DNA from: Paenibacillus alvei
GTDB lineage: Bacteria > Bacillota > Bacilli > Paenibacillales > NBRC-103111
Direction of reading: 5' to 3'
DNA length: 64,000 nucleotides
Assembly: GCA_945881905.1 (NCBI GenBank)
Contig: CAMCVV010000002.1
Location: 62,001 to 126,000, forward strand
Of this stretch, positions 1 to 64,000 are shown one piece after another. The notes under the pieces were generated by a model. It saw nothing but the letters and a program-made list of their open reading frames with translations. It was not told the DNA's origin and did not search any database. Position numbers and translations under genes: made by a program. Each line of letters starts with the position of its first letter. Position 1 is the first letter of the stretch.

Positions 1-155
1 ATATAACTTGCTGCATATCCCACTCCAATAAAACTTACGACAGTCCATTTTTGTTGAGCTTTATACTTAAGTAGAGGTATGATTGGAAGTCCTAATAGGA
101 TGAATTGAACAGGAGGTAGCGAAATAACAATAATTAAACCTAGGATTAAAGCATG
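1..155 (-). pseudogene. hydrophobic reading frame cut by window edge, no start codon visible
   Basis: The minus strand is open from a TAA at 156-158 to the window edge and reads as a strongly hydrophobic segment (about 51 residues, with two likely membrane helices separated by LKYKAQQKW). No ATG, GTG or TTG lies between the TAA and the first hydrophobic stretch, while an ATG in the neighbouring frame runs into a stop after two codons. It may therefore be the frameshifted start of a membrane protein gene that continues left of the window. The family is not recognised. It lies just downstream of the minus-strand gene at 182-559. Confidence 0.3.
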
Positions 156-181
156 TTAGACAATACACTTGTTTCCTATCG

Positions 182-559
182 TTAATATAATGGCTTGTAG
201 CCGTTATCTTGCATCCATATTATCGATAACGCATCGACCAGCGCTTCATCGCCTAAGGAATCTCGGTTATCGATTTCAGATAAGATCTGCTCGAACTCTT
301 GCTTGGATACAAATATAGTTGCTGGAGTATTCATAGCCAAACGGGCACGAGAATAATGAATGTTGACGCCAACAATAATGTCATCCACGATATGTCTGCG
401 CACATATAACCAAGTTCTCATTGAAGCTCTTACTTCAGTACCTTCCAGTGAAACATCAACATGCTTGTATGCAAATATATTTATAAACTTACTTCCTGGT
501 TCAATATTTCCTGCTTCATCTCTAACTGTATTGTTAACATAAACCCAAAAATCCGACAA
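182..559 (-). CDS. hypothetical protein, 125 aa
   Basis: No family is recognised. The protein is 125 residues, acidic near the C-terminus, with no signal peptide or membrane segment and no obvious catalytic motif. The N-terminal half looks beta-rich (SDFWVYVNNTV, KFINIFAYKHVDVSLEG) and the C-terminal part looks helical. The start is a TTG preceded by a weak CAGGTC element. It follows another unknown gene (598-945) on the same strand with a 38-base gap, so the two are probably co-transcribed. The reading is supported by length and plausible composition only. Confidence 0.5.
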   Translation of the reverse strand: MSDFWVYVNNTVRDEAGNIEPGSKFINIFAYKHVDVSLEGTEVRASMRTWLYVRRHIVDDIIVGVNIHYSRARLAMNTPATIFVSKQEFEQILSEIDNRDSLGDEALVDALSIIWMQDNGYKPLY

Positions 560-597
560 TTTTAATGACCTGGCTTTAACCTCTATTTTGTTTACTT

Positions 598-945
598 TTA
601 ATATGATGCGTGCAAATCGATCAAATTATCAAGTGCCGGATCCAACAACATCAATTCACTTCGAGCAGGTGATTTGAAGCCCCAAGAACCAATCCCAGAA
701 ACCGGATCTTGAACGTTCACGTTGACAAACCAATATTTTTTGGGGATATAGGCTCTAAGAAAAAACACGTTGTCTGCTAACAGATCCATGTTTGTTCTTG
801 GTGAACCGATCTGTATGATTGGACTTGGCGAATATGAGTATCTGTACAATTCGAGTACGGTGTCATTCGAACCTACATATCCAATTAAAGAAACACTAAG
901 CATAACCGATCGATGATGCCTGGTAATTAGGATTAAAGAGTACAT
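598..945 (-). CDS. hypothetical protein, up to 115 aa
   Basis: No family is recognised. The frame encodes 115 residues if the ATG at 945 is used. An internal ATG at residue 15 (MLSVSLIGYVG) is an alternative, and neither has a clear ribosome binding site. The protein is soluble-looking, rich in Tyr, Ser and Pro, and ends in an aspartate/leucine-rich tail. It is upstream of the unknown gene at 182-559 on the same strand and divergent from the dehydrogenase at 1094, so 946-1093 must hold promoters in both directions. Confidence 0.45.
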   Translation of the reverse strand: MYSLILITRHHRSVMLSVSLIGYVGSNDTVLELYRYSYSPSPIIQIGSPRTNMDLLADNVFFLRAYIPKKYWFVNVNVQDPVSGIGSWGFKSPARSELMLLDPALDNLIDLHASY

Positions 946-1093
946 GATTGGTTTTAGTTTCGATCCTTGTTAGCGTTCATTATCTTCGGCGTATAGTTAG
1001 ATATGTGATGTCCTTTTTTTTAGTATATATGCTACTATATTTATGGTAATGTTGATTTGCGTCTTGATTTTATAGTATATAGGAGGTAATCCG

Positions 1094-2089
1094 ATGATCA
1101 AAGTTGCCATGTTAAGTTATTGGCATGTACATGCAAATGATTATAATCGACAAGCAGATGAACATCCTGATACCGAAGTTGTCGCCATATGGGATGAAAT
1201 CCCTTCACGAGGGAAAGCAAAAGCTGAAGAATTGAAGTTACCTTTCTATGAGTCACTATCTGAACTACTTCAGCAGCCTCACATTGATGGTGTCATTGTA
1301 AACACACCCACATCGATGCATCGTGATGTCATGGTTGCTGCTGCTCAAGCAGGCAAGCATATTTTCACAGAAAAAGTCATTGCACCCACATTAGCTGAGT
1401 GCCAAGAAATCATCCATGAAGTAGAGAAAGCTGGAGTGAAATTAACGGTATCCCTACCAAGATTGAACGCAGGATATACCTTAGCCATTCAACAAATGCT
1501 TGAAACTAAGCTTCTTGGACAATTAACTTTGGTTAGAGTTCGTCTTTCTCACAATGGTGCACTGGCCAATTGGCTACCTGAGCATTTTTATAGTCTTGAA
1601 CAATGTGCAGGAGGAGCACTGATCGATCTTGGATGTCACCCGATGTATTTGACTCGACTATTTTTGGGTTTACCCGAAAGTGTACAAGCTACATATGGAT
1701 ATGTGACCCATAAAGAAGTAGAAGATAACGCTGTAGCTGTCTTGCAATATAAGAACGGTGCTGTAGGTATTGTAGAAGCAGGTTTTGTGAATTCTCACAG
1801 TCCTTTTTCCATCGAAGTTCATGGGACAGAAGGTAGCTTGTTCTATGGAACACCAGCCAATCAAATCGTCTATCGCACGAATCTTCAAGGAGAGTCTCAA
1901 AAGAAAGAATGGACGATCGTCAATCAACTTGATGGTGTAGCTTCTGCATTCGATCAATGGGTAACGCATATCCAACACAACACGATTGCACAGGAAAACA
2001 TCGCTCTCGCTCTCGATTTATCCAAATTGATGGATGCCGCTAATTTATCTGCGAAGCATCAACGCGCGATTCGCTTAGATGAGTTATAA
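1094..2089 (+). CDS. Gfo/Idh/MocA family oxidoreductase, EKV variant
   Basis: The 331-residue protein has the length and two-part layout of NAD(P)-dependent Gfo/Idh/MocA sugar dehydrogenases: an N-terminal Rossmann half (about 1-120) and a C-terminal alpha/beta half. The usual GxGxxG nucleotide loop is replaced by LSYWHVHAND at residues 7-16, and the usual EKP motif reads EKV (FTEKVIAPT), keeping the catalytic-type lysine. These changes mark a distinct subgroup whose substrate I cannot name. The start is ATG 13 bases after the first base of AGGAGGT. It is followed by a broken AraC gene and a second Gfo/Idh/MocA gene on the same strand, suggesting a polyol or sugar-acid locus. Confidence 0.85.
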   Translation: MIKVAMLSYWHVHANDYNRQADEHPDTEVVAIWDEIPSRGKAKAEELKLPFYESLSELLQQPHIDGVIVNTPTSMHRDVMVAAAQAGKHIFTEKVIAPTLAECQEIIHEVEKAGVKLTVSLPRLNAGYTLAIQQMLETKLLGQLTLVRVRLSHNGALANWLPEHFYSLEQCAGGALIDLGCHPMYLTRLFLGLPESVQATYGYVTHKEVEDNAVAVLQYKNGAVGIVEAGFVNSHSPFSIEVHGTEGSLFYGTPANQIVYRTNLQGESQKKEWTIVNQLDGVASAFDQWVTHIQHNTIAQENIALALDLSKLMDAANLSAKHQRAIRLDEL

Positions 2090-2106
2090 TCATACTGATT
2101 TCATAA

Positions 2107-2626
2107 TTGACCATTAACACAAGAAAAGATGTGGTGTCGCACATGTCTGCCGTATTGCCTAGAAATAGCAAACATTTTCTTTATGCACAGATGGAAGAAA
2201 AACCGAATGCTTCGGAAAAACTAGATCTCCATTTCCGTTGGGGATCTTATTGGATTCACGTATTGCGCTTTCATTTAACTTCATTCGCTCCACTCAAAGT
2301 TATCAAGAAGCATCTCTAGGCTTAACACGTTCCCGTTACAAGTGATGCAAGACCACTGCAGTGCGATGAAATGGTTCTTAACTGCTTACCAAGCCTATGC
2401 AGAGAATCAGATGGGTTATCTCACACTTGATGCGGAGTGTTCCTTCAGCAAATATCTTGAAACGTTAAGGGTATCCTATGTATGCCAACAATTAATTCGC
2501 AGTAATCAGACAGTAGAACAGATCGCGATCAAAAACGGTTTCACGAATAGTAATTATTTATATTATGTATTCAAAAAACATCACGAGATGACACCAACTC
2601 AATATCGAGAGCAGTATAAATCATAA
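2107..2626 (+). pseudogene. broken AraC-family regulator
   Basis: The stretch is split over at least two reading frames (roughly 2107-2319 and 2342-2626). The downstream part encodes the second half of an AraC-type DNA-binding domain: TVEQIAIKNGF, NSNYLYYVFKKH and MTPTQYR match the last helix-turn-helix of that family. The upstream part is too short and too diverged to provide the effector domain, and the first helix-turn-helix is missing or scrambled. A functional AraC regulator is usually about 280 residues and this remnant can encode at most about 170. It lies between two sugar dehydrogenase genes whose former regulator it probably was. Confidence 0.75.
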
Positions 2627-2664
2627 GATACCCTGTGAAGATTAATCTAAAGGAGCTGATCCAT

Positions 2665-3750
2665 GTGTCAAGTCAAATACGAATCGGCATTATTGGAAGT
2701 GGAGGTATTGCTCAGGCTCATGCTAGAGCATATAAAGAAATCGCCGATGTAGACATCGTAGCTGTAGCCGATATCGTTCCCGGTCGAGCTGAACAATTTA
2801 CACAAATCATGGAACTGCCTTATGCCAAAGCATTTCAACAGCATCAAGATTTATTAAAGCTCGGCCTCGATGGTGTAAGCATTTGTACACCTAACGTCGC
2901 ACATCATCGCACAAGTATTGACGCACTGCTTGCAAAAACGCACGTCTTACTCGAGAAACCCATGTCCGTGACTTTAGCAGAAGCTGTGGAGATGGTGCAA
3001 GTTAGTAAAAAGTCAGGTAAAATACTGACAATCGGATTTCAGCCGCGTTATGACCCGAATATGGCGATCATTAAACAAATCGTACAGTCGAATCAACTCG
3101 GCAAAGTATATTATGTACAAGCAGGCGGTGGTCGCAGAAGAGGTATGCCTGGCGGGACATTTATCCAAAAAGAAATTGCAGGCGCTGGTGCGATGGCCGA
3201 TATCGGGTGTTATTCTTTAGATTTAGTGATGAACGCACTCTCTTATCCAAAACCATTAACAGTTACTGCATTTACGTCCAATTATTTCGGTACGAATCCG
3301 CTTTACCATGCAGAATCTTCCAAGTTTGATGTGGAGGATTTCGGTGTAGCGATGGTACGTTTTGAGAACGATGTTGTGTTGAATTTTAAGATTTCATGGG
3401 CGATGCATATGGATACTTTGGGGGACACGCTTTTCCTAGGTACCGAAGGTGGTTTGAAAATCAAACCCGCCGGAGCAGGAGTGTGGAGTGGTGCATGGGA
3501 TGGAAAAGTTGGGTCCATCCAGCTGTTTCATGATATCCAAGGACACCACACAGATAGCAATATTCCACTAAAAGAACATAAAATCAACTTATTTTATGAA
3601 AAAGTAGCTGACTTCGTTAGAGCAGTAAGAGAAGATGCACCTGCACCTATCCCCGGGGAACAAATCGTGCGCAATCAAGCCGTAATCGATGGTATACTGC
3701 GTTCCTCAGCAAGCGGTAGAGAAGTGGAAATCCACATACCTCATTTTTAG
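2665..3750 (+). CDS. Gfo/Idh/MocA family oxidoreductase
   Basis: This is a canonical member of the family: the Rossmann loop IGIIGSGGIAQAHARAY lies near the N-terminus and the catalytic motif reads LLEKPMSVT. The likely reaction is NAD(P)-linked oxidation or reduction of a sugar, inositol or sugar acid, in the cytoplasm. An ATG at 2635 is in frame, but the GTG at 2665 has a well placed AAGGAG (2650-2655), so I take GTG, giving 361 residues. It follows the AraC remnant and another dehydrogenase of the same superfamily. A hairpin terminator follows at 3837-3870. Confidence 0.87.
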   Translation: MSSQIRIGIIGSGGIAQAHARAYKEIADVDIVAVADIVPGRAEQFTQIMELPYAKAFQQHQDLLKLGLDGVSICTPNVAHHRTSIDALLAKTHVLLEKPMSVTLAEAVEMVQVSKKSGKILTIGFQPRYDPNMAIIKQIVQSNQLGKVYYVQAGGGRRRGMPGGTFIQKEIAGAGAMADIGCYSLDLVMNALSYPKPLTVTAFTSNYFGTNPLYHAESSKFDVEDFGVAMVRFENDVVLNFKISWAMHMDTLGDTLFLGTEGGLKIKPAGAGVWSGAWDGKVGSIQLFHDIQGHHTDSNIPLKEHKINLFYEKVADFVRAVREDAPAPIPGEQIVRNQAVIDGILRSSASGREVEIHIPHF

Positions 3751-3836
3751 TTCAAGCATAATGGATGAAACGTTCACAAGATTTTGATTATCGTGATACG
3801 CCTAAAGACGGGTGATATTAGTTGAAAATCATAAAA

Positions 3837-3870
3837 TCCCTACATAGTTTATAAACGAACCATGTAGGGA
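3837..3870. terminator. hairpin between convergent genes
   Basis: A perfect 9-base inverted repeat (TCCCTACAT at 3837-3845, ATGTAGGGA at 3862-3870) with a 16-base loop lies between the ends of the dehydrogenase (3750) and the lipoprotein gene (3907). An A-rich flank on the left gives a short T-rich tail in the minus direction, so it probably serves both genes. Confidence 0.65.
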
Positions 3871-3906
3871 AAGTAATTAACATGTATGGATTAGATCGAA
3901 AATCAT

Positions 3907-4497
3907 TTATTTCAGTTCGATTAATTGTGAATCTTTAACTGTAAAAGTCTTTTTCACTTCAACCGAAGGCTCAGTCGTCATCGGTTCATTTTCTTTACGA
4001 TCTAAGTAAATAGCAACGATCTTTTTATCTTCAACCGTTATTTTCTGGATTCTGATGCGATCTCCAAGTAAATAACCCTCTGTCGCAACACCATTATTAA
4101 TCGAAAATAAATAATAAGGAATTCCTGTGCCTCCAGTAAATTGTCTCAAGACGAGCGTAGCATAGTGATCACCATCAATTAATACATCCTCCGTATTAGG
4201 ATATCCACGCTCAGTTATAACCATCGTTGCAGAATCAGGTGCTACAGGGGATTCAGCTTTCCCATCCACTAGGGTAATTTCTTGACCTTCGATCACATAA
4301 GAAGAATTGAGAAGCGCATATTCATCTGGTGCAGATGGGTTGGTATCAAGTTGCTCAGATGCAGGTTTACTTGTAGATTCTGTTGACTCTGTTGACTCTG
4401 TTGACTCCACCATTTCTGATTTATCGGCTGTACATGCTGTACAAGCAATGAATAGAACGACAGATAATAGGGCTGTAAAGAACACACGTTTTTTCAT
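3907..4497 (-). CDS. putative lipoprotein with STE-repeat linker
   Basis: No known function. The ATG at 4497 follows GAAGGAG by about 10 bases and gives 196 residues beginning MKKRVFFTALL, a signal peptide ending in a lipobox-like LFIAC. An upstream in-frame ATG at 4536 would place the signal peptide internally and is less likely. After the anchor cysteine comes a low-complexity acidic Ser/Thr/Glu linker encoded by 9-base repeats (4372-4407), then a compact beta-rich domain of about 140 residues. The protein probably sits on the outer face of the membrane. It is monocistronic, flanked by the 3837 hairpin and an AT-rich upstream region. Confidence 0.75.
   Translation of the reverse strand: MKKRVFFTALLSVVLFIACTACTADKSEMVESTESTESTESTSKPASEQLDTNPSAPDEYALLNSSYVIEGQEITLVDGKAESPVAPDSATMVITERGYPNTEDVLIDGDHYATLVLRQFTGGTGIPYYLFSINNGVATEGYLLGDRIRIQKITVEDKKIVAIYLDRKENEPMTTEPSVEVKKTFTVKDSQLIELK
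4372..4407. repeat. 9-base tandem repeat inside lipoprotein gene
   Basis: Three exact copies of TGTTGACTC (4381-4407) preceded by one variant copy (4372-4380). On the coding strand they specify repeated Glu-Ser-Thr triplets in the linker after the lipid anchor. The period is a multiple of three, so copy-number change would lengthen or shorten the linker without a frameshift. Confidence 0.85.
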
Positions 4498-4615
4498 TTT
4501 AATTAAAACTCCTTCTCTGCGGATGATGTTATGCACTTATCATTATACCGAAGCTCGGAGATATTGTAAAATAATTTAATATTTGTAATATATTGTATAT
4601 TTATGATAAGCCGCA

Positions 4616-5632
4616 TTAGATCTCAATCATCGCTTTGATCACTTTTGACTCTGGTTTCAACCAATTATCGAACTCAACTAGCATGTGATCTAGGTCTGAA
4701 CGATGCGTGATGTATCGTTGCACATCGATTTCTTTTGCGCTGATCATGCTCTGCACTTGATTGAAATCTTCCTTCGTCGCATTGCGACTTCCCATTAACG
4801 TCATTTCCCGCTTGTGAAACTCTGGATTATGGAACGTTATTTCTCCTTTAGTGAGTCCTACGAAGACTAACGTGCCTCCGTGAGCGACATAACCGAATGA
4901 CTCCATCATCGATGTAGCATTACCTGTAGCGTCAAAGACGATGGTTGGCCATTCACCACCGGTTAGCTCGAGGAGTGTTTCTTTCGGGTTGTTTGTGGCA
5001 TTTATGATATGGTCTGCCTTCGCCCAGGATTGACAGAAAGCTAATCGCTCATCTTGAATATCCATGATGATGACACGTGCGCCTGCGAATTTAGCGAATA
5101 CCATAACACCGAGACCGATTGGACCTGCACCGATCACAAGTACGGTTTCACTTGGAGTTACGTGGGCTCGTCTTACAGCATGAGCTCCGATCGCTAGTGG
5201 TTCGAGAACTGCAGTTTGATCAAGTGTCAGACCTGGTGTGTGGATCAAGTGCGTCACAGGTACAGAAATCCGCTCTCGCATGCCCCCGTCGATATGAACT
5301 CCAAGTACTTTCATCGAAGTACAGCAATTGGTTTTCGTGTTTCTACATGCGATACACGTTCCACAATGCATATACGGTATGATGCAGACTTGATCTCCAA
5401 CTTGCAACCCTGCTTCATTGTCACCTACTCGTTCGATCACACCTGCGAGTTCATGACCAAGAATCCGTGGATAGGTGAAGAAAGGTTGGTTTCCTTTGAA
5501 CGCATGTAAGTCAGTGCCACAGATGCCTATTCGTCGAATACGAACGATCGCTTCACCTGGAACCTGGACCGGTTCAGGGAAATTCTCCCGATATACCAAT
5601 TGATTGATGTGCTCACAAACGATTCCTTTCAC
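4616..5632 (-). CDS. lgoD: zinc-dependent dehydrogenase, L-galactonate 5-dehydrogenase type
   Basis: A medium-chain zinc dehydrogenase of 338 residues. Visible features are the catalytic zinc site GICGTDLHAF and GHE, a structural-zinc cysteine cluster (CGTCIACRNTKTNCC) and the nucleotide-binding VIGAGPIGLG. From family knowledge it resembles E. coli LgoD (YjjN), which oxidises L-galactonate to D-tagaturonate; shared segments include GNQPFF, GHE, HAVRRA, FVGL, PEFHK and MGSRNAT. The gene follows uxaB on the same strand, whose enzyme reduces tagaturonate, which strengthens the assignment. The GTG start has a G-rich ribosome binding site. A threonine- or sorbitol-type substrate remains possible. 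Confidence 0.75.
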   Translation of the reverse strand: MKGIVCEHINQLVYRENFPEPVQVPGEAIVRIRRIGICGTDLHAFKGNQPFFTYPRILGHELAGVIERVGDNEAGLQVGDQVCIIPYMHCGTCIACRNTKTNCCTSMKVLGVHIDGGMRERISVPVTHLIHTPGLTLDQTAVLEPLAIGAHAVRRAHVTPSETVLVIGAGPIGLGVMVFAKFAGARVIIMDIQDERLAFCQSWAKADHIINATNNPKETLLELTGGEWPTIVFDATGNATSMMESFGYVAHGGTLVFVGLTKGEITFHNPEFHKREMTLMGSRNATKEDFNQVQSMISAKEIDVQRYITHRSDLDHMLVEFDNWLKPESKVIKAMIEI

Positions 5633-5652
5633 GACAATCCCCCCTATTGTAG

Positions 5653-5679
5653 ATGGTGAAGTGTGTTATACATCACCAT
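5653..5679. promoter_or_regulatory. inverted repeat between uxaB and lgoD
   Basis: ATGGTGA at 5653-5659 is repeated inverted as TCACCAT at 5673-5679, inside the 143-base gap between the two minus-strand genes. No T-tract follows, so it could be an operator, an mRNA-stabilising hairpin or a weak attenuator. Confidence 0.35.
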
Positions 5680-5775
5680 TCATCCTAATTCAGCATTTCC
5701 CATCCATCATTCTATTCATCCTTGCAGGTGTGCATCATACAATTGACTTGATCTTGTGCCCGTAAGTGAATCCAT

Positions 5776-7272
5776 TCATGTATTGTTCTTACTCACTTCC
5801 CAATGAGCCCATCTCTGAACGATGGCTTCTGTAAAACCAGGCCATGCAGATACATCTTCCCCCCACAGACTATGATCCGATAAGATTGTGCGAACCGTAT
5901 GTTCAAGTGAATAGGAATACGTGTCAGCTACTGCCCAGATCTCTGCAAACTTCGCCAAGGCATGGAGATCGTCTCTTACAGTATACGTTGCACCGTTCAA
6001 CGTGACGCCTATATAGGTTCCGTCTTGATCAAGTCTTATTTGGTAATAGCGAATGAATCCCACACATCCGTTGATTAGTCCCTCCGGGAATGGCTCTCCT
6101 CGTTCTGCGTACCAGCTAAGTGTTGGCAGAAGTCTAACTTTGAATTTACTGACACTATTCATCGCAATATCATGGAGTCGATGATTGAGATATGGATTGG
6201 CATAGCGATCGAATACCTCACTGGCATACTCAAGCATGTCTGCTTTCGCGTAGGGCAATGTCGGAACAATTTCTTGAAGAACCAGTTCCCTGACTTGTCT
6301 ACCTAACTGAGGATGAACAAGTAGTTCCCGAACATGTTCGATACCATGCAGAAGTCCCAAGAGGGCCATCCAGGTGTGAGCACCGTTTAATATCCTTACC
6401 TTTCGTTGTTGAAATCGGGCTAAGTCGTCCGTCCAATATACGTTAAGCCCTGCCTGCTGGAATGGAAGCAGGTGATCTAGTTCGGGTTCGGCTTCAATTG
6501 CCCATAAATAATAAGGTTCTGCTGTATCAAGCATCTCATCACGGTATCCCCACTCCGAGAAGTAGGATTCTGCTTGTTCTTCCTCAGGATAACCCGTCAC
6601 GATACGATCAACCAAGGAGTTCAAAAACCGATTGTGGGTTATAACCCAATGTTGAAAGGCTACAGGTAACTCCCAATCTTGTGCATACCGCAAGATCGTG
6701 TCTCTCAACATATCGCCATTTCGTTCTACTAATTCACAGGGAAGACAGATCAAGCCTTTGTCTGACGCTCCTCGATGTGCTTGGTACCTCGCATACAGTA
6801 AATAGCACATCTTTCCTGGAAAGGATTGAATAGGTTCGTCTGTATATTGCTCTGGTCGATATACCATGCCTGCTTCTGTCGTATTCGAAACCATAAAGCG
6901 AAGTTCGGGACTAACAGCGATATCGATCAAGCGCTTCCATTGTGTGTATGGATCAAACACTTGAGAGAATACCGCTATGACTTCCCTGCGCTCTACGCGA
7001 CTTTCCTGCTCGAGACCGCGAGTGACTAGCGTGTACAAACCGTCTTGATCAGCCAATAATTGGATCTTCGCTTTACCTGTTGGTCGTGGTTGTACCAAAG
7101 CGATACTCCCTTGAAATAACCCTTGAATGCGACAAACATGAATCATCCAATCAAAGAAGCCACGCAGAAAGTTTCCTTCTCCGATTTGCAGAACCGTTAC
7201 CGGTGCATGCATCGTTGCTTCCCACTGCAGTTTCTCAACATCACTTATTTGTGTGCGATTTAACGAATCCAA
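5776..7272 (-). CDS. uxaB: tagaturonate reductase (altronate oxidoreductase)
   Basis: The 498-residue protein has the two-domain layout of the long-chain mannitol dehydrogenase family. The N-terminal VLQIGEGNFLRGFFDWM and the following VQPRPTGKA are typical of UxaB, and VSNTTEAG and KVRILNGAHT supply the core active-site region with the catalytic lysine. It should reduce D-tagaturonate to D-altronate with NADH in hexuronate catabolism. The start is TTG after AAAGGAG. It is the first gene of a probable operon with the lgoD-like gene and is divergent from an AraC regulator. No altronate dehydratase (uxaA) or KDG kinase lies in the window, so the rest of the pathway must be elsewhere. Confidence 0.88.
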   Translation of the reverse strand: MDSLNRTQISDVEKLQWEATMHAPVTVLQIGEGNFLRGFFDWMIHVCRIQGLFQGSIALVQPRPTGKAKIQLLADQDGLYTLVTRGLEQESRVERREVIAVFSQVFDPYTQWKRLIDIAVSPELRFMVSNTTEAGMVYRPEQYTDEPIQSFPGKMCYLLYARYQAHRGASDKGLICLPCELVERNGDMLRDTILRYAQDWELPVAFQHWVITHNRFLNSLVDRIVTGYPEEEQAESYFSEWGYRDEMLDTAEPYYLWAIEAEPELDHLLPFQQAGLNVYWTDDLARFQQRKVRILNGAHTWMALLGLLHGIEHVRELLVHPQLGRQVRELVLQEIVPTLPYAKADMLEYASEVFDRYANPYLNHRLHDIAMNSVSKFKVRLLPTLSWYAERGEPFPEGLINGCVGFIRYYQIRLDQDGTYIGVTLNGATYTVRDDLHALAKFAEIWAVADTYSYSLEHTVRTILSDHSLWGEDVSAWPGFTEAIVQRWAHWEVSKNNT

Positions 7273-7575
7273 GATGAACCCACTCCTTTCTCTCAGTTCT
7301 ACAATTCGCTGTATGCATATTCATAGCGTTATCGTTTAATCTAACTTGAATCCGTCACTTCCTGATCGAATCCAAGGATAGCGACATGTCCGATGATTGT
7401 GTCTATGGTTTGTAAATAGGCTTCATGAATTCTGCTCATTATGCTTTTACCTCATTTAAATGTTAGGTATACTTCATTTTAACTTAGTAAATCACATAAT
7501 AAAATAACCCGGAATTGCTTTTTTATACTTTATTTTGATATTATTAAAGAAATTTCACGCTAAGGAGACATCTCC
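7273..7575. promoter_or_regulatory. divergent control region between uxaB and araC-type gene
   Basis: A 303-base AT-rich gap holding the start regions of two divergent genes. AAAGGAG lies before uxaB and AAGGAG before the regulator. The part next to the regulator is an AT-rich run (7490-7555) suited to a promoter. I could not identify a convincing operator pair or cre site. AraC-type control of uxaB-lgoD from here is inferred from gene layout only. Confidence 0.5.
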
Positions 7576-8448
7576 ATGAATCCGATTCGCAAACCGTTTT
7601 TCGGAGATCCCCAATTCCCTTTCGATTTGGTATATCAAGCCATCAAAACACCACAGATTGAACTCCCTGACCATCTCCATGACCGATATGAATTGGTGTA
7701 TGTATATCAAGGAAAAGGGACCTTTTTTATCGATAAATCGCTTTACGAAAAAAATCCAGGTGATGTGTTCATTATTCCAGGTAATACGATTCATCGCTCA
7801 TTTCCAGATGTAGACGAACCCATCATTTCGACTGCTTTGTTTTTTTCACCGACCTTTGTCCATTCGGAAGCTTTGTGTGAATCCTATGCGACTCTTCAAT
7901 GCTTTGAACTCGCCAAAAAAAACAAAAATTATAAACTGCTACTCAGTGATAGCGAGAAAGACGCAATCCAAACTTCACTCAAACAAATTCACGAAGAAAT
8001 GTGTAGGCGCGAGTTCGGTTTCCGTGAAGCTGTGCGCTTACACGTATGTCTTCTTCTTTTGCAAGTGAATCGCTACAACCGCTACGCCTCACCTCTCTAT
8101 CAGCACACGAACACAGACAAGCTCATCGGTCCTCACTGGATGCGTGAAGCGCTTCGTTGTATCGATGCATATCCCGAGGCGCAACTTGGTTTAGCCGAAT
8201 TAGCAGAACGAGCAGCGGTATCGCCAGCACACTTTTCCCGCGTGTTCAAACAGCTCACTGGCATGAACGTAACGCTCTATATTCATGCGAAGCGAATCGC
8301 TCGCATGAAAGAATTACTTCGCGACACAGAAGAAACCATTGCTACACTTGCAGAGCGATGTGGATTCTCGAGTCTCCCTCACTTTTACCGTGTATTCAAG
8401 ACGCTAACCGGAGAGACACCTCGCGATTACCAGCGCAAACAGGTGTAA
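7576..8448 (+). CDS. AraC-family transcriptional regulator
   Basis: The 290-residue protein has an N-terminal cupin-type sensing domain (HLHDRYELVYVYQGKG, GDVFIIPGNTIH) and a C-terminal double helix-turn-helix (about 190-290). Helix cores LAELAERAAVSPAHFSRVFK and FSSLPHFYRVFKTLTGETP are diagnostic of the AraC/XylS family. It is intact, in contrast to the AraC remnant at 2107. Its position, divergent from uxaB-lgoD, suggests that it activates those genes in response to a hexuronate or aldonate. The start is ATG with AAGGAG ten bases upstream. A hairpin at 8532-8567 ends the unit. Confidence 0.9.
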   Translation: MNPIRKPFFGDPQFPFDLVYQAIKTPQIELPDHLHDRYELVYVYQGKGTFFIDKSLYEKNPGDVFIIPGNTIHRSFPDVDEPIISTALFFSPTFVHSEALCESYATLQCFELAKKNKNYKLLLSDSEKDAIQTSLKQIHEEMCRREFGFREAVRLHVCLLLLQVNRYNRYASPLYQHTNTDKLIGPHWMREALRCIDAYPEAQLGLAELAERAAVSPAHFSRVFKQLTGMNVTLYIHAKRIARMKELLRDTEETIATLAERCGFSSLPHFYRVFKTLTGETPRDYQRKQV

Positions 8449-8531
8449 ATCATGGGATCGTTCAGCATGAACGTGTACATGTCATGTCATCTCATGTCGG
8501 TCGAAGACACATCGCACATCAACTTCGTGAA

Positions 8532-8567
8532 GCAAAACACCTCTCAGTAAGCCCAGAGGTGTTTTGC
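8532..8567. terminator. bidirectional hairpin between araC-type gene and nrdJ
   Basis: A perfect 13-base inverted repeat (GCAAAACACCTCT and its complement) with a 10-base loop. The stem ends in A-rich and T-rich segments on its two sides, which suits termination in both directions for the convergent regulator and ribonucleotide reductase genes. Confidence 0.8.
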
Positions 8568-8645
8568 ATGTCGTATATGATATCACAAGCTCGTTATTCA
8601 CCTGGACACTGAAAGCGCAATCAGACGATATACCCTATATGTAAC

Positions 8646-11270
8646 TTAACTACAACGACTATACCCACAATTCATACATGTTTTGCAACCTTCTCCGCTT
8701 ACGAGAGAAGCTGAACCACAAGATGTACAGAGGTCTGTGCTCGTAACACCAGCTAGATGCGGATGACTTTTATGTGTGTGACTTACTTGCACACGATCTG
8801 TTTGTACTGTAGGTGAATCTAAGACTTCGCTTGTTGCTGAGATATAATCTTCAACATCATCTCGATCATTCATTAAGTCCGTGTGCTGCTCGATGGCTTT
8901 TGCGACTGCGTCAGCAATGGATTCTACGCGATTGGTCCCAAAGCCTATTGCACCTGAACCTCCGATACCCTTCAGATGCTTAACCAATAATTGCACTTTG
9001 TCTCCATGGTCCCCATAGCGTAGAAATAACGAACAGACACGACCTAGCGCTTCTGCCATAGCGAATACATCGGAACCTGCTTTTCCTACGTTAAGGAAGA
9101 TCTCACTAGGTGAACCGTTCATATCATTAATGGTGATGTACGCCATTCCGAACGGTGTATTCATTTTGTATGTCGCTCCTCGCAAGATTTGCGGACGGCG
9201 CTTGTATTGGCGGTCAATAACTTGATCCGCTTTGGCTTCGAGATCCTGACTGATTTGCTGCGATAAGCTGGCCAATTTATCATTTGACGGTGTCTCCACT
9301 TGATCTTCTGTGGCGTCTTTCTTTTCCTCTGCTTTACTATCTGTAGTACTCAGGACTTGCACATCGCGACTGCCATCTCGATAGATGGTTACACCTTTGC
9401 ATCCTAGATCAAATGCAAGTTCATATAAATTCTTCGTTTGCTCAACGGTGAAGTCATTGGGTGCATTCGCTGTTTTAGATATTGAGCTATCGACCCATGT
9501 CTGTATGGCTGCTTGGACACGAACATGATCTTCTGCACTCATCGACATCGATGTGACGAAATAATCAGGCAATTCCTCATTCGGGTGGGTATCTTTGTAA
9601 TCTTGAGCAATAGGAACATATTGCTTATCGTAACCCAGACGACTTTGACGGTAATATTCAAATGCAAAATACGGTTCAATTCCTGTAGATGTGCCTACCA
9701 TTGTACCTGTGCTACCCGTCGGTGCTTGTGTAATGACTGTTACATTACGCATACCTTTCTTCTGAATTGCAGCACCTACTTCGGGATATACACTTGTCAT
9801 TTTTTTCATGAAACCACTTTGTAAGAACGGCTCTGCTTGGAAGTATTTGAAGGAGCCTTTCTCACCCGCGATTTCAGTTGATTCGAGATACGCTTCTCTC
9901 GCCATGAAACCATAAAGCTTGTCCAAAAATACTAAGGATTCCGGACTGCCATAACGAATCCGAAGCTTAATCATCAGTTCTGCAAGACCCATCGTACCCA
10001 ACCCGACGCGACGCTCTCCTTGTTGATTGGTACGGTTTTCTTCGAAATGATAAGGCGTTTTGTCGATGACATTGTCTAAGAAACGCGTTGAATAACGGGT
10101 AACTTTCGATAATTCTTTCCAATCTACATCATGGTTATCTAAATCATAGAATTTAGATAAATTGACTGCTGATAAATTACATACGCCCCATGCAGGTAAC
10201 CCTTGTTCTCCACACGGATTAGTGCAAATGATCGGGTTAAAGTACCAACTGTTCGACATTTGATTGTAATATTCCATAAATACGATACCCGGTTCAGCAG
10301 ACTTCCAAGCTGATTCGATAATCGTATGCCATACTTCTCTTGCTTTTACTTTGGCATAAGGCTTTACTTCTTTACCGAGCTTCTTCCAGTCTTCGAGATC
10401 GCCATTCCACTTGGAATTATAGTCCGCATCGGTTGTATCTGGAAAAACAAGATCCCATTCCAGATCTTCTTTGACTGCTTTCATAAAGCCATTGCTAACG
10501 CAAACCGATAAGTTTGCATTCGTAATTTGTCCCATCGTGGATTTAACTGTAATGAAATTAAGTAAATCCGGATGCCAATCGTTAATCATCAGCATGAGTG
10601 CTCCGCGTCTACTTCCGCCTTGTTCGATTAGTCCAGTTGTGTAACTGAACAATCCACCCCAAGATACTGCACCGCTCGACGATCCATTTACGCCTTTCAC
10701 AACAGATCGACGTGGACGAAGCGAAGATAAGTTAATTCCTACGCCACCTCCTCGAGACATGATTTCTGTCATTTCACTAAGTGTTGACATAATACCGCCA
10801 CGGCTATCATGCGGGGATGGAATCACATAGCAATTAAAAAGCGTCAATTCATCGCTTGCATCTGCACCAGCAGCAATTCGCCCACCAGGAACTAACTTCC
10901 AATCATCAAGTATGTATCTGAATTTTTCTGTCCATTCACGTTGTTTTTCAGGTGTAGCTTCGACTGAAGCCATCGCTTTTGCAAGACGGTTCCACATCTC
11001 TTCAGGTGATTTCTCGATATTTAGAGTTAGTTTCTCCACGGACGACTCCACAGATTCCCCACTTCGAGTTTTCACGACGACTTTGTTACCTTCACGACTT
11101 ATGATTTCACCGACTTCTTTTGCTGGGAATTTCGGATCATCTTTGGTTAATACCAATACGGTATCTCCCACTTTGGCTTTACTTGTATCCGCATTTTTTA
11201 GTGCATAACGATCCAAAAAAATCTTCTCACTTAAACCTTCTAATGCTTTCTTTTGTTGCAATTTGGCCAC
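8646..11270 (-). CDS. nrdJ: adenosylcobalamin-dependent ribonucleotide reductase (class II)
   Basis: An 874-residue class II reductase that makes deoxyribonucleotides with coenzyme B12. It shows LFNCYVIPSP and NPCGEQGLPAWG, the cysteine-containing substrate loop, plus the GGGVGIN and GSRRGALML segments of the barrel, and QAPTGSTG near residue 515. The C-terminus carries CxxC pairs (CTSC, CKTCMNC, C at the end) that fit the swinging redox-active and metal-binding tail of this family. The N-terminus has an extra domain of about 90 residues. The start is GTG after GGAGGT. It is transcribed alone, with NrdR-type boxes about 75-120 bases upstream. Confidence 0.95.
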   Translation of the reverse strand: MAKLQQKKALEGLSEKIFLDRYALKNADTSKAKVGDTVLVLTKDDPKFPAKEVGEIISREGNKVVVKTRSGESVESSVEKLTLNIEKSPEEMWNRLAKAMASVEATPEKQREWTEKFRYILDDWKLVPGGRIAAGADASDELTLFNCYVIPSPHDSRGGIMSTLSEMTEIMSRGGGVGINLSSLRPRRSVVKGVNGSSSGAVSWGGLFSYTTGLIEQGGSRRGALMLMINDWHPDLLNFITVKSTMGQITNANLSVCVSNGFMKAVKEDLEWDLVFPDTTDADYNSKWNGDLEDWKKLGKEVKPYAKVKAREVWHTIIESAWKSAEPGIVFMEYYNQMSNSWYFNPIICTNPCGEQGLPAWGVCNLSAVNLSKFYDLDNHDVDWKELSKVTRYSTRFLDNVIDKTPYHFEENRTNQQGERRVGLGTMGLAELMIKLRIRYGSPESLVFLDKLYGFMAREAYLESTEIAGEKGSFKYFQAEPFLQSGFMKKMTSVYPEVGAAIQKKGMRNVTVITQAPTGSTGTMVGTSTGIEPYFAFEYYRQSRLGYDKQYVPIAQDYKDTHPNEELPDYFVTSMSMSAEDHVRVQAAIQTWVDSSISKTANAPNDFTVEQTKNLYELAFDLGCKGVTIYRDGSRDVQVLSTTDSKAEEKKDATEDQVETPSNDKLASLSQQISQDLEAKADQVIDRQYKRRPQILRGATYKMNTPFGMAYITINDMNGSPSEIFLNVGKAGSDVFAMAEALGRVCSLFLRYGDHGDKVQLLVKHLKGIGGSGAIGFGTNRVESIADAVAKAIEQHTDLMNDRDDVEDYISATSEVLDSPTVQTDRVQVSHTHKSHPHLAGVTSTDLCTSCGSASLVSGEGCKTCMNCGYSRCS

Positions 11271-11343
11271 TGTGATCTACCTCCAAATGAACTCTTTATA
11301 TCCATACATACAGTGCTTCCTACTTACTTGCCGAATCATATAA

Positions 11344-11392
11344 GCACAATATATTGTGTGATAGATTCATTATACTATACTATATATGGTGA
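11344..11392 (-). promoter_or_regulatory. pair of NrdR-type boxes upstream of nrdJ
   Basis: GCACAATATATTGTGT at 11344-11359 matches the NrdR box consensus (ACACWATATATWGTGT) at 15 of 16 positions. ATACTATATATGGTGA at 11377-11392 matches at about 13 of 16. The starts are 33 bases apart, close to the roughly three-helical-turn spacing typical of such tandem boxes. They lie in the nrdJ promoter region, so repression by NrdR-ATP/dATP is the natural reading. The nrdR gene itself is not in the window. Confidence 0.75.
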
Positions 11393-11522
11393 ATCGAGTA
11401 TTAAGATAGTGATTTAAGACGATTTACGCTGTTTATAATTAAATTATCTATATCTTCCTTCATTAATCTCATTCTTTTGCGGTTTTTCGTAGTTGAGAAT
11501 CGAACTCATTGAAACAAACATT

Positions 11523-12371
11523 CTACCTTCTCAAATTCCATGATTCATGACCATACTTGTGAGCGATTAACCTCTCCACTGTTGATTGTTCTTCCGCACT
11601 TAAGTATTCCTCACTCCATTGAATGCCTAAAGAATTAGCGATTTCTCTTTTGAAAATATCTTCGATTTCATGTAAAACGATCCGATCTGCATTACGCTGT
11701 TGAAGCAGTTGATGGATCGTTACGCATTTTTCTGTGAAGCGTTGTTTCATTTCTATCGCTGTGTGTTCATCACGAAAGTGCAACAATCGAAATAATTGGT
11801 CGGTATCGTGATCGAGTAATAGAGAACCATGCTGCAATAACACGCCATGCTTACGAACTTGTGCACTACCTGCTACTTTTCGACCATCTACCACGAGTTC
11901 ATACCAGGAAGGAGAATCGAAACAAGCTGTTGAAGCTTGAGAAGCAACAAGTGACTTACTCTCTTCCTCTTCATTGCGATAGATCACCATGTTAGCATCT
12001 AGGCCTAATGCGCGATACCCTTGCATTAAACCTTGACTAAGTACACGATAAGCATCATTGACTTGACGCGGAATCCCTGGATAATCTTCAGGCACAATAA
12101 TACTATACGTCAACTCTTGGTCATGTAACACAGCTCGTCCACCGGTAAGTCGACGAACAAAACCAATATTTTCAGCTTTTATCGCTTCTAGATTAATGTC
12201 TTGTGCTTTTTGGAAATAACCAATTGATAATGTCGCGGGTTGCCACCCATAAAAACGCAGAGTAGGAAGAGCTTTATGTTCACTGATTGCAAGTAAAACA
12301 GCTTCATCTATAGCCATATTTTCCGCAGGGGTACGTTTCCCTGTATGCATAAATCGCCAAGTGCTCGACAT
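11523..12371 (-). CDS. lipM: octanoyltransferase LipM
   Basis: The 282-residue protein closely follows Bacillus LipM, which transfers octanoate from acyl carrier protein to the glycine cleavage H protein at the start of lipoate synthesis. Family segments seen are ENMAIDEA, LRFYGW, LSIGYFQ, RRLTGGRAVLHDQE and RKVAGSAQ. The catalytic cysteine sits at residue 150 (ACFDSPSWYE), the same position as in B. subtilis. It lies divergently from yqhH-yqhG, a neighbourhood also known from Bacillus, where lipM and yqhHG are near the glycine cleavage genes. Lipoate ligase activity is less likely given the active cysteine. Confidence 0.92.
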   Translation of the reverse strand: MSSTWRFMHTGKRTPAENMAIDEAVLLAISEHKALPTLRFYGWQPATLSIGYFQKAQDINLEAIKAENIGFVRRLTGGRAVLHDQELTYSIIVPEDYPGIPRQVNDAYRVLSQGLMQGYRALGLDANMVIYRNEEEESKSLVASQASTACFDSPSWYELVVDGRKVAGSAQVRKHGVLLQHGSLLLDHDTDQLFRLLHFRDEHTAIEMKQRFTEKCVTIHQLLQQRNADRIVLHEIEDIFKREIANSLGIQWSEEYLSAEEQSTVERLIAHKYGHESWNLRR

Positions 12372-12501
12372 ATTCCATCTCCTTTTCCATGAATACAGAA
12401 GTAATTACAGAACAAATCATGAAACCTTTGCAAATCGTGCATACTAAGCTAAATATCATTAGTGAGACAGTGTCAAGCTTCATCGAAGGGAGCATCCCGA
12501 T

Positions 12502-14232
12502 ATGCAATTCACCGAAAAAACTATGCGCAATCATCCAACACATGATTTTCTCCAAATTCATCTAGAACACCAGTGGATGAATGATTTCAACAAGCGTGTT
12601 GATCAAGGTGGACCTTGGGATCATTGGACTTTATTCCAGCTTGCGTATGAAGCAGAAGAGCACAGTGTGATTCGAAGCTTCGAGGAATTAATTTGTTTGC
12701 GACACCTGCCTAAATTAACACCTCTACAACACCAACTCGAAACCGCACAAAAAGTCATTCATACGATGCAAGGTCGAGCGATTCTCGCTGACGAGGTAGG
12801 TCTAGGGAAAACGATTGAAGCCGGCTTGATATTAAAAGAATATCTCGTCAGAGGTCTTGTCAAACGAACGTTAATCTTAGTTCCGGCTTCCTTAGTACTT
12901 CAGTGGGTACGAGAACTTAATCAAAAATTCGATATTCCAGCCGTTGCACAAAAGAAAACTTATATGTGGAATTCGTGTAAGATTATTGTAGCATCGATGG
13001 ATACTGCAAAGAAAGAGCCTCATCGCTCGATCCTACTAGATATGGAAATTGATTTGTTGATCGTAGACGAAGCCCACAAACTAAAAAATAAACGTACTGC
13101 GAATTATCAAATGATCAATGAAATCCGCAAAAAATACTGCTTACTTCTAACTGCAACACCTATGCAAAATGACATGAAAGAGCTGTATCACTTAATCAAT
13201 ATTCTCAAACCCGGTCAACTGGGCGAACAAAGCCAATTCAACGCCAACTTTGTACAAGGAAAACGAAATCCCAAGAACGAACACATGTTGCACCAAGAAA
13301 TCGCAAAAATCATGATTCGAAACAAACGCAGCGATGGAACGCTAGACTTCAAAAAACGCATAGTGAAAAATATTCCGCTCACACTATCTGCCGATGAACA
13401 AGCGCTCTATGATGGTGTCACATCATTTATTCGTGATCGCTATCACCAAAGCGAGAAAGACGTAAAGAGTGTATTAGCTTTAATCACGCTTCAGCGCGAA
13501 GTGTGTAGCTCACGCGATGCTGTATTTCTTACACTTGTGAATTTATTCAAAAAAACAGCGGAAGACTCTCCATTGCGCCCAAAAATCTGGGAACTCGTCG
13601 AACGTATCCGTAGCATTACCGCGAATACGAAAGCAGAGAAAGTCATCGAGCTGATCGAAAGCATCCAAGAAAAAGTAATTATTTTCACTGAATATCGTGC
13701 TTCTCAGGAATATCTTATGCATTATTTGAAACAAAAAAATATTTCCGCAGTCCCTTATCGCGGCGGGATGAATCGCGGGAAAAAAGATTGGATGATGGAC
13801 TTATTTCGAAATCGTGCACAAGTTCTTGTTGCTACTGAAGCAGCAGGTGAAGGTATCAATTTACAATTTTGTCATCACTTAATTAATTTTGATTTGCCGT
13901 GGAATCCCATGCGTATCGAACAACGCATTGGACGAATTCATCGACTCGGACAAACACATGATGTCGTGATCTATAATTTATCAACACAACATACGATAGA
14001 AGCAGACATCCTAACATTGCTTCATGAGAAAATCAACATGTTTGAACGCGTAATTGGTCGCTTAGATACCATCTTAGAACGTATTGAGCATCAACAATCG
14101 TTAGAATCTTCTTTATTCACGATCATGATGAGTGCCCAGAGCAATGATGATGTCCGCTTTCAAATCGAGGAATTAGGCAATGAAATCCATCAAATTCAAT
14201 CTGAACTTGTGAACGATGAAATCATCAGATGA
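12502..14232 (+). CDS. yqhH: SNF2-family DEAD/DEAH-box ATPase YqhH
   Basis: A 576-residue Swi2/Snf2-type ATPase. Motif I reads ADEVGLGKT, motif II VDEAH, motif III LLTATPMQND, motif V VATEAAGEGINLQ and motif VI QRIGRIHRLGQ, so both RecA-like lobes are complete. It has the size and order of B. subtilis YqhH and, as there, is followed by yqhG. Such proteins translocate on double-stranded DNA or remodel protein-nucleic acid complexes; the physiological target of YqhH is not established. The ATG follows GAAGGGAG. The 42-base gap to yqhG indicates an operon. Confidence 0.9.
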   Translation: MQFTEKTMRNHPTHDFLQIHLEHQWMNDFNKRVDQGGPWDHWTLFQLAYEAEEHSVIRSFEELICLRHLPKLTPLQHQLETAQKVIHTMQGRAILADEVGLGKTIEAGLILKEYLVRGLVKRTLILVPASLVLQWVRELNQKFDIPAVAQKKTYMWNSCKIIVASMDTAKKEPHRSILLDMEIDLLIVDEAHKLKNKRTANYQMINEIRKKYCLLLTATPMQNDMKELYHLINILKPGQLGEQSQFNANFVQGKRNPKNEHMLHQEIAKIMIRNKRSDGTLDFKKRIVKNIPLTLSADEQALYDGVTSFIRDRYHQSEKDVKSVLALITLQREVCSSRDAVFLTLVNLFKKTAEDSPLRPKIWELVERIRSITANTKAEKVIELIESIQEKVIIFTEYRASQEYLMHYLKQKNISAVPYRGGMNRGKKDWMMDLFRNRAQVLVATEAAGEGINLQFCHHLINFDLPWNPMRIEQRIGRIHRLGQTHDVVIYNLSTQHTIEADILTLLHEKINMFERVIGRLDTILERIEHQQSLESSLFTIMMSAQSNDDVRFQIEELGNEIHQIQSELVNDEIIR

Positions 14233-14274
14233 GGATGGTGGACATCACGATGTCACACCTAACGAGGAGTTAAA

Positions 14275-15204
14275 ATGAATGATCAACAAATTCACGCATT
14301 TTTGTTACGCTTTTTAGAAGCATTCGAATGTCGAATTGAAGCAAGCACAGCTTACTCCCTCACGTGCAAGCTTTCTCCTGAAGCAGACAAATGTCTTATA
14401 TCTCGACCTTATTATTGGAAATTTATTGAGCAAAATGGAATCGAACCTGAAACACTTACGTGTACATTGATCTTTCATCCTCAAGGTGCTTCAGAAGAGC
14501 ACTCTCATCATGCAAAAAACAGTGGCATCGCGACCCAAGAAGCCTCTCCTATCGGCCATGCACGAATAATTCAAGATGATGTCACTTGGGGTAGTCGGAA
14601 ATTACAGCAACTCTTTGATATTGTTCGTGCAAAAGGACGTTTTGTCCAGATGTTTGAGAATAATCGAACAACAGATCACACACCCTTACTTCAATGCGAA
14701 CTCGATACCTGGCTTGGTATAAATTATAAAGTTGAATTCATGAGTGATCGCAAACGAAGCGAGCTTCATTCCTTCGCCATCCAACTCCAAACGAAAGAGA
14801 TATGTGAGCATTTTTACACCACATTACAAGCCAAGTCATTGTCACCAAAGCTTCCATGCGGTTTGCGATTACAACTTCCTACACTCTCTATTGAAGAAGG
14901 AGCACAAGCTCTTGCTGCTAAGCTAGGAGACAAAATCATTGCATATGAAGCCATGTGGGCAACCGAAGCTCATCATCGCTTGCAAGAAGAACTTTCTCAG
15001 GTGAACGATTATTATCGTGGTATCCTGCAATCAGCTATACCTGAACAGATCCAAAAAGTAGAAGCTTTACATCGCCAACGTCAGGATGAACTCACCTGGC
15101 AGATTCAACCGAGAATCGTCATTTCAGTGATTAATGCTGGGCTGTTTCACTTGCACAAAAACCATATTCACGAACTAAAAAGAACCAATATCTTTAACAG
15201 CTAA
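14275..15204 (+). CDS. yqhG: YqhG family protein
   Basis: The 309-residue protein begins QQIHAFLLRFLEAFECRI and SRPYYWKFIEQNG, segments I recognise from B. subtilis YqhG, which is encoded next to the YqhH ATPase. The N-terminal half is mixed alpha/beta; residues about 225-290 are predicted helical, with many Gln/Glu residues and a likely coiled coil. No enzymatic motif is visible, and I know no established function. Co-transcription with yqhH (AGGAG ribosome site, short gap) suggests that the two act together. The protein is longer than the Bacillus form by some tens of residues. Confidence 0.85.
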   Translation: MNDQQIHAFLLRFLEAFECRIEASTAYSLTCKLSPEADKCLISRPYYWKFIEQNGIEPETLTCTLIFHPQGASEEHSHHAKNSGIATQEASPIGHARIIQDDVTWGSRKLQQLFDIVRAKGRFVQMFENNRTTDHTPLLQCELDTWLGINYKVEFMSDRKRSELHSFAIQLQTKEICEHFYTTLQAKSLSPKLPCGLRLQLPTLSIEEGAQALAAKLGDKIIAYEAMWATEAHHRLQEELSQVNDYYRGILQSAIPEQIQKVEALHRQRQDELTWQIQPRIVISVINAGLFHLHKNHIHELKRTNIFNS

Positions 15205-15213
15205 AAGAGCTAG

Positions 15214-15244
15214 CTAAAGGATTGATTCTATTTTTGAATCTTTA
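15214..15244. terminator. imperfect hairpin between yqhG and yqzE
   Basis: CTAAAGGATT and AATCTTTAG form an imperfect stem around a T-rich centre in the 23-base space between the convergent genes. The right arm overlaps the yqzE stop region. Termination in both directions is inferred. Confidence 0.45.
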
Positions 15245-15431
15245 GGTTTCGAAGGAACGTTCGTACAGTCATCACAAGTGAAAGTGGAATCATCCCGAAC
15301 CACTGAACAAGCCAAAGTTCTTTTTGTGATTTCTTCATGGCTCTAGCTTGTTTACGAATATCCGGGGAAGTCTCGATATATGTGATCACTTGCTGCGTCA
15401 TATACTTGATATACTCATCATGGTGAGCCAC
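15228..15431 (-). CDS. yqzE: YqzE-like small protein
   Basis: A 67-residue basic protein with the pattern of B. subtilis YqzE: an N-terminal DEYIKYMTQQ, a conserved RKQARAMKKSQKE region and a C-terminal WFGMIPL hydrophobic stretch that could touch the membrane. In Bacillus yqzE lies beside the comG competence operon and yqhG; here only the yqhG side is preserved. No function is established. It is convergent with yqhG. Confidence 0.7.
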   Translation of the reverse strand: MAHHDEYIKYMTQQVITYIETSPDIRKQARAMKKSQKELWLVQWFGMIPLSLVMTVRTFLRNLKIQK

Positions 15432-15511
15432 GTTTGATCACCAACCCTTCCCCGATATTGTTGCCAAACCTGAAGGAGATTAAACGAGGCGACTTCATTA
15501 TATCGAACTGC

Positions 15512-15826
15512 TTACACTACGGAACCCCCGCTTTGGCATATGATGCGATCGGCATACGCTTTTATCATATGGCAGCTCATCAGCATCGGTTTTGATTCGC
15601 ATTTCACAATCAATTGACCCAATCGAGAATCCCACGCATATGCCAAATCGATGCAACTACCCGCGAATCGAATGGTGAATTTCCCGTGAGGGTTGTGTCC
15701 GATCGTAAACCCTTGTTGTTTACTTAATGATTGCAAAGATTTGAAAACAACTGGCGTAATATGCTTATATGTCCAAGCATGACAAACCGCCAAAGCGATC
15801 ACCTTCCTCAGTATGTTCTGCATCAC
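15512..15826 (-). CDS. hypothetical protein, 104 aa
   Basis: Unrecognised. The frame encodes 104 residues with five cysteines and mixed composition; it is not a membrane protein despite a hydrophobic start (RKVIALAVCHAW). The ribosome binding site is weak and the exact start is uncertain. It lies between yqzE and a plus-strand small gene in a group of four short unknown genes. The lack of overlap with any better frame supports it modestly. Confidence 0.45.
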   Translation of the reverse strand: MMQNILRKVIALAVCHAWTYKHITPVVFKSLQSLSKQQGFTIGHNPHGKFTIRFAGSCIDLAYAWDSRLGQLIVKCESKPMLMSCHMIKAYADRIICQSGGSVV

Positions 15827-15943
15827 TGTATGCTCACTCTATGCACGCTTTGTGCCTGCGGTGACAGTATTATTTTGTTCTTCTTTTGTAAGTTATTGAT
15901 GCATATATATATGATAACCTAATCGAAGAGGTGAATCCTGCTC

Positions 15944-16171
15944 ATGTGGAAACCATTACTCCAAAACAATAATCTCAGCGTTCTTGCAGATGTTGCTAAC
16001 AAACAAATTCTCATGCATATCCATCCACAGCAACATCAAAAAACTGCACAGCTCCACAACCGGGAAACTGCACAGCTTCAACTTGAAGAAACTGATTTTT
16101 TCGAATTGATGTACACATTCTTAGCCATTAATCGTGAATTCCAAGGCGAGAAACCTTACTTTGCGGATTAA
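15944..16171 (+). CDS. hypothetical protein, 75 aa
   Basis: Unrecognised 75-residue protein, rich in Gln and His in the middle (HIHPQQHQKTAQLHNRETA) with a helical, acidic C-terminal half ending EKPYFAD. The ATG has GAAGAGGTG about ten bases upstream. No domain or transmembrane segment is seen. It sits between two minus-strand small genes. Confidence 0.55.
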   Translation: MWKPLLQNNNLSVLADVANKQILMHIHPQQHQKTAQLHNRETAQLQLEETDFFELMYTFLAINREFQGEKPYFAD

Positions 16172-16208
16172 TTACATCCTCATGATACGATAAAGAGTTG
16201 AATGCTTA

Positions 16209-16442
16209 TTATTCCAAAGGCCTTGCTTGATCTGGAAGTTGATAGTGGTAATGCCTAGCAAGTGTTACTACTTTCCGATTGGGTTTACGAATCAGCACTG
16301 ACTCTTCATTCCAAGCCACGACGATGCCCAACACATCATTTGAAAGAAAGGCATCACGAATAACACGTAAAGTCGTTCCATGCTCACGATACTCATTTAA
16401 TTGTTCATCCGTGATCATGATTTTATCTTCCATCCCACTCAT
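16209..16442 (-). CDS. hypothetical protein, 77 aa
   Basis: Unrecognised 77-residue protein. Residues about 20-65 alternate hydrophobic and charged positions (LRVIRDAFLSNDVLGIVVAW, ESVLIRKPNRKVVTL), which suggests a small beta-barrel or Sm/Hfq-like fold; this is inference from pattern only. The ATG at 16442 has GAGGG about ten bases upstream, and an ATG three codons later is an alternative. It lies downstream of the small minus-strand gene at 16542 and its hairpin. Confidence 0.55.
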   Translation of the reverse strand: MSGMEDKIMITDEQLNEYREHGTTLRVIRDAFLSNDVLGIVVAWNEESVLIRKPNRKVVTLARHYHYQLPDQARPLE

Positions 16443-16491
16443 GAAGCAGATCCCTCATTTCATCTCTAATCTCAACTCACCATTTAAAATA

Positions 16492-16524
16492 AGACCTGCG
16501 CCCTCTAGAGGGAACCACAGGTCT
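16492..16524 (-). terminator. hairpin downstream of the 16542-16865 gene
   Basis: AGACCTG at 16492-16498 pairs with CAGGTCT at 16518-16524, and the loop contains a further palindrome, CCCTCTAGAGGG, at 16501-16512. In the minus direction it is followed by a T-rich segment, so it probably ends the 16542-16865 transcript. Confidence 0.65.
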
Positions 16525-16541
16525 ATATGAAATATACATGT

Positions 16542-16865
16542 TTATACGACTTTGGAATCATTCGTTTCGAACCAAAAATCAAGCACTTTGCTCGACATGA
16601 TCCGCTGTGTGATGAATTCAATTTGATGTTCTGTGAAATACGAAGACCAATCTATCGAAAGCTCGTTACAAATTTCCACAATCGTCAAGAGCTCGGACCA
16701 AGCCACATATCGTTTATACCAAAAAAATTGGGGATGTTCCACCATATAAGGATATAAATCATCAAACGCTGTATGCTTACAATCTAGCGCTCTTTCAAAA
16801 TGGATCTTGGCTTCAGAAAGCTTGCTTACGAAGTACTCGATTGACATCTTTGCATCTTGTTCCAT
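16542..16865 (-). CDS. hypothetical protein, 107 aa
   Basis: Unrecognised helical protein of 107 residues, rich in aromatic residues (FFWYKRYVAW, DWSSYF, LDFWFE). The ATG at 16865 follows AGGAGG closely and is chosen over an in-frame ATG at 16907, which has no ribosome site. No membrane segment or catalytic motif is seen. It lies upstream of its own hairpin terminator and downstream of xpt on the same strand. Confidence 0.7.
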   Translation of the reverse strand: MEQDAKMSIEYFVSKLSEAKIHFERALDCKHTAFDDLYPYMVEHPQFFWYKRYVAWSELLTIVEICNELSIDWSSYFTEHQIEFITQRIMSSKVLDFWFETNDSKVV

Positions 16866-16971
16866 GTATTTCATCCTCCTTCGCGCTACCTTCTTAGTAT
16901 AATTCATAATTAGTCGTCCGAAAAGGTGTATTCTCCATGAAAATATGAGGAGAAGGGTACGAACACTTTAA

Positions 16972-17541
16972 TTATGTAAAAGTAATTCTGCCTTCTGCTA
17001 ATGAAGATATTCGCACCAATGATTCAAAGCGAATCCCTTGGTCTCTAATTGAATCGGCACCTGCTTGAAAAGTTTTTTCGATGACGATACCTACACCTAC
17101 AACATGCGCTTGAGCTTTCTCGATAATTCGTATTAATCCTTTGGCCGCATCACCGTTAGCAATGATGTCATCGATCAACAGAACACGCTCCCCTGCGCAG
17201 AGAAAATCATGCGATACCATAATGTCAGTAACAATCCCTTTTGTAAAAGAAGGGACTCTTTCATGATATGTGTGCTGATTCATCGTTAAAGTTTTTTTCC
17301 GTCGCGCAAAAACTAATGGAACGCCTAATGCATAAGCTGTTGAGAAACCAATAGGAATACCTGAAGATTCTATTGTCAATACTTTATCAATAGAGTGATC
17401 CTTGAATCGATAAGCAAATTCACTACCCATCTCCATGATCAAGCGAGGATTGACTTGATGATTCAATATGGCATCTAGATTAAGTACTTGATCAGAGGTC
17501 ACAACGCCATGTTCTTGTATGATTTGTTTAAGTGAATCCAG
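16972..17541 (-). CDS. xpt: xanthine phosphoribosyltransferase, apparent CTG start
   Basis: The protein contains the PRPP-binding motif VLLIDDIIANGDA and the flanking IESSGIP and VFARRKK segments of Xpt, which makes XMP from xanthine and PRPP in purine salvage. The first ATG/GTG in frame is a GTG at 17502, but homology extends upstream: LDSLKQIIQEHGVVTSDQ matches the N-terminus of Bacillus Xpt. The frame is closed by TGA just above it, and the only codon in the right place is CTG at 17541, nine bases after GGAGG. This gives 189 residues, close to the 194 of B. subtilis. No purine riboswitch is visible upstream. Confidence 0.88.
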   Translation of the reverse strand: MDSLKQIIQEHGVVTSDQVLNLDAILNHQVNPRLIMEMGSEFAYRFKDHSIDKVLTIESSGIPIGFSTAYALGVPLVFARRKKTLTMNQHTYHERVPSFTKGIVTDIMVSHDFLCAGERVLLIDDIIANGDAAKGLIRIIEKAQAHVVGVGIVIEKTFQAGADSIRDQGIRFESLVRISSLAEGRITFT

Positions 17542-17745
17542 TTGTCATCGCCTCCAAGCCTCTCTATTATGAGTAAATTAACATATGTAGTCGATAGATT
17601 ACAAGAGGTAATTGCTGAAAGATCCGTTTTGTTTCTTTTATTTACATTGATATGCCATAATTCCTATTTGTGGTTACTGCGAATTTGTATTATGATAAGA
17701 TATATCGGAATATCTTTTTGAGATTATAGCGAAAGAGGAAGAGTA

Positions 17746-18441
17746 ATGGAAAATAATATAAAATTAATCGCTATTTGTGCTTTGCTTATATGTATCGTTC
17801 CCGTGCTTACAAGTTGCAATTGGACTTCATCTAGAACGGACGATAAGCTTTCACAAGTCACCACGCCCCAAAAAGACCGTATGCACACAACATTTAATTC
17901 TTCAACATTACCTAATGGGGACCTCAAAGATCACAAAGGCAAACTAGACGGTGCCGTTTCTGCAGCGGAAACGAAAGCAGCTCCATCGAATACATCGGAT
18001 ATCTCATCAAAAATCAATTCAATTGAAGATAAGAAGTCAGAAATCACCGAACCTTATAATGCTTCTCAAACTTCTCTGATCGGATTGAAATTAGGTGATC
18101 CCTTGTCTAGCTTATTTAAACTATGGGGTCAAGCAAATGAAGTGATTTATGTCAATGATCTCGAGGAACCTTATTCCATCTATAGGTATAGTGGTTTTTC
18201 AATCGGTGGAGACGTCTCCGATACGGTATCATTTATCACGATCGATTCTGCAATGATTGATGTCCGCTTAAACGGATTAATGGTCGGTCAAAAAGTAGAA
18301 GATGCGATTTCAATCTTAGGTACTCCCACAACAAACACTAATTTTATTTTGAAATATCAAACACATTCAACGATTCTTAAATTAGACGTAGACCCTAGCG
18401 AAAATGTAATCCTTTCGATCAAGTTATTTACTACTCAATAA
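17746..18441 (+). CDS. putative lipoprotein with two GLxxG repeats
   Basis: A 231-residue secreted protein with a signal peptide and lipobox VLTSC, then a Ser/Thr/Lys-rich linker (about 25-105) and a C-terminal domain. The domain contains two related segments, GLKLGDPLSSLFKLWGQ and GLMVGQKVEDAISILGTP, the pattern of small BLIP/SmpA-like or PDZ-adjacent folds found in exported proteins. A specific family is not assigned. The start is ATG after AAAGAGGAAG. It ends exactly where the long shared terminator begins. Confidence 0.75.
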   Translation: MENNIKLIAICALLICIVPVLTSCNWTSSRTDDKLSQVTTPQKDRMHTTFNSSTLPNGDLKDHKGKLDGAVSAAETKAAPSNTSDISSKINSIEDKKSEITEPYNASQTSLIGLKLGDPLSSLFKLWGQANEVIYVNDLEEPYSIYRYSGFSIGGDVSDTVSFITIDSAMIDVRLNGLMVGQKVEDAISILGTPTTNTNFILKYQTHSTILKLDVDPSENVILSIKLFTTQ

Positions 18442-18499
18442 TCGATTCAAAACAAAAAAGACCACCGCTACCGCGAGGTCTTTTTTGTTTTGAATCGAT
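18441..18499. terminator. 23-base perfect hairpin shared by two convergent genes
   Basis: Positions 18441-18463 are the exact inverse complement of 18477-18499, with a 13-base loop. The stem contains A6/T6 tracts, which form the tail in either direction. It starts at the stop codon of the lipoprotein gene and overlaps the last codons of the dedA gene, whose C-terminal YRFKTKKTSR is partly encoded by the stem. Confidence 0.9.
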
Positions 18500-19085
18500 A
18501 CACACCATATATTAAAGCAACTACAGCCATAATCACTATCACAATGATATACATGAGATAGTGGTGGATGATCGATAAGATTTGTTCGAAATTTCGACCA
18601 ATGTAATGACCTAACGTTAAGAAGGTCGTACACCACACGAGAGCTCCTAGGCTTGCAGCGATGAAGTATCGGTAAAACGGAATATGACTGATTCCAGCAA
18701 AATAACAATTGAATTGACGAACACCTGGGACAAAATAACCAAAAAAAACAGCCCATACTCCATATCGATTGAACCATGCTTCAGCAATCAATATACGTTT
18801 AGGTGTTAGTTTCATCCATTTCCCAAAGCGGAAGATGATAGGCCTACCTAATTTGCGACCTAATCCATAAGACACCATCATGCCTATCATTGTGCCGGCA
18901 TACACAGATACATACGTCATACCATAAGATAGAGGGCCGAGCGGACCCGTTAAAGAGCCTGCAAGGGTCATCGTCGTTTCCTCGGCTAAGGGCAAACCTA
19001 TAATGCCAAGAAAAAAAAGTACACATAACGCGAAATAACCATATTCATGGATAAATTCAACTATGATTTCATTCAACACGATCAC
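18468..19085 (-). CDS. DedA family membrane protein
   Basis: A 205-residue DedA/SNARE-associated family protein. Visible features are the N-terminal hydrophobic segment with GLPLAEETT, the amphipathic YGLGRKLGRP loop and the conserved FGYFVPGVRQFNCYFAG motif, with helices at about 15-35, 50-75, 130-160 and 170-195. Members are polytopic inner-membrane proteins, several acting as undecaprenyl phosphate or phospholipid flippases. GTG at 19085, GTG at 19079 and TTG at 19076 are all possible starts. Its 3' end is inside the shared terminator stem. Confidence 0.88.
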   Translation of the reverse strand: MIVLNEIIVEFIHEYGYFALCVLFFLGIIGLPLAEETTMTLAGSLTGPLGPLSYGMTYVSVYAGTMIGMMVSYGLGRKLGRPIIFRFGKWMKLTPKRILIAEAWFNRYGVWAVFFGYFVPGVRQFNCYFAGISHIPFYRYFIAASLGALVWCTTFLTLGHYIGRNFEQILSIIHHYLMYIIVIVIMAVVALIYGVYRFKTKKTSR

Positions 19086-19182
19086 CTTGGATTCGAGATA
19101 AAAGCAACTTACTTGATGTTGTCATTCCTGCAAGAGTAATTACATATAGTGTATTATACCAAATTATGGGAAGTGCATCAAT

Positions 19183-20217
19183 GTGAAAACCGTTATTTCG
19201 ATTACGCGTGTTGCGTTTACTTTTATAGGGACAGTTGTGGGGGCTGGCTTTGCATCTGGACAAGAGATCTTACAGTTTTTTACGAAGTACGGTTCTATCG
19301 CTTTATACACGATAGCAATATCTAGTCTATTGTTTATATGGTTAGGCACTAAGCTCTTGTTGCTAGCGCATGACCTTAAGGTAACCACTTATGCCGAACT
19401 GAATATCGTAATCTTCGGTCATCGTGTTGGTTCAATCATCAGTTTATGTACTTTAATTATTTTACTAGGCTCTGTTTCTGTGATGCTCGCAGGCAGTGGC
19501 ACCTTATTACATGAGCAACTACATATCTCTTATTTTGCAGGTTTAGTCATTACACTCTTGTTGGCGTATTTCGTTCTCGTCCGAGGCATCCAAGCCATCA
19601 TGAATATCAATACAGTCGTTGTGCCCTTGATGCTTCTATGTTGTTTGATCCTCGTCATCATGACGTGGCAGTCGCCTGTTCCATATCATGAAATGGTAAG
19701 TCATCAGGTTCATTCGATCAAGATGGTTGTCGCTGCACCATTTTTATATACTGCTTTTAATCTAGCTATGGCCCAAGCTGTCATTGTGCCGCTAGGTGCA
19801 ACGATTCGTGATCGATCGATATTACTTTCTGGTGGCATATTCGGTGGTGTAGGCATCGGTCTGTTATTATACGCCTCACATTATGTACTATCTACAAAAA
19901 TGCCTCTCATTATGTTTGAACAAATGCCGCTGGCAAGTTTAATGAAAACACTAGGGACTGTTTCACAATATGGGTATGCCTGTATTTTATTTAGTGAAAT
20001 GTTTACGACTTTAGTCGGCAATACTTTTGGTTTGGCTTTACAACTTCATACGAAGTTGCAGATTTCTCTATCTCGTGTATTCCTATTTACTTTATTGATT
20101 ACCTTTGTGATTAGTCATGTCGGATTCAAGCAATTGCTTTCTCTTTTGTATCCGATTTTCGGAGTAGTGAGTCTCGGTTGGTTGTTCATGATCGCGATGT
20201 ACCGGTTTAGCAAATAA
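19183..20217 (+). CDS. YkvI-like membrane protein
   Basis: A 344-residue, highly hydrophobic protein with about ten membrane segments. The N-terminus TVVGAGFASGQEILQFF is characteristic of the YkvI family, distantly related to amino-acid and sodium symporters of the LeuT-fold superfamily; the GAGFASGQE stretch resembles the broken first helix of such carriers. The substrate is unknown. The start is GTG at 19183. It is divergent from dedA and runs toward yhaN. Confidence 0.8.
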   Translation: MKTVISITRVAFTFIGTVVGAGFASGQEILQFFTKYGSIALYTIAISSLLFIWLGTKLLLLAHDLKVTTYAELNIVIFGHRVGSIISLCTLIILLGSVSVMLAGSGTLLHEQLHISYFAGLVITLLLAYFVLVRGIQAIMNINTVVVPLMLLCCLILVIMTWQSPVPYHEMVSHQVHSIKMVVAAPFLYTAFNLAMAQAVIVPLGATIRDRSILLSGGIFGGVGIGLLLYASHYVLSTKMPLIMFEQMPLASLMKTLGTVSQYGYACILFSEMFTTLVGNTFGLALQLHTKLQISLSRVFLFTLLITFVISHVGFKQLLSLLYPIFGVVSLGWLFMIAMYRFSK

Positions 20218-20372
20218 AAACATTCGCATCAAGATGACAAGTTCGATCGCCCAAAATAATGAAGCGAAACCCTTACATATCAGTCCACCTCCTAAATCAG
20301 ATAAGTGATCGAGGGAATTGTCTGTCATCACGAATGACTGTACCCTTTTCCCTACAAAACAGTTGCCTATAA

Positions 20373-23300
20373 TTAGAGCTCAATCAATTGATAATCTGAC
20401 AGGTTTTGTTGAAACTGATCTTTCATATGTGCATGGCAAGTAAAAAATAAAATTTGATGGTGCTGGCTCATTTCTTTGATTACTTGCAAACATTGAGCCA
20501 CACGCGGTTGATCAAAATTCACCAAGGTGTCATCGAGAATTAGTGGCAACACAGCTTTACCTCGATATTCTTCTGCAATCGAGAATCGCATACACAAGTA
20601 AAGTTGTTCTTTCGTGCCTCGACTTAACAACGAGGTGTCTACGGCTTGGCCAAATCGATGGATAGCTACTAATTTCTGCTCATCGATAAGCGCTTGGATT
20701 TGCACATACGTGCCTTGAGTCATTTGTTGAAAATAAGCAGAGGCGCGCTGTAATACCCGAGGTTGCCGTTCCCTTTGGTATTGTTCTTTCGCTTTTTGAA
20801 TAAATGATTTCGCAAATGCATGGGTAATGAACTCATCTAGCTTTCTTTGAAGTAATGCTTTGTATTCTTCAACTTGTTGAAGTTGTTTGGCATGGTCTAT
20901 ACCTTGCTCTAAGTTATCGATATCCCTGGTTAATCTGCCCCATTGCTCTCGAAGCTGGTTTTCTTGCAATTCACATGCATCGGCTTGCTGTGAGAGCTCC
21001 TGAATCTTTTGTCGCCATTCATCTTCACCTAAACTTGTGACCCACAGCTGCGTATGATTCCATCGCTCAGAACCGATCATCAGCTCTATGGCTTCACGAA
21101 GTCGCTTCATCTCTTCGACTCGATGTTTTCTTTCTTCCAATTGCTGGTGCTTACTACGTAATTGTTCTCCATCAAGAACTTCTGATTCGCTGAGGAGTTG
21201 ACTGATCCGGAGACGAGTTCGCTCTTGTTGTTCTTGCAGTTGAGTTAATTCTTGTTTTATCTCTGTGATGTGTTGTCCTAATTGATCCTTTAATTCAATT
21301 TGTGTAAGCGAAGTTTGTGATTGAACTTTCCAGACTTTTAAGGCATAACTTAGATCTGAAAGGTTTGGGGATTGCAAGAGTTGTGACACGCGCTGTTCAA
21401 ATGTAATGATATACCGTTCAACCGACTCTTTTTTATGAATTTGACGCTCTAGTTGACGTAACACTTGTTGCATTTGCTCAATGAGCTGAATACTTTCTAG
21501 CGCAGTATCCGGTGATATCTGCTCGTGAAGTCCTAGTTGAATCATATCATGCTTCCATGAAGTTTCAAGTAAGAGTTTTTGTTCTTGACTTGTTTGGATT
21601 GAAATATGAATCTCTTGTACTTGTTTGTTACATTGATGCACTGCCTGTTCGTAGTCTTTCACTTTATGGTGTTGGTGCTGAAGTCCTTCTCTTTTGGCAA
21701 GCCAATGTTCTACATTTTCTAGTGCATCATCTAGAGAGCTTTCTAGCCAGTACTGAATATCTGACCAAGACATCACTTTGCTTACTGTATGACTTAAATC
21801 ACTTTGAGAATCACTCAAGAAATCTTGGATCAACTCTTTAAGCTCTTGCTCTATTTCACTTTTACGATTTTGCGTCGTATGCAGATTGCGAAGAGCAACA
21901 TGTAAGTGCTGATCCGATATGAAAGCTGATGATTCCTCTTGGCCATCCAAACGATGATGAGATTGAATCGTCTTCGCTTTGCTCGCAACCACGGTTTTTT
22001 GAGTGATCGCCCAATAGATGATACATAGTCCGATTCCGATCGCCAACAATACCGTTGCGATAACTCCTTCTTTTTGCAATATCAACCAAGACGAAGAAAG
22101 TACAAACACGATGAACAGCATAACGACAAAACGAATGGATCGAATCGGAGCAGCTTTAGGCTCAGAAGCTCGCGTTAACGCTACCCACTCTGCATTTCTT
22201 TGCATCTCTTCAACTCGTTGTTGCAGATGATCCTGTTCAAGTTTCACTAACTTCCATTGTTCATATCCCCGTGTTATTTTTTGCGTATATCGGGCAAGCT
22301 CCACATGTGCTTCTTTGAGCTTCATACCGAACACCGTATAGAGGTGATCGAATTGGTGTTGACTTGCCTGTTCCTTCTGCTGTAATTCTTGTAACCGTTC
22401 ATCGTGCTCTTGCTTTTGTTTCTCTAGACGTTCGAGCTCCAGATTTCGACTGAAGATATGTTGTTGGGCTTCATGAAACTGATCTCGATATAATCGAATG
22501 TGCGCGCGTAAGGATAGGTTGATCGGAAACCCTATGACTTGTTCTAGTTGTGAAAATAAGCCCAATTGATCCAACCATTGATCGCATTGAAGCTTCATTT
22601 GTTCTATTTCAACGTCGAGTTCAATCATGCTACGACGATGTTCCTCATATACAGAAATTTGTTCATACAAATGATCTAGTTCACTTTGGTTATGAAGAGT
22701 CTGCTCATCGATCGATATCTGATCATGTTTCCCTACTAGCTCATCACACTTCAGTTGAAGTTTGCGAAGTTCTACAAAATTACGTTCGAGATCTTCTTCA
22801 AATGCATCAAGACGAGCCATTGCGGTTTCAGGTAAACGTGACGGTTCGGGCCAAAGCGTTAATTCATTTTCGATATGCTTCCATCGGATCCACGAAGGCC
22901 TTGCTTTGAATGCTTGTTCGAGCTGATTCGATTCCTCTCGATTGGATCGTTTTTGTGTTTGTAGCTCTCTGAGCTTGAGTTCCGAATCACGCTTTACTTC
23001 CTGTAATTGTTCATATTCAGATGACTGCTCTTTACTACGACGTAAAGCACGCTCTAACTCACCCATCTCTTTGAGCATGCGATTGATGTCTTGATTGTGT
23101 CCGCGCGGCTTATATAAGCTTTCGATTACGTTATTCAGTTTCTTTTCCGCTTCCATGATTGCTGCCCCACTCAATCCGAGTCCTGCGCTATAGAGATACC
23201 CGCTGATTTCACTCGATTGCAAAGTACGGAGTTCTTGGAGTTCACTTAAACCAAAAGCAAATAAATTTCGAAACAGTTCAGCAGATAAACCACCTAACAA

Positions 23301-23654
23301 GACCTGTAATCGTTCTTCTCCACCTACTGTACCATCTGCAAATGTGACTTTGACGATTCCAACTGAGGATCTTCGAGATGCTGAAGAGTTCACATAACGT
23401 TCAATCAGAATCGGATTTTCGTGATCATCAAGCAACGTCAGCGAGCCCCCATGCACACCTCCTGTCAAAGGTTCGTAGCGTTCCGCGAAGTTACTGCGGT
23501 TCGGAAATCCAAATAAAATAGCGCGGATAAACCCCATAAGCGTAGTTTTTCCAGTTTCATTCGCTCCATATATCAAGCTCAGTGGACTCGTCAATTGAAT
23601 CGTCTGGTCGCGCAAAACACCGAAACCTGCGATATGAATAGACCTAATTCTCAT
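20373..23654 (-). CDS. yhaN: YhaN-like SMC/SbcC-type ATPase
   Basis: A 1093-residue protein with the SbcC/Rad50 plan. The Walker A loop GANETGKTT is at about 30-38, and long coiled-coil stretches fill about 180-960, interrupted by a hydrophobic pair near 500-550. At the C-terminus come the signature-like LLSRGTKEQLYLCMR and Walker B LILDDTLVNFD. The central hydrophobic segment is typical of YhaN and suggests membrane association. It is co-expressed with yhaO, overlapping it by four bases (ATGA), and would form a YhaO-YhaN nuclease complex analogous to Mre11-Rad50. B. subtilis YhaN is somewhat shorter. Confidence 0.9.
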   Translation of the reverse strand: MRIRSIHIAGFGVLRDQTIQLTSPLSLIYGANETGKTTLMGFIRAILFGFPNRSNFAERYEPLTGGVHGGSLTLLDDHENPILIERYVNSSASRRSSVGIVKVTFADGTVGGEERLQVLLGGLSAELFRNLFAFGLSELQELRTLQSSEISGYLYSAGLGLSGAAIMEAEKKLNNVIESLYKPRGHNQDINRMLKEMGELERALRRSKEQSSEYEQLQEVKRDSELKLRELQTQKRSNREESNQLEQAFKARPSWIRWKHIENELTLWPEPSRLPETAMARLDAFEEDLERNFVELRKLQLKCDELVGKHDQISIDEQTLHNQSELDHLYEQISVYEEHRRSMIELDVEIEQMKLQCDQWLDQLGLFSQLEQVIGFPINLSLRAHIRLYRDQFHEAQQHIFSRNLELERLEKQKQEHDERLQELQQKEQASQHQFDHLYTVFGMKLKEAHVELARYTQKITRGYEQWKLVKLEQDHLQQRVEEMQRNAEWVALTRASEPKAAPIRSIRFVVMLFIVFVLSSSWLILQKEGVIATVLLAIGIGLCIIYWAITQKTVVASKAKTIQSHHRLDGQEESSAFISDQHLHVALRNLHTTQNRKSEIEQELKELIQDFLSDSQSDLSHTVSKVMSWSDIQYWLESSLDDALENVEHWLAKREGLQHQHHKVKDYEQAVHQCNKQVQEIHISIQTSQEQKLLLETSWKHDMIQLGLHEQISPDTALESIQLIEQMQQVLRQLERQIHKKESVERYIITFEQRVSQLLQSPNLSDLSYALKVWKVQSQTSLTQIELKDQLGQHITEIKQELTQLQEQQERTRLRISQLLSESEVLDGEQLRSKHQQLEERKHRVEEMKRLREAIELMIGSERWNHTQLWVTSLGEDEWRQKIQELSQQADACELQENQLREQWGRLTRDIDNLEQGIDHAKQLQQVEEYKALLQRKLDEFITHAFAKSFIQKAKEQYQRERQPRVLQRASAYFQQMTQGTYVQIQALIDEQKLVAIHRFGQAVDTSLLSRGTKEQLYLCMRFSIAEEYRGKAVLPLILDDTLVNFDQPRVAQCLQVIKEMSQHHQILFFTCHAHMKDQFQQNLSDYQLIEL

Positions 23655-25039
23655 CCACCATTCCCTCCTTCAATGAACAGGTCAGCAGTAAGTTCTCGAG
23701 CGTCGTGTACGTATTTTTTCAAACGCTCTGGAGTAAGAGTCTTTTCCATAATCGACTGGGGTATATCTTTCAATACTGTCAGCGCTTCATGGGCAAAATG
23801 CGCTAATGCATCTTCATCTTTCTGTAATTCTTGTGTGAAACGGATGATGTCTCCTAGGAAAGTCGGATCATGAGACCGTGCTTCATAGTCAATTTCGTTA
23901 GCTGTCTGATCTTCAATCGCTTCTAGCCAGATAACGTGCGTCACTAGATTCGAACCAACTTCCGTATCTCCATGGGTAAGTTCATCTGCTATCGACCAAT
24001 CCCCAAAGCGCTTTCCACTTAATGATAGACTTTCCATGAGAAGAGTTGGACTACTGAGTCGTGATAATTCTTCTTCGCGAATATGAGCAAGTAATTCTTC
24101 GATAACTTTACCTTTCTTTAACCATTGATGAACAGGGCCTCTTCCTTCTAGGTGTAACCGCAAAATCACATCTTTGTGCTCTACTTCAACACGAATCCTC
24201 TCGATGTGTTGCATGATCAGATCTCTCAACGCTTGCTCGCTCTCAAGATTCTCAACTTGAATGCGTTCATCGACAAATCGGACTGAATCCAATTCATGAA
24301 ATACGAATTCACAATGTCCTGCTTCATCGGCGTTGACAACAAAACACCCTTTAGCACCGAGTTCGCGAATATTTCTCCCTTGAATATTTCCTGGATAGAT
24401 GATGTATGGCTGTTCATGAATGATTTTACGTGTGTGGACGTGACCTAGTGCCCAATAGTCCATACCTCGTTGGATTAAATCTTGTTTGGTGCATGGTGCG
24501 TAGTGCTCATGTAGAGCATCTCCGTCGACATTTGCATGTAACACACCAATTTGAAATACAGGGAGATTTCCCTTTTGAAACTTCAAAGAGAGATTATCTC
24601 TTACTGCAGCTGTCGGATAAGAAATACCGTGGACTTGAGCAATTACACCTCGATCTGGTGTATCTACACATACCGTCTCTACTTCAGAGGAATTGAAAAA
24701 ATGAACACGATCTGGCCATCTCAAATTCGCTCTTCGACCATTCGCTGGATCATGGTTCCCGTGAACAATATAGGTATGAATCTGAGATTTATCTAGCCCA
24801 TCTAATGCTTTTTGTAAGCGGATTTGTGCACGCAAAGAACGATCTGCAAGATCAAACACATCACCGCTCAAAATAACGAAGTCGACTTGTTCACGTATCG
24901 CGATAGCCACCATCCGCTTAAGTGCTTCAAATGTGGATTCCCTTACTCTTTCCTTCATGAATTCTGGCATGCTAGTTAATCCTTTGAAAGGGCTATCGAG
25001 ATGAAGATCTGCAGCATGTACAAATGAGCAACGTTTCAA
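23651..25039 (-). CDS. yhaO: YhaO-like metallophosphoesterase / DNA exonuclease
   Basis: A 462-residue calcineurin-like phosphoesterase. Metal-binding motifs run in order: HAADLHLDSP (motif I), LSGDVFD (II), VHGNHDP (III), and LGHVHTRK with YPGN near residues 195-215. The C-terminal third is helical and probably binds the partner ATPase. It is the SbcD/Mre11-like half of the YhaO-YhaN pair, acting in DNA end processing or repair. Its stop overlaps the yhaN start. It lies four bases downstream of the glycosyltransferase gene, so the three genes may be one transcription unit. Confidence 0.9.
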   Translation of the reverse strand: MKRCSFVHAADLHLDSPFKGLTSMPEFMKERVRESTFEALKRMVAIAIREQVDFVILSGDVFDLADRSLRAQIRLQKALDGLDKSQIHTYIVHGNHDPANGRRANLRWPDRVHFFNSSEVETVCVDTPDRGVIAQVHGISYPTAAVRDNLSLKFQKGNLPVFQIGVLHANVDGDALHEHYAPCTKQDLIQRGMDYWALGHVHTRKIIHEQPYIIYPGNIQGRNIRELGAKGCFVVNADEAGHCEFVFHELDSVRFVDERIQVENLESEQALRDLIMQHIERIRVEVEHKDVILRLHLEGRGPVHQWLKKGKVIEELLAHIREEELSRLSSPTLLMESLSLSGKRFGDWSIADELTHGDTEVGSNLVTHVIWLEAIEDQTANEIDYEARSHDPTFLGDIIRFTQELQKDEDALAHFAHEALTVLKDIPQSIMEKTLTPERLKKYVHDARELTADLFIEGGNGG

Positions 25040-25042
25040 TCG

Positions 25043-26182
25043 TTAGCTTCCTTTCGTCTGAATCTGGAAAGACTCATAATGTGTTCTCAATTCTTGAATT
25101 ACTCGATTCATCGAGTAGTTTTTCTTCGCTTTCTCTCTCGAAGAACGCGCTAAGTGATAGCGAAAATCAGGATCTTGAATAAGTTTTTCTAAAGCTTCGC
25201 ACAATTCAAGTGGTTGATCCACAGATACAAGTAAACCATTCACACCATTCTCAATTTGTTCAGGAATACCACCAATTTGTGTCCCGACCAATGTAAGTCC
25301 ACACAGCGCTGCTTCAGCAAATACAGAACCAAATGCTTCAGCTCGAGAAGGCAATACAAATATATCAAAAAAAGGCATGAATTCTTCAGGATGAAGCATA
25401 TAGCCATAAAATATCGTTTCTTCATAGATGCCATGTTCTGTGACCATTTGCTCGAGTTGCTTTCGAATAGGTCCATCTCCAATAATGTGGAGCATGAAGG
25501 AATACCCTTTCTTTTTCAATTCAGAACAAGCCAAAATCAAAACATCTAACCCTTTTGCAGGCACAAGTCGACAAACCGTTATGAATTGAGGAATAATATT
25601 GTCATGAGCAATCGGCCGAAATCTTTTCTCATCAAATCCATTAGGGATCACAACTACTCGCTCTTGATTGTGAATATGTTTTGCAAGATAATTCCGAAAA
25701 GAATACGACGCTGTAATCAACAAATCCGATTTCAATTCTACTTCTCGATAAAGTAGATTGAGAAATTGATGTTCGGGCCCATTGGCTTCGATCTCTCCAT
25801 TTAAAATCAATTCTAATTCGTAGCTTGAATGAATCGTCGTAATCAGAGGTGTATGAGGGTATATGTGCTTCATAGCAAGTGCAGCAATCGGATGATGCGC
25901 ATGAATCACATCAAACGATCGGTTCATTCTTAATGAAGTCCACCAAACATAATCTTGGAATGTTTGCATATATTTATTAACCTTTGGAATGTTCGCATAA
26001 GACTTCCAATCGAAGCTGTCAAAAACAATTCCTTCTCGGCCTTTATTGCGAATTCGCTTAGGTAGTGAAAACATCTCCATTTCCCAGCCTTTTTTATTAA
26101 AACGATCTACAATATAAGGTACCATGGATGATACGCCACCTGGTTGTTCTGGTGGGAAGAATAAGGCTTGAAGAATTTTCAC
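25043..26182 (-). CDS. glycosyltransferase, GT4 family
   Basis: The 379-residue protein has two Rossmann-like lobes. The N-terminal FFPPEQPGGVSSMV with a Gly-rich loop is typical of GT4 enzymes, and the C-terminal lobe has VCRLVPAKGLDVLI, the family's nucleotide-binding E-x7-E type region (RAEAFGSVFAEAALCG) and GGIPEQI. It transfers a sugar from a nucleotide donor, probably to a lipid, glycan or polymer. Acceptor and donor cannot be named. No signal peptide is present. It is directly upstream of yhaO on the same strand. Confidence 0.88.
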   Translation of the reverse strand: MKILQALFFPPEQPGGVSSMVPYIVDRFNKKGWEMEMFSLPKRIRNKGREGIVFDSFDWKSYANIPKVNKYMQTFQDYVWWTSLRMNRSFDVIHAHHPIAALAMKHIYPHTPLITTIHSSYELELILNGEIEANGPEHQFLNLLYREVELKSDLLITASYSFRNYLAKHIHNQERVVVIPNGFDEKRFRPIAHDNIIPQFITVCRLVPAKGLDVLILACSELKKKGYSFMLHIIGDGPIRKQLEQMVTEHGIYEETIFYGYMLHPEEFMPFFDIFVLPSRAEAFGSVFAEAALCGLTLVGTQIGGIPEQIENGVNGLLVSVDQPLELCEALEKLIQDPDFRYHLARSSREKAKKNYSMNRVIQELRTHYESFQIQTKGS

Positions 26183-26290
26183 ATTCTTATGCCCCTCTCA
26201 TGTTGGGAGTTGGTCCCTGTATACCTTTATTGTAACTGCTCGCGTAAGATAAGAAAAGAGATCACATGAATCTATTATCCATCTAGCTCA

Positions 26291-26998
26291 TTACATATAG
26301 GCGATAGGATCTTTGAGACATGCATCAGCAAATCCTTTTAAACGAAGTCGGCAACTATCACAACTCCCACATGCTTGCGTATTTCCTGTGTAACACGAAG
26401 TCGTTAGTTCATACGGCACACGAAGACGCATACCTTCTTGAATAATTTCAGCTTTTGTCCATGAGATTAATGGGGTTTTGATGTGAATCTGATTTCCTTC
26501 TACACCAACTTTGGTAGCTAAGCAAATCACTTCTTCAACTTTCTGTATAAATTCCGGTCGACAATCTGGATAACCGCTATAATCCAGCGCATTTACACCT
26601 ATAAAAATCGCTTCTGCACCCAGTACTTCTGCATAAGAAGCAGCAATAGATAAAAATAATAAATTCCGTCCAGGAACATATGTAACGGGAATAGCGTCTT
26701 GATGCAGGTACCCCGCTGTATTTTCTTCTGAAGCATGCGGAATTGGAATGGAGTGGTCTGTCAGTGCACTGCTACCTAATTGCTTCAAAAAACCAAGTTG
26801 AATCAAAGAGTGCCTCGAGCTTACCTGATAGTGGGCAGCAACTTTCTTAGCATGTTCAATCTCCATGGAATGTCTTTGTCCATAATCAAAAGTAATCGGG
26901 TACAATTCGTAGCCTTGATCACGAGCAATGCCCATACACGTCGTGCTATCCAATCCTCCACTAAGAATAATGATTGCTTTTCGCTGTTGTGTGTTCAT
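26291..26998 (-). CDS. queC: 7-cyano-7-deazaguanine synthase QueC
   Basis: A 235-residue PP-loop ATPase that converts 7-carboxy-7-deazaguanine to preQ0 in queuosine biosynthesis. The SGGLDSTT loop lies at the N-terminus, and the zinc-binding cysteines are CYTGNTQACGSCDSC near the C-terminus, with the family segment PGRNLLFLS between. The ATG at 26998 is chosen over an upstream in-frame TTG at 27022 because GAGG lies at the right distance. It ends the queD-queE-queC group, after a gap of 73 bases. No queF is seen nearby. Confidence 0.93.
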   Translation of the reverse strand: MNTQQRKAIIILSGGLDSTTCMGIARDQGYELYPITFDYGQRHSMEIEHAKKVAAHYQVSSRHSLIQLGFLKQLGSSALTDHSIPIPHASEENTAGYLHQDAIPVTYVPGRNLLFLSIAASYAEVLGAEAIFIGVNALDYSGYPDCRPEFIQKVEEVICLATKVGVEGNQIHIKTPLISWTKAEIIQEGMRLRVPYELTTSCYTGNTQACGSCDSCRLRLKGFADACLKDPIAYM

Positions 26999-27071
26999 GA
27001 ATGTATTGCCTCGCTTTCTCAATCCAATCGCTTGTGAATTCTTTGTTTATGCATACACATCAAACTCTAAT

Positions 27072-27761
27072 TTAGACACCCCTTTGAGCGGGATCCCAAA
27101 TGATTTTATGAAGTTGCATATTAAGCTTTATATGAGAAGTTCCATTTTGTAACATAAGTTCAACCAGCCGGTGAGGAGGCATTGTCTCCCATACAGGAGA
27201 AAATAATGGTAATGCTACCGTAGGGTATGTCTTCAAGATCTCCATAGCTGTCCAAAAATCTTGTTCGCTGCCAATAACGAATTTGACTTCGTCTTGCACG
27301 CGTAGTAACTCCATATTCGTCAAACACATCTTGTCCATTTCTTTTGATCCAGGCAATTTCACATCCATAATATATCTCACTTTAGGTGACGAAATGCCGT
27401 CAATGAACGGTTGTAGATCAATAGCTCCATTCGTCTCTATGTGCAGATCAGCGATTCTCTGAAGATCAGCTAATGCTTCTATGAGCGCTATTGATTTATC
27501 TCCATAAAGCAGAGGCTCACCACCCGTCAAACAAATGTAGTTAGCACGATAACGATTGACCTCGTGAATAATCTCAGAAATCGTTAATACACTTTCAGCT
27601 TGAGATGGCGCATAACTGTATGTTGTATCACACCAAGAACAGCGCAGATTGCATCCAAATACGCGAACAAAAATAGTTGGGAACCCTGCTCTGGTGCCTT
27701 CACCTTCTATCGTTTCAAATATTTCTACCATAGGCAATCGAATATCCATGAGATCTGACAC
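27072..27761 (-). CDS. queE: 7-carboxy-7-deazaguanine synthase QueE
   Basis: A 229-residue radical SAM enzyme. The cluster-binding cysteines are in GCNLRCSWCDTTYSY (C-x3-C-x2-C), with the downstream TGGEPLLYGD and the HIETNGA strand of the partial TIM barrel. It rearranges 6-carboxytetrahydropterin to CDG in queuosine synthesis. The GTG start at 27761 overlaps the queD stop (TAGTG), and an ATG four codons later (MDIRLPMVE) is an alternative. Translational coupling with queD is likely. Confidence 0.93.
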   Translation of the reverse strand: MSDLMDIRLPMVEIFETIEGEGTRAGFPTIFVRVFGCNLRCSWCDTTYSYAPSQAESVLTISEIIHEVNRYRANYICLTGGEPLLYGDKSIALIEALADLQRIADLHIETNGAIDLQPFIDGISSPKVRYIMDVKLPGSKEMDKMCLTNMELLRVQDEVKFVIGSEQDFWTAMEILKTYPTVALPLFSPVWETMPPHRLVELMLQNGTSHIKLNMQLHKIIWDPAQRGV

Positions 27762-28234
27762 TACACTTCTGCCTCCATCATTTCATAAGTTACAGCGGCA
27801 TAACTAGTAGGTGTTTCCCACAATCGAATTTCTTCAATTCTAATCATAGGGTAAAGCTTATCATCCAAAAGTGCGCTATGAATCTCTTCGTAGATCCATA
27901 CCACCATATTTTCAGCAGATGTGTTCATCAAAGGCAATACTTCATTTAAGTATTGATGGTCGAGACGATCAATTACACGTTCTTTCGTGATCCTTTTAAT
28001 ATCATTAAAATCTATGGTTATGCCACGATGATCGACTTTACCTCGCATAATGACTTGTAGTTTATACGTGTGTCCGTGCAGATTTGTGCACTTCCCTTGA
28101 TAGTTATGCAAATGATGTGCACTATCAAAAGTAAACTCCTTAGAAACCAGTACATCTTTATGATGATATTTCAATTGATGATCTTCAATATCTTGACCTA
28201 AGATTTGTAGTTGCTTAGGGATATGAAATGACAT
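27761..28234 (-). CDS. queD: 6-carboxytetrahydropterin synthase QueD
   Basis: The 157-residue T-fold protein shows zinc-binding FDSAHHLH and CTNLHGHTYKL, and NTSAENMVVWI and LWETPTSYA from the active-site barrel. It converts dihydroneopterin triphosphate to 6-carboxytetrahydropterin, the first committed step toward preQ0. It carries an N-terminal extension of about 30 residues compared with the shortest QueD proteins. It is the first gene of queD-queE-queC, with a TATAAT-like element upstream near 28270. No preQ1 riboswitch was visible in the short leader. Confidence 0.92.
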   Translation of the reverse strand: MSFHIPKQLQILGQDIEDHQLKYHHKDVLVSKEFTFDSAHHLHNYQGKCTNLHGHTYKLQVIMRGKVDHRGITIDFNDIKRITKERVIDRLDHQYLNEVLPLMNTSAENMVVWIYEEIHSALLDDKLYPMIRIEEIRLWETPTSYAAVTYEMMEAEV

Positions 28235-28310
28235 GCCTTACACCTCGTTTTCAGCCAAAAACTCTTTTTATTATATCATGAGCAAAAAACGCTCACAACC
28301 CATGATTCAT

Positions 28311-28583
28311 TTAACGATAATCTTTGAATGGGCTATCTAGCAAACTATTAATTTCTTTAATCCGTGTGTTCTCTTCTTTTAACACCGTTTCAATCGTTTG
28401 TGTTAATTCAATAATACGATTGGACACAGCATCAGACAACTCGATTTCTTCAATTGATTTTATCATGTAAAGTAAACAACGCATCGTATCTTCCATTAAA
28501 TGAATTTTATTACCAGAAAGGACAACCTCTGACAAAAATATTAAATGATAAAGCTCTCTTTGCGTCATCTTCATCGAATTCAT
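28311..28583 (-). CDS. hypothetical helical protein, 90 aa
   Basis: Unrecognised. A 90-residue, almost entirely helical protein with many Glu, Ile and Leu residues (ELYHLIFLSEVVLSG, SNRIIELTQTIETVLKEE). No membrane segment or known motif is seen. The ATG is preceded by AAAGGA. It stands between the queuosine operon and the hairpin at 28725 as an independent minus-strand unit. Confidence 0.65.
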   Translation of the reverse strand: MNSMKMTQRELYHLIFLSEVVLSGNKIHLMEDTMRCLLYMIKSIEEIELSDAVSNRIIELTQTIETVLKEENTRIKEINSLLDSPFKDYR

Positions 28584-28724
28584 CTAATCCTTTCTTCGTA
28601 TATGACAATCCCCCTGGGAGTAAACGATAAACGATACAAAATAAACCTTATGTATAGATAGAATAGCACGATATTCGATTAAAGTGATAGTATTCTGTGT
28701 GAAATGATGCCCAACGAATATTAA

Positions 28725-28749
28725 ACCCATCGAGACATCCTCAATGGGT
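28725..28749 (-). terminator. hairpin downstream of the 28786-29784 gene
   Basis: ACCCAT at 28725-28730 and ATGGGT at 28744-28749 form a stem, extended inward by GAG/CTC pairing around an ACAT loop. It lies just past the stop of the minus-strand gene at 28786. No strong T-run follows, so termination is probable but not certain. Confidence 0.55.
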
Positions 28750-28785
28750 CGCTACTTTGAATTTCTTGATGATAGACTTAGCCAA

Positions 28786-29784
28786 TTAATGATTCACTTC
28801 TTCCGTTTCAAACTCTATTTCATCAATACACTCATTTTTAACAAACATAGAAAGGTTAATTTTATCATAATCTCTTTCTTTATCTAATTCTTCAAGCAAT
28901 AATGTTGCAATGAGCTCTCGTTCATCTGATGTTCTAGGATCTTGAAAATCAATATGTCCGGTAATTTCTTTCTCTCCGATATCTATGCTTGCTATTCCAA
29001 TCGGATGATGCAGTGTGGATTGATGATATATCTCGTAAGTCAGTGCATCTCCATCACTTCGAATAAGACGTACATCATAGTTTTCCTCATTAAGTTCATT
29101 TTCATTTATGTGTTTACTTCTTTTTATGTGATGCTTTTTTTGCTTCTCGAGCAAGGGAGATGTTGACGTTATTTTTAACGTTTCAATGTGTTTGCCACTT
29201 GCTTTTATTTTGAATCGAAACACTTCCGCATCATCTTTATTGAAATAATTCATCAACAATAAAGTTACATTCTCTATTTCATCGTTTGAAGGAAATCTCC
29301 TGAAATTAATTGTACATGAAATTTTGGTATCCTTCATCTTCACTGTTGCATTTGCTATGAATCCGTTCTTGGATTGTGTGATTTGAAATTTACATCTGTG
29401 TAGGTCTTTCTCGACTAATTCGAGTACTAACTCCATCATGTCGATTTCTTCATGTTTTATTTCATTTTCTGTTGAAGGGAATTGTTCTGAGATCCAATCT
29501 TCATCAATTACATATTGATATCCCCCGTAAGATACAAGCACTTCACATAGCTCAATGTCTAATGCTTCAACCAAAGATTGAATATATGACTGTAAATAAG
29601 TGATGATATCATCTTTCACATTTGCAGATACATTGTCATCTTCAAGTTGAATTGCTCCAAGAAGTCTGTCTGATTCTCTGAAGACTAATGTCATTGTACC
29701 GATATAATCGTCCTCTCGAAAAATATCGCTAACTTCTCCACTGGATGTTCTAAGTTCTGGTCTGATTAAAATGTTAGTCACCAC
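28786..29784 (-). CDS. hypothetical protein with three similar domains, 332 aa
   Basis: No known family is recognised. The protein seems to consist of three related blocks at about 27-92, 131-203 and 249-326. Each has a strand, a turn, one or two further strands, a helix and a final strand. Blocks two and three align well by eye: VKMKDTKISCTINF with SIDIGEKEITGHIDF, NVTLLLMNYFNK with IATLLLEELDK, and FRFKIKASGKHIETL with INLSMFVKNECIDEI. The linkers are acidic or Lys/His-rich. There is no signal peptide and the protein is probably cytosolic. The start is GTG after AGGAGGCGATGCA. Confidence 0.8.
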   Translation of the reverse strand: MVTNILIRPELRTSSGEVSDIFREDDYIGTMTLVFRESDRLLGAIQLEDDNVSANVKDDIITYLQSYIQSLVEALDIELCEVLVSYGGYQYVIDEDWISEQFPSTENEIKHEEIDMMELVLELVEKDLHRCKFQITQSKNGFIANATVKMKDTKISCTINFRRFPSNDEIENVTLLLMNYFNKDDAEVFRFKIKASGKHIETLKITSTSPLLEKQKKHHIKRSKHINENELNEENYDVRLIRSDGDALTYEIYHQSTLHHPIGIASIDIGEKEITGHIDFQDPRTSDERELIATLLLEELDKERDYDKINLSMFVKNECIDEIEFETEEVNH

Positions 29785-29961
29785 TGCATCGCCTCCTGTA
29801 AGGAATTCATCTCCTATAGGATGCCCGGGTCACACCCATTTTATGAGGACCGCGTATTTTATCTCTGTCATACATAACTTCCTTCTCATAAATTAGATCA
29901 TGCCGATCGTGCAATGGTATGTTCGAGGGCTATCTCGATTACAGGTAAGGAGGTTAGTCTT

Positions 29962-30051
29962 ATGTCAGCAGTACCCGCGGTGTCATCCACAGCTTCTATA
30001 TTAGTTCTATTCATTCTATTAGCGATTATTGCGCAAACACTTTTCATCTAA
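29962..30051 (+). CDS. YjcZ-like small membrane protein, 29 aa
   Basis: A 29-codon gene, ATG at 29962 and TAA ending at 30051. The start has a strong AAGGAGG nine bases upstream. The sequence begins MSAVPAVSSTASILVLF and ends in a single hydrophobic helix (ILLAIIAQTLFI), the plan of the YjcZ/YczN family of tiny sporulation-associated membrane proteins of Bacillales. In that family such peptides localise to spore or forespore membranes; the role here is inferred. A 17-base terminator hairpin follows directly. Confidence 0.75.
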   Translation: MSAVPAVSSTASILVLFILLAIIAQTLFI

Positions 30052-30079
30052 TCGGACGACTTTATTTAGCTTATCTGTG

Positions 30080-30123
30080 GGTATAGAATATTTGAAAAAG
30101 CGGATCTTCAAATATTCTATACC
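30080..30123. terminator. 17-base perfect hairpin after the YjcZ-like gene
   Basis: GGTATAGAATATTTGAA at 30080-30096 is exactly complemented by 30107-30123 with a 10-base loop. It separates the plus-strand mini-gene from the minus-strand secreted protein gene (ending at 30153) and may terminate both. It lacks a strong U-tract in either direction. Confidence 0.65.
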
Positions 30124-30152
30124 GTTGTTCCTACTCAACCTTGAATTAGACA

Positions 30153-32174
30153 TTATTGTAGTCTATGAACACCAATCGCTTTGCGTACATTTCCAATAAT
30201 TCGAATAGGTACTTGTGTGTGTTTCACAACACCATTTGTATATTTAATTTCAACATGAATCAGATGTTCCCCTATAGGAAGACCCTTTGTCATTGATTGA
30301 AATATAGGGGAATAAAGTTCTCCAGAATAGTTTGAAGGCTTATGGGTTTGGGATAGTTGTTCCAAGACATATAGCTCCTTGCCATCTAAACCTTTGGTTT
30401 GAATGAACGCTTTGACTTCTGTAATCGGAGCATCTGCACCTTGACACGTCACGATAATTTTTTCGCCTGAATAAAAATCCTTGGGGTTTTTTACCGTTTG
30501 GTGTTTCTTCTCATTATGGTGAACTAGCCAAGGAGGAAGATATTGTGTATCTGCGAGAATGGTAAGAGGAAACGCAACAATATTCGCTGAACTGCTTTGC
30601 ATTTTGAATCCATCAGATACGGACAGATGAACCATATATTGTCCCGCTTGGCTAAAAATTGACATGAAGTCCTTGCTATACCCATAAGATATTTGGCCAT
30701 CGGGACGTCGGATTGTCCAGACATAAGATAGCTGGTCTCCGTCTAATCCAGATGTTATACTCGAAAAACTCACTTGATCTCCTTCCCAAATCGGTTTAGG
30801 TGACCAAACAAATGAAGCAACGGGTTCTTGATTAATGATTAACCATTTAGACTCTGAATAATCCGACCACAGTTTACCATCAAAAACACGAACTTGAATG
30901 CGAAGTTTTTGACCTCTAGGTAAATCTTGATCAATTGACCACTTCTTCATTGTTGCAGTTGTAGACTGCCACTGTTGGCCAGAATCGTAAATCAGTCGAT
31001 CGTTCGTATCCGCATAGACTTGGATTTGGAAATAAGTAAACGTTGTTGCAAGATCGGAGTCCGTCTGCTCCCAGTGTATCTCTGGTTTTGTAATCTTTTC
31101 GTGCGTAGGGATGAATTCAACTCCGTTTGGCTTTGTGATACTGGCTTTAGGCTTCGCGTTGCGGTTGACGACTTCTTCAGGTTTAGTACTCGGTATGGGT
31201 TGGGATGAATATTCATATTCAACAGTAATGCCTGTTGGATACTGATACGTAGAACCTCGAACATCAAACACGAAAGATGTGTAATACACCATAAGCTTGG
31301 AGCCATTCGGTGGTTGATTTAGTTCAAATGAATAGTCACTAAGATAATCAAAGTCTTGATGAAAAAATATTCGAAATTTATCATTGCTTTCCTTTGTTAT
31401 AGGCACTATAGAAAATATTTTAATTTTATCAGCTAATGCGTATCCTGAGCGAACTCCCTTTGGTCCTTGAATAAGTAAATCCGGGTTTACGCGAAAAATT
31501 CCAACACTTACATCAGTCACTACACTATCTGGAAGTGCTGTTGCTTGTTGAAGCCCTATAAACGATTTTGTTCGATTGGCATCCAACACCAATGTATTAA
31601 TTTGTTGAAATGATCCAGATGAGCACCCTGGGTATTGAGACATCCAGGCTTTCATGATGAGTTCCTTCTCTTTACTTTGGCATTGTATCCTTTGAACAAC
31701 TTGATTGCTATCCTTAATGTCTGCAAACCAATTTCCTTTATTTTCAGCACTGATTTTATTGCGAAACCACGTAAAGTAGCCATTTGTTGAAGAGTTTCCT
31801 TTCGATTCTACGAATTGATGTGTACCTGTTAAAGCAACATCTCCTTTGTAAGCAGATCGACCCTTTGCTTCTGTAGGTGTAATATCTTTAATCGTCCCAT
31901 TTGCTAGCTTTTGGGACATGCTTTTGATTCGGCTTCCGGGAGGTGCTGATACGGAAACATTTGCTTTCTCATAAGGCATCTTACTGTAATAAGTGCCATT
32001 CACCATTTTAATAGACAGCTGAGAAGGGTATTGCAGATTTATTTGTTTTTGTTCAATTGAAGTCGCAAAGACAGGCAATACCTGTGAATTGGACTCCATC
32101 CCATATGGAGTACAAAATATACATATTGCTATAATCATCATGACAAAAATCATTTTTATAGTTTTGCTTGTCAT
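30153..32174 (-). CDS. secreted protein with FnIII-like and PKD-type domains
   Basis: A 673-residue exported protein with a signal peptide (SKTIKMIFVMMIIAICIF) and no lipobox. Residues about 50-340 form an unrecognised beta-rich region with a Cys pair (QCQSKE, PGCSSG). At about 345-450 a fibronectin-III-like segment reads SKWLIINQEPVASF at its end. At about 450-540 a PKD-type domain shows SYVWTIRRPDG and GQYMVHLSVSDG. The C-terminal 130 residues are another beta domain with a Cys. Such proteins bind wall, matrix or polysaccharide; no catalytic residues are visible. It stands alone between two hairpins. Confidence 0.8.
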   Translation of the reverse strand: MTSKTIKMIFVMMIIAICIFCTPYGMESNSQVLPVFATSIEQKQINLQYPSQLSIKMVNGTYYSKMPYEKANVSVSAPPGSRIKSMSQKLANGTIKDITPTEAKGRSAYKGDVALTGTHQFVESKGNSSTNGYFTWFRNKISAENKGNWFADIKDSNQVVQRIQCQSKEKELIMKAWMSQYPGCSSGSFQQINTLVLDANRTKSFIGLQQATALPDSVVTDVSVGIFRVNPDLLIQGPKGVRSGYALADKIKIFSIVPITKESNDKFRIFFHQDFDYLSDYSFELNQPPNGSKLMVYYTSFVFDVRGSTYQYPTGITVEYEYSSQPIPSTKPEEVVNRNAKPKASITKPNGVEFIPTHEKITKPEIHWEQTDSDLATTFTYFQIQVYADTNDRLIYDSGQQWQSTTATMKKWSIDQDLPRGQKLRIQVRVFDGKLWSDYSESKWLIINQEPVASFVWSPKPIWEGDQVSFSSITSGLDGDQLSYVWTIRRPDGQISYGYSKDFMSIFSQAGQYMVHLSVSDGFKMQSSSANIVAFPLTILADTQYLPPWLVHHNEKKHQTVKNPKDFYSGEKIIVTCQGADAPITEVKAFIQTKGLDGKELYVLEQLSQTHKPSNYSGELYSPIFQSMTKGLPIGEHLIHVEIKYTNGVVKHTQVPIRIIGNVRKAIGVHRLQ

Positions 32175-32206
32175 CGCATATTACCTTTCCCTAGTGTATC
32201 AAAATA

Positions 32207-32254
32207 AAGAACTGATTTCTAAGAAACCCATGGGTTCATTTGAAATCAGTTCTT
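32207..32254 (-). terminator. terminator of the pseudouridine synthase gene
   Basis: AAGAACTGATTTC at 32207-32219 pairs with its complement at 32242-32254, and the loop contains a second palindrome, AACCCATGGGTT. In the minus direction the stem is followed by TTATTTT, giving a good intrinsic terminator for the gene ending at 32277. Confidence 0.8.
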
Positions 32255-32276
32255 CTGATTCTAATTCGTATTTTCT

Positions 32277-33026
32277 TCAATATGCTGTGATATAATGATT
32301 AAGCGCATCTAGTTCTAATTCAGTAAGCTCTCTGAATTTCCCTAAAGGTAAGTTTGGGTCTAAGATTAGAGGACCCATGGATATTCTTCTTAAGTAAACA
32401 ACTTGTTGACCCAAGGCTTCAAACATTCTTTTCACTTGATGGTATTTGCCTTCAAAAATCGTCAATTCCACTACTGAAACTTCTTGAGATTTGTGATTCC
32501 CTTGCACAAGCATACGAAGTTGAGCAGGCAAGCTTACGTATCCATCGTCTAATTGAATACCTGTCTCCAACGCTTTTTGAGATGCCTCATCTATCTCCCA
32601 CTGCACATGAACTAAGTAGGTTTTGGGAACATGCTTGCGTGGTGAGAGAAGTTGATGAGCTAATTTCCCATCATTGGTTAATAATAGTAAACCTTCCGTG
32701 TCTTTGTCAAGACGACCTACAGGAAACAATGAGTAAGCGGTATACGCTTCGTGTAATACATCGATGACTGTTCGCTCAATTCGGTCTTCTGTTGCTGAAA
32801 TTACACCAGGAGGTTTATTCATCATCAGATAGATGTGAGCTCGATACATCAAGAGTTGGTCGTGAATGATGATCTCGTCTCGCTCAGGGTCAACTTGGAT
32901 ACCACTGTCTTTGCTGATTTGCCCATTTACTTTGATGACTCCTTTTCGTGCATAGTTTCTGATTTCAGAACGAGAGCCATAACCCATATGTGCAAGTATT
33001 TTATCAAGTCTTTGTGTGTTTTTCAT
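32277..33026 (-). CDS. RsuA/RluB-family rRNA pseudouridine synthase
   Basis: A 249-residue enzyme with an N-terminal S4 RNA-binding domain (RLDKILAHMGYGSRSEIRNY) and the catalytic core GRLDKDTEGLLLLTNDG, where the first Asp is the nucleophile. Further family segments are NKPPGVISAT, VPKTYLV, IFEGKYHQVKRM and LRRISMGPL. It isomerises uridine in 16S or 23S rRNA; the exact position cannot be told. The size fits the RsuA-like Bacillus proteins. It has its own terminator. Confidence 0.9.
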   Translation of the reverse strand: MKNTQRLDKILAHMGYGSRSEIRNYARKGVIKVNGQISKDSGIQVDPERDEIIIHDQLLMYRAHIYLMMNKPPGVISATEDRIERTVIDVLHEAYTAYSLFPVGRLDKDTEGLLLLTNDGKLAHQLLSPRKHVPKTYLVHVQWEIDEASQKALETGIQLDDGYVSLPAQLRMLVQGNHKSQEVSVVELTIFEGKYHQVKRMFEALGQQVVYLRRISMGPLILDPNLPLGKFRELTELELDALNHYITAY

Positions 33027-33181
33027 TCAGTTCCCTGCACCTCCATTTCAATGACAACTCCTTAAGAATAGGTCATAAATCATTACGAATGCGAATAAAA
33101 TCAATTTTCCAAAAAATTCGCTTGAAGGATTCGACATTTTATTCTAGTATTAGAAAATATAACATAAAACTGAGGTGTGAT

Positions 33182-33691
33182 ATGAAAAAAATTCTTATTT
33201 ATTTACTTATTATTATTAGTTTATTTGCAGCGATTTACTTCATTAATCAGCAAGCGAATCGAGTCAATCAAGTGGATACATCTTATAATCCATACGGTGT
33301 CAGTAAATCCGCACTTCATCCTGAAACCGTTAAGCAATTAAAAGATGCTAATTATCAGAATATTATTTTGCCAGAAGCTTTAGATGCACGAATCGCAAAT
33401 AAAGAAAGCTTTTTCCAATACTATTATTCATCTACATGCAGTCATTGCAAAAACACGACGCCAATACTCATTTCAATTCAAGAAGAACTTGGTGTTCAAG
33501 TAAGTCAATTCAATCTCCAAGAATTCAATACAAGCTGGGGAAAATACAAAGTTGAAGCAACTCCAACTCTGATCTACTACAAAGATGGCGTAGAAGCTGA
33601 CCGGTTGGTCGGAGGGTATAGCACTTCAAGTGAAACAGGAAATACCACAGAAGATTTCAAGAATTTCTTTGTTAAACACCTCTCACCCTAA
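33182..33691 (+). CDS. membrane-anchored thioredoxin-like protein
   Basis: The 169-residue protein starts MKKILIYLLIIISLFAAIYF, an uncleaved N-terminal anchor, then a thioredoxin-like domain with CSHC at residues 86-89, cis-proline region VEATPTLIYYKDG and a C-terminal helix. It probably acts as an extracytoplasmic thiol-disulfide reductase or oxidase, as in the BdbA/ResA-type proteins of Bacillales; CSHC is not the usual CGPC of reductants. The ATG at 33182 follows GAGGTG. The frame is open well upstream, but no ribosome site favours an earlier start. No DsbB/BdbC partner is adjacent. Confidence 0.85.
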   Translation: MKKILIYLLIIISLFAAIYFINQQANRVNQVDTSYNPYGVSKSALHPETVKQLKDANYQNIILPEALDARIANKESFFQYYYSSTCSHCKNTTPILISIQEELGVQVSQFNLQEFNTSWGKYKVEATPTLIYYKDGVEADRLVGGYSTSSETGNTTEDFKNFFVKHLSP

Positions 33692-33743
33692 GGATCTCCT
33701 TACACTTCTTGTGTATTGATTTGCTTTGCAGATGAAAGGAACT

Positions 33744-34532
33744 TCAACTGCTTGCACTTGTATAATGTTTTAAAGCATATCTCCAAAACCATCTAGCCAT
33801 GATCACGCATATTCCTGCCATCATCACACTGAGAAGTGCTTCATTGCGAGTCATCTGTCCAATGACTGATGATGCAGGGAATGTAGTGATCAGCCCTATC
33901 GGAAATACGTACGTCAAGATAAATCTTAACACGCCTTGATATACCGTCACTGGAAATCGTGATGTTTCAAATAAAGAGTGGAACAAAAATGAGAGATTAT
34001 CTATTTTTACAGCCCAGAAAGAAAGAATCATCATGCCCATCCATAAAGAATACATCATACATAACGATGCCAAAAACATGGTTAAGAATATGCACAATTG
34101 TCCAAAAGACAGCGTCACATCGAGTCTCCACAAAGCATAGTAAACAAGCCCCATTCCTAATGCTACATCAAAAAGTCGCCAAAACACCAGATGTCGGAAG
34201 CTTACATGGAATTGCGCATCGATAGGTTTGGTCAGTATGTAATCGAAAGTGCCTTTGCGTATATGACTCACAAATCTCGTCATGTTGGGTTGCAAAAAGA
34301 ACTCGATAAAGCCGTGAATCGATATAAAAACACCTAATAGGACCAACACTTCATCATAAGACCAACCTCCGATTTGATCAGTATTATAAAAATAAAGTTT
34401 CACTGTAATCACAGAAATAGCCATCCAAAACAAAGTTGTCAGCAGATTAGCGATAAAGTTAACACGATACTCGAACTCTTCAACTAAACAAACTCGAAAA
34501 AATTCTCCAAACACACGGATGTACTTGATCAT
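33744..34532 (-). CDS. ABC-2 type transporter permease, DUF990-like
   Basis: A 262-residue integral membrane protein with six predicted helices. The N-terminus FFRVCLVEEFEYRVNFIANLL and the stretch FVSHIRKGTFDYILTKPIDAQF are typical of the ABC-2 permease subgroup formerly called DUF990. It is the third gene of an ATPase-permease-permease unit on the minus strand and separated from the next permease by six bases. The substrate of such exporters is generally unknown. Confidence 0.88.
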   Translation of the reverse strand: MIKYIRVFGEFFRVCLVEEFEYRVNFIANLLTTLFWMAISVITVKLYFYNTDQIGGWSYDEVLVLLGVFISIHGFIEFFLQPNMTRFVSHIRKGTFDYILTKPIDAQFHVSFRHLVFWRLFDVALGMGLVYYALWRLDVTLSFGQLCIFLTMFLASLCMMYSLWMGMMILSFWAVKIDNLSFLFHSLFETSRFPVTVYQGVLRFILTYVFPIGLITTFPASSVIGQMTRNEALLSVMMAGICVIMARWFWRYALKHYTSASS

Positions 34533-34538
34533 GAATCT

Positions 34539-35372
34539 TCACCCTCCTACAGCACCATATTTCTTAAGACCGTGTTTCCACTCCAAGCGGTATATGAAAT
34601 AGAATATCAGTGTCCAACTCACTTGGGAAATGAACCCCCATGCAATTGCTGTGGAGTCACCTGACAATTTACCTACCAATAATTCAACAGGGAAACCAAC
34701 AGTCCCATAAAACGGTAACCAGATCGCATAATCCGCAACCCAATCAGGAAACATCGATAACGGAGCAAGTCTACCTGCTAAAAGTAAATGAAAACCTTCG
34801 TAAAGCATGTATAGCGAAATCGCTCGGTTCGTCCAAAAAGCAAGTAATCCAAATCCAAATCCAATAAAGAAACGAACCATAGATGCTAGGCTTATAGCAA
34901 CAAATGTTAATCCAAACTCTGACCAAGAAAGATCTAAACGCAGGATAGGGAATATCCAAGCAAGAACAAACCAACTAGGGATTAAGATCATTGCAAAAAA
35001 AAGTTTGTGCACAAGATTCGAAGCCATACTCCAATGAATTGGATGAAAAGGACGAAGGAGCTTAGCGGATAACGTCCCTTCGCGAATACTATCATCAAGT
35101 TCCCACACATCCCAGGTTCGGGTTAATCGCTCAATGAGTACGATACTAAAGAAATACAACATGTAGTCCCTAGCGTCATACCCTCCTATCGACTTTTGGT
35201 TGCTTATCGATAGCCACACTGCTAAGCTGACCAATGGTTGAATAAATGCGCCTAGCATCCAAATCAATGTTTCACTACGGTAAGCAAGCATCACTGACCA
35301 TTCCGTAATGAATAAGATTCGATATTTCATAAAAAAAAGAAAAAGTGAAGTGCTTCGTATCGTGTTCATCAT
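34539..35372 (-). CDS. ABC-2 type transporter permease
   Basis: A 277-residue permease with six predicted helices, paired with the protein encoded at 33744. The segment DDSIREGTLSAKLLRPFHPIHW matches the corresponding cytosolic loop of ABC-2/DUF990 permeases and parallels the loop in the partner, suggesting a heterodimer of two related subunits. Its start overlaps the end of the ATPase gene by four bases. It acts in the cytoplasmic membrane. Confidence 0.88.
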   Translation of the reverse strand: MMNTIRSTSLFLFFMKYRILFITEWSVMLAYRSETLIWMLGAFIQPLVSLAVWLSISNQKSIGGYDARDYMLYFFSIVLIERLTRTWDVWELDDSIREGTLSAKLLRPFHPIHWSMASNLVHKLFFAMILIPSWFVLAWIFPILRLDLSWSEFGLTFVAISLASMVRFFIGFGFGLLAFWTNRAISLYMLYEGFHLLLAGRLAPLSMFPDWVADYAIWLPFYGTVGFPVELLVGKLSGDSTAIAWGFISQVSWTLIFYFIYRLEWKHGLKKYGAVGG

Positions 35373-36358
35373 TCCTGCTTACCTGCTTCGAAGGTTTGTG
35401 AAATAATAGATTCCATGGAAGGATCTTCAATCGTTAAATCAATAATATTGAAGCGGTTTAGCAAAAGAGACGACACCTCGGAAACGTCAACTCTTAAAAC
35501 TTCAACGACTACTTTCGGGAAATCGTAATACACTTTTTTTGCACGGCTTTGTAATGTTTCTAACAATTCTTGTTCTCCGACAAATGTTGCAAACTGCATC
35601 GTGATTTGCTTGTTAGGTGCAAATTGATGAACTAATTGTGAAATGGCACCATCGTACAATAACTGACCTTTGGCAATCACGATAACTCGTTCACACAACG
35701 CGGTAACATCAGCCATATAATGACTCGTCAAAAGTATCGTCGCTTTGTATTGCAAGTTGTAATTTCGAATGAAATCACGCAAAACGACTTGCATATTGAC
35801 ATCTAAACCAATTGTGGGTTCATCCAAGAAAACAATTTGTGGGCGATGAATGAGTGCTGCCGCTAACTCGCATTTCATTCTTTCACCTAATGAAAGCTGG
35901 CGAACAGGCTTGTTAATCACATCACCCAAGTCAAGGAGTTCTACTAATTCATGTAGTGTTTTTCGATAAGCCTCATCTGGAATTTCATAAATCACTTTGT
36001 TGACTTGGAACGTTTCTGAAGCAGGAATATCCCACATCAATTGACTTTTTTGTCCCATGACCAAACTGATTTGCTTTTTGAAGTCTTTTTTATGCTCAGA
36101 AGGCACAAATCCGTCAACGCGCACTTCGCCACTCGTCGGATGCAGGAGTCCAGTTAACATCTTCATGGCGGTCGTTTTCCCTGCTCCATTCGGACCCAAA
36201 AAACCAACAATCTCTCCTTCGGAAATATGAAAACTAATGCCATCCACTGCTTTAACTGTGCGAAATTTGCGATTAAACAAACTTCTCCAAGACGCAATAA
36301 AGCCGGCTTCTCTTTCGTGAACTTGGTAGTGCTTGCTGAGGTTTTTTACCTCGATCAT
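35369..36358 (-). CDS. ABC transporter ATP-binding protein
   Basis: The 329-residue ATPase carries Walker A GPNGAGKTT, Q-loop region LVMGQKSQLMWD, signature LSLGERMK, Walker B IVFLDEPTIGLD and the H-loop LLTSHYM. An insertion before Walker A (SLFNRKFRTVKAVDGISF) and a C-terminal extension of about 90 residues are normal for ATPases of the DUF990 exporter group. The ATG at 36358 with AAAGGA upstream is preferred to ATGs at 36376 and 36409, which would run into the preceding gene. It heads the ATPase-permease-permease operon. Confidence 0.92.
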   Translation of the reverse strand: MIEVKNLSKHYQVHEREAGFIASWRSLFNRKFRTVKAVDGISFHISEGEIVGFLGPNGAGKTTAMKMLTGLLHPTSGEVRVDGFVPSEHKKDFKKQISLVMGQKSQLMWDIPASETFQVNKVIYEIPDEAYRKTLHELVELLDLGDVINKPVRQLSLGERMKCELAAALIHRPQIVFLDEPTIGLDVNMQVVLRDFIRNYNLQYKATILLTSHYMADVTALCERVIVIAKGQLLYDGAISQLVHQFAPNKQITMQFATFVGEQELLETLQSRAKKVYYDFPKVVVEVLRVDVSEVSSLLLNRFNIIDLTIEDPSMESIISQTFEAGKQE

Positions 36359-36380
36359 AGAGGGGTTCCTTTCCATCACT

Positions 36381-36797
36381 TTATTTCTCCATTCCAAGCG
36401 AATCCACAATCATCTCAGCAAGTAATTGTTCTAGTTCTTTGTCCACCATCTGAATATCCAAATGATATGGATCAAAAGGATGGGAATCGATGTTGCACAG
36501 CTTACGCCTATAATTCATCGTATCGACGATCAGTGTCTTCAAATCAATGCCATGTTCAATTTCACTATAACCTTGCAGTTTTTCGCAAGCCGCTGTAAGT
36601 AACTTGATGGCACCACTGACATTATTTTGATGGTGATGATACAAACCGACTGCAATTTGTAATAGACCTTGATATAGTAAATTTCGACCATTTTCTAACC
36701 ATAATTGCTCCATGACTTCATGGCATTCGTAATAATCATGCTCTTCATTAAAAAAATAAATAAATGATACGAACAAACGATCATAATTGTTCTTCAA
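36381..36797 (-). CDS. DUF309 protein
   Basis: A 138-residue helical protein of the DUF309 family (B. subtilis YpuF type). The diagnostic motif is FFNEEHDYYECHEVMEQLW, whose Glu/His residues could bind metal, followed by YQGLLQIAVGLYHHH. The biochemical role is not established. It lies 10 bases after relQ on the same strand and 22 bases before the ABC ATPase, so it probably belongs to one long minus-strand transcript. Confidence 0.85.
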   Translation of the reverse strand: MKNNYDRLFVSFIYFFNEEHDYYECHEVMEQLWLENGRNLLYQGLLQIAVGLYHHHQNNVSGAIKLLTAACEKLQGYSEIEHGIDLKTLIVDTMNYRRKLCNIDSHPFDPYHLDIQMVDKELEQLLAEMIVDSLGMEK

Positions 36798-36806
36798 TGA
36801 CTGCTT

Positions 36807-37601
36807 TTATCCTTTCTTTGCTCTATGGATCGCTTCTTCAATTTCTAATGAGAGCTCATCTAGTGCCCATATTTCTTCTTTTTCCCATATTTCATTAAAT
36901 CGCAATTGGAATTGTGCTGCTTCTCTGACGCGATAATAAAAGTAAAGCTCTTGAATATTATTCAGGATCTTGTTGACAACATTCGCATGATCTTCAAACA
37001 TTTTTTGGGCTTCCAATATTTCCTCGCGAATGCTTGACATTTCTTGGTCAAGCATATAGGCAGCTTCCGCTGCTTTACTCAAACGAATCCTGACAACTTC
37101 AGGTAAAAATTCATGGTATTTATAATTTAATGAATGTTCAATTGTAGCCCAGAAATTCATAGCTAATGTACGAATCTGGATTTCAGCTAAGACTTTCTTT
37201 AATCCAAGCGCTGTCTGTACTGGATATTCGACAATGATATGATAACTCCGATAGCCACTTTCTTTCTTATTTTGAATATAATCTTTTTCATACACGACTC
37301 TGATGTCTTCTCTATTTCGAATGAGATCTGAAAGCCAGATAATATCTTCAACAAATTGACACATGATCCGGATACCCGCGATATCTTCGATACCTGACTC
37401 GATGAGTTCCATAGGTACATTCAGTTTTTTTGATTTTTCAAGAATACTTGAAATTTTCTTAACTCTCCCTGTGACAAATTCAATAGGAGCATACTCTTCA
37501 CTGCTTTTTAGTTCTGTTCGCAAACTTTTAAACTTCACTTTCAGTTCTTCAACAGCTTGCTCATACGGAAAGAGAAATTTCTTCCAGTCACGTCCATCCA
37601 T
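36807..37601 (-). CDS. relQ: small alarmone synthetase RelQ with extended C-terminus
   Basis: A (p)ppGpp synthetase without a hydrolase domain. Matching segments of the RelQ/YjbM family are FLFPYEQAVEELK, PIEFVTGRVKKI, DIAGIRIMCQF, ESGYRSYHI, EIQIRTLAMNFWATIEHSLNYKY and SSIREEI. It transfers pyrophosphate from ATP to GDP or GTP, linking cell stress to growth control. At 264 residues it is about 50 longer than B. subtilis RelQ (211); the extra C-terminal helical segment (NKILNNIQELYFYYRV onward) has no match that I know. It sits downstream of pyrD. Confidence 0.9.
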   Translation of the reverse strand: MDGRDWKKFLFPYEQAVEELKVKFKSLRTELKSSEEYAPIEFVTGRVKKISSILEKSKKLNVPMELIESGIEDIAGIRIMCQFVEDIIWLSDLIRNREDIRVVYEKDYIQNKKESGYRSYHIIVEYPVQTALGLKKVLAEIQIRTLAMNFWATIEHSLNYKYHEFLPEVVRIRLSKAAEAAYMLDQEMSSIREEILEAQKMFEDHANVVNKILNNIQELYFYYRVREAAQFQLRFNEIWEKEEIWALDELSLEIEEAIHRAKKG

Positions 37602-37629
37602 AACATATAACCTCCATTACCACATGAAA

Positions 37630-38727
37630 TCAATGATGGTCTGCTCCTATTGCTTGAGAAATATGATGAAAGCCATCTCTATTCAACAATATCTCTAGTC
37701 CATGGTAAAGATGCCTTAGTAACTCAGGCCCCTCATAAATCAATGCGGTATAGATTTCAACTAAGCTAGCACCTGCTCTTATTTTGTCATATACGTCTTG
37801 TGCAGTAGTAATTCCACCACAACCAATGATAGGAAGCTTGCCTTCTGTAAGTTGATATATCCGCTTGATGATCTGTGTCGATCGCTCAGTCAATGGTTTA
37901 CCACTTAACCCGCCTTGTTGTACTCGATTCGCATGCTGCAACCGGTCTCTCTTTAACGTTGTGTTTGTCGCGATAATACCTGCTACACCGCTGTGCTGAA
38001 TGATCTTGATTGTAGATGCGAGCTGATCTTCTTCTAGATCTGGTGATATCTTAACTAAGATCGGTTTCGTTGCTTGTTTATGTATATGTTGTTGATGCGA
38101 CATTTCTTCTTGGACAGCTTGAAGAAGATGATGTAAGTCATCTCCATGTTGTAGATCACGAAGCCCAGGTGTGTTGGGAGAACTAATGTTCACAACAAAA
38201 AAGTCAGCTTCTTGGAATAAGCATCGCATACACGACTGATAATCTTCATGTGCAACTTCATTCAAAGTCGACTTATTTTTCCCAATGTTCACAGCAATCG
38301 GTATAGGTCTATCCGAGAGTTCGCGTAAATGAAGAGCCATCTGTTGCATCCCTACGTTATTGAAACCCATCCGATTAATTAACGCGTGATCATCAGGGAG
38401 TCGAAACAATCGAGGAGTATCATTGCCTGATTGAGGTTGAGGTGTCACTGTGCCTACTTCCAAAAACCCGAATCCAATCCGAGATAAGGATGCTACAGCT
38501 TCAGCATTCTTGTCTAAACCCGCTGCTAAACCTATGGGATGAGGAAATGTCATCCCCCATAATTGTTGAGACCAAACTGCCGATGGAGCTGCTCCATATG
38601 TTTGCTGAAGAACCTGCTTACCTCCTGGCAAGGCTTGCATCACACGAAGTCCCAACATCACAAGACGATGTGCTTTTTCGGCATCTAGCTGAAATAGGAT
38701 CGGCTTAGCTATTTTTCTGTATAACAT
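37630..38727 (-). CDS. pyrD: dihydroorotate dehydrogenase (quinone), class 2
   Basis: A 365-residue FMN enzyme of pyrimidine synthesis. It has the N-terminal membrane-associating helices of class 2 enzymes (residues 1-40), FMN-site GLAAGLDKNAEA, the segment NRMGFNNVG, and NISSPNTPGL with the catalytic serine of class 2. The C-terminus shows GCGGI and ASLVEIYTALIYEGP. It oxidises dihydroorotate to orotate and passes electrons to quinone. Bacillus normally has a class 1B PyrD with PyrK; a class 2 enzyme here is notable, though common in Paenibacillaceae. It lies 28 bases upstream of relQ. Confidence 0.93.
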   Translation of the reverse strand: MLYRKIAKPILFQLDAEKAHRLVMLGLRVMQALPGGKQVLQQTYGAAPSAVWSQQLWGMTFPHPIGLAAGLDKNAEAVASLSRIGFGFLEVGTVTPQPQSGNDTPRLFRLPDDHALINRMGFNNVGMQQMALHLRELSDRPIPIAVNIGKNKSTLNEVAHEDYQSCMRCLFQEADFFVVNISSPNTPGLRDLQHGDDLHHLLQAVQEEMSHQQHIHKQATKPILVKISPDLEEDQLASTIKIIQHSGVAGIIATNTTLKRDRLQHANRVQQGGLSGKPLTERSTQIIKRIYQLTEGKLPIIGCGGITTAQDVYDKIRAGASLVEIYTALIYEGPELLRHLYHGLEILLNRDGFHHISQAIGADHH

Positions 38728-38894
38728 ATTTGTGCACTCCGTTCATTATGACTGTTACCTTTAAAATTTTATATGATTTAACTGAATTCGTAAACGCTCA
38801 TCGCAAAAAAAGCATATACAATCTCTACCTATAATTATGTTATGATATCATTATAACTTCATATTATAAATTTACATAGAAAAGGACGATGTCT

Positions 38895-39029
38895 ATGTCA
38901 AAAAAGAAAGTCAAACCTTTGTTGCACAAAAACAATCAAGAAATAAATAAGAAAGCGATTGTTTGGACAGGTTCTATTGTAACTGGCATCATTATTGTAA
39001 TGGCTGTTCTATTAATTGTAAATCAGTAA
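38895..39029 (+). CDS. small single-pass membrane protein, 44 aa
   Basis: ATG at 38895 with AAAGGA eight bases upstream, and TAA ending at 39029. The product has a very basic N-terminus (SKKKVKPLLHKNN) followed by one hydrophobic helix (IVWTGSIVTGIIIVMAVLLIV). No homologous family comes to mind; the arrangement predicts a membrane anchor with its N-terminus inside. It is followed by a strong bidirectional terminator, which supports a real, separate gene. Confidence 0.7.
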   Translation: MSKKKVKPLLHKNNQEINKKAIVWTGSIVTGIIIVMAVLLIVNQ

Positions 39030-39058
39030 CACATCACACCACATGATCATAAAAAAAG

Positions 39059-39084
39059 ACTCTATTCTTAACAAAGAATAGAGT
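39059..39084. terminator. bidirectional terminator between small membrane protein and ferredoxin
   Basis: ACTCTATTCTT (39059-39069) and AAGAATAGAGT (39074-39084) form an 11-base perfect stem with a four-base loop, flanked by an A7 run on the left and a T-rich run on the right. It fits convergent termination of the 38895 gene and fer. Confidence 0.9.
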
Positions 39085-39122
39085 TCTTCTTATGGTTCTC
39101 GTATACGATCAATTCATGATTT

Positions 39123-39386
<264 letters not shown>

Positions 39387-39488
39387 TTAAAATATAATAC
39401 AAAATCAGCTAAAATTCAAACATTTAATATCAAAAACGTGATTGACTGTGCAAGACGGATCTTAACAGGTGAATTATGGCATTTCATG

Positions 39489-39517
39489 TTGATCAATTTA
39501 TGATATAATCATATAAT
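39489..39517 (+). promoter_or_regulatory. sigma-A type promoter of cimA
   Basis: TTGATC (39489-39494), a 17-base spacer and TATAAT (39512-39517), 88 bases before the cimA start. A second TATAAT occurs at 39504-39509 but is less well spaced. No T-box or other long structured leader fits in the remaining space. Confidence 0.6.
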
Positions 39518-39605
39518 ATATCAAATAACATCGCAAACTCTATCTAGAACATTTCTCAACGCATACTAAGTTTCCCATCGGTAAAACAAAAAGGAGGACA
39601 TGTAG

Positions 39606-41225
39606 ATGTCGAATGCAATCAAAGTGTTTGACACAACGCTTAGAGATGGTACCCAAGGAGAAGGAATCAGCTTATCTGTCGAAGATAAAATAAAAATTGC
39701 TCATAAGCTCGATGAGCTTGGTGTTCACTATATTGAAGGTGGTTGGCCAGGTAGTAATAGTAAAGATATCGAGTTTTTCGAAAGAGTTCGCCATATCACT
39801 TTGCAGTCCGCAAAAATCACTGCATTCGGTAGTACGAGACGAAAAGATACCAAACCTGAAAATGATCATAATTTAAACCGGATTGTTGAATCTGGTGTTC
39901 AAGTAGCTACGATATTCGGTAAGTCTTGGGATTTCCATGTTCATACTGCGATTCAAACCACATTAGAAGAAAATCTACTTATGATTTATGATTCCGTTAA
40001 ATACCTCCGTGATCAAGGTCTTGAAGTAATATATGATGCTGAACATTTCTTTGATGGCTACAAGAATAATGCTGAATATGCCATACGTACAATTGAACAA
40101 GCCGCATATGCAGGTGCTGAATGGATCGTTCTCTGTGATACGAACGGAGGTACATTGCCTCGAGAAATTTCTGAGATCGTTACGAAAGTGAAACGAATTA
40201 TTCGGACACCTATCGGCATTCATGCACATAATGATTGTGAACTCGCTGTAGCCAATACGCTTGCTGCGATCGAAGCAGGAGCTAGGCATGTTCAAGGAAC
40301 CATCAATGGATATGGCGAGCGTTGCGGTAATGCAAATCTCTGTTCAGTCATTCCTAATCTGCAAATCAAACAAAATTATCGATTAATCAGTGATCAACAA
40401 TTACAATCACTAACGAAAATATCACGATATATCAGTGAAGTTGCCAACATGAATATGCCTGCAAATCAACCATTTGTTGGAACTGCAGCATTTGCGCATA
40501 AAGGTGGGATTCATGTGTCTGCAATCCAAAGAGATGCAAGTACATATGAACACATCGTCCCTGAAGTGGTAGGTAACAAACAACGCGTACTGGTTTCTGA
40601 ATTAGCTGGCCAAAGCAATGTCATGTTTAAAGCACAAGAACTTCACATCGATATCACAAAAGAGACTCAAAAAACGAAACAAATCATCGAGAAAATCAAA
40701 GAGCTAGAGCATCAAGGTTATCAATTTGAAGGTGCAGATGCTTCATTAGAGTTATTAATTCGAGAAGCCTATGAAGGCTTAGAGGAAATTTTCACACTGG
40801 AATCATTTAAAATCCTTGTCGAGAAAACACCTGAGCGCGGTGTGGTTTCTGAAGCAATTGTAAAAGTTAAAATTCATGGAGAAACGATTTACACTGCAGC
40901 AGAAGGAAATGGCCCTGTGAATGCACTGGATCATGCATTACGTAAAGCGCTCATTCAATATTACCCGGATATCCAGCAGGTACATTTATCGGATTACAAA
41001 GTTCGAGTTCTCGATGAGAAAGATGCAACTGCAGCTAAGGTGCGCGTATTGATCGAGTCTACTGATTTCAAAACAAGTTGGAACACCCTAGGTGTATCGA
41101 GCAACATCATTGAAGCCAGTTGGTTTGCTATCGTCGATAGCCTTCGCTATGCATTGTTGAATCAAAAACGCGAAGAATTGTCAAATTCAGATCCAAAAGA
41201 ACGTTCGGGTATCATCAACCACTAA
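39606..41225 (+). CDS. cimA: citramalate synthase
   Basis: A 539-residue enzyme of the LeuA/HMGL-like superfamily. The N-terminal motif FDTTLRDGTQGEGISLS, with GTQ in place of the GEQ of isopropylmalate synthase, marks CimA. Barrel motifs include GGWPGSN, AHNDCELAVANT and GTINGYGERCGN, and the C-terminal LeuA-type dimerisation/regulatory domain spans about 390-515. It condenses pyruvate and acetyl-CoA to (R)-citramalate, allowing isoleucine synthesis without threonine deaminase. The start is ATG after AAGGAGG. It has its own promoter and terminator. Confidence 0.94.
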   Translation: MSNAIKVFDTTLRDGTQGEGISLSVEDKIKIAHKLDELGVHYIEGGWPGSNSKDIEFFERVRHITLQSAKITAFGSTRRKDTKPENDHNLNRIVESGVQVATIFGKSWDFHVHTAIQTTLEENLLMIYDSVKYLRDQGLEVIYDAEHFFDGYKNNAEYAIRTIEQAAYAGAEWIVLCDTNGGTLPREISEIVTKVKRIIRTPIGIHAHNDCELAVANTLAAIEAGARHVQGTINGYGERCGNANLCSVIPNLQIKQNYRLISDQQLQSLTKISRYISEVANMNMPANQPFVGTAAFAHKGGIHVSAIQRDASTYEHIVPEVVGNKQRVLVSELAGQSNVMFKAQELHIDITKETQKTKQIIEKIKELEHQGYQFEGADASLELLIREAYEGLEEIFTLESFKILVEKTPERGVVSEAIVKVKIHGETIYTAAEGNGPVNALDHALRKALIQYYPDIQQVHLSDYKVRVLDEKDATAAKVRVLIESTDFKTSWNTLGVSSNIIEASWFAIVDSLRYALLNQKREELSNSDPKERSGIINH

Positions 41226-41248
41226 AGATCATGTAAACCTACGATAAG

Positions 41249-41297
41249 CTGTTAGAAACTCTCTGTGGTCAACACTTAGACGAACTAACAGTTTTTT
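41249..41297. terminator. terminator after cimA
   Basis: CTGTTAG (41249-41255) pairs with CTAACAG (41285-41291) across a long loop with further internal pairing, and is followed by T6 in the plus direction. The T-run abuts the stop codon of the convergent ResA-like gene. Confidence 0.7.
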
Positions 41298-41298
41298 G

Positions 41299-41835
41299 TC
41301 ATGGTTGGTTTTCTATGGCCTGAACGATTTTTTGTTCTAATCCTTTGTATGAAAGCACACTAAATTTGTCAATAATTACGCCATTTCGATCAATCAGATA
41401 GCTAGTTGGAATCGCAATCACATCGTATAACTCCGAAACACTGCCTTCCTCATCCATGAGAACCGGGAAATCATACTGATGTCGCTTTACGAACTCTTGC
41501 ACTTGATCCAAGTTATCTTCTTGCGTAATATTTACAGCATATAGATCAAACTTATCTTTGTACGTGTTATACAAGCGCGCCAGGTCAGGTGCTTCATCTT
41601 CGCAAGGTCCACACCAAGACGCCCAAAAATTAATCAACAGCGGCTTATCGCGCTTACCCATGACCTCATATTGTTGACCATCTAAACTCGCTAATTCAAA
41701 ATGTGGTGCTGAAAATTTTTCTCTCGCTACTTGCTCGATAACCGTTTCTTGATTTTCATTTTTGTGCACATTCTGATAAATCGCTACACTCAAAAGGATA
41801 ATGACTAACAGGAAAACAAACATGTTTCTTTTCAA
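41299..41835 (-). CDS. ResA-like membrane-anchored thiol-disulfide oxidoreductase
   Basis: A TlpA/ResA-family protein of 178 residues from a TTG at 41835 that has AGAGGTG correctly placed. An ATG at 41856 is an alternative, and the longer open frame reaching 42045 lacks a ribosome site and overlaps the next gene. It has an N-terminal anchor (MFVFLLVIILLSVAIY), then the thioredoxin core INFWASWCGPCEDEAP with active cysteines at 75 and 78, and the cis-Pro region VIAIPTSYLID. It probably reduces apocytochrome c or other exported thiols; no ccdA or res genes adjoin it. Confidence 0.88.
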   Translation of the reverse strand: MKRNMFVFLLVIILLSVAIYQNVHKNENQETVIEQVAREKFSAPHFELASLDGQQYEVMGKRDKPLLINFWASWCGPCEDEAPDLARLYNTYKDKFDLYAVNITQEDNLDQVQEFVKRHQYDFPVLMDEEGSVSELYDVIAIPTSYLIDRNGVIIDKFSVLSYKGLEQKIVQAIENQP

Positions 41836-41977
41836 ATTAAACACCTCTAATTTCATATTATGCGGAACACGATAAAATCCCTCAACTAGTATAACAGTTT
41901 TTCGGATAAATGAGGAATGAGTCGGTGGTTTCGAGGAAATGATAAGCGTATATGTGAAATGAGAGGAATCAACAGCT

Positions 41978-43261
41978 ATGGCTGACACAAAAACAAGAAA
42001 ACTTCCAGGACGTGTTGAAAGTGAAATCAGGTCTGATGCTTCCACAAATCAGCATGCAAACCAACATGGGAAAGGTAGGATTTGGGAATTTATCGCGATC
42101 GCATCCATTCCTATGGTATTGGTATTAGGTAATTCGATGCTTGTGCCAATTTTGCCTGAATTACAAGAACGATTAGAGATTACTCGATTTCAAAGCAGTT
42201 TGATCATCACTTTATTTTCATTAACAGCAGGTCTAGTGATTCCTGTTTGTGGATACTTGTCTGATCGGTTTTCGAGAAAAGCCATTATCATTCCCTCCTT
42301 AGTGGTATATGGAAGTGCAGGTATACTAGCAGGTTTGGGAGCCATGTGGAATTCCTATCTACTTCTGATTATCGCGCGAATAATTCAAGGCATCGGTGCA
42401 GCGGGTACAGCTCCCATCGCTATGGCATATATAGGTGATTCTTATCGAGGTGGTACAGAAAGCAAAGCTTTAGGTCTCACGGAAGCTTCGAATGGAGTCG
42501 GCAAAGTATTAAGTCCAATCATCGGATCTTTACTTGCTCTATGGCTATGGTATGCTCCATTTTTTGCATTTCCTCTTTTTTGTTTATTTTCCTTACTCGC
42601 TGTCATGTTTATTTTGAAAGAACCGAAAAAAGAACAAGACCCACCTCGATTGAAGGTTTACCTGAAACAAATCCAACACATCTTAAAAGAAAAAGGCCGA
42701 TGGTTACTTACATGCTTTTTTGCTGGTTCATTAGCTCTTTTTATTTTGTTTGGAATTCTCTTTTATTTATCGAATATATTAGAAGCAGACCCTTATGATA
42801 TCAAAGGTGTGACGAAAGGGTTTGTGCTCGCTATTCCACTTCTAGGTATGGTCGTAACTTCCTATACGACGGGTGTCTTCATTAAGAAGAATGGAACTCT
42901 GATGCGATGGTTAATGAATATTGGACTGTGCTTGATGGCGATTTCACTTGTGTTATGTATTTTTTTCTACGAAAATCTATATATTCTCATCACCTTCCTG
43001 AGTGTCAGCGGAGTCGGTACAGGGCTATTATTACCTTGTCTTAACACAATCATCACAGGTGCAGTTCACAAAGAGCAAAGAGGTATGATTACTTCGTTAT
43101 ACAGCAGCTTACGCTTCATTGGTGTAGCATTTGGACCGCCCATCTTTGAATTCTTAATGAACGTATCACACGAGATGGTATTTATTGTGGTTTCTTTTCT
43201 CGCATTGATAACGTTACTCCTTGTGTTGTTCTTAGTTAAACCTGTTGGACAAATCGGTTGA
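41978..43261 (+). CDS. MFS transporter, drug/metabolite efflux type
   Basis: A 427-residue permease with twelve predicted helices after a hydrophilic, charged N-terminus of about 35 residues. The loop between helices 2 and 3 reads GYLSDRFSRKAIIIPS, the MFS signature, and helix 4 contains IARIIQGIGAAGTAP. The RIIQGIGAA pattern is typical of the multidrug proton antiporter groups. The substrate is unknown. The ATG follows GAGAGG at a slightly long distance. It is divergent from the ResA-like gene. Confidence 0.85.
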   Translation: MADTKTRKLPGRVESEIRSDASTNQHANQHGKGRIWEFIAIASIPMVLVLGNSMLVPILPELQERLEITRFQSSLIITLFSLTAGLVIPVCGYLSDRFSRKAIIIPSLVVYGSAGILAGLGAMWNSYLLLIIARIIQGIGAAGTAPIAMAYIGDSYRGGTESKALGLTEASNGVGKVLSPIIGSLLALWLWYAPFFAFPLFCLFSLLAVMFILKEPKKEQDPPRLKVYLKQIQHILKEKGRWLLTCFFAGSLALFILFGILFYLSNILEADPYDIKGVTKGFVLAIPLLGMVVTSYTTGVFIKKNGTLMRWLMNIGLCLMAISLVLCIFFYENLYILITFLSVSGVGTGLLLPCLNTIITGAVHKEQRGMITSLYSSLRFIGVAFGPPIFEFLMNVSHEMVFIVVSFLALITLLLVLFLVKPVGQIG

Positions 43262-43330
43262 TCTGCGTATAATGAATGTACGTGTGGGGTTTACACATAG
43301 ATATCGCGTAGCATTTAGGGGTGATTTGAC

Positions 43331-43750
43331 TTGGAGATGTGGATGCATCAAGAGCTGTATCATCGGTTGATTCAATATTGTAAAGAACGATTGCCAGAAG
43401 AAGCTTGTGGATTCATCTTTGGTCGGATAGAGCGAAATGGGTGGACAGCAACTACGATTTTGCCAATTCCTAATATAGCGAATCATCCGCAGTATGAATT
43501 TTTGATGGAACCTACTCATGTCATCGATGCATTATTTCATCCACAAGATAGCGCTCAATGGATTGGCATCTTTCATTCACATCCGACCGGAGCGACCCAT
43601 CTCTCGGAAATGGACTTGCGCACTTACTGGGATATCGTACCTACACATTGGATTATCGGACTGAAGAATGCGATGCAACCTGAAGTTGCGGGGTATCAGA
43701 TTCACAAGTCGAGTGGATGCATCGAATGTATTACGTTCTCTATCGTTTAA
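43331..43750 (+). CDS. JAMM/MPN-domain metallopeptidase
   Basis: A 139-residue JAB1/MPN protein. The zinc motif is complete: E24 in EEACGF, then HSHP with H82 and H84, and SEMD with S92 and D95 (FHSHPTGATHLSEMD). Bacterial relatives remove ubiquitin-like tags or cleave sulfur-carrier fusions, and are often next to moaD/thiS or E1-like genes; none is adjacent here. The start is TTG after GGGGTGA. It follows MFS on the same strand and is convergent with the exonuclease gene, overlapping its end by four bases. Confidence 0.88.
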   Translation: MEMWMHQELYHRLIQYCKERLPEEACGFIFGRIERNGWTATTILPIPNIANHPQYEFLMEPTHVIDALFHPQDSAQWIGIFHSHPTGATHLSEMDLRTYWDIVPTHWIIGLKNAMQPEVAGYQIHKSSGCIECITFSIV

Positions 43751-44481
43751 CGAAAACTCATTTTCTCATACAAATCGCCTAACGTATCAATTTGCTGAGC
43801 ATGAATTTCTTCCAAGAATTTTGACCATAATTGAGCGGTCATGAAGGAATCTTCGAATGCATGGTGCCGATCTGTAATGTGAATGCCAAAGGCTTTGAGC
43901 AGCGTATCCAAGGTGTAATTTTCTAATCGAGGAAGCAGCCACTTTGCGATCATCATCGTATCTAGCATACGGTGAGATAAGTTGACACGAGATGTTTTCC
44001 ATAAAGCAGAATTCAGAAATAGCTTATCGTGACCTGTCCCATGTGCGATCAGTGTGCGTCTACTGACAAACTCTAGAAATCGGCTCAAGGCGTCAATTAA
44101 TTTAGGTGCTACTTGCACCATATCATTCGTAATTCCTGTGAGATGTACAATATGATGAGGCACTTCTCGATTCGGATTTACGATCGTATAAAATTTCTCT
44201 TCTTCGAGCATTTGTTTGCCTTTGACTGCAATTGCACCGATTGAAATAATTTCATCCCCGTTATGAGGGGAAAACCCTGTTGTTTCCAAATCAAAGACAA
44301 CAGCTTCCAAATCGTCTAATCGAATGTCATACAGCTCATTTTTACGCTGTTCTTTCATAATCGAACGAATGAAGGCCATTTGTTGAATTGTTTGAGCTTC
44401 ATAGATCGATGTGTGATTAGAAGAGATTCCCACAATTCGATTGAAATTCCATATCCGACGTGGAGGTTTCATATCTGGCAT
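43747..44481 (-). CDS. DnaQ-like 3'-5' exonuclease (DEDDh)
   Basis: A 244-residue exonuclease. ExoI reads VFDLETTGFSP (D and E), ExoII AHGTGHDKLFLN, and ExoIII HHAFEDSFMTAQL, giving DEDDh. The N-terminal 50 residues are extra. It hydrolyses nucleotides from DNA or RNA 3' ends; when encoded beside DUF294 nucleotidyltransferases, such proteins are thought to act in signalling rather than replication. It is 46 bases downstream of the DUF294 gene and in the same direction as amt. Confidence 0.9.
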   Translation of the reverse strand: MPDMKPPRRIWNFNRIVGISSNHTSIYEAQTIQQMAFIRSIMKEQRKNELYDIRLDDLEAVVFDLETTGFSPHNGDEIISIGAIAVKGKQMLEEEKFYTIVNPNREVPHHIVHLTGITNDMVQVAPKLIDALSRFLEFVSRRTLIAHGTGHDKLFLNSALWKTSRVNLSHRMLDTMMIAKWLLPRLENYTLDTLLKAFGIHITDRHHAFEDSFMTAQLWSKFLEEIHAQQIDTLGDLYEKMSFR

Positions 44482-44527
44482 TTATATTCCTCCTTATTTC
44501 GTGATCACTTTGATTTTCAACATACAA

Positions 44528-45574
44528 TCAATAGCGAATCGATGCTTTTACTTTTTTTTCTAACTGTTGCGCTATTCGAATGCATTGTTTAATTTCTTTT
44601 TTGCGTTCTTTGGTTAACCACATGGAAGGAAGTATCCCTTTGCTTGAATACAGGCCGTGTTCGACATGATGAACGGTCATCGCACGAAGAAATAATACTT
44701 GTGTCATTGCTTGAATCCATTGTCGCGCTTCAACAGCTGTGATCATGAGCATTCGTTCTAACTCCTGAATACGTTGCACACTTGATGTACAGGTGATTCC
44801 GTGTTGAATGGCTAATAGTCGGCAACCATTCACGAATGGGATATAGACGCCATACTTGATATCTATGCCGCCACCATCTTCGCCATACTGTTCTCTAATG
44901 AGTTGGCCTAAGATTCCTTTGGCTACTTTGCGGTGCAATGTGTTTTGTAACAAATGTGATAAGTGCTCGGGATGCTCTTGCACATAAGCGAACATGTGAT
45001 TTTTTAATTGATCTACATACGCAGCATTCCCTGATATACATCTCGCATCAGAGAATATAAGGATATATCTCATATGTTCCCAGTCTGGTTGTTGGAAACA
45101 GCTCTCGATTAATGAGGTCCAATAAGCTATGTCACCACGCCAACTTTGATTGCTACTCAGCACATTACCATCACAAGGCGGATACCCAATGAGAATTAAA
45201 TTTTGATGAATGATGTCAGACAGTGTTTTGTACAGAAATACATCGTGCTCACTTCGAAGTTCATAAACCATAGCATTATCTTGGTCGCTCCACAGCGTCT
45301 GTTCTCTGCGTCCGCCACTACCTAATAGCATAAACGCATACTGATCCGGTTTAGTGCCCGTTCGCTGCTCTGTCTCGATCTCTGCTAGTTGAATGGCTCG
45401 CAGGATTAATTCATCATGCATGTCATTCATAAGATCGTACAATACGTCTTTACACGCAAAAGAGAGATGCTTGTGGAACATCTCGTGTAGTCGATTTCTA
45501 AGCTTCATCAGTTCTTCTAAAGAACCAGTATGTGCAATCTGCTTATTCAACCTACGCACTTCGAGAAATTCCAC
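44528..45574 (-). CDS. DUF294 nucleotidyltransferase-like protein
   Basis: A 348-residue protein with a helical N-terminus, a nucleotidyltransferase core (about 85-210) whose motif GSGGRREQTLWSDQDNAMVY is that of GlnD-like enzymes (G-S-x-R plus D-x-D), and a C-terminal DUF294_C helical domain (about 215-345). It lacks the CBS and cyclic-nucleotide-binding domains found in many relatives. By family it may add nucleotides to a protein or small molecule. It lies between amt and the exonuclease on one strand, gaps 83 and 46 bases, so nitrogen-related regulation is a fair inference. Confidence 0.88.
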   Translation of the reverse strand: MEFLEVRRLNKQIAHTGSLEELMKLRNRLHEMFHKHLSFACKDVLYDLMNDMHDELILRAIQLAEIETEQRTGTKPDQYAFMLLGSGGRREQTLWSDQDNAMVYELRSEHDVFLYKTLSDIIHQNLILIGYPPCDGNVLSSNQSWRGDIAYWTSLIESCFQQPDWEHMRYILIFSDARCISGNAAYVDQLKNHMFAYVQEHPEHLSHLLQNTLHRKVAKGILGQLIREQYGEDGGGIDIKYGVYIPFVNGCRLLAIQHGITCTSSVQRIQELERMLMITAVEARQWIQAMTQVLFLRAMTVHHVEHGLYSSKGILPSMWLTKERKKEIKQCIRIAQQLEKKVKASIRY

Positions 45575-45657
45575 TTGACATCTCCTTATGCCTTATGACG
45601 AATTACGGTCAATATGAAACTGAATCCGCGAATGACTTTATATGCTTTACGTTGTTA

Positions 45658-46926
45658 TTATTTGTTCTTCATTTGTTCAGGATAACCAAATGAACCATGT
45701 TCACTGATATCTAGACCAATCATTTCTTCTTCTTCAGTTACACGCAACCCGATGATTAACTTGATCACATAAAGAATGATGAATGATGCAACAAAAGCGA
45801 AAGCACCAGAAGCTGCAACACCATAGATTTGAACCCATAATTGGTCAAATCCACCACCGTACAATAAACCTGATCCTACTCCTAATCCTTTGTCTACTGT
45901 GAGTGCTTTTGTAGCAAATAATCCATTCGACAATGTACCCCAGACTCCTGCGACACCATGAACGGAAAGTGCATAAATGGGGTCATCGATTTTCAATTTC
46001 TCAAACATTTTCATGCTACCAAAAACAAGTAATCCTGCAACGGCTCCAATGACGACTGCTGCCCAAGGATCAACGAATGCACAAGATGCCGTAATCCCCA
46101 CAAGTCCAGCTAAAGCACCATTAAGCATAGTGGAAATATCTGATTTCCCTAGGAAAATCCATGAAATGAGAAGTGCTGCTACAGCGCCAGCACCAGCAGC
46201 GAGCTGTGTGTTCATCGCTACATAACCGAAGAATCCATCACCAACACCTAATGTCGATCCTGCGTTAAATCCGAACCAACCTACCCATAAGATTAACACA
46301 CCTAGTGATGTATACACTTGATTATGGCCAAAGATTGGGTTAACCGTGCCGTCTTTATTGAACTTTCCAAGACGTGGTTTCAGTAATATCGTAGCTGCTA
46401 GAGCACCCATAGCTCCTGTTAAGTGAACTACAGTTGAACCAGCGAAATCTAATTTACCATGCGTAAATAACCAACCATCTGCACTCCAAATCCAGTGTGC
46501 AATAAAGGGATAGACGAAAGCTGTAAATAGAATAGAGAAGATGAGGTACACGGAAAGCTTTGCTCTTTCTGCGAATCCACCTAAGGCAATCGTAAGTGCG
46601 ATCGCTGCAAATGCTAATTGAAATAGGAAATTAATTGAGTCAGGATAAGCGCTGCCTTCGCTCACTCCTTGTGGATTAAGTAGAGCAAGATCGAAAGTGC
46701 CGATGAAGCCATTGCCTCCTGCATAGATCAGAGAATACCCTACTGCCCAAAATACAAGTGAACATAATCCAACAGTGAAGATCGTCTTACCTGCAACGTG
46801 TCCAGCGTTTTTCATACGAATTGATCCAGCTTCCAATAGTATGAATCCACCTTGCATCAACAACACAAGAATTGTAGCAAGCATCATCCAAATCGCATTA
46901 ACGACATACACATCCATTTCACCCAT
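45658..46926 (-). CDS. amt: ammonium transporter
   Basis: A 422-residue Amt/Rh channel with eleven predicted helices. The conserved first twin-pore histidine is in STVVHLTGAMGAL and the second in SVHGVAGVWGTL; the signature FGFNAGSTL and the C-terminal regulatory tail (EEEEMIGLDISEHG) are also present. It takes up ammonium. No glnK/PII gene is adjacent, unlike Bacillus nrgAB. A GlnR/TnrA-type box lies about 165 bases upstream, which would give nitrogen control. The DUF294 and exonuclease genes follow downstream. Confidence 0.95.
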   Translation of the reverse strand: MGEMDVYVVNAIWMMLATILVLLMQGGFILLEAGSIRMKNAGHVAGKTIFTVGLCSLVFWAVGYSLIYAGGNGFIGTFDLALLNPQGVSEGSAYPDSINFLFQLAFAAIALTIALGGFAERAKLSVYLIFSILFTAFVYPFIAHWIWSADGWLFTHGKLDFAGSTVVHLTGAMGALAATILLKPRLGKFNKDGTVNPIFGHNQVYTSLGVLILWVGWFGFNAGSTLGVGDGFFGYVAMNTQLAAGAGAVAALLISWIFLGKSDISTMLNGALAGLVGITASCAFVDPWAAVVIGAVAGLLVFGSMKMFEKLKIDDPIYALSVHGVAGVWGTLSNGLFATKALTVDKGLGVGSGLLYGGGFDQLWVQIYGVAASGAFAFVASFIILYVIKLIIGLRVTEEEEMIGLDISEHGSFGYPEQMKNK

Positions 46927-47090
46927 TTAGTTACCCTTCTTCCTATGTTAGATTATATTACACCATTTAACGTTTGCATTCTCATTATATACATTTCAAC
47001 ACGTTTTGACAATATATTTTATATAAATAGTTATAAATTCATAACATTTATGTTATGTATCGAATGCGAAGCTCTTATTTCTTAATTTGA

Positions 47091-47107
47091 TGTTATATTT
47101 ACTGACA
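47091..47107. promoter_or_regulatory. GlnR/TnrA-type box
   Basis: TGTTATATTTACTGACA fits the TGTNA-N7-TNACA core exactly and the full TGTNANAWWWTMTNACA consensus at all but one position. It lies in the 281-base divergent gap between amt (start 46926) and yugP (start 47208). Control of amt is more plausible than of yugP given the known nitrogen regulon. A second palindrome, ATAACATTTATGTTAT, is at 47041-47056. Confidence 0.7.
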
Positions 47108-47207
47108 TAACATAACGTTCATTGTGCCTTCATTTGAAAAAACCAAGGGAATGATATAAAATTAAATGAACAGCTATGAATAACTGAATGAATTGGAGGT
47201 AAGCTCA

Positions 47208-47891
47208 ATGCTCTTTCATCCTATGGATTTCCTTATTTTGATTGCGTTTGGTTTGTCGATTGTTGCATCATTCCGAGTGAAAAGCACGTTCAAACGATGG
47301 GCTAAAGTTCCGATTCGCTCAAGAATGTCAGGTTTTGAAGCTGCTCGCCGAATGTTAGACGCGAATGGCTTGCATGATGTCAAGATAGAACCTATTGCCG
47401 GACAACTATCTGATCACTATGATCCGACTAGTCGGGTTGTACGCTTGTCTGAATCGGTTTACGATCAGAGCACCATAGCTGCAGTTTCTGTTGCATGTCA
47501 TGAAGTGGGTCATGCGATCCAGCACCAAGTCCACTACCCGATGCTTGTAGCAAGGCACTATATTTTCCCAGTTTCTAGCTTCGCTTCAACGATAGCACCA
47601 TATTTAATTCTAGCAGGGTTCATATTTTCTCAATTTTCATTCCTATTGTTATTAGGCATCATTTTGTTTTCCGCTGCTGTAGCTTTTCAACTCATTACGC
47701 TACCTGTGGAATTCAATGCAAGTGCTAGAGCTCGTGCGCTTATGGTGTCCAATGGATATATCACTTCTGACGAAGAAGTCGGAGTCCGTAAAGTACTGAA
47801 CGCCGCTGCCATGACCTATGTTGCTGCAGCATTGATCTCGGTCTTGCAATTGTTGAAATTTGTGATGATTTTCTTGAATCGAAGACAATAG
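47208..47891 (+). CDS. yugP: YugP-family zinc metallopeptidase
   Basis: A 227-residue membrane peptidase of the Zn_peptidase_2 family. The zinc motif HEVGH sits at residues 98-102 (ACHEVGHAIQHQ), and helices occur at about 5-22, 118-140, 145-170 and 205-225. The conserved PVEFNASARA downstream of the zinc site is also present. The start is ATG at 47208 after GGAGGTAAGCTCA. Substrates are not established. It is monocistronic, with a hairpin terminator at 47933. Confidence 0.9.
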   Translation: MLFHPMDFLILIAFGLSIVASFRVKSTFKRWAKVPIRSRMSGFEAARRMLDANGLHDVKIEPIAGQLSDHYDPTSRVVRLSESVYDQSTIAAVSVACHEVGHAIQHQVHYPMLVARHYIFPVSSFASTIAPYLILAGFIFSQFSFLLLLGIILFSAAVAFQLITLPVEFNASARARALMVSNGYITSDEEVGVRKVLNAAAMTYVAAALISVLQLLKFVMIFLNRRQ

Positions 47892-47932
47892 TTGCTCCAC
47901 CATTTCGATAATAGACTCACATGAAACATGAT

Positions 47933-47968
47933 AAAAGCTCACACCATGATCGAGATGGATGAGCTTTT
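47933..47968. terminator. terminator after yugP
   Basis: AAAAGCTCA (47933-47941) pairs with TGAGCTTTT (47960-47968), extended inward by CCAT/ATGG, and is followed by more Ts. It separates yugP from the convergent LysR gene. Confidence 0.85.
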
Positions 47969-48027
47969 TTTCGAATGTTCACTTCTAGGAGAACATGATG
48001 TGCAACATATCCGCGAAGCACCCTGAT

Positions 48028-48918
48028 TCATTTCACCGAAAAATACTCTAACAAAAATTGTCTGAATATCGCTGCAACAAGTGGGATTTCACTTCCTCTT
48101 CTGCGAATTAATCCCACGGTTCGTGTGACTTTAGGTTCCGATATGCGAACTTTAGAAGGTTGGAAATCACTGCGTCCTAATAAAGCCATTTCCGGCAGTA
48201 AGCTTACACCCACACCCGCAGCAACTAATCCGCGAATGGTATCGGTTTCGTCTGCTTCAAATTCAATTTTGGGAGTGAAACCCGCTTCATTACATGCATT
48301 CATCACGATGGGACGTAATGAATATTCAAGACCAAACATCACAAATGGATCATCTTTCAGTTGTTCGAGACGAATCTCTTGATGCTCTGCTAACTCATGA
48401 CTCTGCGGTACGATCGCAAACAATTCCTCTGTGAATAATGTTTCCCCGATGACATGCTCATTATTTTCTGGAAAAGGAGAAATAAAGGCTAAGTCGATTT
48501 CCCCATTACTGATATCACGAATCAAGCTATTGTAAGTTCCTTGACGTAATCTGAATTTTACATGGGGATGTTCTTTTTTGAATTTAGAAACAACGGCAGG
48601 TAATAGATGCAACACCACACTATGAGGGAAGCCTACACGAATTTCTCCCCACTCGGGATCAAGAAATTCATGTACTTCTTTGACCGCTTTGTCCAAATCA
48701 GTCAATACATGTTCGATGCGACTAAGAAATAGTTTGCCTACTGAAGTTAAATGCAAGTTCCGTCCTTTTTGAATAAACAATTCAATCCCAAGCTCTTCTT
48801 CGAGAAGTTGAATTTGCCGACTTACTGCAGATTGGGCCACATGAAGTTCTTCTGCAGCTCGCGTGACGTGCTGTTTTCTGGCTACGTGTACAAAGTATTG
48901 AAGTTGTCTGAGCTCCAC
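48028..48918 (-). CDS. LysR-family transcriptional regulator
   Basis: A 296-residue LysR protein from a GTG at 48918 with GGAGGT correctly spaced; a longer open frame to 48954 is less likely. The N-terminal helix-turn-helix reads HVTRAAEELHVAQSAVSRQI, and the effector domain (about 90-295) has VGFPHSVVLHLLPAVV, ISNGEIDLAFI and GVGVSLLPEMA. It resembles the GltC/CynR branch. It is divergent from tpx over 110 bases, so it is a candidate regulator of thiol peroxidase or of itself; the coinducer is unknown. Confidence 0.9.
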   Translation of the reverse strand: MELRQLQYFVHVARKQHVTRAAEELHVAQSAVSRQIQLLEEELGIELFIQKGRNLHLTSVGKLFLSRIEHVLTDLDKAVKEVHEFLDPEWGEIRVGFPHSVVLHLLPAVVSKFKKEHPHVKFRLRQGTYNSLIRDISNGEIDLAFISPFPENNEHVIGETLFTEELFAIVPQSHELAEHQEIRLEQLKDDPFVMFGLEYSLRPIVMNACNEAGFTPKIEFEADETDTIRGLVAAGVGVSLLPEMALLGRSDFQPSKVRISEPKVTRTVGLIRRRGSEIPLVAAIFRQFLLEYFSVK

Positions 48919-49028
48919 TTCATTTTTACCTCCATGCTGTAAATAATTAGACATTGACTAGGAAAAAGAATTATAATATGGAATGTGTAAACAAATCTAT
49001 CATACAACTATAGGAGGCATTCGTTGAC

Positions 49029-49547
49029 ATGGCTGAATTACGTATTGGTGTAGCAAAACTTAAAGGAAACCCCATCACGCTCGTAGGTCGAGAATTACAA
49101 GTAGGGGACCCTGCTCCGGATTTCAAAGTGAACAAAGATTTAATGACAGAAGTTACATTAGCTGATTTTGCTGGCAAAGTCAAACTGATTAGTGTTGTAC
49201 CCTCATTAGATACAGGTGTATGTGATGCTCAGACGCGTCGCTTTAATGAAGAAGCAGCTGGCTTAGGTGAATCTGTTCGCATTTTGACGATTAGTGTGGA
49301 TCTGCCTTTTGCTCAAGCACGATGGTGCGGTGCAGCTGGTGTAGACAAAGTAGTTACTTTGTCTGATTATAAGCATAAATCCTTCGGTCAAGCATATGGT
49401 GTATTAATTGATGAACTTCAATTAGATATGAGAGCGATTTTCGTTGTAGATGCACATAACACGGTCACTTATGTTGAATATTTGGAAGAAATGACCGCAC
49501 ATCCTGATTATGATGCAGCGATAGCCGCAGTGAAGAAATTACTATAA
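49029..49547 (+). CDS. tpx: thiol peroxidase
   Basis: A 172-residue atypical 2-Cys peroxiredoxin. The peroxidatic cysteine is C65 in PSLDTGVCD and the resolving cysteine C100 in ARWCGA, as in the Tpx family, with the thioredoxin fold throughout. It reduces hydrogen and organic peroxides with thioredoxin in the cytoplasm. It is divergent from a LysR gene and ends at a stem-loop terminator (49574). Confidence 0.95.
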
Positions 49548-49573
49548 TGCCATGATGTCCATATTCGGATAAG

Positions 49574-49607
49574 AAAACAGCACGGAAGATTGCTTCCTTG
49601 CTGTTTT
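49574..49607 (+). terminator. terminator after tpx
   Basis: AAAACAGCA and TGCTGTTTT form the outer stem and GGAAG/CTTCC the inner stem around ATTG, with a T-rich tail in the plus direction. It ends three bases before the stop of the convergent DUF1499-like gene. Confidence 0.85.
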
Positions 49608-49609
49608 TG

Positions 49610-49999
49610 TTATCCACTTATTTTGTGTTTAGCTAATTTACGATCTAGCTGAGTGAATATATCAATAATCGTGCGATAATTAGAACCGAAATCCCCGAAA
49701 GAGCCTCTCGATGCAGAATAAATATCTATAGCAGACTTCATTGGATTAATCGAGAAAAGAGTGAACGTAACGTCTTGTGTTCGACCCAACATCGTTTTGC
49801 GTTCAACTACAATTTCTCCGACATTCTTCACTTCATGCAATAATGTGTAGCCCGGTGTTTTTTTGATCATGGTAATGACTTCATCCCATAGCAGATCCCT
49901 GGATAACTTATAATATTTCGTTTTCAGTAATGGATCACTTGCTTTATCTCCGGTCAACTCGTGACTTCGAAATATCCCGATTAATGTTCTCTTTAGCAA
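49610..49999 (-). CDS. DUF1499-like protein
   Basis: A 129-residue soluble protein. The C-terminal segment IDIYSASRGSFGDFGSNYRTI resembles the S-R-x-G-x-x-D-F/L-G-x-N-R signature of DUF1499, and the central strands fit that family; no function is known. The start is TTG after AGGGGGAAG. No signal peptide is visible, whereas some relatives are exported. It is convergent with tpx, with a two-base gap to the terminator. Confidence 0.7.
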   Translation of the reverse strand: MLKRTLIGIFRSHELTGDKASDPLLKTKYYKLSRDLLWDEVITMIKKTPGYTLLHEVKNVGEIVVERKTMLGRTQDVTFTLFSINPMKSAIDIYSASRGSFGDFGSNYRTIIDIFTQLDRKLAKHKISG

Positions 50000-50231
50000 C
50001 TGCAGCTTCCCCCTTTTGCGAACAAATGTGAAATAATGATCTATTTTGTGCTTATCTCATCATATCATTGATTTTAATTTTGAAAAAGAGATTTATCTTG
50101 CATGTAGCGCTTGAAGTAAGCAGGAATTCATAACTCTCTTGCGAATATGTAATCTTATCCCTCTTAGTTCATTGAATAAACTAAGATATGGCCGTTATTA
50201 TACCATCACATAACCCAAAGGTGCGTGAATC

Positions 50232-51764
50232 ATGAAATACTTCTTAGGCATTGATCTTGGCACTTCTGCAGTGAAATGTATTCTCGTCGATGATACGGGT
50301 CATGTAAAAGCAAGTCATCAAGAAGAATACCCTCTGTTACAGCCTCTACCTGGATGGGCGGAACAACATCCTGATGACTGGTGGGATAAGTCCACACATG
50401 CGATTGTTCAATTACTTAAGTCCTCAGGAGTCACGGGAGAAGAGATCATCGGTGTTGGATTATCTGGTCAAATGCATGGTTCGGTTTTCCTTAATGAACA
50501 CCAGCAAGTGATTCGTCCTGCATTACTTTGGTGTGACCAACGCACTGCTGAACAATGCGCGTGGATCGAGTCTACGATTGGCCTAACCGAACTTGGGCGA
50601 CTCACAGGCAATCGAGCGCTTACTGGATTCACAGCACCCAAAGTGATTTGGTTGCGTCAACATGAGCCTCATCATTATGCACAAGTTCAACATATTCTCC
50701 TTCCCAAAGATTACGTTCGATTGAAACTAACAGGACAACTAGGAATGGATATGGCTGATGCTAGTGGTACGCTTCTCCTCGATGTTGCTCACCGTAGGTG
50801 GTCAAGCGAAGTCGCGGATCTCCTAGATATTCCTCTAGCGTGGTTACCACCTCTTTATGAATCTAATGATATTGCAGGACATATTCATGCTGAAGCTGCT
50901 CGATTGACAGGTCTTCAGATCGGTACACCTGTGGTTGCAGGTGGTGGCGATCAAGCGTGTGGTGCTGTTGGTGTAGGCGTCGTCCGTCGAGGCATTGCCT
51001 CAGTAGCTCTTGGCACCTCTGGTGTCGTATTTGTACATGATGATACCTATCAAGTCGATGAAGCCTTCAGACTTCATTCATTTTGTCATGGCATACCAGA
51101 CAAATGGCACCGTATGGGTGTAATGCTAGCTGCAGGAGGATCCTTGCAATGGTGGCGAAATCACTTTGCACACGAAGAGATGCAAACAGCTGAGCGAGAA
51201 AATAAAGATGTCTATGAAATCTTGACGGCGATCGCTAGTACAGCACCTATCGGTAGCGAGGGGTTATTATTTATGCCCTATTTAACAGGAGAGCGAACAC
51301 CTCACCCTGATCCCAAAGCTAGAGGGGGGTTCATCGGTCTGAATCTCCGCCATCACAAAGCTCATTTACTTCGAGCGATAATGGAAGGAATTACATTTGG
51401 TCTTCGTGATTCACTTGAATTAATCAAAGCTTCGGGTATTACCGTCAATGAATTGCGTGTAAGTGGAGGAGGCGCAAGAAGTTCTTTTTGGAGACAAATG
51501 ATCGCTGACATCTTTGGTATTCCTGTCGTAACCGTCAATTCCACAGATGGTCCTGCTTATGGTGCTGCAATCATGGCGGCTTCCGGTGTGCTACAACAAG
51601 ATATCACTTCGTTATGTGATCAGTGGATCCATATCACTGATCGTGTTGAACCCCATCGAGAGCACCACAATTCCTACCAACCCTATTATGACATCTACCG
51701 CACCCTCTATCCGTTGCTCCAAACAACATCTCATCAATTAAGTGATTTAGCGCAAGAAAGCTAA
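50232..51764 (+). CDS. xylB: xylulokinase
   Basis: A 510-residue FGGY-family kinase. Signs of XylB are IDLGTSAVKCILVDD at the N-terminus, the substrate region GLSGQMHGSVFL, LLWCDQRT and GTSGVV, and the second-domain FMPYLTGERTPHPDP, plus the C-terminal GGGARSSFWRQMIADI. It phosphorylates D-xylulose to xylulose 5-phosphate. No xylose isomerase lies beside it, which is unusual because xylA and xylB commonly pair. The 230-base leader has no clear cre site. A 17-base hairpin follows. Confidence 0.9.
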   Translation: MKYFLGIDLGTSAVKCILVDDTGHVKASHQEEYPLLQPLPGWAEQHPDDWWDKSTHAIVQLLKSSGVTGEEIIGVGLSGQMHGSVFLNEHQQVIRPALLWCDQRTAEQCAWIESTIGLTELGRLTGNRALTGFTAPKVIWLRQHEPHHYAQVQHILLPKDYVRLKLTGQLGMDMADASGTLLLDVAHRRWSSEVADLLDIPLAWLPPLYESNDIAGHIHAEAARLTGLQIGTPVVAGGGDQACGAVGVGVVRRGIASVALGTSGVVFVHDDTYQVDEAFRLHSFCHGIPDKWHRMGVMLAAGGSLQWWRNHFAHEEMQTAERENKDVYEILTAIASTAPIGSEGLLFMPYLTGERTPHPDPKARGGFIGLNLRHHKAHLLRAIMEGITFGLRDSLELIKASGITVNELRVSGGGARSSFWRQMIADIFGIPVVTVNSTDGPAYGAAIMAASGVLQQDITSLCDQWIHITDRVEPHREHHNSYQPYYDIYRTLYPLLQTTSHQLSDLAQES

Positions 51765-51832
51765 CTTCTCTGTAGACACATGCCACAGCAAAGGTAGATA
51801 TTCGGCATGTATTCAATGGAACTTCGACAACC

Positions 51833-51873
51833 ACACATAGACCACATGGAGAATGTCCATGTGGTCTATGTGT
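51833..51873. terminator. 17-base perfect hairpin between xylB and histidine kinase
   Basis: ACACATAGACCACATGG (51833-51849) is exactly complemented by 51857-51873 with a seven-base loop. It lies between two convergent genes. It has no T-run, so it might rely on Rho or be an mRNA end stabiliser. Confidence 0.7.
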
Positions 51874-51907
51874 CCACCAACCCAATGAAGCCGAATACGC
51901 AATCTGA

Positions 51908-53752
51908 TTACTCGGCTCGAATCATTTCATCTCGTTTCTTCCTCATGATGAGTTCCTTGATTCTGATCTGAATAATTGTCCCGCTATTTCCTTCCACACT
52001 TGAATGAATACTCATTCTATAATGTCCACCATAGGTGAGCTTAAGACGTGAATCCACGTTCTTAAGACCATAACCCGAAGAAGTGATTACATCTTCTGCG
52101 AGAACATCAGTTAACAGCAAAGCTTTTAATGTATCGATGTGTTCTTCAAGCATCCCCACACCATTGTCCGCAACCTCCAACACGACATCATCATCTTCTA
52201 AGCGACCAATGATTGTAATTACGCCTTGCACTCTCAGTTTGCGAATGCCATGCATGATTGCATTTTCTACAATCGGCTGAAGAATCAGCTTAGCCACAGG
52301 ATAGGATGCAACTCCAGGCTCTAGGTAGAATTGAAATTCAAACCGATCCGTAAATCTGATCTTCTGAATGTTGAGATATATACGTACCATCTCTAATTCC
52401 TGTTCGATGGGAATCATTTCCTTGCCCTTGCTTAAAATCAAACGGAACAATCGTGATAACCCATTAACCATTTGACTGATTTTTGGTTCATTGTTTTCTA
52501 GAGATAATAAATGAATTGAATCAAGCGTGTTATATAAAAAATGAGGATTAATCTGATATTCCAGCACCTGAAGTTCAAATAATCGTTTCAATCTCTGCTC
52601 TTGATTGAGATCTAGTAGCAGCTGTTCGATCTGTGAAGCCATTACATTGAATTTATCACCGAGCATTCGAATCTCATCATTGCCTTTGGGCTCAACTCGT
52701 GTTCCCCATTGCTCTTGCCCAAATCTACGCATCGCATGAACGAGAAAATTCAGCCTTCTCGTGATGATCTGAGCTCCTCGAATGGAAAGCAAGATAGATA
52801 CCACGAGGAACAAAGCAAAAGCATAATATAAACTATTACGGAATTGTGTGATTTGCTCGGCAATATAATCCTCGTCGAGACCAACAAATAAATACAGATC
52901 CTCCTCTGATCGCTTAGTCGACGTTCTCCACTTATTTCCTCCCCATGACAGATTCGTTATCCCTTCCTCAATGCGAGTGGATTTCCCGAATATTGATTTA
53001 TTATCTCCAATAATCTGCCCATCTTGATACAGCAATGTCTGGTTACCGGACCCATTCATCATCCCAAATATCATATCCTCATAATAATTGTATGTTTCAA
53101 AGGCTTCTCGAATTGAATCCAAGGATAAATTCACTAGCACATAGCCAATGATATCCTGGGGACGATCTACACTGTAAATTTTTCGAGCCATCGTGATCAT
53201 TCTCTGATTCTTGGTTAAAGCGTCCCTGGAGCTCCAAGCAATTCCGGATTGACTGGTGTCAAATACCTCCTGTACCAGCTTAGACTGCTCCAAGTCAGCT
53301 GGCCCAATCGTATACCGATCAAATGAGGTCAAATAAGTTTGTTTGTCTGGAGTAATAATCACAATAGAAAATACATGATTCCAGCCTAATCGATACCTTG
53401 ATAAGATCACCCTTAATCTCTCTTGAGTTAAATAAGAATCTCCTTCAGTTTGTTTAACTACCTTCTTCGTTAAGATCTGCTGAATTTGGGGATCGATGAT
53501 AATCTGATTCGTAATCGATCTCACATTATCCATCAAGAATTGAACTTCTCTGTGGGTTGCATTCTGAAGAATCTGCAGGATATTATTGATTTCTTTGGTC
53601 TTATTTTCAACTTGTTGACTGCTTAGAATTTGAATGAACAGTAAGAAAAATACATTTGGAATCAGAATCAGCATAATGAGCTTAATAAATAATCTATTTC
53701 TAATTGGGACAGATCCTTTTCGAAGTGATGAAATTAGCCATCTCTTCATCAT
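51908..53752 (-). CDS. YesM-type sensor histidine kinase
   Basis: A 614-residue membrane sensor of the HPK7/LytS-YesM class. Helices lie at about 22-42 and 310-335, bounding an extracellular sensing domain, then a HAMP segment and the phospho-His region LEYQINPHFLYNTLDSIHLLS, with the ATPase boxes PIVENAIMHGI (N), ADNGVGM (G1) and GYGLKNVDSRL (G2). It should respond to an extracellular sugar signal. Its start overlaps the end of the response-regulator gene by four bases (ATGA), so the pair is translationally coupled. Confidence 0.93.
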   Translation of the reverse strand: MMKRWLISSLRKGSVPIRNRLFIKLIMLILIPNVFFLLFIQILSSQQVENKTKEINNILQILQNATHREVQFLMDNVRSITNQIIIDPQIQQILTKKVVKQTEGDSYLTQERLRVILSRYRLGWNHVFSIVIITPDKQTYLTSFDRYTIGPADLEQSKLVQEVFDTSQSGIAWSSRDALTKNQRMITMARKIYSVDRPQDIIGYVLVNLSLDSIREAFETYNYYEDMIFGMMNGSGNQTLLYQDGQIIGDNKSIFGKSTRIEEGITNLSWGGNKWRTSTKRSEEDLYLFVGLDEDYIAEQITQFRNSLYYAFALFLVVSILLSIRGAQIITRRLNFLVHAMRRFGQEQWGTRVEPKGNDEIRMLGDKFNVMASQIEQLLLDLNQEQRLKRLFELQVLEYQINPHFLYNTLDSIHLLSLENNEPKISQMVNGLSRLFRLILSKGKEMIPIEQELEMVRIYLNIQKIRFTDRFEFQFYLEPGVASYPVAKLILQPIVENAIMHGIRKLRVQGVITIIGRLEDDDVVLEVADNGVGMLEEHIDTLKALLLTDVLAEDVITSSGYGLKNVDSRLKLTYGGHYRMSIHSSVEGNSGTIIQIRIKELIMRKKRDEMIRAE

Positions 53753-55290
53753 TCATCAATTCCTCCCTTAAACTCAGAAGGATTAACACCTACCCATTTT
53801 TTGAAATAGTGACTAAAGTAGAGCGGGTTGTCATACCCAACACGTTCAGCAATCTCGTAAATCTTAAACGTGGTCGTACTGAGTAATTCCTTCGCTGTAT
53901 CCATGCGTAGCTTAGCTAAGTACTGAATACAGGAATAGCCTGTAGCTTTGTGAAATTCCTGGGTTAGATAATTCGGATTAATTAAAGCGATGTCGGCTAG
54001 TTTCTGTAAGTTTAGTGATGGATCTGCGAAATTCTCATGCAAATAGGCTTTTACCTGACCAACATATTTCTTCTCTTTGGCCGACTTCATCGTGCTCAAC
54101 CTTAGAGAAACAAACCCATCTATCCATTGTAGAAATTGCATTCTGATTGCATTCACACTCGCTTTATTCAGATTAGGGCGTCCTGGTGAAGCTACATCAA
54201 GCTCTATTGCCAATTGTTCCATACGCTGAATAAGGTGATTTAACTGTTCTACAAGATCTTTCACACTCAAATAACGGGATACTAAATACTCTGCATATTG
54301 CTGGGCCGAAGTTCTTACCGCATCCGAATCACCAATACGAAAAGCAATGCGAAGCCTCATTTCTTCTTCCTCGGGATCAAAGGTTTCTTTCATGGATTTA
54401 TTTCCTAATTGAGCGTAGGCTTCATTAAGGCTCGCAATCAACTGAGCTAATCCTTCAACATTCGACCCCATTTCAACTTTTACCGCGATTTGTAGAATTG
54501 ATTTGGATAAGTCTATAAATTGCTGTAGGAAGATGAATATGCCACTATGTTGATCCTGCTCCTTATTCGAGCTTAGTCCGAATAATACCATGCCTGGGTC
54601 TTGAATCAAGGCAAAGCCAGGGTGCTCAACCAAAACAACCTCTTGGAACAGGTGCTTCACGGCAACCGTATACAATAACTGGTCCCGCTTCGTAACATCG
54701 TCCGACAGCTTATCGATTCGAACAACGCCTGCTCGAAACTGACCTGTTAACGGAAATGAGAAATAATCTTGAAATGAATTCAACTCGTCCATTGAAATTA
54801 AGCGGCCTTCGAATATATCCATAAGCAGCTTATCTCTGATATAAGGTGCACCGCTGAAATTCATCTGCTCTATTCGCTTTACATGTTCATTGATTAATTG
54901 ATCAGCTTCCATCTCTTTACGGAGTTCTTCGAATAATTGAATAAATTCCTCCATCTGCACAGGTTTGTTTAGATAACGAATCACCTTCAGATCTATTGCC
55001 TTCTTAGCTATCTCAAAATCCTTGTGACCGGAGAAGATTACACAACGAATGCTAGGGTATAGCTGATTAATCTTGTGAATAAGCTCCAAACCATCAATAT
55101 ATTGCATATAGATATCCGTAAGAACCACATCCGGAAGCACTTCTGCTTCCGCTAGAAATTGCAAAGCCGTCTCCCCGTCGTCAGCAGTTCCTAACACATA
55201 AAACTGTTCATGGATTTCAGATAATGCACGTTTGAGTCCGCGACGAATGATCGATTCATCATCTACGATTAGAACGCTCCATTTGTTCAT
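53749..55290 (-). CDS. YesN-type response regulator (receiver plus AraC HTH)
   Basis: A 513-residue regulator from ATG 55290. The receiver has D10, D11 and phospho-acceptor D59 (VVLTDIYMQYIDG), then a middle helical region of about 250 residues, and the AraC-type DNA-binding domain at the C-terminus (LQKLADIALINPNYLTQEFH, AERVGYDNPLYFSHYFKKWVG). It follows the sugar-import permease genes and is coupled to the kinase. Together they should control the cluster that contains them. The frame is open upstream to 55338 but with a poorer start. Confidence 0.93.
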   Translation of the reverse strand: MNKWSVLIVDDESIIRRGLKRALSEIHEQFYVLGTADDGETALQFLAEAEVLPDVVLTDIYMQYIDGLELIHKINQLYPSIRCVIFSGHKDFEIAKKAIDLKVIRYLNKPVQMEEFIQLFEELRKEMEADQLINEHVKRIEQMNFSGAPYIRDKLLMDIFEGRLISMDELNSFQDYFSFPLTGQFRAGVVRIDKLSDDVTKRDQLLYTVAVKHLFQEVVLVEHPGFALIQDPGMVLFGLSSNKEQDQHSGIFIFLQQFIDLSKSILQIAVKVEMGSNVEGLAQLIASLNEAYAQLGNKSMKETFDPEEEEMRLRIAFRIGDSDAVRTSAQQYAEYLVSRYLSVKDLVEQLNHLIQRMEQLAIELDVASPGRPNLNKASVNAIRMQFLQWIDGFVSLRLSTMKSAKEKKYVGQVKAYLHENFADPSLNLQKLADIALINPNYLTQEFHKATGYSCIQYLAKLRMDTAKELLSTTTFKIYEIAERVGYDNPLYFSHYFKKWVGVNPSEFKGGIDE

Positions 55291-55361
55291 ACGTGCTCGC
55301 GCCCCTCTCTGACAGGCAGTATTCTCATCATATATCATGTCTTTCTATCATTAGAGAATAG

Positions 55362-56192
55362 TTAACCTTTTACTGCTCCACTCGTAAGTCCTGAGATGAT
55401 TTGCTTCTGCAACATGATGAAGAGTGTAATAACAGGAATAATACTACAGATGATCGCTGCGAACATAGTCACAAAGTCATTCGAATATTGGGATCTAAAC
55501 AAGCTTATCCCTACTTGCATCGTGCGAACACTATCATCTGTACTTAATATTAAAGCAAATATATACTCATTCCAGCAAAACAAGAATTGGAAAATTGCTG
55601 CTGTTGCAAGACCCGGTCGAATTAAGGGCAATAAGATTCGCACGAAGGTCTGATAGAAACCACACCCATCCATCTCCGCCGATTCAATGATCTCATTCGG
55701 TAGTCCGCGCACAAAGCCATATACCAATAACAAGGATAAAGGAAGTCCTACTGCTGTATATGTGGTAATCAGAGCCCCATGTGTGTTAATTAAATTCAGC
55801 TCTGCAGCAATGAGGAAATAGGGGACAAGTAAAGAGTTCGTAGGCAAGAATATGCCAACAATAATAACCACATAAATTTTCTGACTCCACTTCCCTCCCT
55901 GACGAATTGCATATGAGGCCATGGAAGCAACCAGCAGGCACAGCATGGTAGATACCGTGCTGATAAGTAATGAATTGAGAAAGAGTCGATACAAGGTTCC
56001 TTTTGATAAGGCTTTGAAATAATTGATGTATTGTGGAATTTCCGGAAGAGCAAATGGTGAACGCATAAGCTCCTCATTCGTTTTTAAAGAAGCTAACGCT
56101 ATCCATAGAACCGGTATCACAGTAACCAATAAAAAGAATAATAATATGGCATATACGGGAACATAAGAAACCCAGCGCCAGTTGTTCTGCAT
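55362..56192 (-). CDS. carbohydrate ABC transporter permease (MalG type)
   Basis: A 276-residue inner-membrane subunit with six predicted helices. The EAA loop that contacts the ATPase is SAEMDGCGFYQTFVRILLP. It pairs with the permease at 56210 to import an oligosaccharide or sugar. It starts 17 bases after the end of that gene. No ATPase gene is present in the cluster, so a shared MsmX-type ATPase is the likely energiser, as is usual in Bacillales. Confidence 0.92.
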   Translation of the reverse strand: MQNNWRWVSYVPVYAILLFFLLVTVIPVLWIALASLKTNEELMRSPFALPEIPQYINYFKALSKGTLYRLFLNSLLISTVSTMLCLLVASMASYAIRQGGKWSQKIYVVIIVGIFLPTNSLLVPYFLIAAELNLINTHGALITTYTAVGLPLSLLLVYGFVRGLPNEIIESAEMDGCGFYQTFVRILLPLIRPGLATAAIFQFLFCWNEYIFALILSTDDSVRTMQVGISLFRSQYSNDFVTMFAAIICSIIPVITLFIMLQKQIISGLTSGAVKG

Positions 56193-56209
56193 TCGGTTGT
56201 GCCCCCTTT

Positions 56210-57079
56210 CTATTCCTTTTCTTCTTTAAATATAAGACGAACTACCACAATAAACACAGCCCCCATGAGGATTAACATGATCGACAATGTATTCGCATAT
56301 CCATATACAAAATTAAGCGTTTGTTTGTAGATGTGTACCGATAAAACCATCGTTTGATATACAGGGCCACCGCCCGTCATGACGAAAGGGGCTTCAAAGT
56401 TCTTCAATGTATTCGTTATCGCAAGCAGGATCGCAACAATAATAGATGGTTTTAATAATGGCAGCGTGATAAGCCAGTCTTGACTAATAGGCCCTGCTCC
56501 GTCAATCTGAGATGACTCATACAAAGAACGATCAATGGTTGAGATCTGAGCAATAAAGATCAACATGAATATCCCGATGTAGAATATCCAATGAGCAATC
56601 ATAGCTGGATAAGCTGAATTCATCTCCCCAAGCCAATTTCTCTGCCAACTCGATAATCCTACTCCCTCTAATAACGCATTAAGTAAGCCAAATTCACCAT
56701 TATAGATAAATAACCACATCATCGAAACAGCTACCGTGGATATTAAATTCGGAATAATAAAGAATGTTCTGAAAAACCGCCATCCCGCGACTTTTCTCGA
56801 CAAGATCATGGCCACTAAGATCGCTAGTGGGATATGAATGAATATGGAGGCAGCTCCCCAAATCAACGTGTTATTAACCGACTTGATGAATATAGGGTCA
56901 TCTGTTAGTTTCACATAATTGGAGAATCCGGTATATGTCATCTGACCGATGCCATCCCACTTCATCATGCTTGTATAGAGCAAAAAACCGATCGGAAATA
57001 TGAAGTAAACGATAAATACTAAGACAGCTGGACATAAAAACAGAAAAATACCTATATTTCGTTTACTAGGTAAGGCCAT
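56210..57079 (-). CDS. carbohydrate ABC transporter permease (MalF type)
   Basis: A 289-residue permease with six predicted helices, beginning NIGIFLFLCPAVLVFIVYFIF. The EAA loop is YESSQIDGAGPISQDWLITLP and the segment GGGPVYQTMV is typical of this family. It forms the importer with the MalG-type subunit and the binding protein encoded upstream. An intergenic hairpin at 57116-57139 precedes it. Confidence 0.93.
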   Translation of the reverse strand: MALPSKRNIGIFLFLCPAVLVFIVYFIFPIGFLLYTSMMKWDGIGQMTYTGFSNYVKLTDDPIFIKSVNNTLIWGAASIFIHIPLAILVAMILSRKVAGWRFFRTFFIIPNLISTVAVSMMWLFIYNGEFGLLNALLEGVGLSSWQRNWLGEMNSAYPAMIAHWIFYIGIFMLIFIAQISTIDRSLYESSQIDGAGPISQDWLITLPLLKPSIIVAILLAITNTLKNFEAPFVMTGGGPVYQTMVLSVHIYKQTLNFVYGYANTLSIMLILMGAVFIVVVRLIFKEEKE

Positions 57080-57115
57080 CTATCAAGCTCACTCCTTTCC
57101 ATTTCTACAAAAATG

Positions 57116-57139
57116 GCAGGACGCTTGAACACGTCCTGC
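57116..57139 (-). promoter_or_regulatory. intergenic hairpin after the binding-protein gene
   Basis: GCAGGACG and CGTCCTGC form an eight-base GC-rich stem with an eight-base loop, followed in the minus direction by AT-rich sequence. Such stem-loops after the binding-protein gene commonly act as partial terminators or RNase barriers, raising binding-protein levels above those of the permeases. Confidence 0.7.
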
Positions 57140-57162
57140 ACACGTATTCGTTTGGTTACTCC

Positions 57163-58488
57163 TTATTCTTCGTTCTTGGCTTTCTCTAAGCGTTCAATAA
57201 ATACTTGTTCCGTAATTTCGCCTAAGACCAATGCAGATATCGAAGCTGGAAACTCAGTTTGTACAGTTGTTTTATTCGCTGTGATCAAGTGATCGAATCC
57301 ATATGGCTTAGCAGCTAATAATTCTTTAATGGCTACTGAAACAGGATTCGCATTATCTGCTGCTGCAACTTCATATTTGGAAGATTCCATGAAGTTCCCT
57401 CCATCTAAGAACATTCTCTTTGCATTCTCAGGAGCAGTTAAATATTTCATAAACTCTACAGCATATTTTTCAGCTGTCGGATCGGTTTGTTTTTTACCCG
57501 TAAGCACGAAGTTAATTCCTGCTACCATAGCTCCTTGTGCTCCAGCACCACCAGTATAAGCAGGCGATGCACCTACACCGACCTTCTCAAGGAAACCAGG
57601 TGCAGCATCAGTAGTGAATGAACCGATCATCCATGGACCATTAATAATCATAGCGGTTTTCTCATTCAAGAAATAACTTGCATATGTGGCATAATTGGCA
57701 CCTACTGCATCTTTGGTTGTGTATTTGAACAGAGTTTTCAACAGCTTAGCTCCTTTGAGGTAAGCCGGGTCCGTGAAGCTCTTGGACCAGAAGTCAGGTC
57801 CAGCAATACTTGACATGATATAAGAGAACAGCAATTGAGTTGACCACGCATTCTCCCCAGTTCCAAGTGAAATCGGTGTAATTCCTATAGCCATTAGCTT
57901 ATCACAAGCTTCAATGAAGGCTTCCCATGTCTTAGGGAACTCAGCAATGCCTGCTTTTTGGAACAATTCCTTGTTGTAATAGATGGGGATTGCCGCGCTG
58001 TCAAGAGGTACGGAATAACTTTTCCCTTCAAAAATACCCGTTTTCTTATCTGCTTCATAAAATGAATCTCCCCAAGCACCCTCTAGATGAGGGGTAAGAT
58101 CGATTAATTTGCCTGATCCATAATATCTCTGTGCATCGAAAGAATTGTATTGAAAGTAGAATATGTCCGCTACAGTATCTGTAGCCATGCTTGTTTTGTT
58201 CTTGTCATAATACGTTTGGGCATCTGGTGTACCATCAATCGTAACCTTTGCCTTACCTTTGTATGTGTCATTGAACTCATCTACCATTGCCTGTATGATT
58301 TTAGCTTGACCACTTTCTCCTACATAATTCGTTGAGAATCTTAACGCCACTTCTTTCTCTGGTGTGGTTTCAGCATTTTCTTCCGAGTTTGTGTTGGTTT
58401 CTGAGTTCGAACTTGAATCACTTCCACAAGCTACAACAAACATACTTACAATAAGCATAAGACTAATCGTTAACATCCATTTCTTCAT
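57163..58488 (-). CDS. extracellular sugar-binding lipoprotein of ABC importer
   Basis: A 441-residue solute-binding protein with a signal peptide and lipobox VVACGS, followed by a Ser/Asn/Glu linker and the type-1 binding fold (residues about 45-440) with FYFQYNSFDA, YNKELFQKAGIAEFP and INGPWMIGSF. It captures sugar outside the membrane for the two permeases. It is the first gene of the importer group. A candidate cre site lies 22-35 bases upstream of its ATG. Confidence 0.92.
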   Translation of the reverse strand: MKKWMLTISLMLIVSMFVVACGSDSSSNSETNTNSEENAETTPEKEVALRFSTNYVGESGQAKIIQAMVDEFNDTYKGKAKVTIDGTPDAQTYYDKNKTSMATDTVADIFYFQYNSFDAQRYYGSGKLIDLTPHLEGAWGDSFYEADKKTGIFEGKSYSVPLDSAAIPIYYNKELFQKAGIAEFPKTWEAFIEACDKLMAIGITPISLGTGENAWSTQLLFSYIMSSIAGPDFWSKSFTDPAYLKGAKLLKTLFKYTTKDAVGANYATYASYFLNEKTAMIINGPWMIGSFTTDAAPGFLEKVGVGASPAYTGGAGAQGAMVAGINFVLTGKKQTDPTAEKYAVEFMKYLTAPENAKRMFLDGGNFMESSKYEVAAADNANPVSVAIKELLAAKPYGFDHLITANKTTVQTEFPASISALVLGEITEQVFIERLEKAKNEE

Positions 58489-58509
58489 ATCCTAACCTCC
58501 CTTTTTTTG

Positions 58510-58523
58510 TGAAAACGCTCTCG
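58510..58523 (-). promoter_or_regulatory. candidate catabolite-responsive element (cre)
   Basis: TGAAAACGCTCTCG matches the TGWAANCGNTNWCA consensus at 13 of 14 positions. It lies just upstream of the sugar-binding-protein start, in a position where CcpA binding would block transcription or elongation. The assignment is by consensus and context only. Confidence 0.55.
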
Positions 58524-58620
58524 GTTAATCACAATAAAACTATATCTCTGAAAGAGGATGATTCATATAAACATACTTATGTTCTTAAGATACATATTCT
58601 TAAGGCAGCCGTATTGTTGT

Positions 58621-58770
58621 TTACGAAACTCTGTTAAGCAATCCCTGTAAACTGTTTGAATACTGCGTTACTTCCTTAACCCGAATCGGGTTGCCATCTC
58701 TTGAACGGTACGTGAGTCGGAACAATGTATAGAGAAGAAATAAAGTATTGTGCCACTGTATGATACAGCA
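58621..58770 (-). pseudogene. unidentified C-terminal gene remnant
   Basis: An open minus-strand frame of 49 codons with protein-like composition (HNTLFLLYTLFRLTYRSRDG, then NPIRVKEVTQYSNSLQGLLN) ends at a TAA but has no start. Its upstream limit is a stop eight bases past the dehydrogenase gene. It reads like the C-terminal end of a longer protein that has been deleted. The family is not identified. Confidence 0.3.
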
Positions 58771-58778
58771 TTACAACA

Positions 58779-59816
58779 TCAAAGCGCTTGGCAAGTCAAC
58801 AAAATCTTTGCAATCTTTCCCGGTTGATGCAAAAGTCTTTCAAAGCATGCTTGACCGTTCAAAAGTGATTCTGTTACCGTCCACGGCTTCAAATCCACTT
58901 TACGAGCAACTAACCAATCCAATGCAAGTTCAAAATCATAAGGTGTATACCCAAAAGATCCAAACATCTTCAGTTCGTTTCGTATCGATAGATTGATCGG
59001 CAGCATGCTATCAGCTGCATGTAACCCTGAGAAAACAACACGACCACCTGGCTTCGCACTCTTCATACAGGTTTGGCGAGTCACTTCCATTCCGACTGCA
59101 TCGACAGTGATATCATAACCTCTAGCAGGTGACATAGCGATAAGCTCTGCTTCTGTGTGCACGATGTTCGCTCCAAGTTGTTTGGCGATGTCAAGTCGCT
59201 CCATATTCGTATCCATCACCGTAATGTGGGTTACGCCGAATAGATGTGCCGTCTGTAAAACAAACAGACCAATTGGACCCGCTCCGACAATCAACATCTG
59301 ATCAGCAGGACTCGCTTCAGCCAAACGACAGACTCTCACTGCACAAGCGAAAGGTTCTACTAAAGAACCATCCGCATACGTAAGTGAATCCGGTAATGGA
59401 TACACATTTCGCTCAGGTACACTTACATACTCCGCATAGGCACCTGGTCTTCCTGCACCGATGAGGATTCGTTCAGCACACAAATTCGCTGTACCCGATA
59501 AGCAATCCCTACAACGATTACAAGAAACCAGTGGGTTTACAGTAACTCGCTCACCATCTTGAAACCGAGTAACATGAGAACCTCTCATTGCAATCGATCC
59601 TGCGAATTCATGACCCATAACCAAAGGAGGCTTTCGTAACGAATTATGCCCTAGATAACCACTGAGTTCTGAACCACATATCCCAGCAATCTCCACGCGA
59701 ATCAATACTTCATCTGATTTGGGTACAGGGATAGGCAGCTGACGAATATTCATGACACAGGGAGCTTCGTATACAAGTGCTTTCATCATCGATACGCTTT
59801 CAAATGAAGTTGACAT
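58779..59816 (-). CDS. zinc-dependent alcohol/polyol dehydrogenase
   Basis: A 345-residue medium-chain dehydrogenase. Catalytic zinc ligands are in GICGSE and GHEFAGS; structural-zinc cysteines in CNRCRDCLSGTANLC; nucleotide loop VGAGPIGLF. It resembles galactitol-1-phosphate or sorbitol-type dehydrogenases. The ATG at 59816 with GGAGGG is preferred to the frame start at 59870, which overlaps the stop of the dehydratase remnant upstream. It lies between that remnant and another remnant, in a sugar cluster reading toward the importer. Confidence 0.85.
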   Translation of the reverse strand: MSTSFESVSMMKALVYEAPCVMNIRQLPIPVPKSDEVLIRVEIAGICGSELSGYLGHNSLRKPPLVMGHEFAGSIAMRGSHVTRFQDGERVTVNPLVSCNRCRDCLSGTANLCAERILIGAGRPGAYAEYVSVPERNVYPLPDSLTYADGSLVEPFACAVRVCRLAEASPADQMLIVGAGPIGLFVLQTAHLFGVTHITVMDTNMERLDIAKQLGANIVHTEAELIAMSPARGYDITVDAVGMEVTRQTCMKSAKPGGRVVFSGLHAADSMLPINLSIRNELKMFGSFGYTPYDFELALDWLVARKVDLKPWTVTESLLNGQACFERLLHQPGKIAKILLTCQAL

Positions 59817-59863
59817 GTGATACCCTCCATGTTTCAATGCATTCATCGAAACTTGCCATGCTT

Positions 59864-60150
59864 CTACCATTCAGCTAAGGAACCGTCTTCATTACGCCAA
59901 ATGGGACCTTTCCAATTATGACCTATTGCAGCTGCTTCACGTACTTTCTGTTCATTGATTTCTATGCCTAGTCCAGGCCGAGTTGGGATTTCAACAAATC
60001 CATCTTTGTAACCAAATTGATGGGGATCAACTAAATAATCAAGTACATCACTCCCTTGATTATAATGAATGCCTAAACTTTGCTCTTGTATAATAAAATT
60101 AGGTGTACAGCTATCTAACTGAAAACAAGATGCTAAAGCAAGCTCTCTTT
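59864..60150 (-). pseudogene. C-terminal remnant of galactonate-dehydratase-type enzyme
   Basis: The minus strand here encodes about 95 residues that match the C-terminal end of DgoD-like enolase-superfamily dehydratases: ALASCFQLDSCTPNFIIQEQ, LGIHYNQGSDVLDYL, PGLGIEINE, and a normal end, NWKGPIWRNEDGSLAEW. The rest of the protein, about 290 residues with the metal ligands and catalytic residues, is missing, and the frame is closed by a stop at about 60187. This is a deletion remnant between the fsa and dehydrogenase genes. The exact left junction near 60150 is uncertain. Confidence 0.8.
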
Positions 60151-60198
60151 CCTTATGAGTTCCTCCAAAAACATGATATTTTGGATGTTATGCGATAC

Positions 60199-60855
60199 CT
60201 AGAATTTCTTTTGGTTCGCCAGATTCCAATCAGCAGTGAACTTCTCGATCCCTGCATCAGTCAGTGGATGCTTCATCATAGATTCAATAATTTTGTAAGG
60301 AACTGTTGCGATATCTGCGCCTAAGATAGCTGCTTCGATCACATGAGATGAATGCCGAATACTTGCGGAAATGATTTCAGATTTAATTCTATGTATTTGG
60401 AAAATTTTAGAGATTTCCCCTATAAGATTCATTCCGATTTGGTTGATATCATCAAGTCTTCCGATAAATGGAGATACGTATGTAGCACCGGCACGTGCAG
60501 CGAGTAAAGCTTGTGTAGATGAGAAGATCAACGTCACATTTGTTTTAATCCCCATTTTTGTGAACATGTTAGTCGCTTTAAGTCCATCGGCAGTCATCGG
60601 AACTTTAATTACGATGCCTTCACCGAGCTCCGCAAGCTTCTTCCCTTGTTCGACCATCTCTAGTGCATCTAAAGATACAACTTCTGCACTGATCGGGATA
60701 TTCCCAACGATAGCAATTATTTCTTTCAAAGTATCAAAAAAATCCTTACCTTCTTTAGCAACAAGGGATGGATTCGTTGTTATACCTGATATAACACCTA
60801 ATTCATAGGCTTTTTGGATCTCATGGACATTCGCAGTATCAATAAAAATTTTCAA
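60199..60855 (-). CDS. fsa: transaldolase / fructose-6-phosphate aldolase family protein
   Basis: A 218-residue short transaldolase-like barrel. The segments [27 protein letters not shown] and IVIKVPMT (Schiff-base lysine), followed by [20 protein letters not shown] and [10 protein letters not shown], mark the TalC/Fsa group. Whether it acts as transaldolase or as fructose-6-phosphate aldolase cannot be told from sequence. The start is TTG with GGAG upstream. It heads the decayed sugar cluster, immediately before the dehydratase remnant. Confidence 0.9.
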
Positions 60856-61276
60856 AATTCAAAACTCCATTCACTCTCGAATTTATGATCATGTGTGAAT
60901 TACATAGAAGTGCTCGAATTGATTGCGCCAAGATTTCAAGAATATAAACATGTTAGAGCGAATAATAAACCCGCCAATGCCGTCCAGTTTTAAAGTTTCA
61001 AACCTGCCTTAGCAGGTGGGTGTCCGCAGTTTTGTTTTTGAAGTCCCTTTTCGAGGGCGTATCAGCCACATTACAATATAAGTCTCCCTAGAAACAGTCA
61101 TTGGTTTAAAACTAATCAAACTGAAAACGAACATCGCAGGAATTACTTTTCTATTTCTTATTATAGAATGCATTGATCACTTTTTCAACTGGTAGCAACT
61201 GTTTAATTTTGAAAACACTGGCTTGGGATAGATAACTACACCATGAGAATTTCATGGTTGTGACTTCATGCGTTAT
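60856..61276. other. 421-base non-coding gap with a small hairpin
   Basis: No credible gene was found on either strand. ACCTGC and GCAGGT (61002-61017) form a hairpin with a CTTA loop, followed by a stretch (61020-61075) with a GC-rich region that resembles a transposon end or a decayed gene end. Two AT-rich blocks follow. The right part contains the upstream region of fsa on one side and the end of the YesL-like gene on the other. Confidence 0.4.
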
Positions 61277-62050
61277 TTATGGCTTGCCTATTTCTATGAG
61301 CTGTTCTTCTTTTTCTTCTAATTGTTGTTGTTCTTTTGCTTCTAATTGTTGTTGTTTTAACTGTAAATTTTGGAAGTTGCGATGGAACTGCCAAAAAGAA
61401 AATGATGCTACCAAACTTCCCATAAAAAACGGAATCAAAAAAGTAAATTGAAACAAACTTATGTACACGATCAATCCATTACATATAATGAGCACAATTG
61501 TATTAAGGGGACTACCTATGGAAATAAGTAATGCATTCTTAACAACAATAAGTATTTTCATATGTAAGTGTACCAAAATCGAGAAGAAATTCACCATCGC
61601 TGCAAGAACAAATATACCTAACACGAGAAACAACATGGAAAGTGATTGCATCAATCCTTCTAGTGTAAGATAGAACCTGTAGTTGATCACAATAATCGCA
61701 ATGATGATCACAAACAAAAACCCACCGATCATGCTCTGGAGATAATTTTCTTTGTAGCTACTGAAGTATGTTTTGAAGAGTGGAACATCTTCATCGCCTG
61801 TCACCCATTTCCTCGCAACAGCAAACATCGCTGTAGTCGCAGGAAATAATGTGAAGGGTGTCACAATCACGAGAAGTGGTAACAGTGTTAAAAAAATATT
61901 TGTACCTTCGATATTGGGTGTAGTAAACCCTACTAATAACAAGAATAAAACAGGAGATGAACAAATCACCCATAATACATTAATTACCGATAATCTCATA
62001 ATCCATTCTGAGATACGATACAAGCCACCCATCATACCTTTGAATTCCAA
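61277..62050 (-). CDS. YesL-like DUF624 membrane protein
   Basis: A DUF624 protein of about 257 residues from a TTG at 62050 (EFKGMMGGLYRISEWIMRLS), with five or six predicted helices. The N-terminal GGLYRISEWIMRL is the family hallmark. The C-terminus has an unusual Gln/Glu-rich coiled tail (LKQQQLEAKEQQQLEEKEEQ). In Bacillales, yesL-type genes accompany yesM/yesN and sugar importers, which fits this cluster. Function is not established. GAGGGAG lies upstream. Confidence 0.85.
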   Translation of the reverse strand: MEFKGMMGGLYRISEWIMRLSVINVLWVICSSPVLFLLLVGFTTPNIEGTNIFLTLLPLLVIVTPFTLFPATTAMFAVARKWVTGDEDVPLFKTYFSSYKENYLQSMIGGFLFVIIIAIIVINYRFYLTLEGLMQSLSMLFLVLGIFVLAAMVNFFSILVHLHMKILIVVKNALLISIGSPLNTIVLIICNGLIVYISLFQFTFLIPFFMGSLVASFSFWQFHRNFQNLQLKQQQLEAKEQQQLEEKEEQLIEIGKP

Positions 62051-62242
62051 TTCGACACACTCCCTCAAATATCGCTATCACCTTCATCTTATTATAGCTG
62101 AAAACTGATAGAAAACGAAGACCCGCTCATGTTACTTTTTGGACATTAGAATATGACACTTTTTCGCAGAAAAACAACTTAGAGATGATCGTCAGTATCC
62201 GTATAATCCATTGTACGAATTCCTTCATGTCATGCATGCTTA

Positions 62243-62395
62243 TCATGTAGGGATGATGGATATCATATTGTGTCCGAGGTACCGGATGGTCATTTCATTT
62301 AAAACAGGCGTGTGATGCACCTCCGACCCGTAACAACTTAAATCTCCATATCCCAAATCATCACAATTAATTACAATCATGTTTGGTTTTTTGGG
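62243..62395 (-). pseudogene. N-terminal remnant of a sulfatase
   Basis: The minus strand at about 62291-62383 encodes PNMIVINCDDLGYGDLSCYG and then SEVHHTPVLNEM, the N-terminus of an alkaline-phosphatase-superfamily sulfatase, where the first two aspartates are metal ligands. A stop precedes it, and homology ends at NEM, after which the frame continues only 16 codons to a stop. The catalytic Cys/Ser-containing core is absent. The fragment is only about 31 residues, so it is a deletion remnant. It lies upstream of the sugar cluster. Confidence 0.7.
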
Positions 62396-62464
62396 TTATT
62401 CTCAGTTCCCCATCGGATAACCTCAATTGCTCAAGTTGAGTCATATTTATTGAATTCATCAAGA

Positions 62465-62491
62465 AAATCCCTCTTAGCTAGAGAGGGATTT
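62465..62491 (-). terminator. terminator after the DEAD-box helicase
   Basis: AAATCCCTCT and AGAGGGATTT form a ten-base perfect stem around a seven-base TAGCTAG loop, 13 bases past the helicase stop, with T-rich sequence following in the minus direction. Confidence 0.75.
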
Positions 62492-62503
62492 CACTGTTAC
62501 TCT

Positions 62504-64000
62504 TTAATTATTAATCAAGGTTTCTTCACTTTTACGATAAGGCTTGCTTTGGTCTTTTTTTACACTGCTTTTATTGTAATCTCTATTCTTAGGGTAAGAA
62601 CTGCTTCCTTCACTGCTTTTATAATCCCGATCTCTTGAACCTGAGCTTGATCCATATGAGCGTTCTCCCTCTTTTCGAGGATAACGGGATTGACTTCGAT
62701 CTGAATTGTCACCAGTACGTTGGGAACTGCTTTGCGATGAACCAGAAGTGAATCCTGTACCAACTCGTCTACCTGTACTACGCACGCTATTGAACGGTCT
62801 TTTCTTAGCGCGTAGTGGTTCTTCAGGCGTCAATTCGATTGAAACTTCTTTTCGATCTCCAGTTAATATTTTCAATGCAGCGGATACTAAGTTTACAGAA
62901 TCATATTGTTCTAATAATTGAATCGCTACACCTTTGAATTCATTATGCTGTTCACTTTGAAGAACTTCAATAATACGCTCTGCCGTAATTTTTTGTTTCC
63001 CTTCAATCGCTTCAGCAATACTAGGTAATGGTTTTTTGGTGATTTTATGACGTGTAACTTTTTCGATTAAGTGCAAATGATCGATTTCTCTAGGTGTAAC
63101 AAAAGTCCACGCAGTGCCTTCTCTTCCTGCTCGCCCTGTTCGACCAATTCGATGAACATAACTCTCAGGATCTTGTGGCATGTCAAAGTTGATTACATGC
63201 GTTACGCCAGAAACGTCTAATCCTCTAGCAGCGACGTCTGTAGCAACTAATACATCGATATGTCCTTCACGAAACTTACGCATGACATTATCTCTTTGAT
63301 TTTGTGATAAATCTCCGTGCAAGCCTTCAACAGAGTATCCTCGCTTTTGCAAAGCTTCCGAGAGTTCGTCCACACGACGCTTCGTGCGACCGAAAATAAT
63401 CGCTAAATCCGGAGATTCCATATCAATTAGACGGCTTAATGCTTCGAATTTCTGTTTCTCGTTGATTTCAATATAGGCTTGTGCAATAAGCGGTGTGCTC
63501 ACTTGCTTCGGAATGACAGAAATATGTTCGGGATTACGTAGAAATTGTTGTGCAAGCTTCTGGATATTGGAAGGCATTGTTGCAGAAAATAGCATGGTGT
63601 GGCGAGTTTCTGGAACTAGTCGAAGAATCGATTGGATGTCTTCCATAAAACCCATATCTAGCATTTCATCTGCTTCATCGAGAACGACAGTTTGCACATC
63701 ATCTAACTTAATTGTTTTCCGATTGATATGATCAAGTAAGCGACCTGGTGTACCTATAATGATCTGTGGCTTTTTCTTTAAAGCTCGGATTTGTTTGACG
63801 ATGTCTTGTCCACCGTATATAGGTAAAGAACGAATACCTTTAAAACGGCCTAACTTCCCGATTTCTTCAGCAACTTGAATCGCTAGCTCTCTTGTAGGAC
63901 ACATGATCAAAGCGATAATTCTTTCTTCTTGAGTCGTAATCTTGTTAATTAATGGCACACCAAAAGCTGCTGTTTTCCCTGTTCCTGTTTGTGCTTGGCC
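62504..64000 (-). CDS. cshA: DEAD-box RNA helicase, CshA-like (partial, N-terminus beyond window)
   Basis: The window edge cuts the gene inside motif I: AQTGTGKT is read at 63959-64000. Following motifs are PTRELA (Ia), TPGR (Ib), DEAD (II), SAT (III), ARGLD (V) and [10 protein letters not shown] (VI), so both helicase lobes are nearly complete. The C-terminal tail of about 90 residues is Ser/Arg/Gly/Tyr-rich, typical of CshA/DeaD proteins that bind RNA. It unwinds RNA in degradation and ribosome assembly, often cold-induced. A terminator follows at 62465-62491. CshB-type identity cannot be excluded. Confidence 0.92.

Follow-up and report, generated by a model that had tools for sequence, protein, structure and literature searches.

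In the 64,000-nucleotide stretch of DNA analyzed here (the window), the purine-salvage gene for xanthine phosphoribosyltransferase, xpt, has most likely undergone a genuine change of its start codon from ATG to CTG, with weak initiation predicted at the CTG (Table 1). Along the minus strand, GGAGG (17555-17551) is followed by nine bases, CTG (17541-17539), and then GATTCACTTAAACAA. The initial annotation had described a TGA just above the gene, a CTG at the expected start, GGAGG nine bases upstream of it, and homology extending 13 residues upstream of the first ATG or GTG; all of these can be read in the sequence, and the Bacillus subtilis Xpt structure 2fxv and the models TIGR01744 and NF006671 align from residue 2 onward. 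Its proposal that xpt begins at the CTG is itself supported by the ATG found in relatives, a common upstream context, the Shine-Dalgarno sequence, and the manner in which codons upstream of GTG 17502 have evolved. This GTG, the first ATG, GTG or TTG in the frame, opens an ORF of only 176 amino acids ending at 16972. With a CTG at the homologous position, no ATG, GTG or TTG before codon 14, and a suitable Shine-Dalgarno sequence, xpt has the sequence characteristics of a CUG-start gene.

Table 1. Features in and around the xpt start region (window coordinates)
Feature	Position	Strand	Remark
xpt CDS, xanthine phosphoribosyltransferase	16972..17541	minus	189 aa if CTG is the start; stop included
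GTG, first canonical start in frame	17500..17502	minus	aligns with codon 14 of the homologous protein; lacks a Shine-Dalgarno
Short out-of-frame ORF, ATG...TAA	17528..17548	minus	ATGACAACTGGATTCACTTAA, 6 codons plus stop; probably incidental
CTG, putative start codon	17539..17541	minus	homologous codon is ATG in 114/117 other sequences
In-frame TGA closing the frame above CTG	17545..17547	minus	two codons upstream of CTG
GGAGG, Shine-Dalgarno core	17551..17555	minus	9 nt before CTG
Upstream block common to g16 relatives	17559..17604	minus	TTGTAA, 18 nt, TAATTT, then ACTCATAATAGA; probably promoter and transcription start

Read from the CTG, the ORF scores 219.8 bits against TIGR01744 (cut-off 164.45) and 238.9 bits against NF006671 of NCBIfam (cut-off 177), in both cases over profile positions 2-188, and no other sequence in the whole genome exceeds the TIGR01744 cut-off. 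Both curated cut-offs for xanthine phosphoribosyltransferase are thus surpassed, and structure 2fxv aligns with the product over residues 2-188. To judge from the sequence, xpt is probably an ordinary and still functional member of its family. The predicted structure, which was built from nine sequences and is weak enough to serve as a hint only, has a mean pLDDT of 68.7 (52 for the first ten residues) and places a low-confidence helix at residues 2-11. In B. subtilis, xpt starts with ATG and lies behind a guanine riboswitch, together with pbuX. The B. subtilis protein (2fxv, 1y0b) is homologous to the Xpt described here but, unlike that system, xpt in this genome is not part of a guanine-riboswitch xpt-pbuX operon, as neither the riboswitch upstream nor pbuX anywhere in the genome gave a match. 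Rfam searches for a purine riboswitch upstream of xpt found none, either at gathering level across the window or up to an E-value of 5 in 17480-17760; the lone match in the latter region, a chance snoRNA hit (E 2.1), was rejected as a structured leader. Across the whole window, Rfam gives a gathering-level match only to a 6S RNA, at 60964-61145 on the minus strand. Downstream, xpt adjoins a gene on the same strand (16542-16907), a homologous ORF of which also lies beside xpt in relative L018; a 106-residue stretch of this gene had no match in an NCBIfam search.

To compare the start codon across relatives, xpt was collected from 72 of the 103 other genomes of the family and from several of the same order. 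Of 98 named xpt loci found, 80 were added, many of them being the same genes as in the family-genome set; these are mainly from Paenibacillus, with others from Saccharibacillus, Gorillibacterium and one unclassified Bacilli MAG. Six of 175 loci were dropped, namely two copies of the gene's own locus (L001, L035), three distant matches from its own genome (L002, L003, L005), and one infC (L095), and the remaining 169 loci comprise 118 distinct sequences, including that of the window. Of the other 117, 114 have ATG in place of the CTG and one (L141, Saccharibacillus qingshengii) has GTG; two are unreadable at this codon, and CTG occurs in none (0 of 117, the two unreadable sequences included). 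In L072, one of the unreadable pair, the alignment is shifted by one residue, and an ATG stands directly before GAA GAA. In the other, L053, the reading frame is interrupted, and a GTG preceded by GGGAGG lies in a different frame. As a separate observation, this L053 gene (genome G001, contig C130, base 1272 of the match orientation) apparently starts at that GTG and breaks frame after about 50 codons, making it a pseudogene or an assembly error. Homology fixes the position of the start; the alignment is not due to chance.

Codons 2-13, upstream of GTG 17502, behave as coding sequence. In comparisons of codons 2-13 with 34 relatives, which are not independent of one another, 51 codons were identical, 191 synonymous and 166 non-synonymous, such that 191 of the 357 changed codons are synonymous. 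When the same DNA is read in the two shifted frames, synonymous changes number 1 versus 336 non-synonymous and 2 versus 310. Leu4 and Ile8 occur in all 115 readable relatives and Lys5 in 114 of the 115, while each of the remaining residues from 2 to 14 is found in at least one relative. In the same 34 relatives, dN for codons 2-13 is 0.31-0.52, as compared with 0.20-0.26 for the rest of the gene (dS is not computable there), which could reflect some relaxation or the variability usual at N termini. The constraint seen in codons 2-13 may be older than the switch. This evidence bears on translation from GTG 17502, which would yield a protein shorter by 13 residues and which we consider highly improbable. 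That GTG is the first canonical start codon in frame, and the protein begun there still passes both curated cut-offs (204.9 bits for TIGR01744, 225.5 bits for NF006671). Such a start would, however, sacrifice the nearly invariant Leu4, Lys5 and Ile8, along with the low-confidence predicted helix, and it has no Shine-Dalgarno sequence, that sequence lying instead at the upstream position: over 19 nt each, the duplex energy is -2.7 kcal/mol for GTG 17502 versus -13.0 kcal/mol for the CTG.

The region upstream of the CTG has also been conserved. In the g16 relatives, the upstream DNA is homologous and in register, and reads TTGAAA, 18 nt, TAACTT, ACTCATAATAGA and then the Shine-Dalgarno sequence; TTGTAA and TAATTT stand in the places of TTGAAA and TAACTT here. 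From -48 to -19 (17589-17560), L007, L100 and L058 each match this sequence at 25 of 30 bases, and L096 and L102 at 24, as against 63-69% identity in the coding sequence for the eight relatives compared. Ungapped counts for L117, L116 and L036 (12, 5 and 10 of 30) are probably out of register. Because the upstream DNA stays in register with that of the closest relatives, an ATG appears to have changed to CTG in this lineage. The block is probably a promoter and transcription start region. An alternative promoter, TCGACT-17-CATAAT, is one of five promoter-like sites, where shuffled sequences give 3.6. The g16 relatives themselves (for instance, L007 and L100) carry a conserved block, GGGACTTGAAACCTAC...ATATGGTAACTTACTCATAATA, before xpt, which is likely a promoter and possibly a regulator site. 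In the case of L065 (G003), GATGACAA stands directly before the start codon and is followed by TGGA, exactly as at 17549-17537 of the window; the genera differ, and the match is probably due to chance.

The Shine-Dalgarno sequence itself is unremarkable. Computed against a typed 16S tail, the duplex energy for the 25 nt upstream of the CTG is -13.4 kcal/mol, which ranks 15th of 118 and is tied with three others, so compensation of the CTG by a strikingly stronger site was rejected. The gap from GGAGG to the start ranges from 5 to 12 nt with a mode of 8 (116 sequences including this one, with no GGAGG or GGGGG core found in 15), which places the 9 nt observed here within range. The start region (-18 to +40) folds at -5.7 kcal/mol, and those of three relatives at -3.9, -8.2 and -12.2 kcal/mol. 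A short out-of-frame ATG frame does overlap the CTG, as the initial annotation had noted, and runs from 17548 to 17528; its suggested role as a leader has no support, since the ATG sits 2 nt after GGAGG and is absent from the homologous upstream DNA of the g16 relatives. Two nucleotides between a Shine-Dalgarno sequence and an ATG are too few. Stray ATGs at most 16 nt upstream are also seen in other relatives whose xpt begins with an ordinary ATG, and we know of no slippery arrangement at the short ORF. Thus, despite the overlap, initiation at ATG 17548 followed by frameshifting or re-initiation into xpt is an extremely remote prospect, and the short ORF is probably incidental.

It had been suggested that a conserved ATG in related genomes would expose the CTG as a sequencing error. 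That ATG is indeed present, but its standing as proof of error fails, because the closest relatives are at most 74% identical in protein; at such distances, it shows a lineage-specific change. A search of genome contigs with the Xpt protein found no close relative, and the CTG is therefore known from one assembly. This, together with the ATG or GTG in every readable relative, speaks for a sequencing or assembly error, or for a mutation confined to the strain that was sequenced, in which case the true codon, or that of the population, would be ATG. We nonetheless consider this unlikely. The assembly (2.40 Mb in 87 contigs) is 99.59% complete with 0% contamination, and the xpt frame is intact. 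Moreover, the number of CUG-started genes expected per genome, about 0.5 (0.024% of roughly 2,200 genes, the gene count being an estimate), would exceed the number of start codons with a wrong first base to be expected in a typical short-read assembly. With about 0.5 expected, finding one such gene is no surprise.

A survey of starts elsewhere in the genome covered 400 kb in stretches plus the window (464 kb, about 19%), compared against 800 kb of two relatives and the xpt loci L006-L034 and L096-L175. It yielded 105 ORFs that have ortholog support and a closed 5' end, of which 40 lie in the window; the unfiltered listing gave 44 of 142 ORFs, many being antisense shadows. In six of the 105, four or more identical residues precede the first canonical start. 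Upon inspection, these proved to be xpt (CTG), infC (ATT), three ORFs (o328, o362, o1355) in which the conserved sequence immediately precedes an ATG, and o18, the antisense shadow of a gene for 1,093 residues. Homology past the first canonical start is therefore restricted to xpt and infC among the 105, and only xpt has a CTG, in a test that is blind to CTG starts preceded, or closely followed, by a canonical codon. A cruder tally of codons opposite a relative's ATG, in which 24 of the 105 ORFs had no start-like codon opposite an ATG, returned two CTG, two ATT and two ATC. One CTG is that of xpt; the other five codons were rejected as starts, as they follow an earlier canonical start and lie opposite internal methionines. 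No sign of an unusual initiation system was seen among the 105 ORFs sampled from about 464 kb. The infC gene (L177, 16001-16535, plus strand) has no ATG, GTG or TTG at its homologous start and reads GGAGGTGGAAG ATT ATT AGT AAG GAC, the paired ATT codons following GGAGG; the aligned relative likewise has RWKIISKDH ahead of its first methionine. ATT is a known start of infC, and either the first or the second ATT is likely the start here.

It is quite unlikely that the CTG, although real, leaves xpt effectively off, with little protein made and the gene in early decay within a reduced genome. The size of the genome (2.40 Mb, where the 103 other genomes of the family are listed at 4.1-10.3 Mb, some of them incomplete), the weakness of CUG as a start, and the lack of any match to the pbuX profile would all fit such silencing, whereas the intact frame and conserved core of xpt, and the upstream block that has been kept, would not. 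Two other genomes without a pbuX match, G043 and G018, retain ATG in xpt (L031/L036 and L032/L037), so the absence of pbuX does not explain the start change. The curated pbuX cut-off is passed in 11 of the 39 genomes searched, and this genome has one PF00860 permease. Relaxed selection through lost xanthine uptake was set aside as weak, with eight of the 38 other searched genomes likewise lacking a pbuX match.

We infer, then, that a single A-to-C substitution would have converted the ancestral ATG of xpt to CTG in this lineage and would be fixed in the population. The inherited Shine-Dalgarno sequence, at its 9-nt spacing, would place the 30S subunit on the CTG, where the initiator fMet-tRNA would pair with codon positions 2 and 3. 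Given such pairing, Xpt would begin with fMet and keep its conserved N-terminal segment, at a yield much lower than from ATG. A gene resting on CTG would be poorly expressed, as CUG output is 0.86% of that from AUG, a value reportedly measured in E. coli. The figure is from a study cited in PMC11497404, which also points to weak first-position pairing, puts CUG at 0.024% of the initiation codons of bacteria, and describes a complex, seen by cryo-EM, of CUG and a variant fMet-tRNA positioned in the normal frame. A literature search for a xanthine phosphoribosyltransferase with a CTG start codon found no paper; PMC11445065 concerns E. coli carbohydrate regulators. Rare switches from AUG to CUG in prokaryotes (PMC5622118) are likewise single-base changes at the start of conserved genes, although that work used triplets of closely related genomes and the nearest relative here is 74% identical in protein. 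As described in PMC13009471, infC, ccpN and cvfC1 also use codons other than AUG, GUG and UUG behind a Shine-Dalgarno sequence in a Bacillota genome, with extended motifs in Staphylococcus aureus, and S. aureus reporters with such starts reach about 10% of their AUG versions in poor medium, with ccpN attaining as much as 30% in rich medium. Those starts are conserved and lower expression for regulation according to the same paper, whereas the CTG of xpt was found only in this genome (0 of 117, two unreadable), unlike a conserved regulatory start of the infC type. It is very unlikely that the CTG is a fixed and selected low-gain start of a reduced-genome lineage, one that keeps the Xpt dose very low, may respond to the levels of initiation factors and may be one of several scattered, tolerated non-canonical starts.

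A start such as the CTG of xpt is uncommon but to be expected, one more instance of a known phenomenon. Gene callers restricted to ATG, GTG and TTG would cut 13 residues from Xpt, among them several that hardly vary. Beyond this, the finding has little consequence. A genuine switch from ATG to CTG, weakly initiated, is the reading we prefer; it would make xpt a clean comparative case of a rare start-codon switch in which the Shine-Dalgarno sequence is intact.
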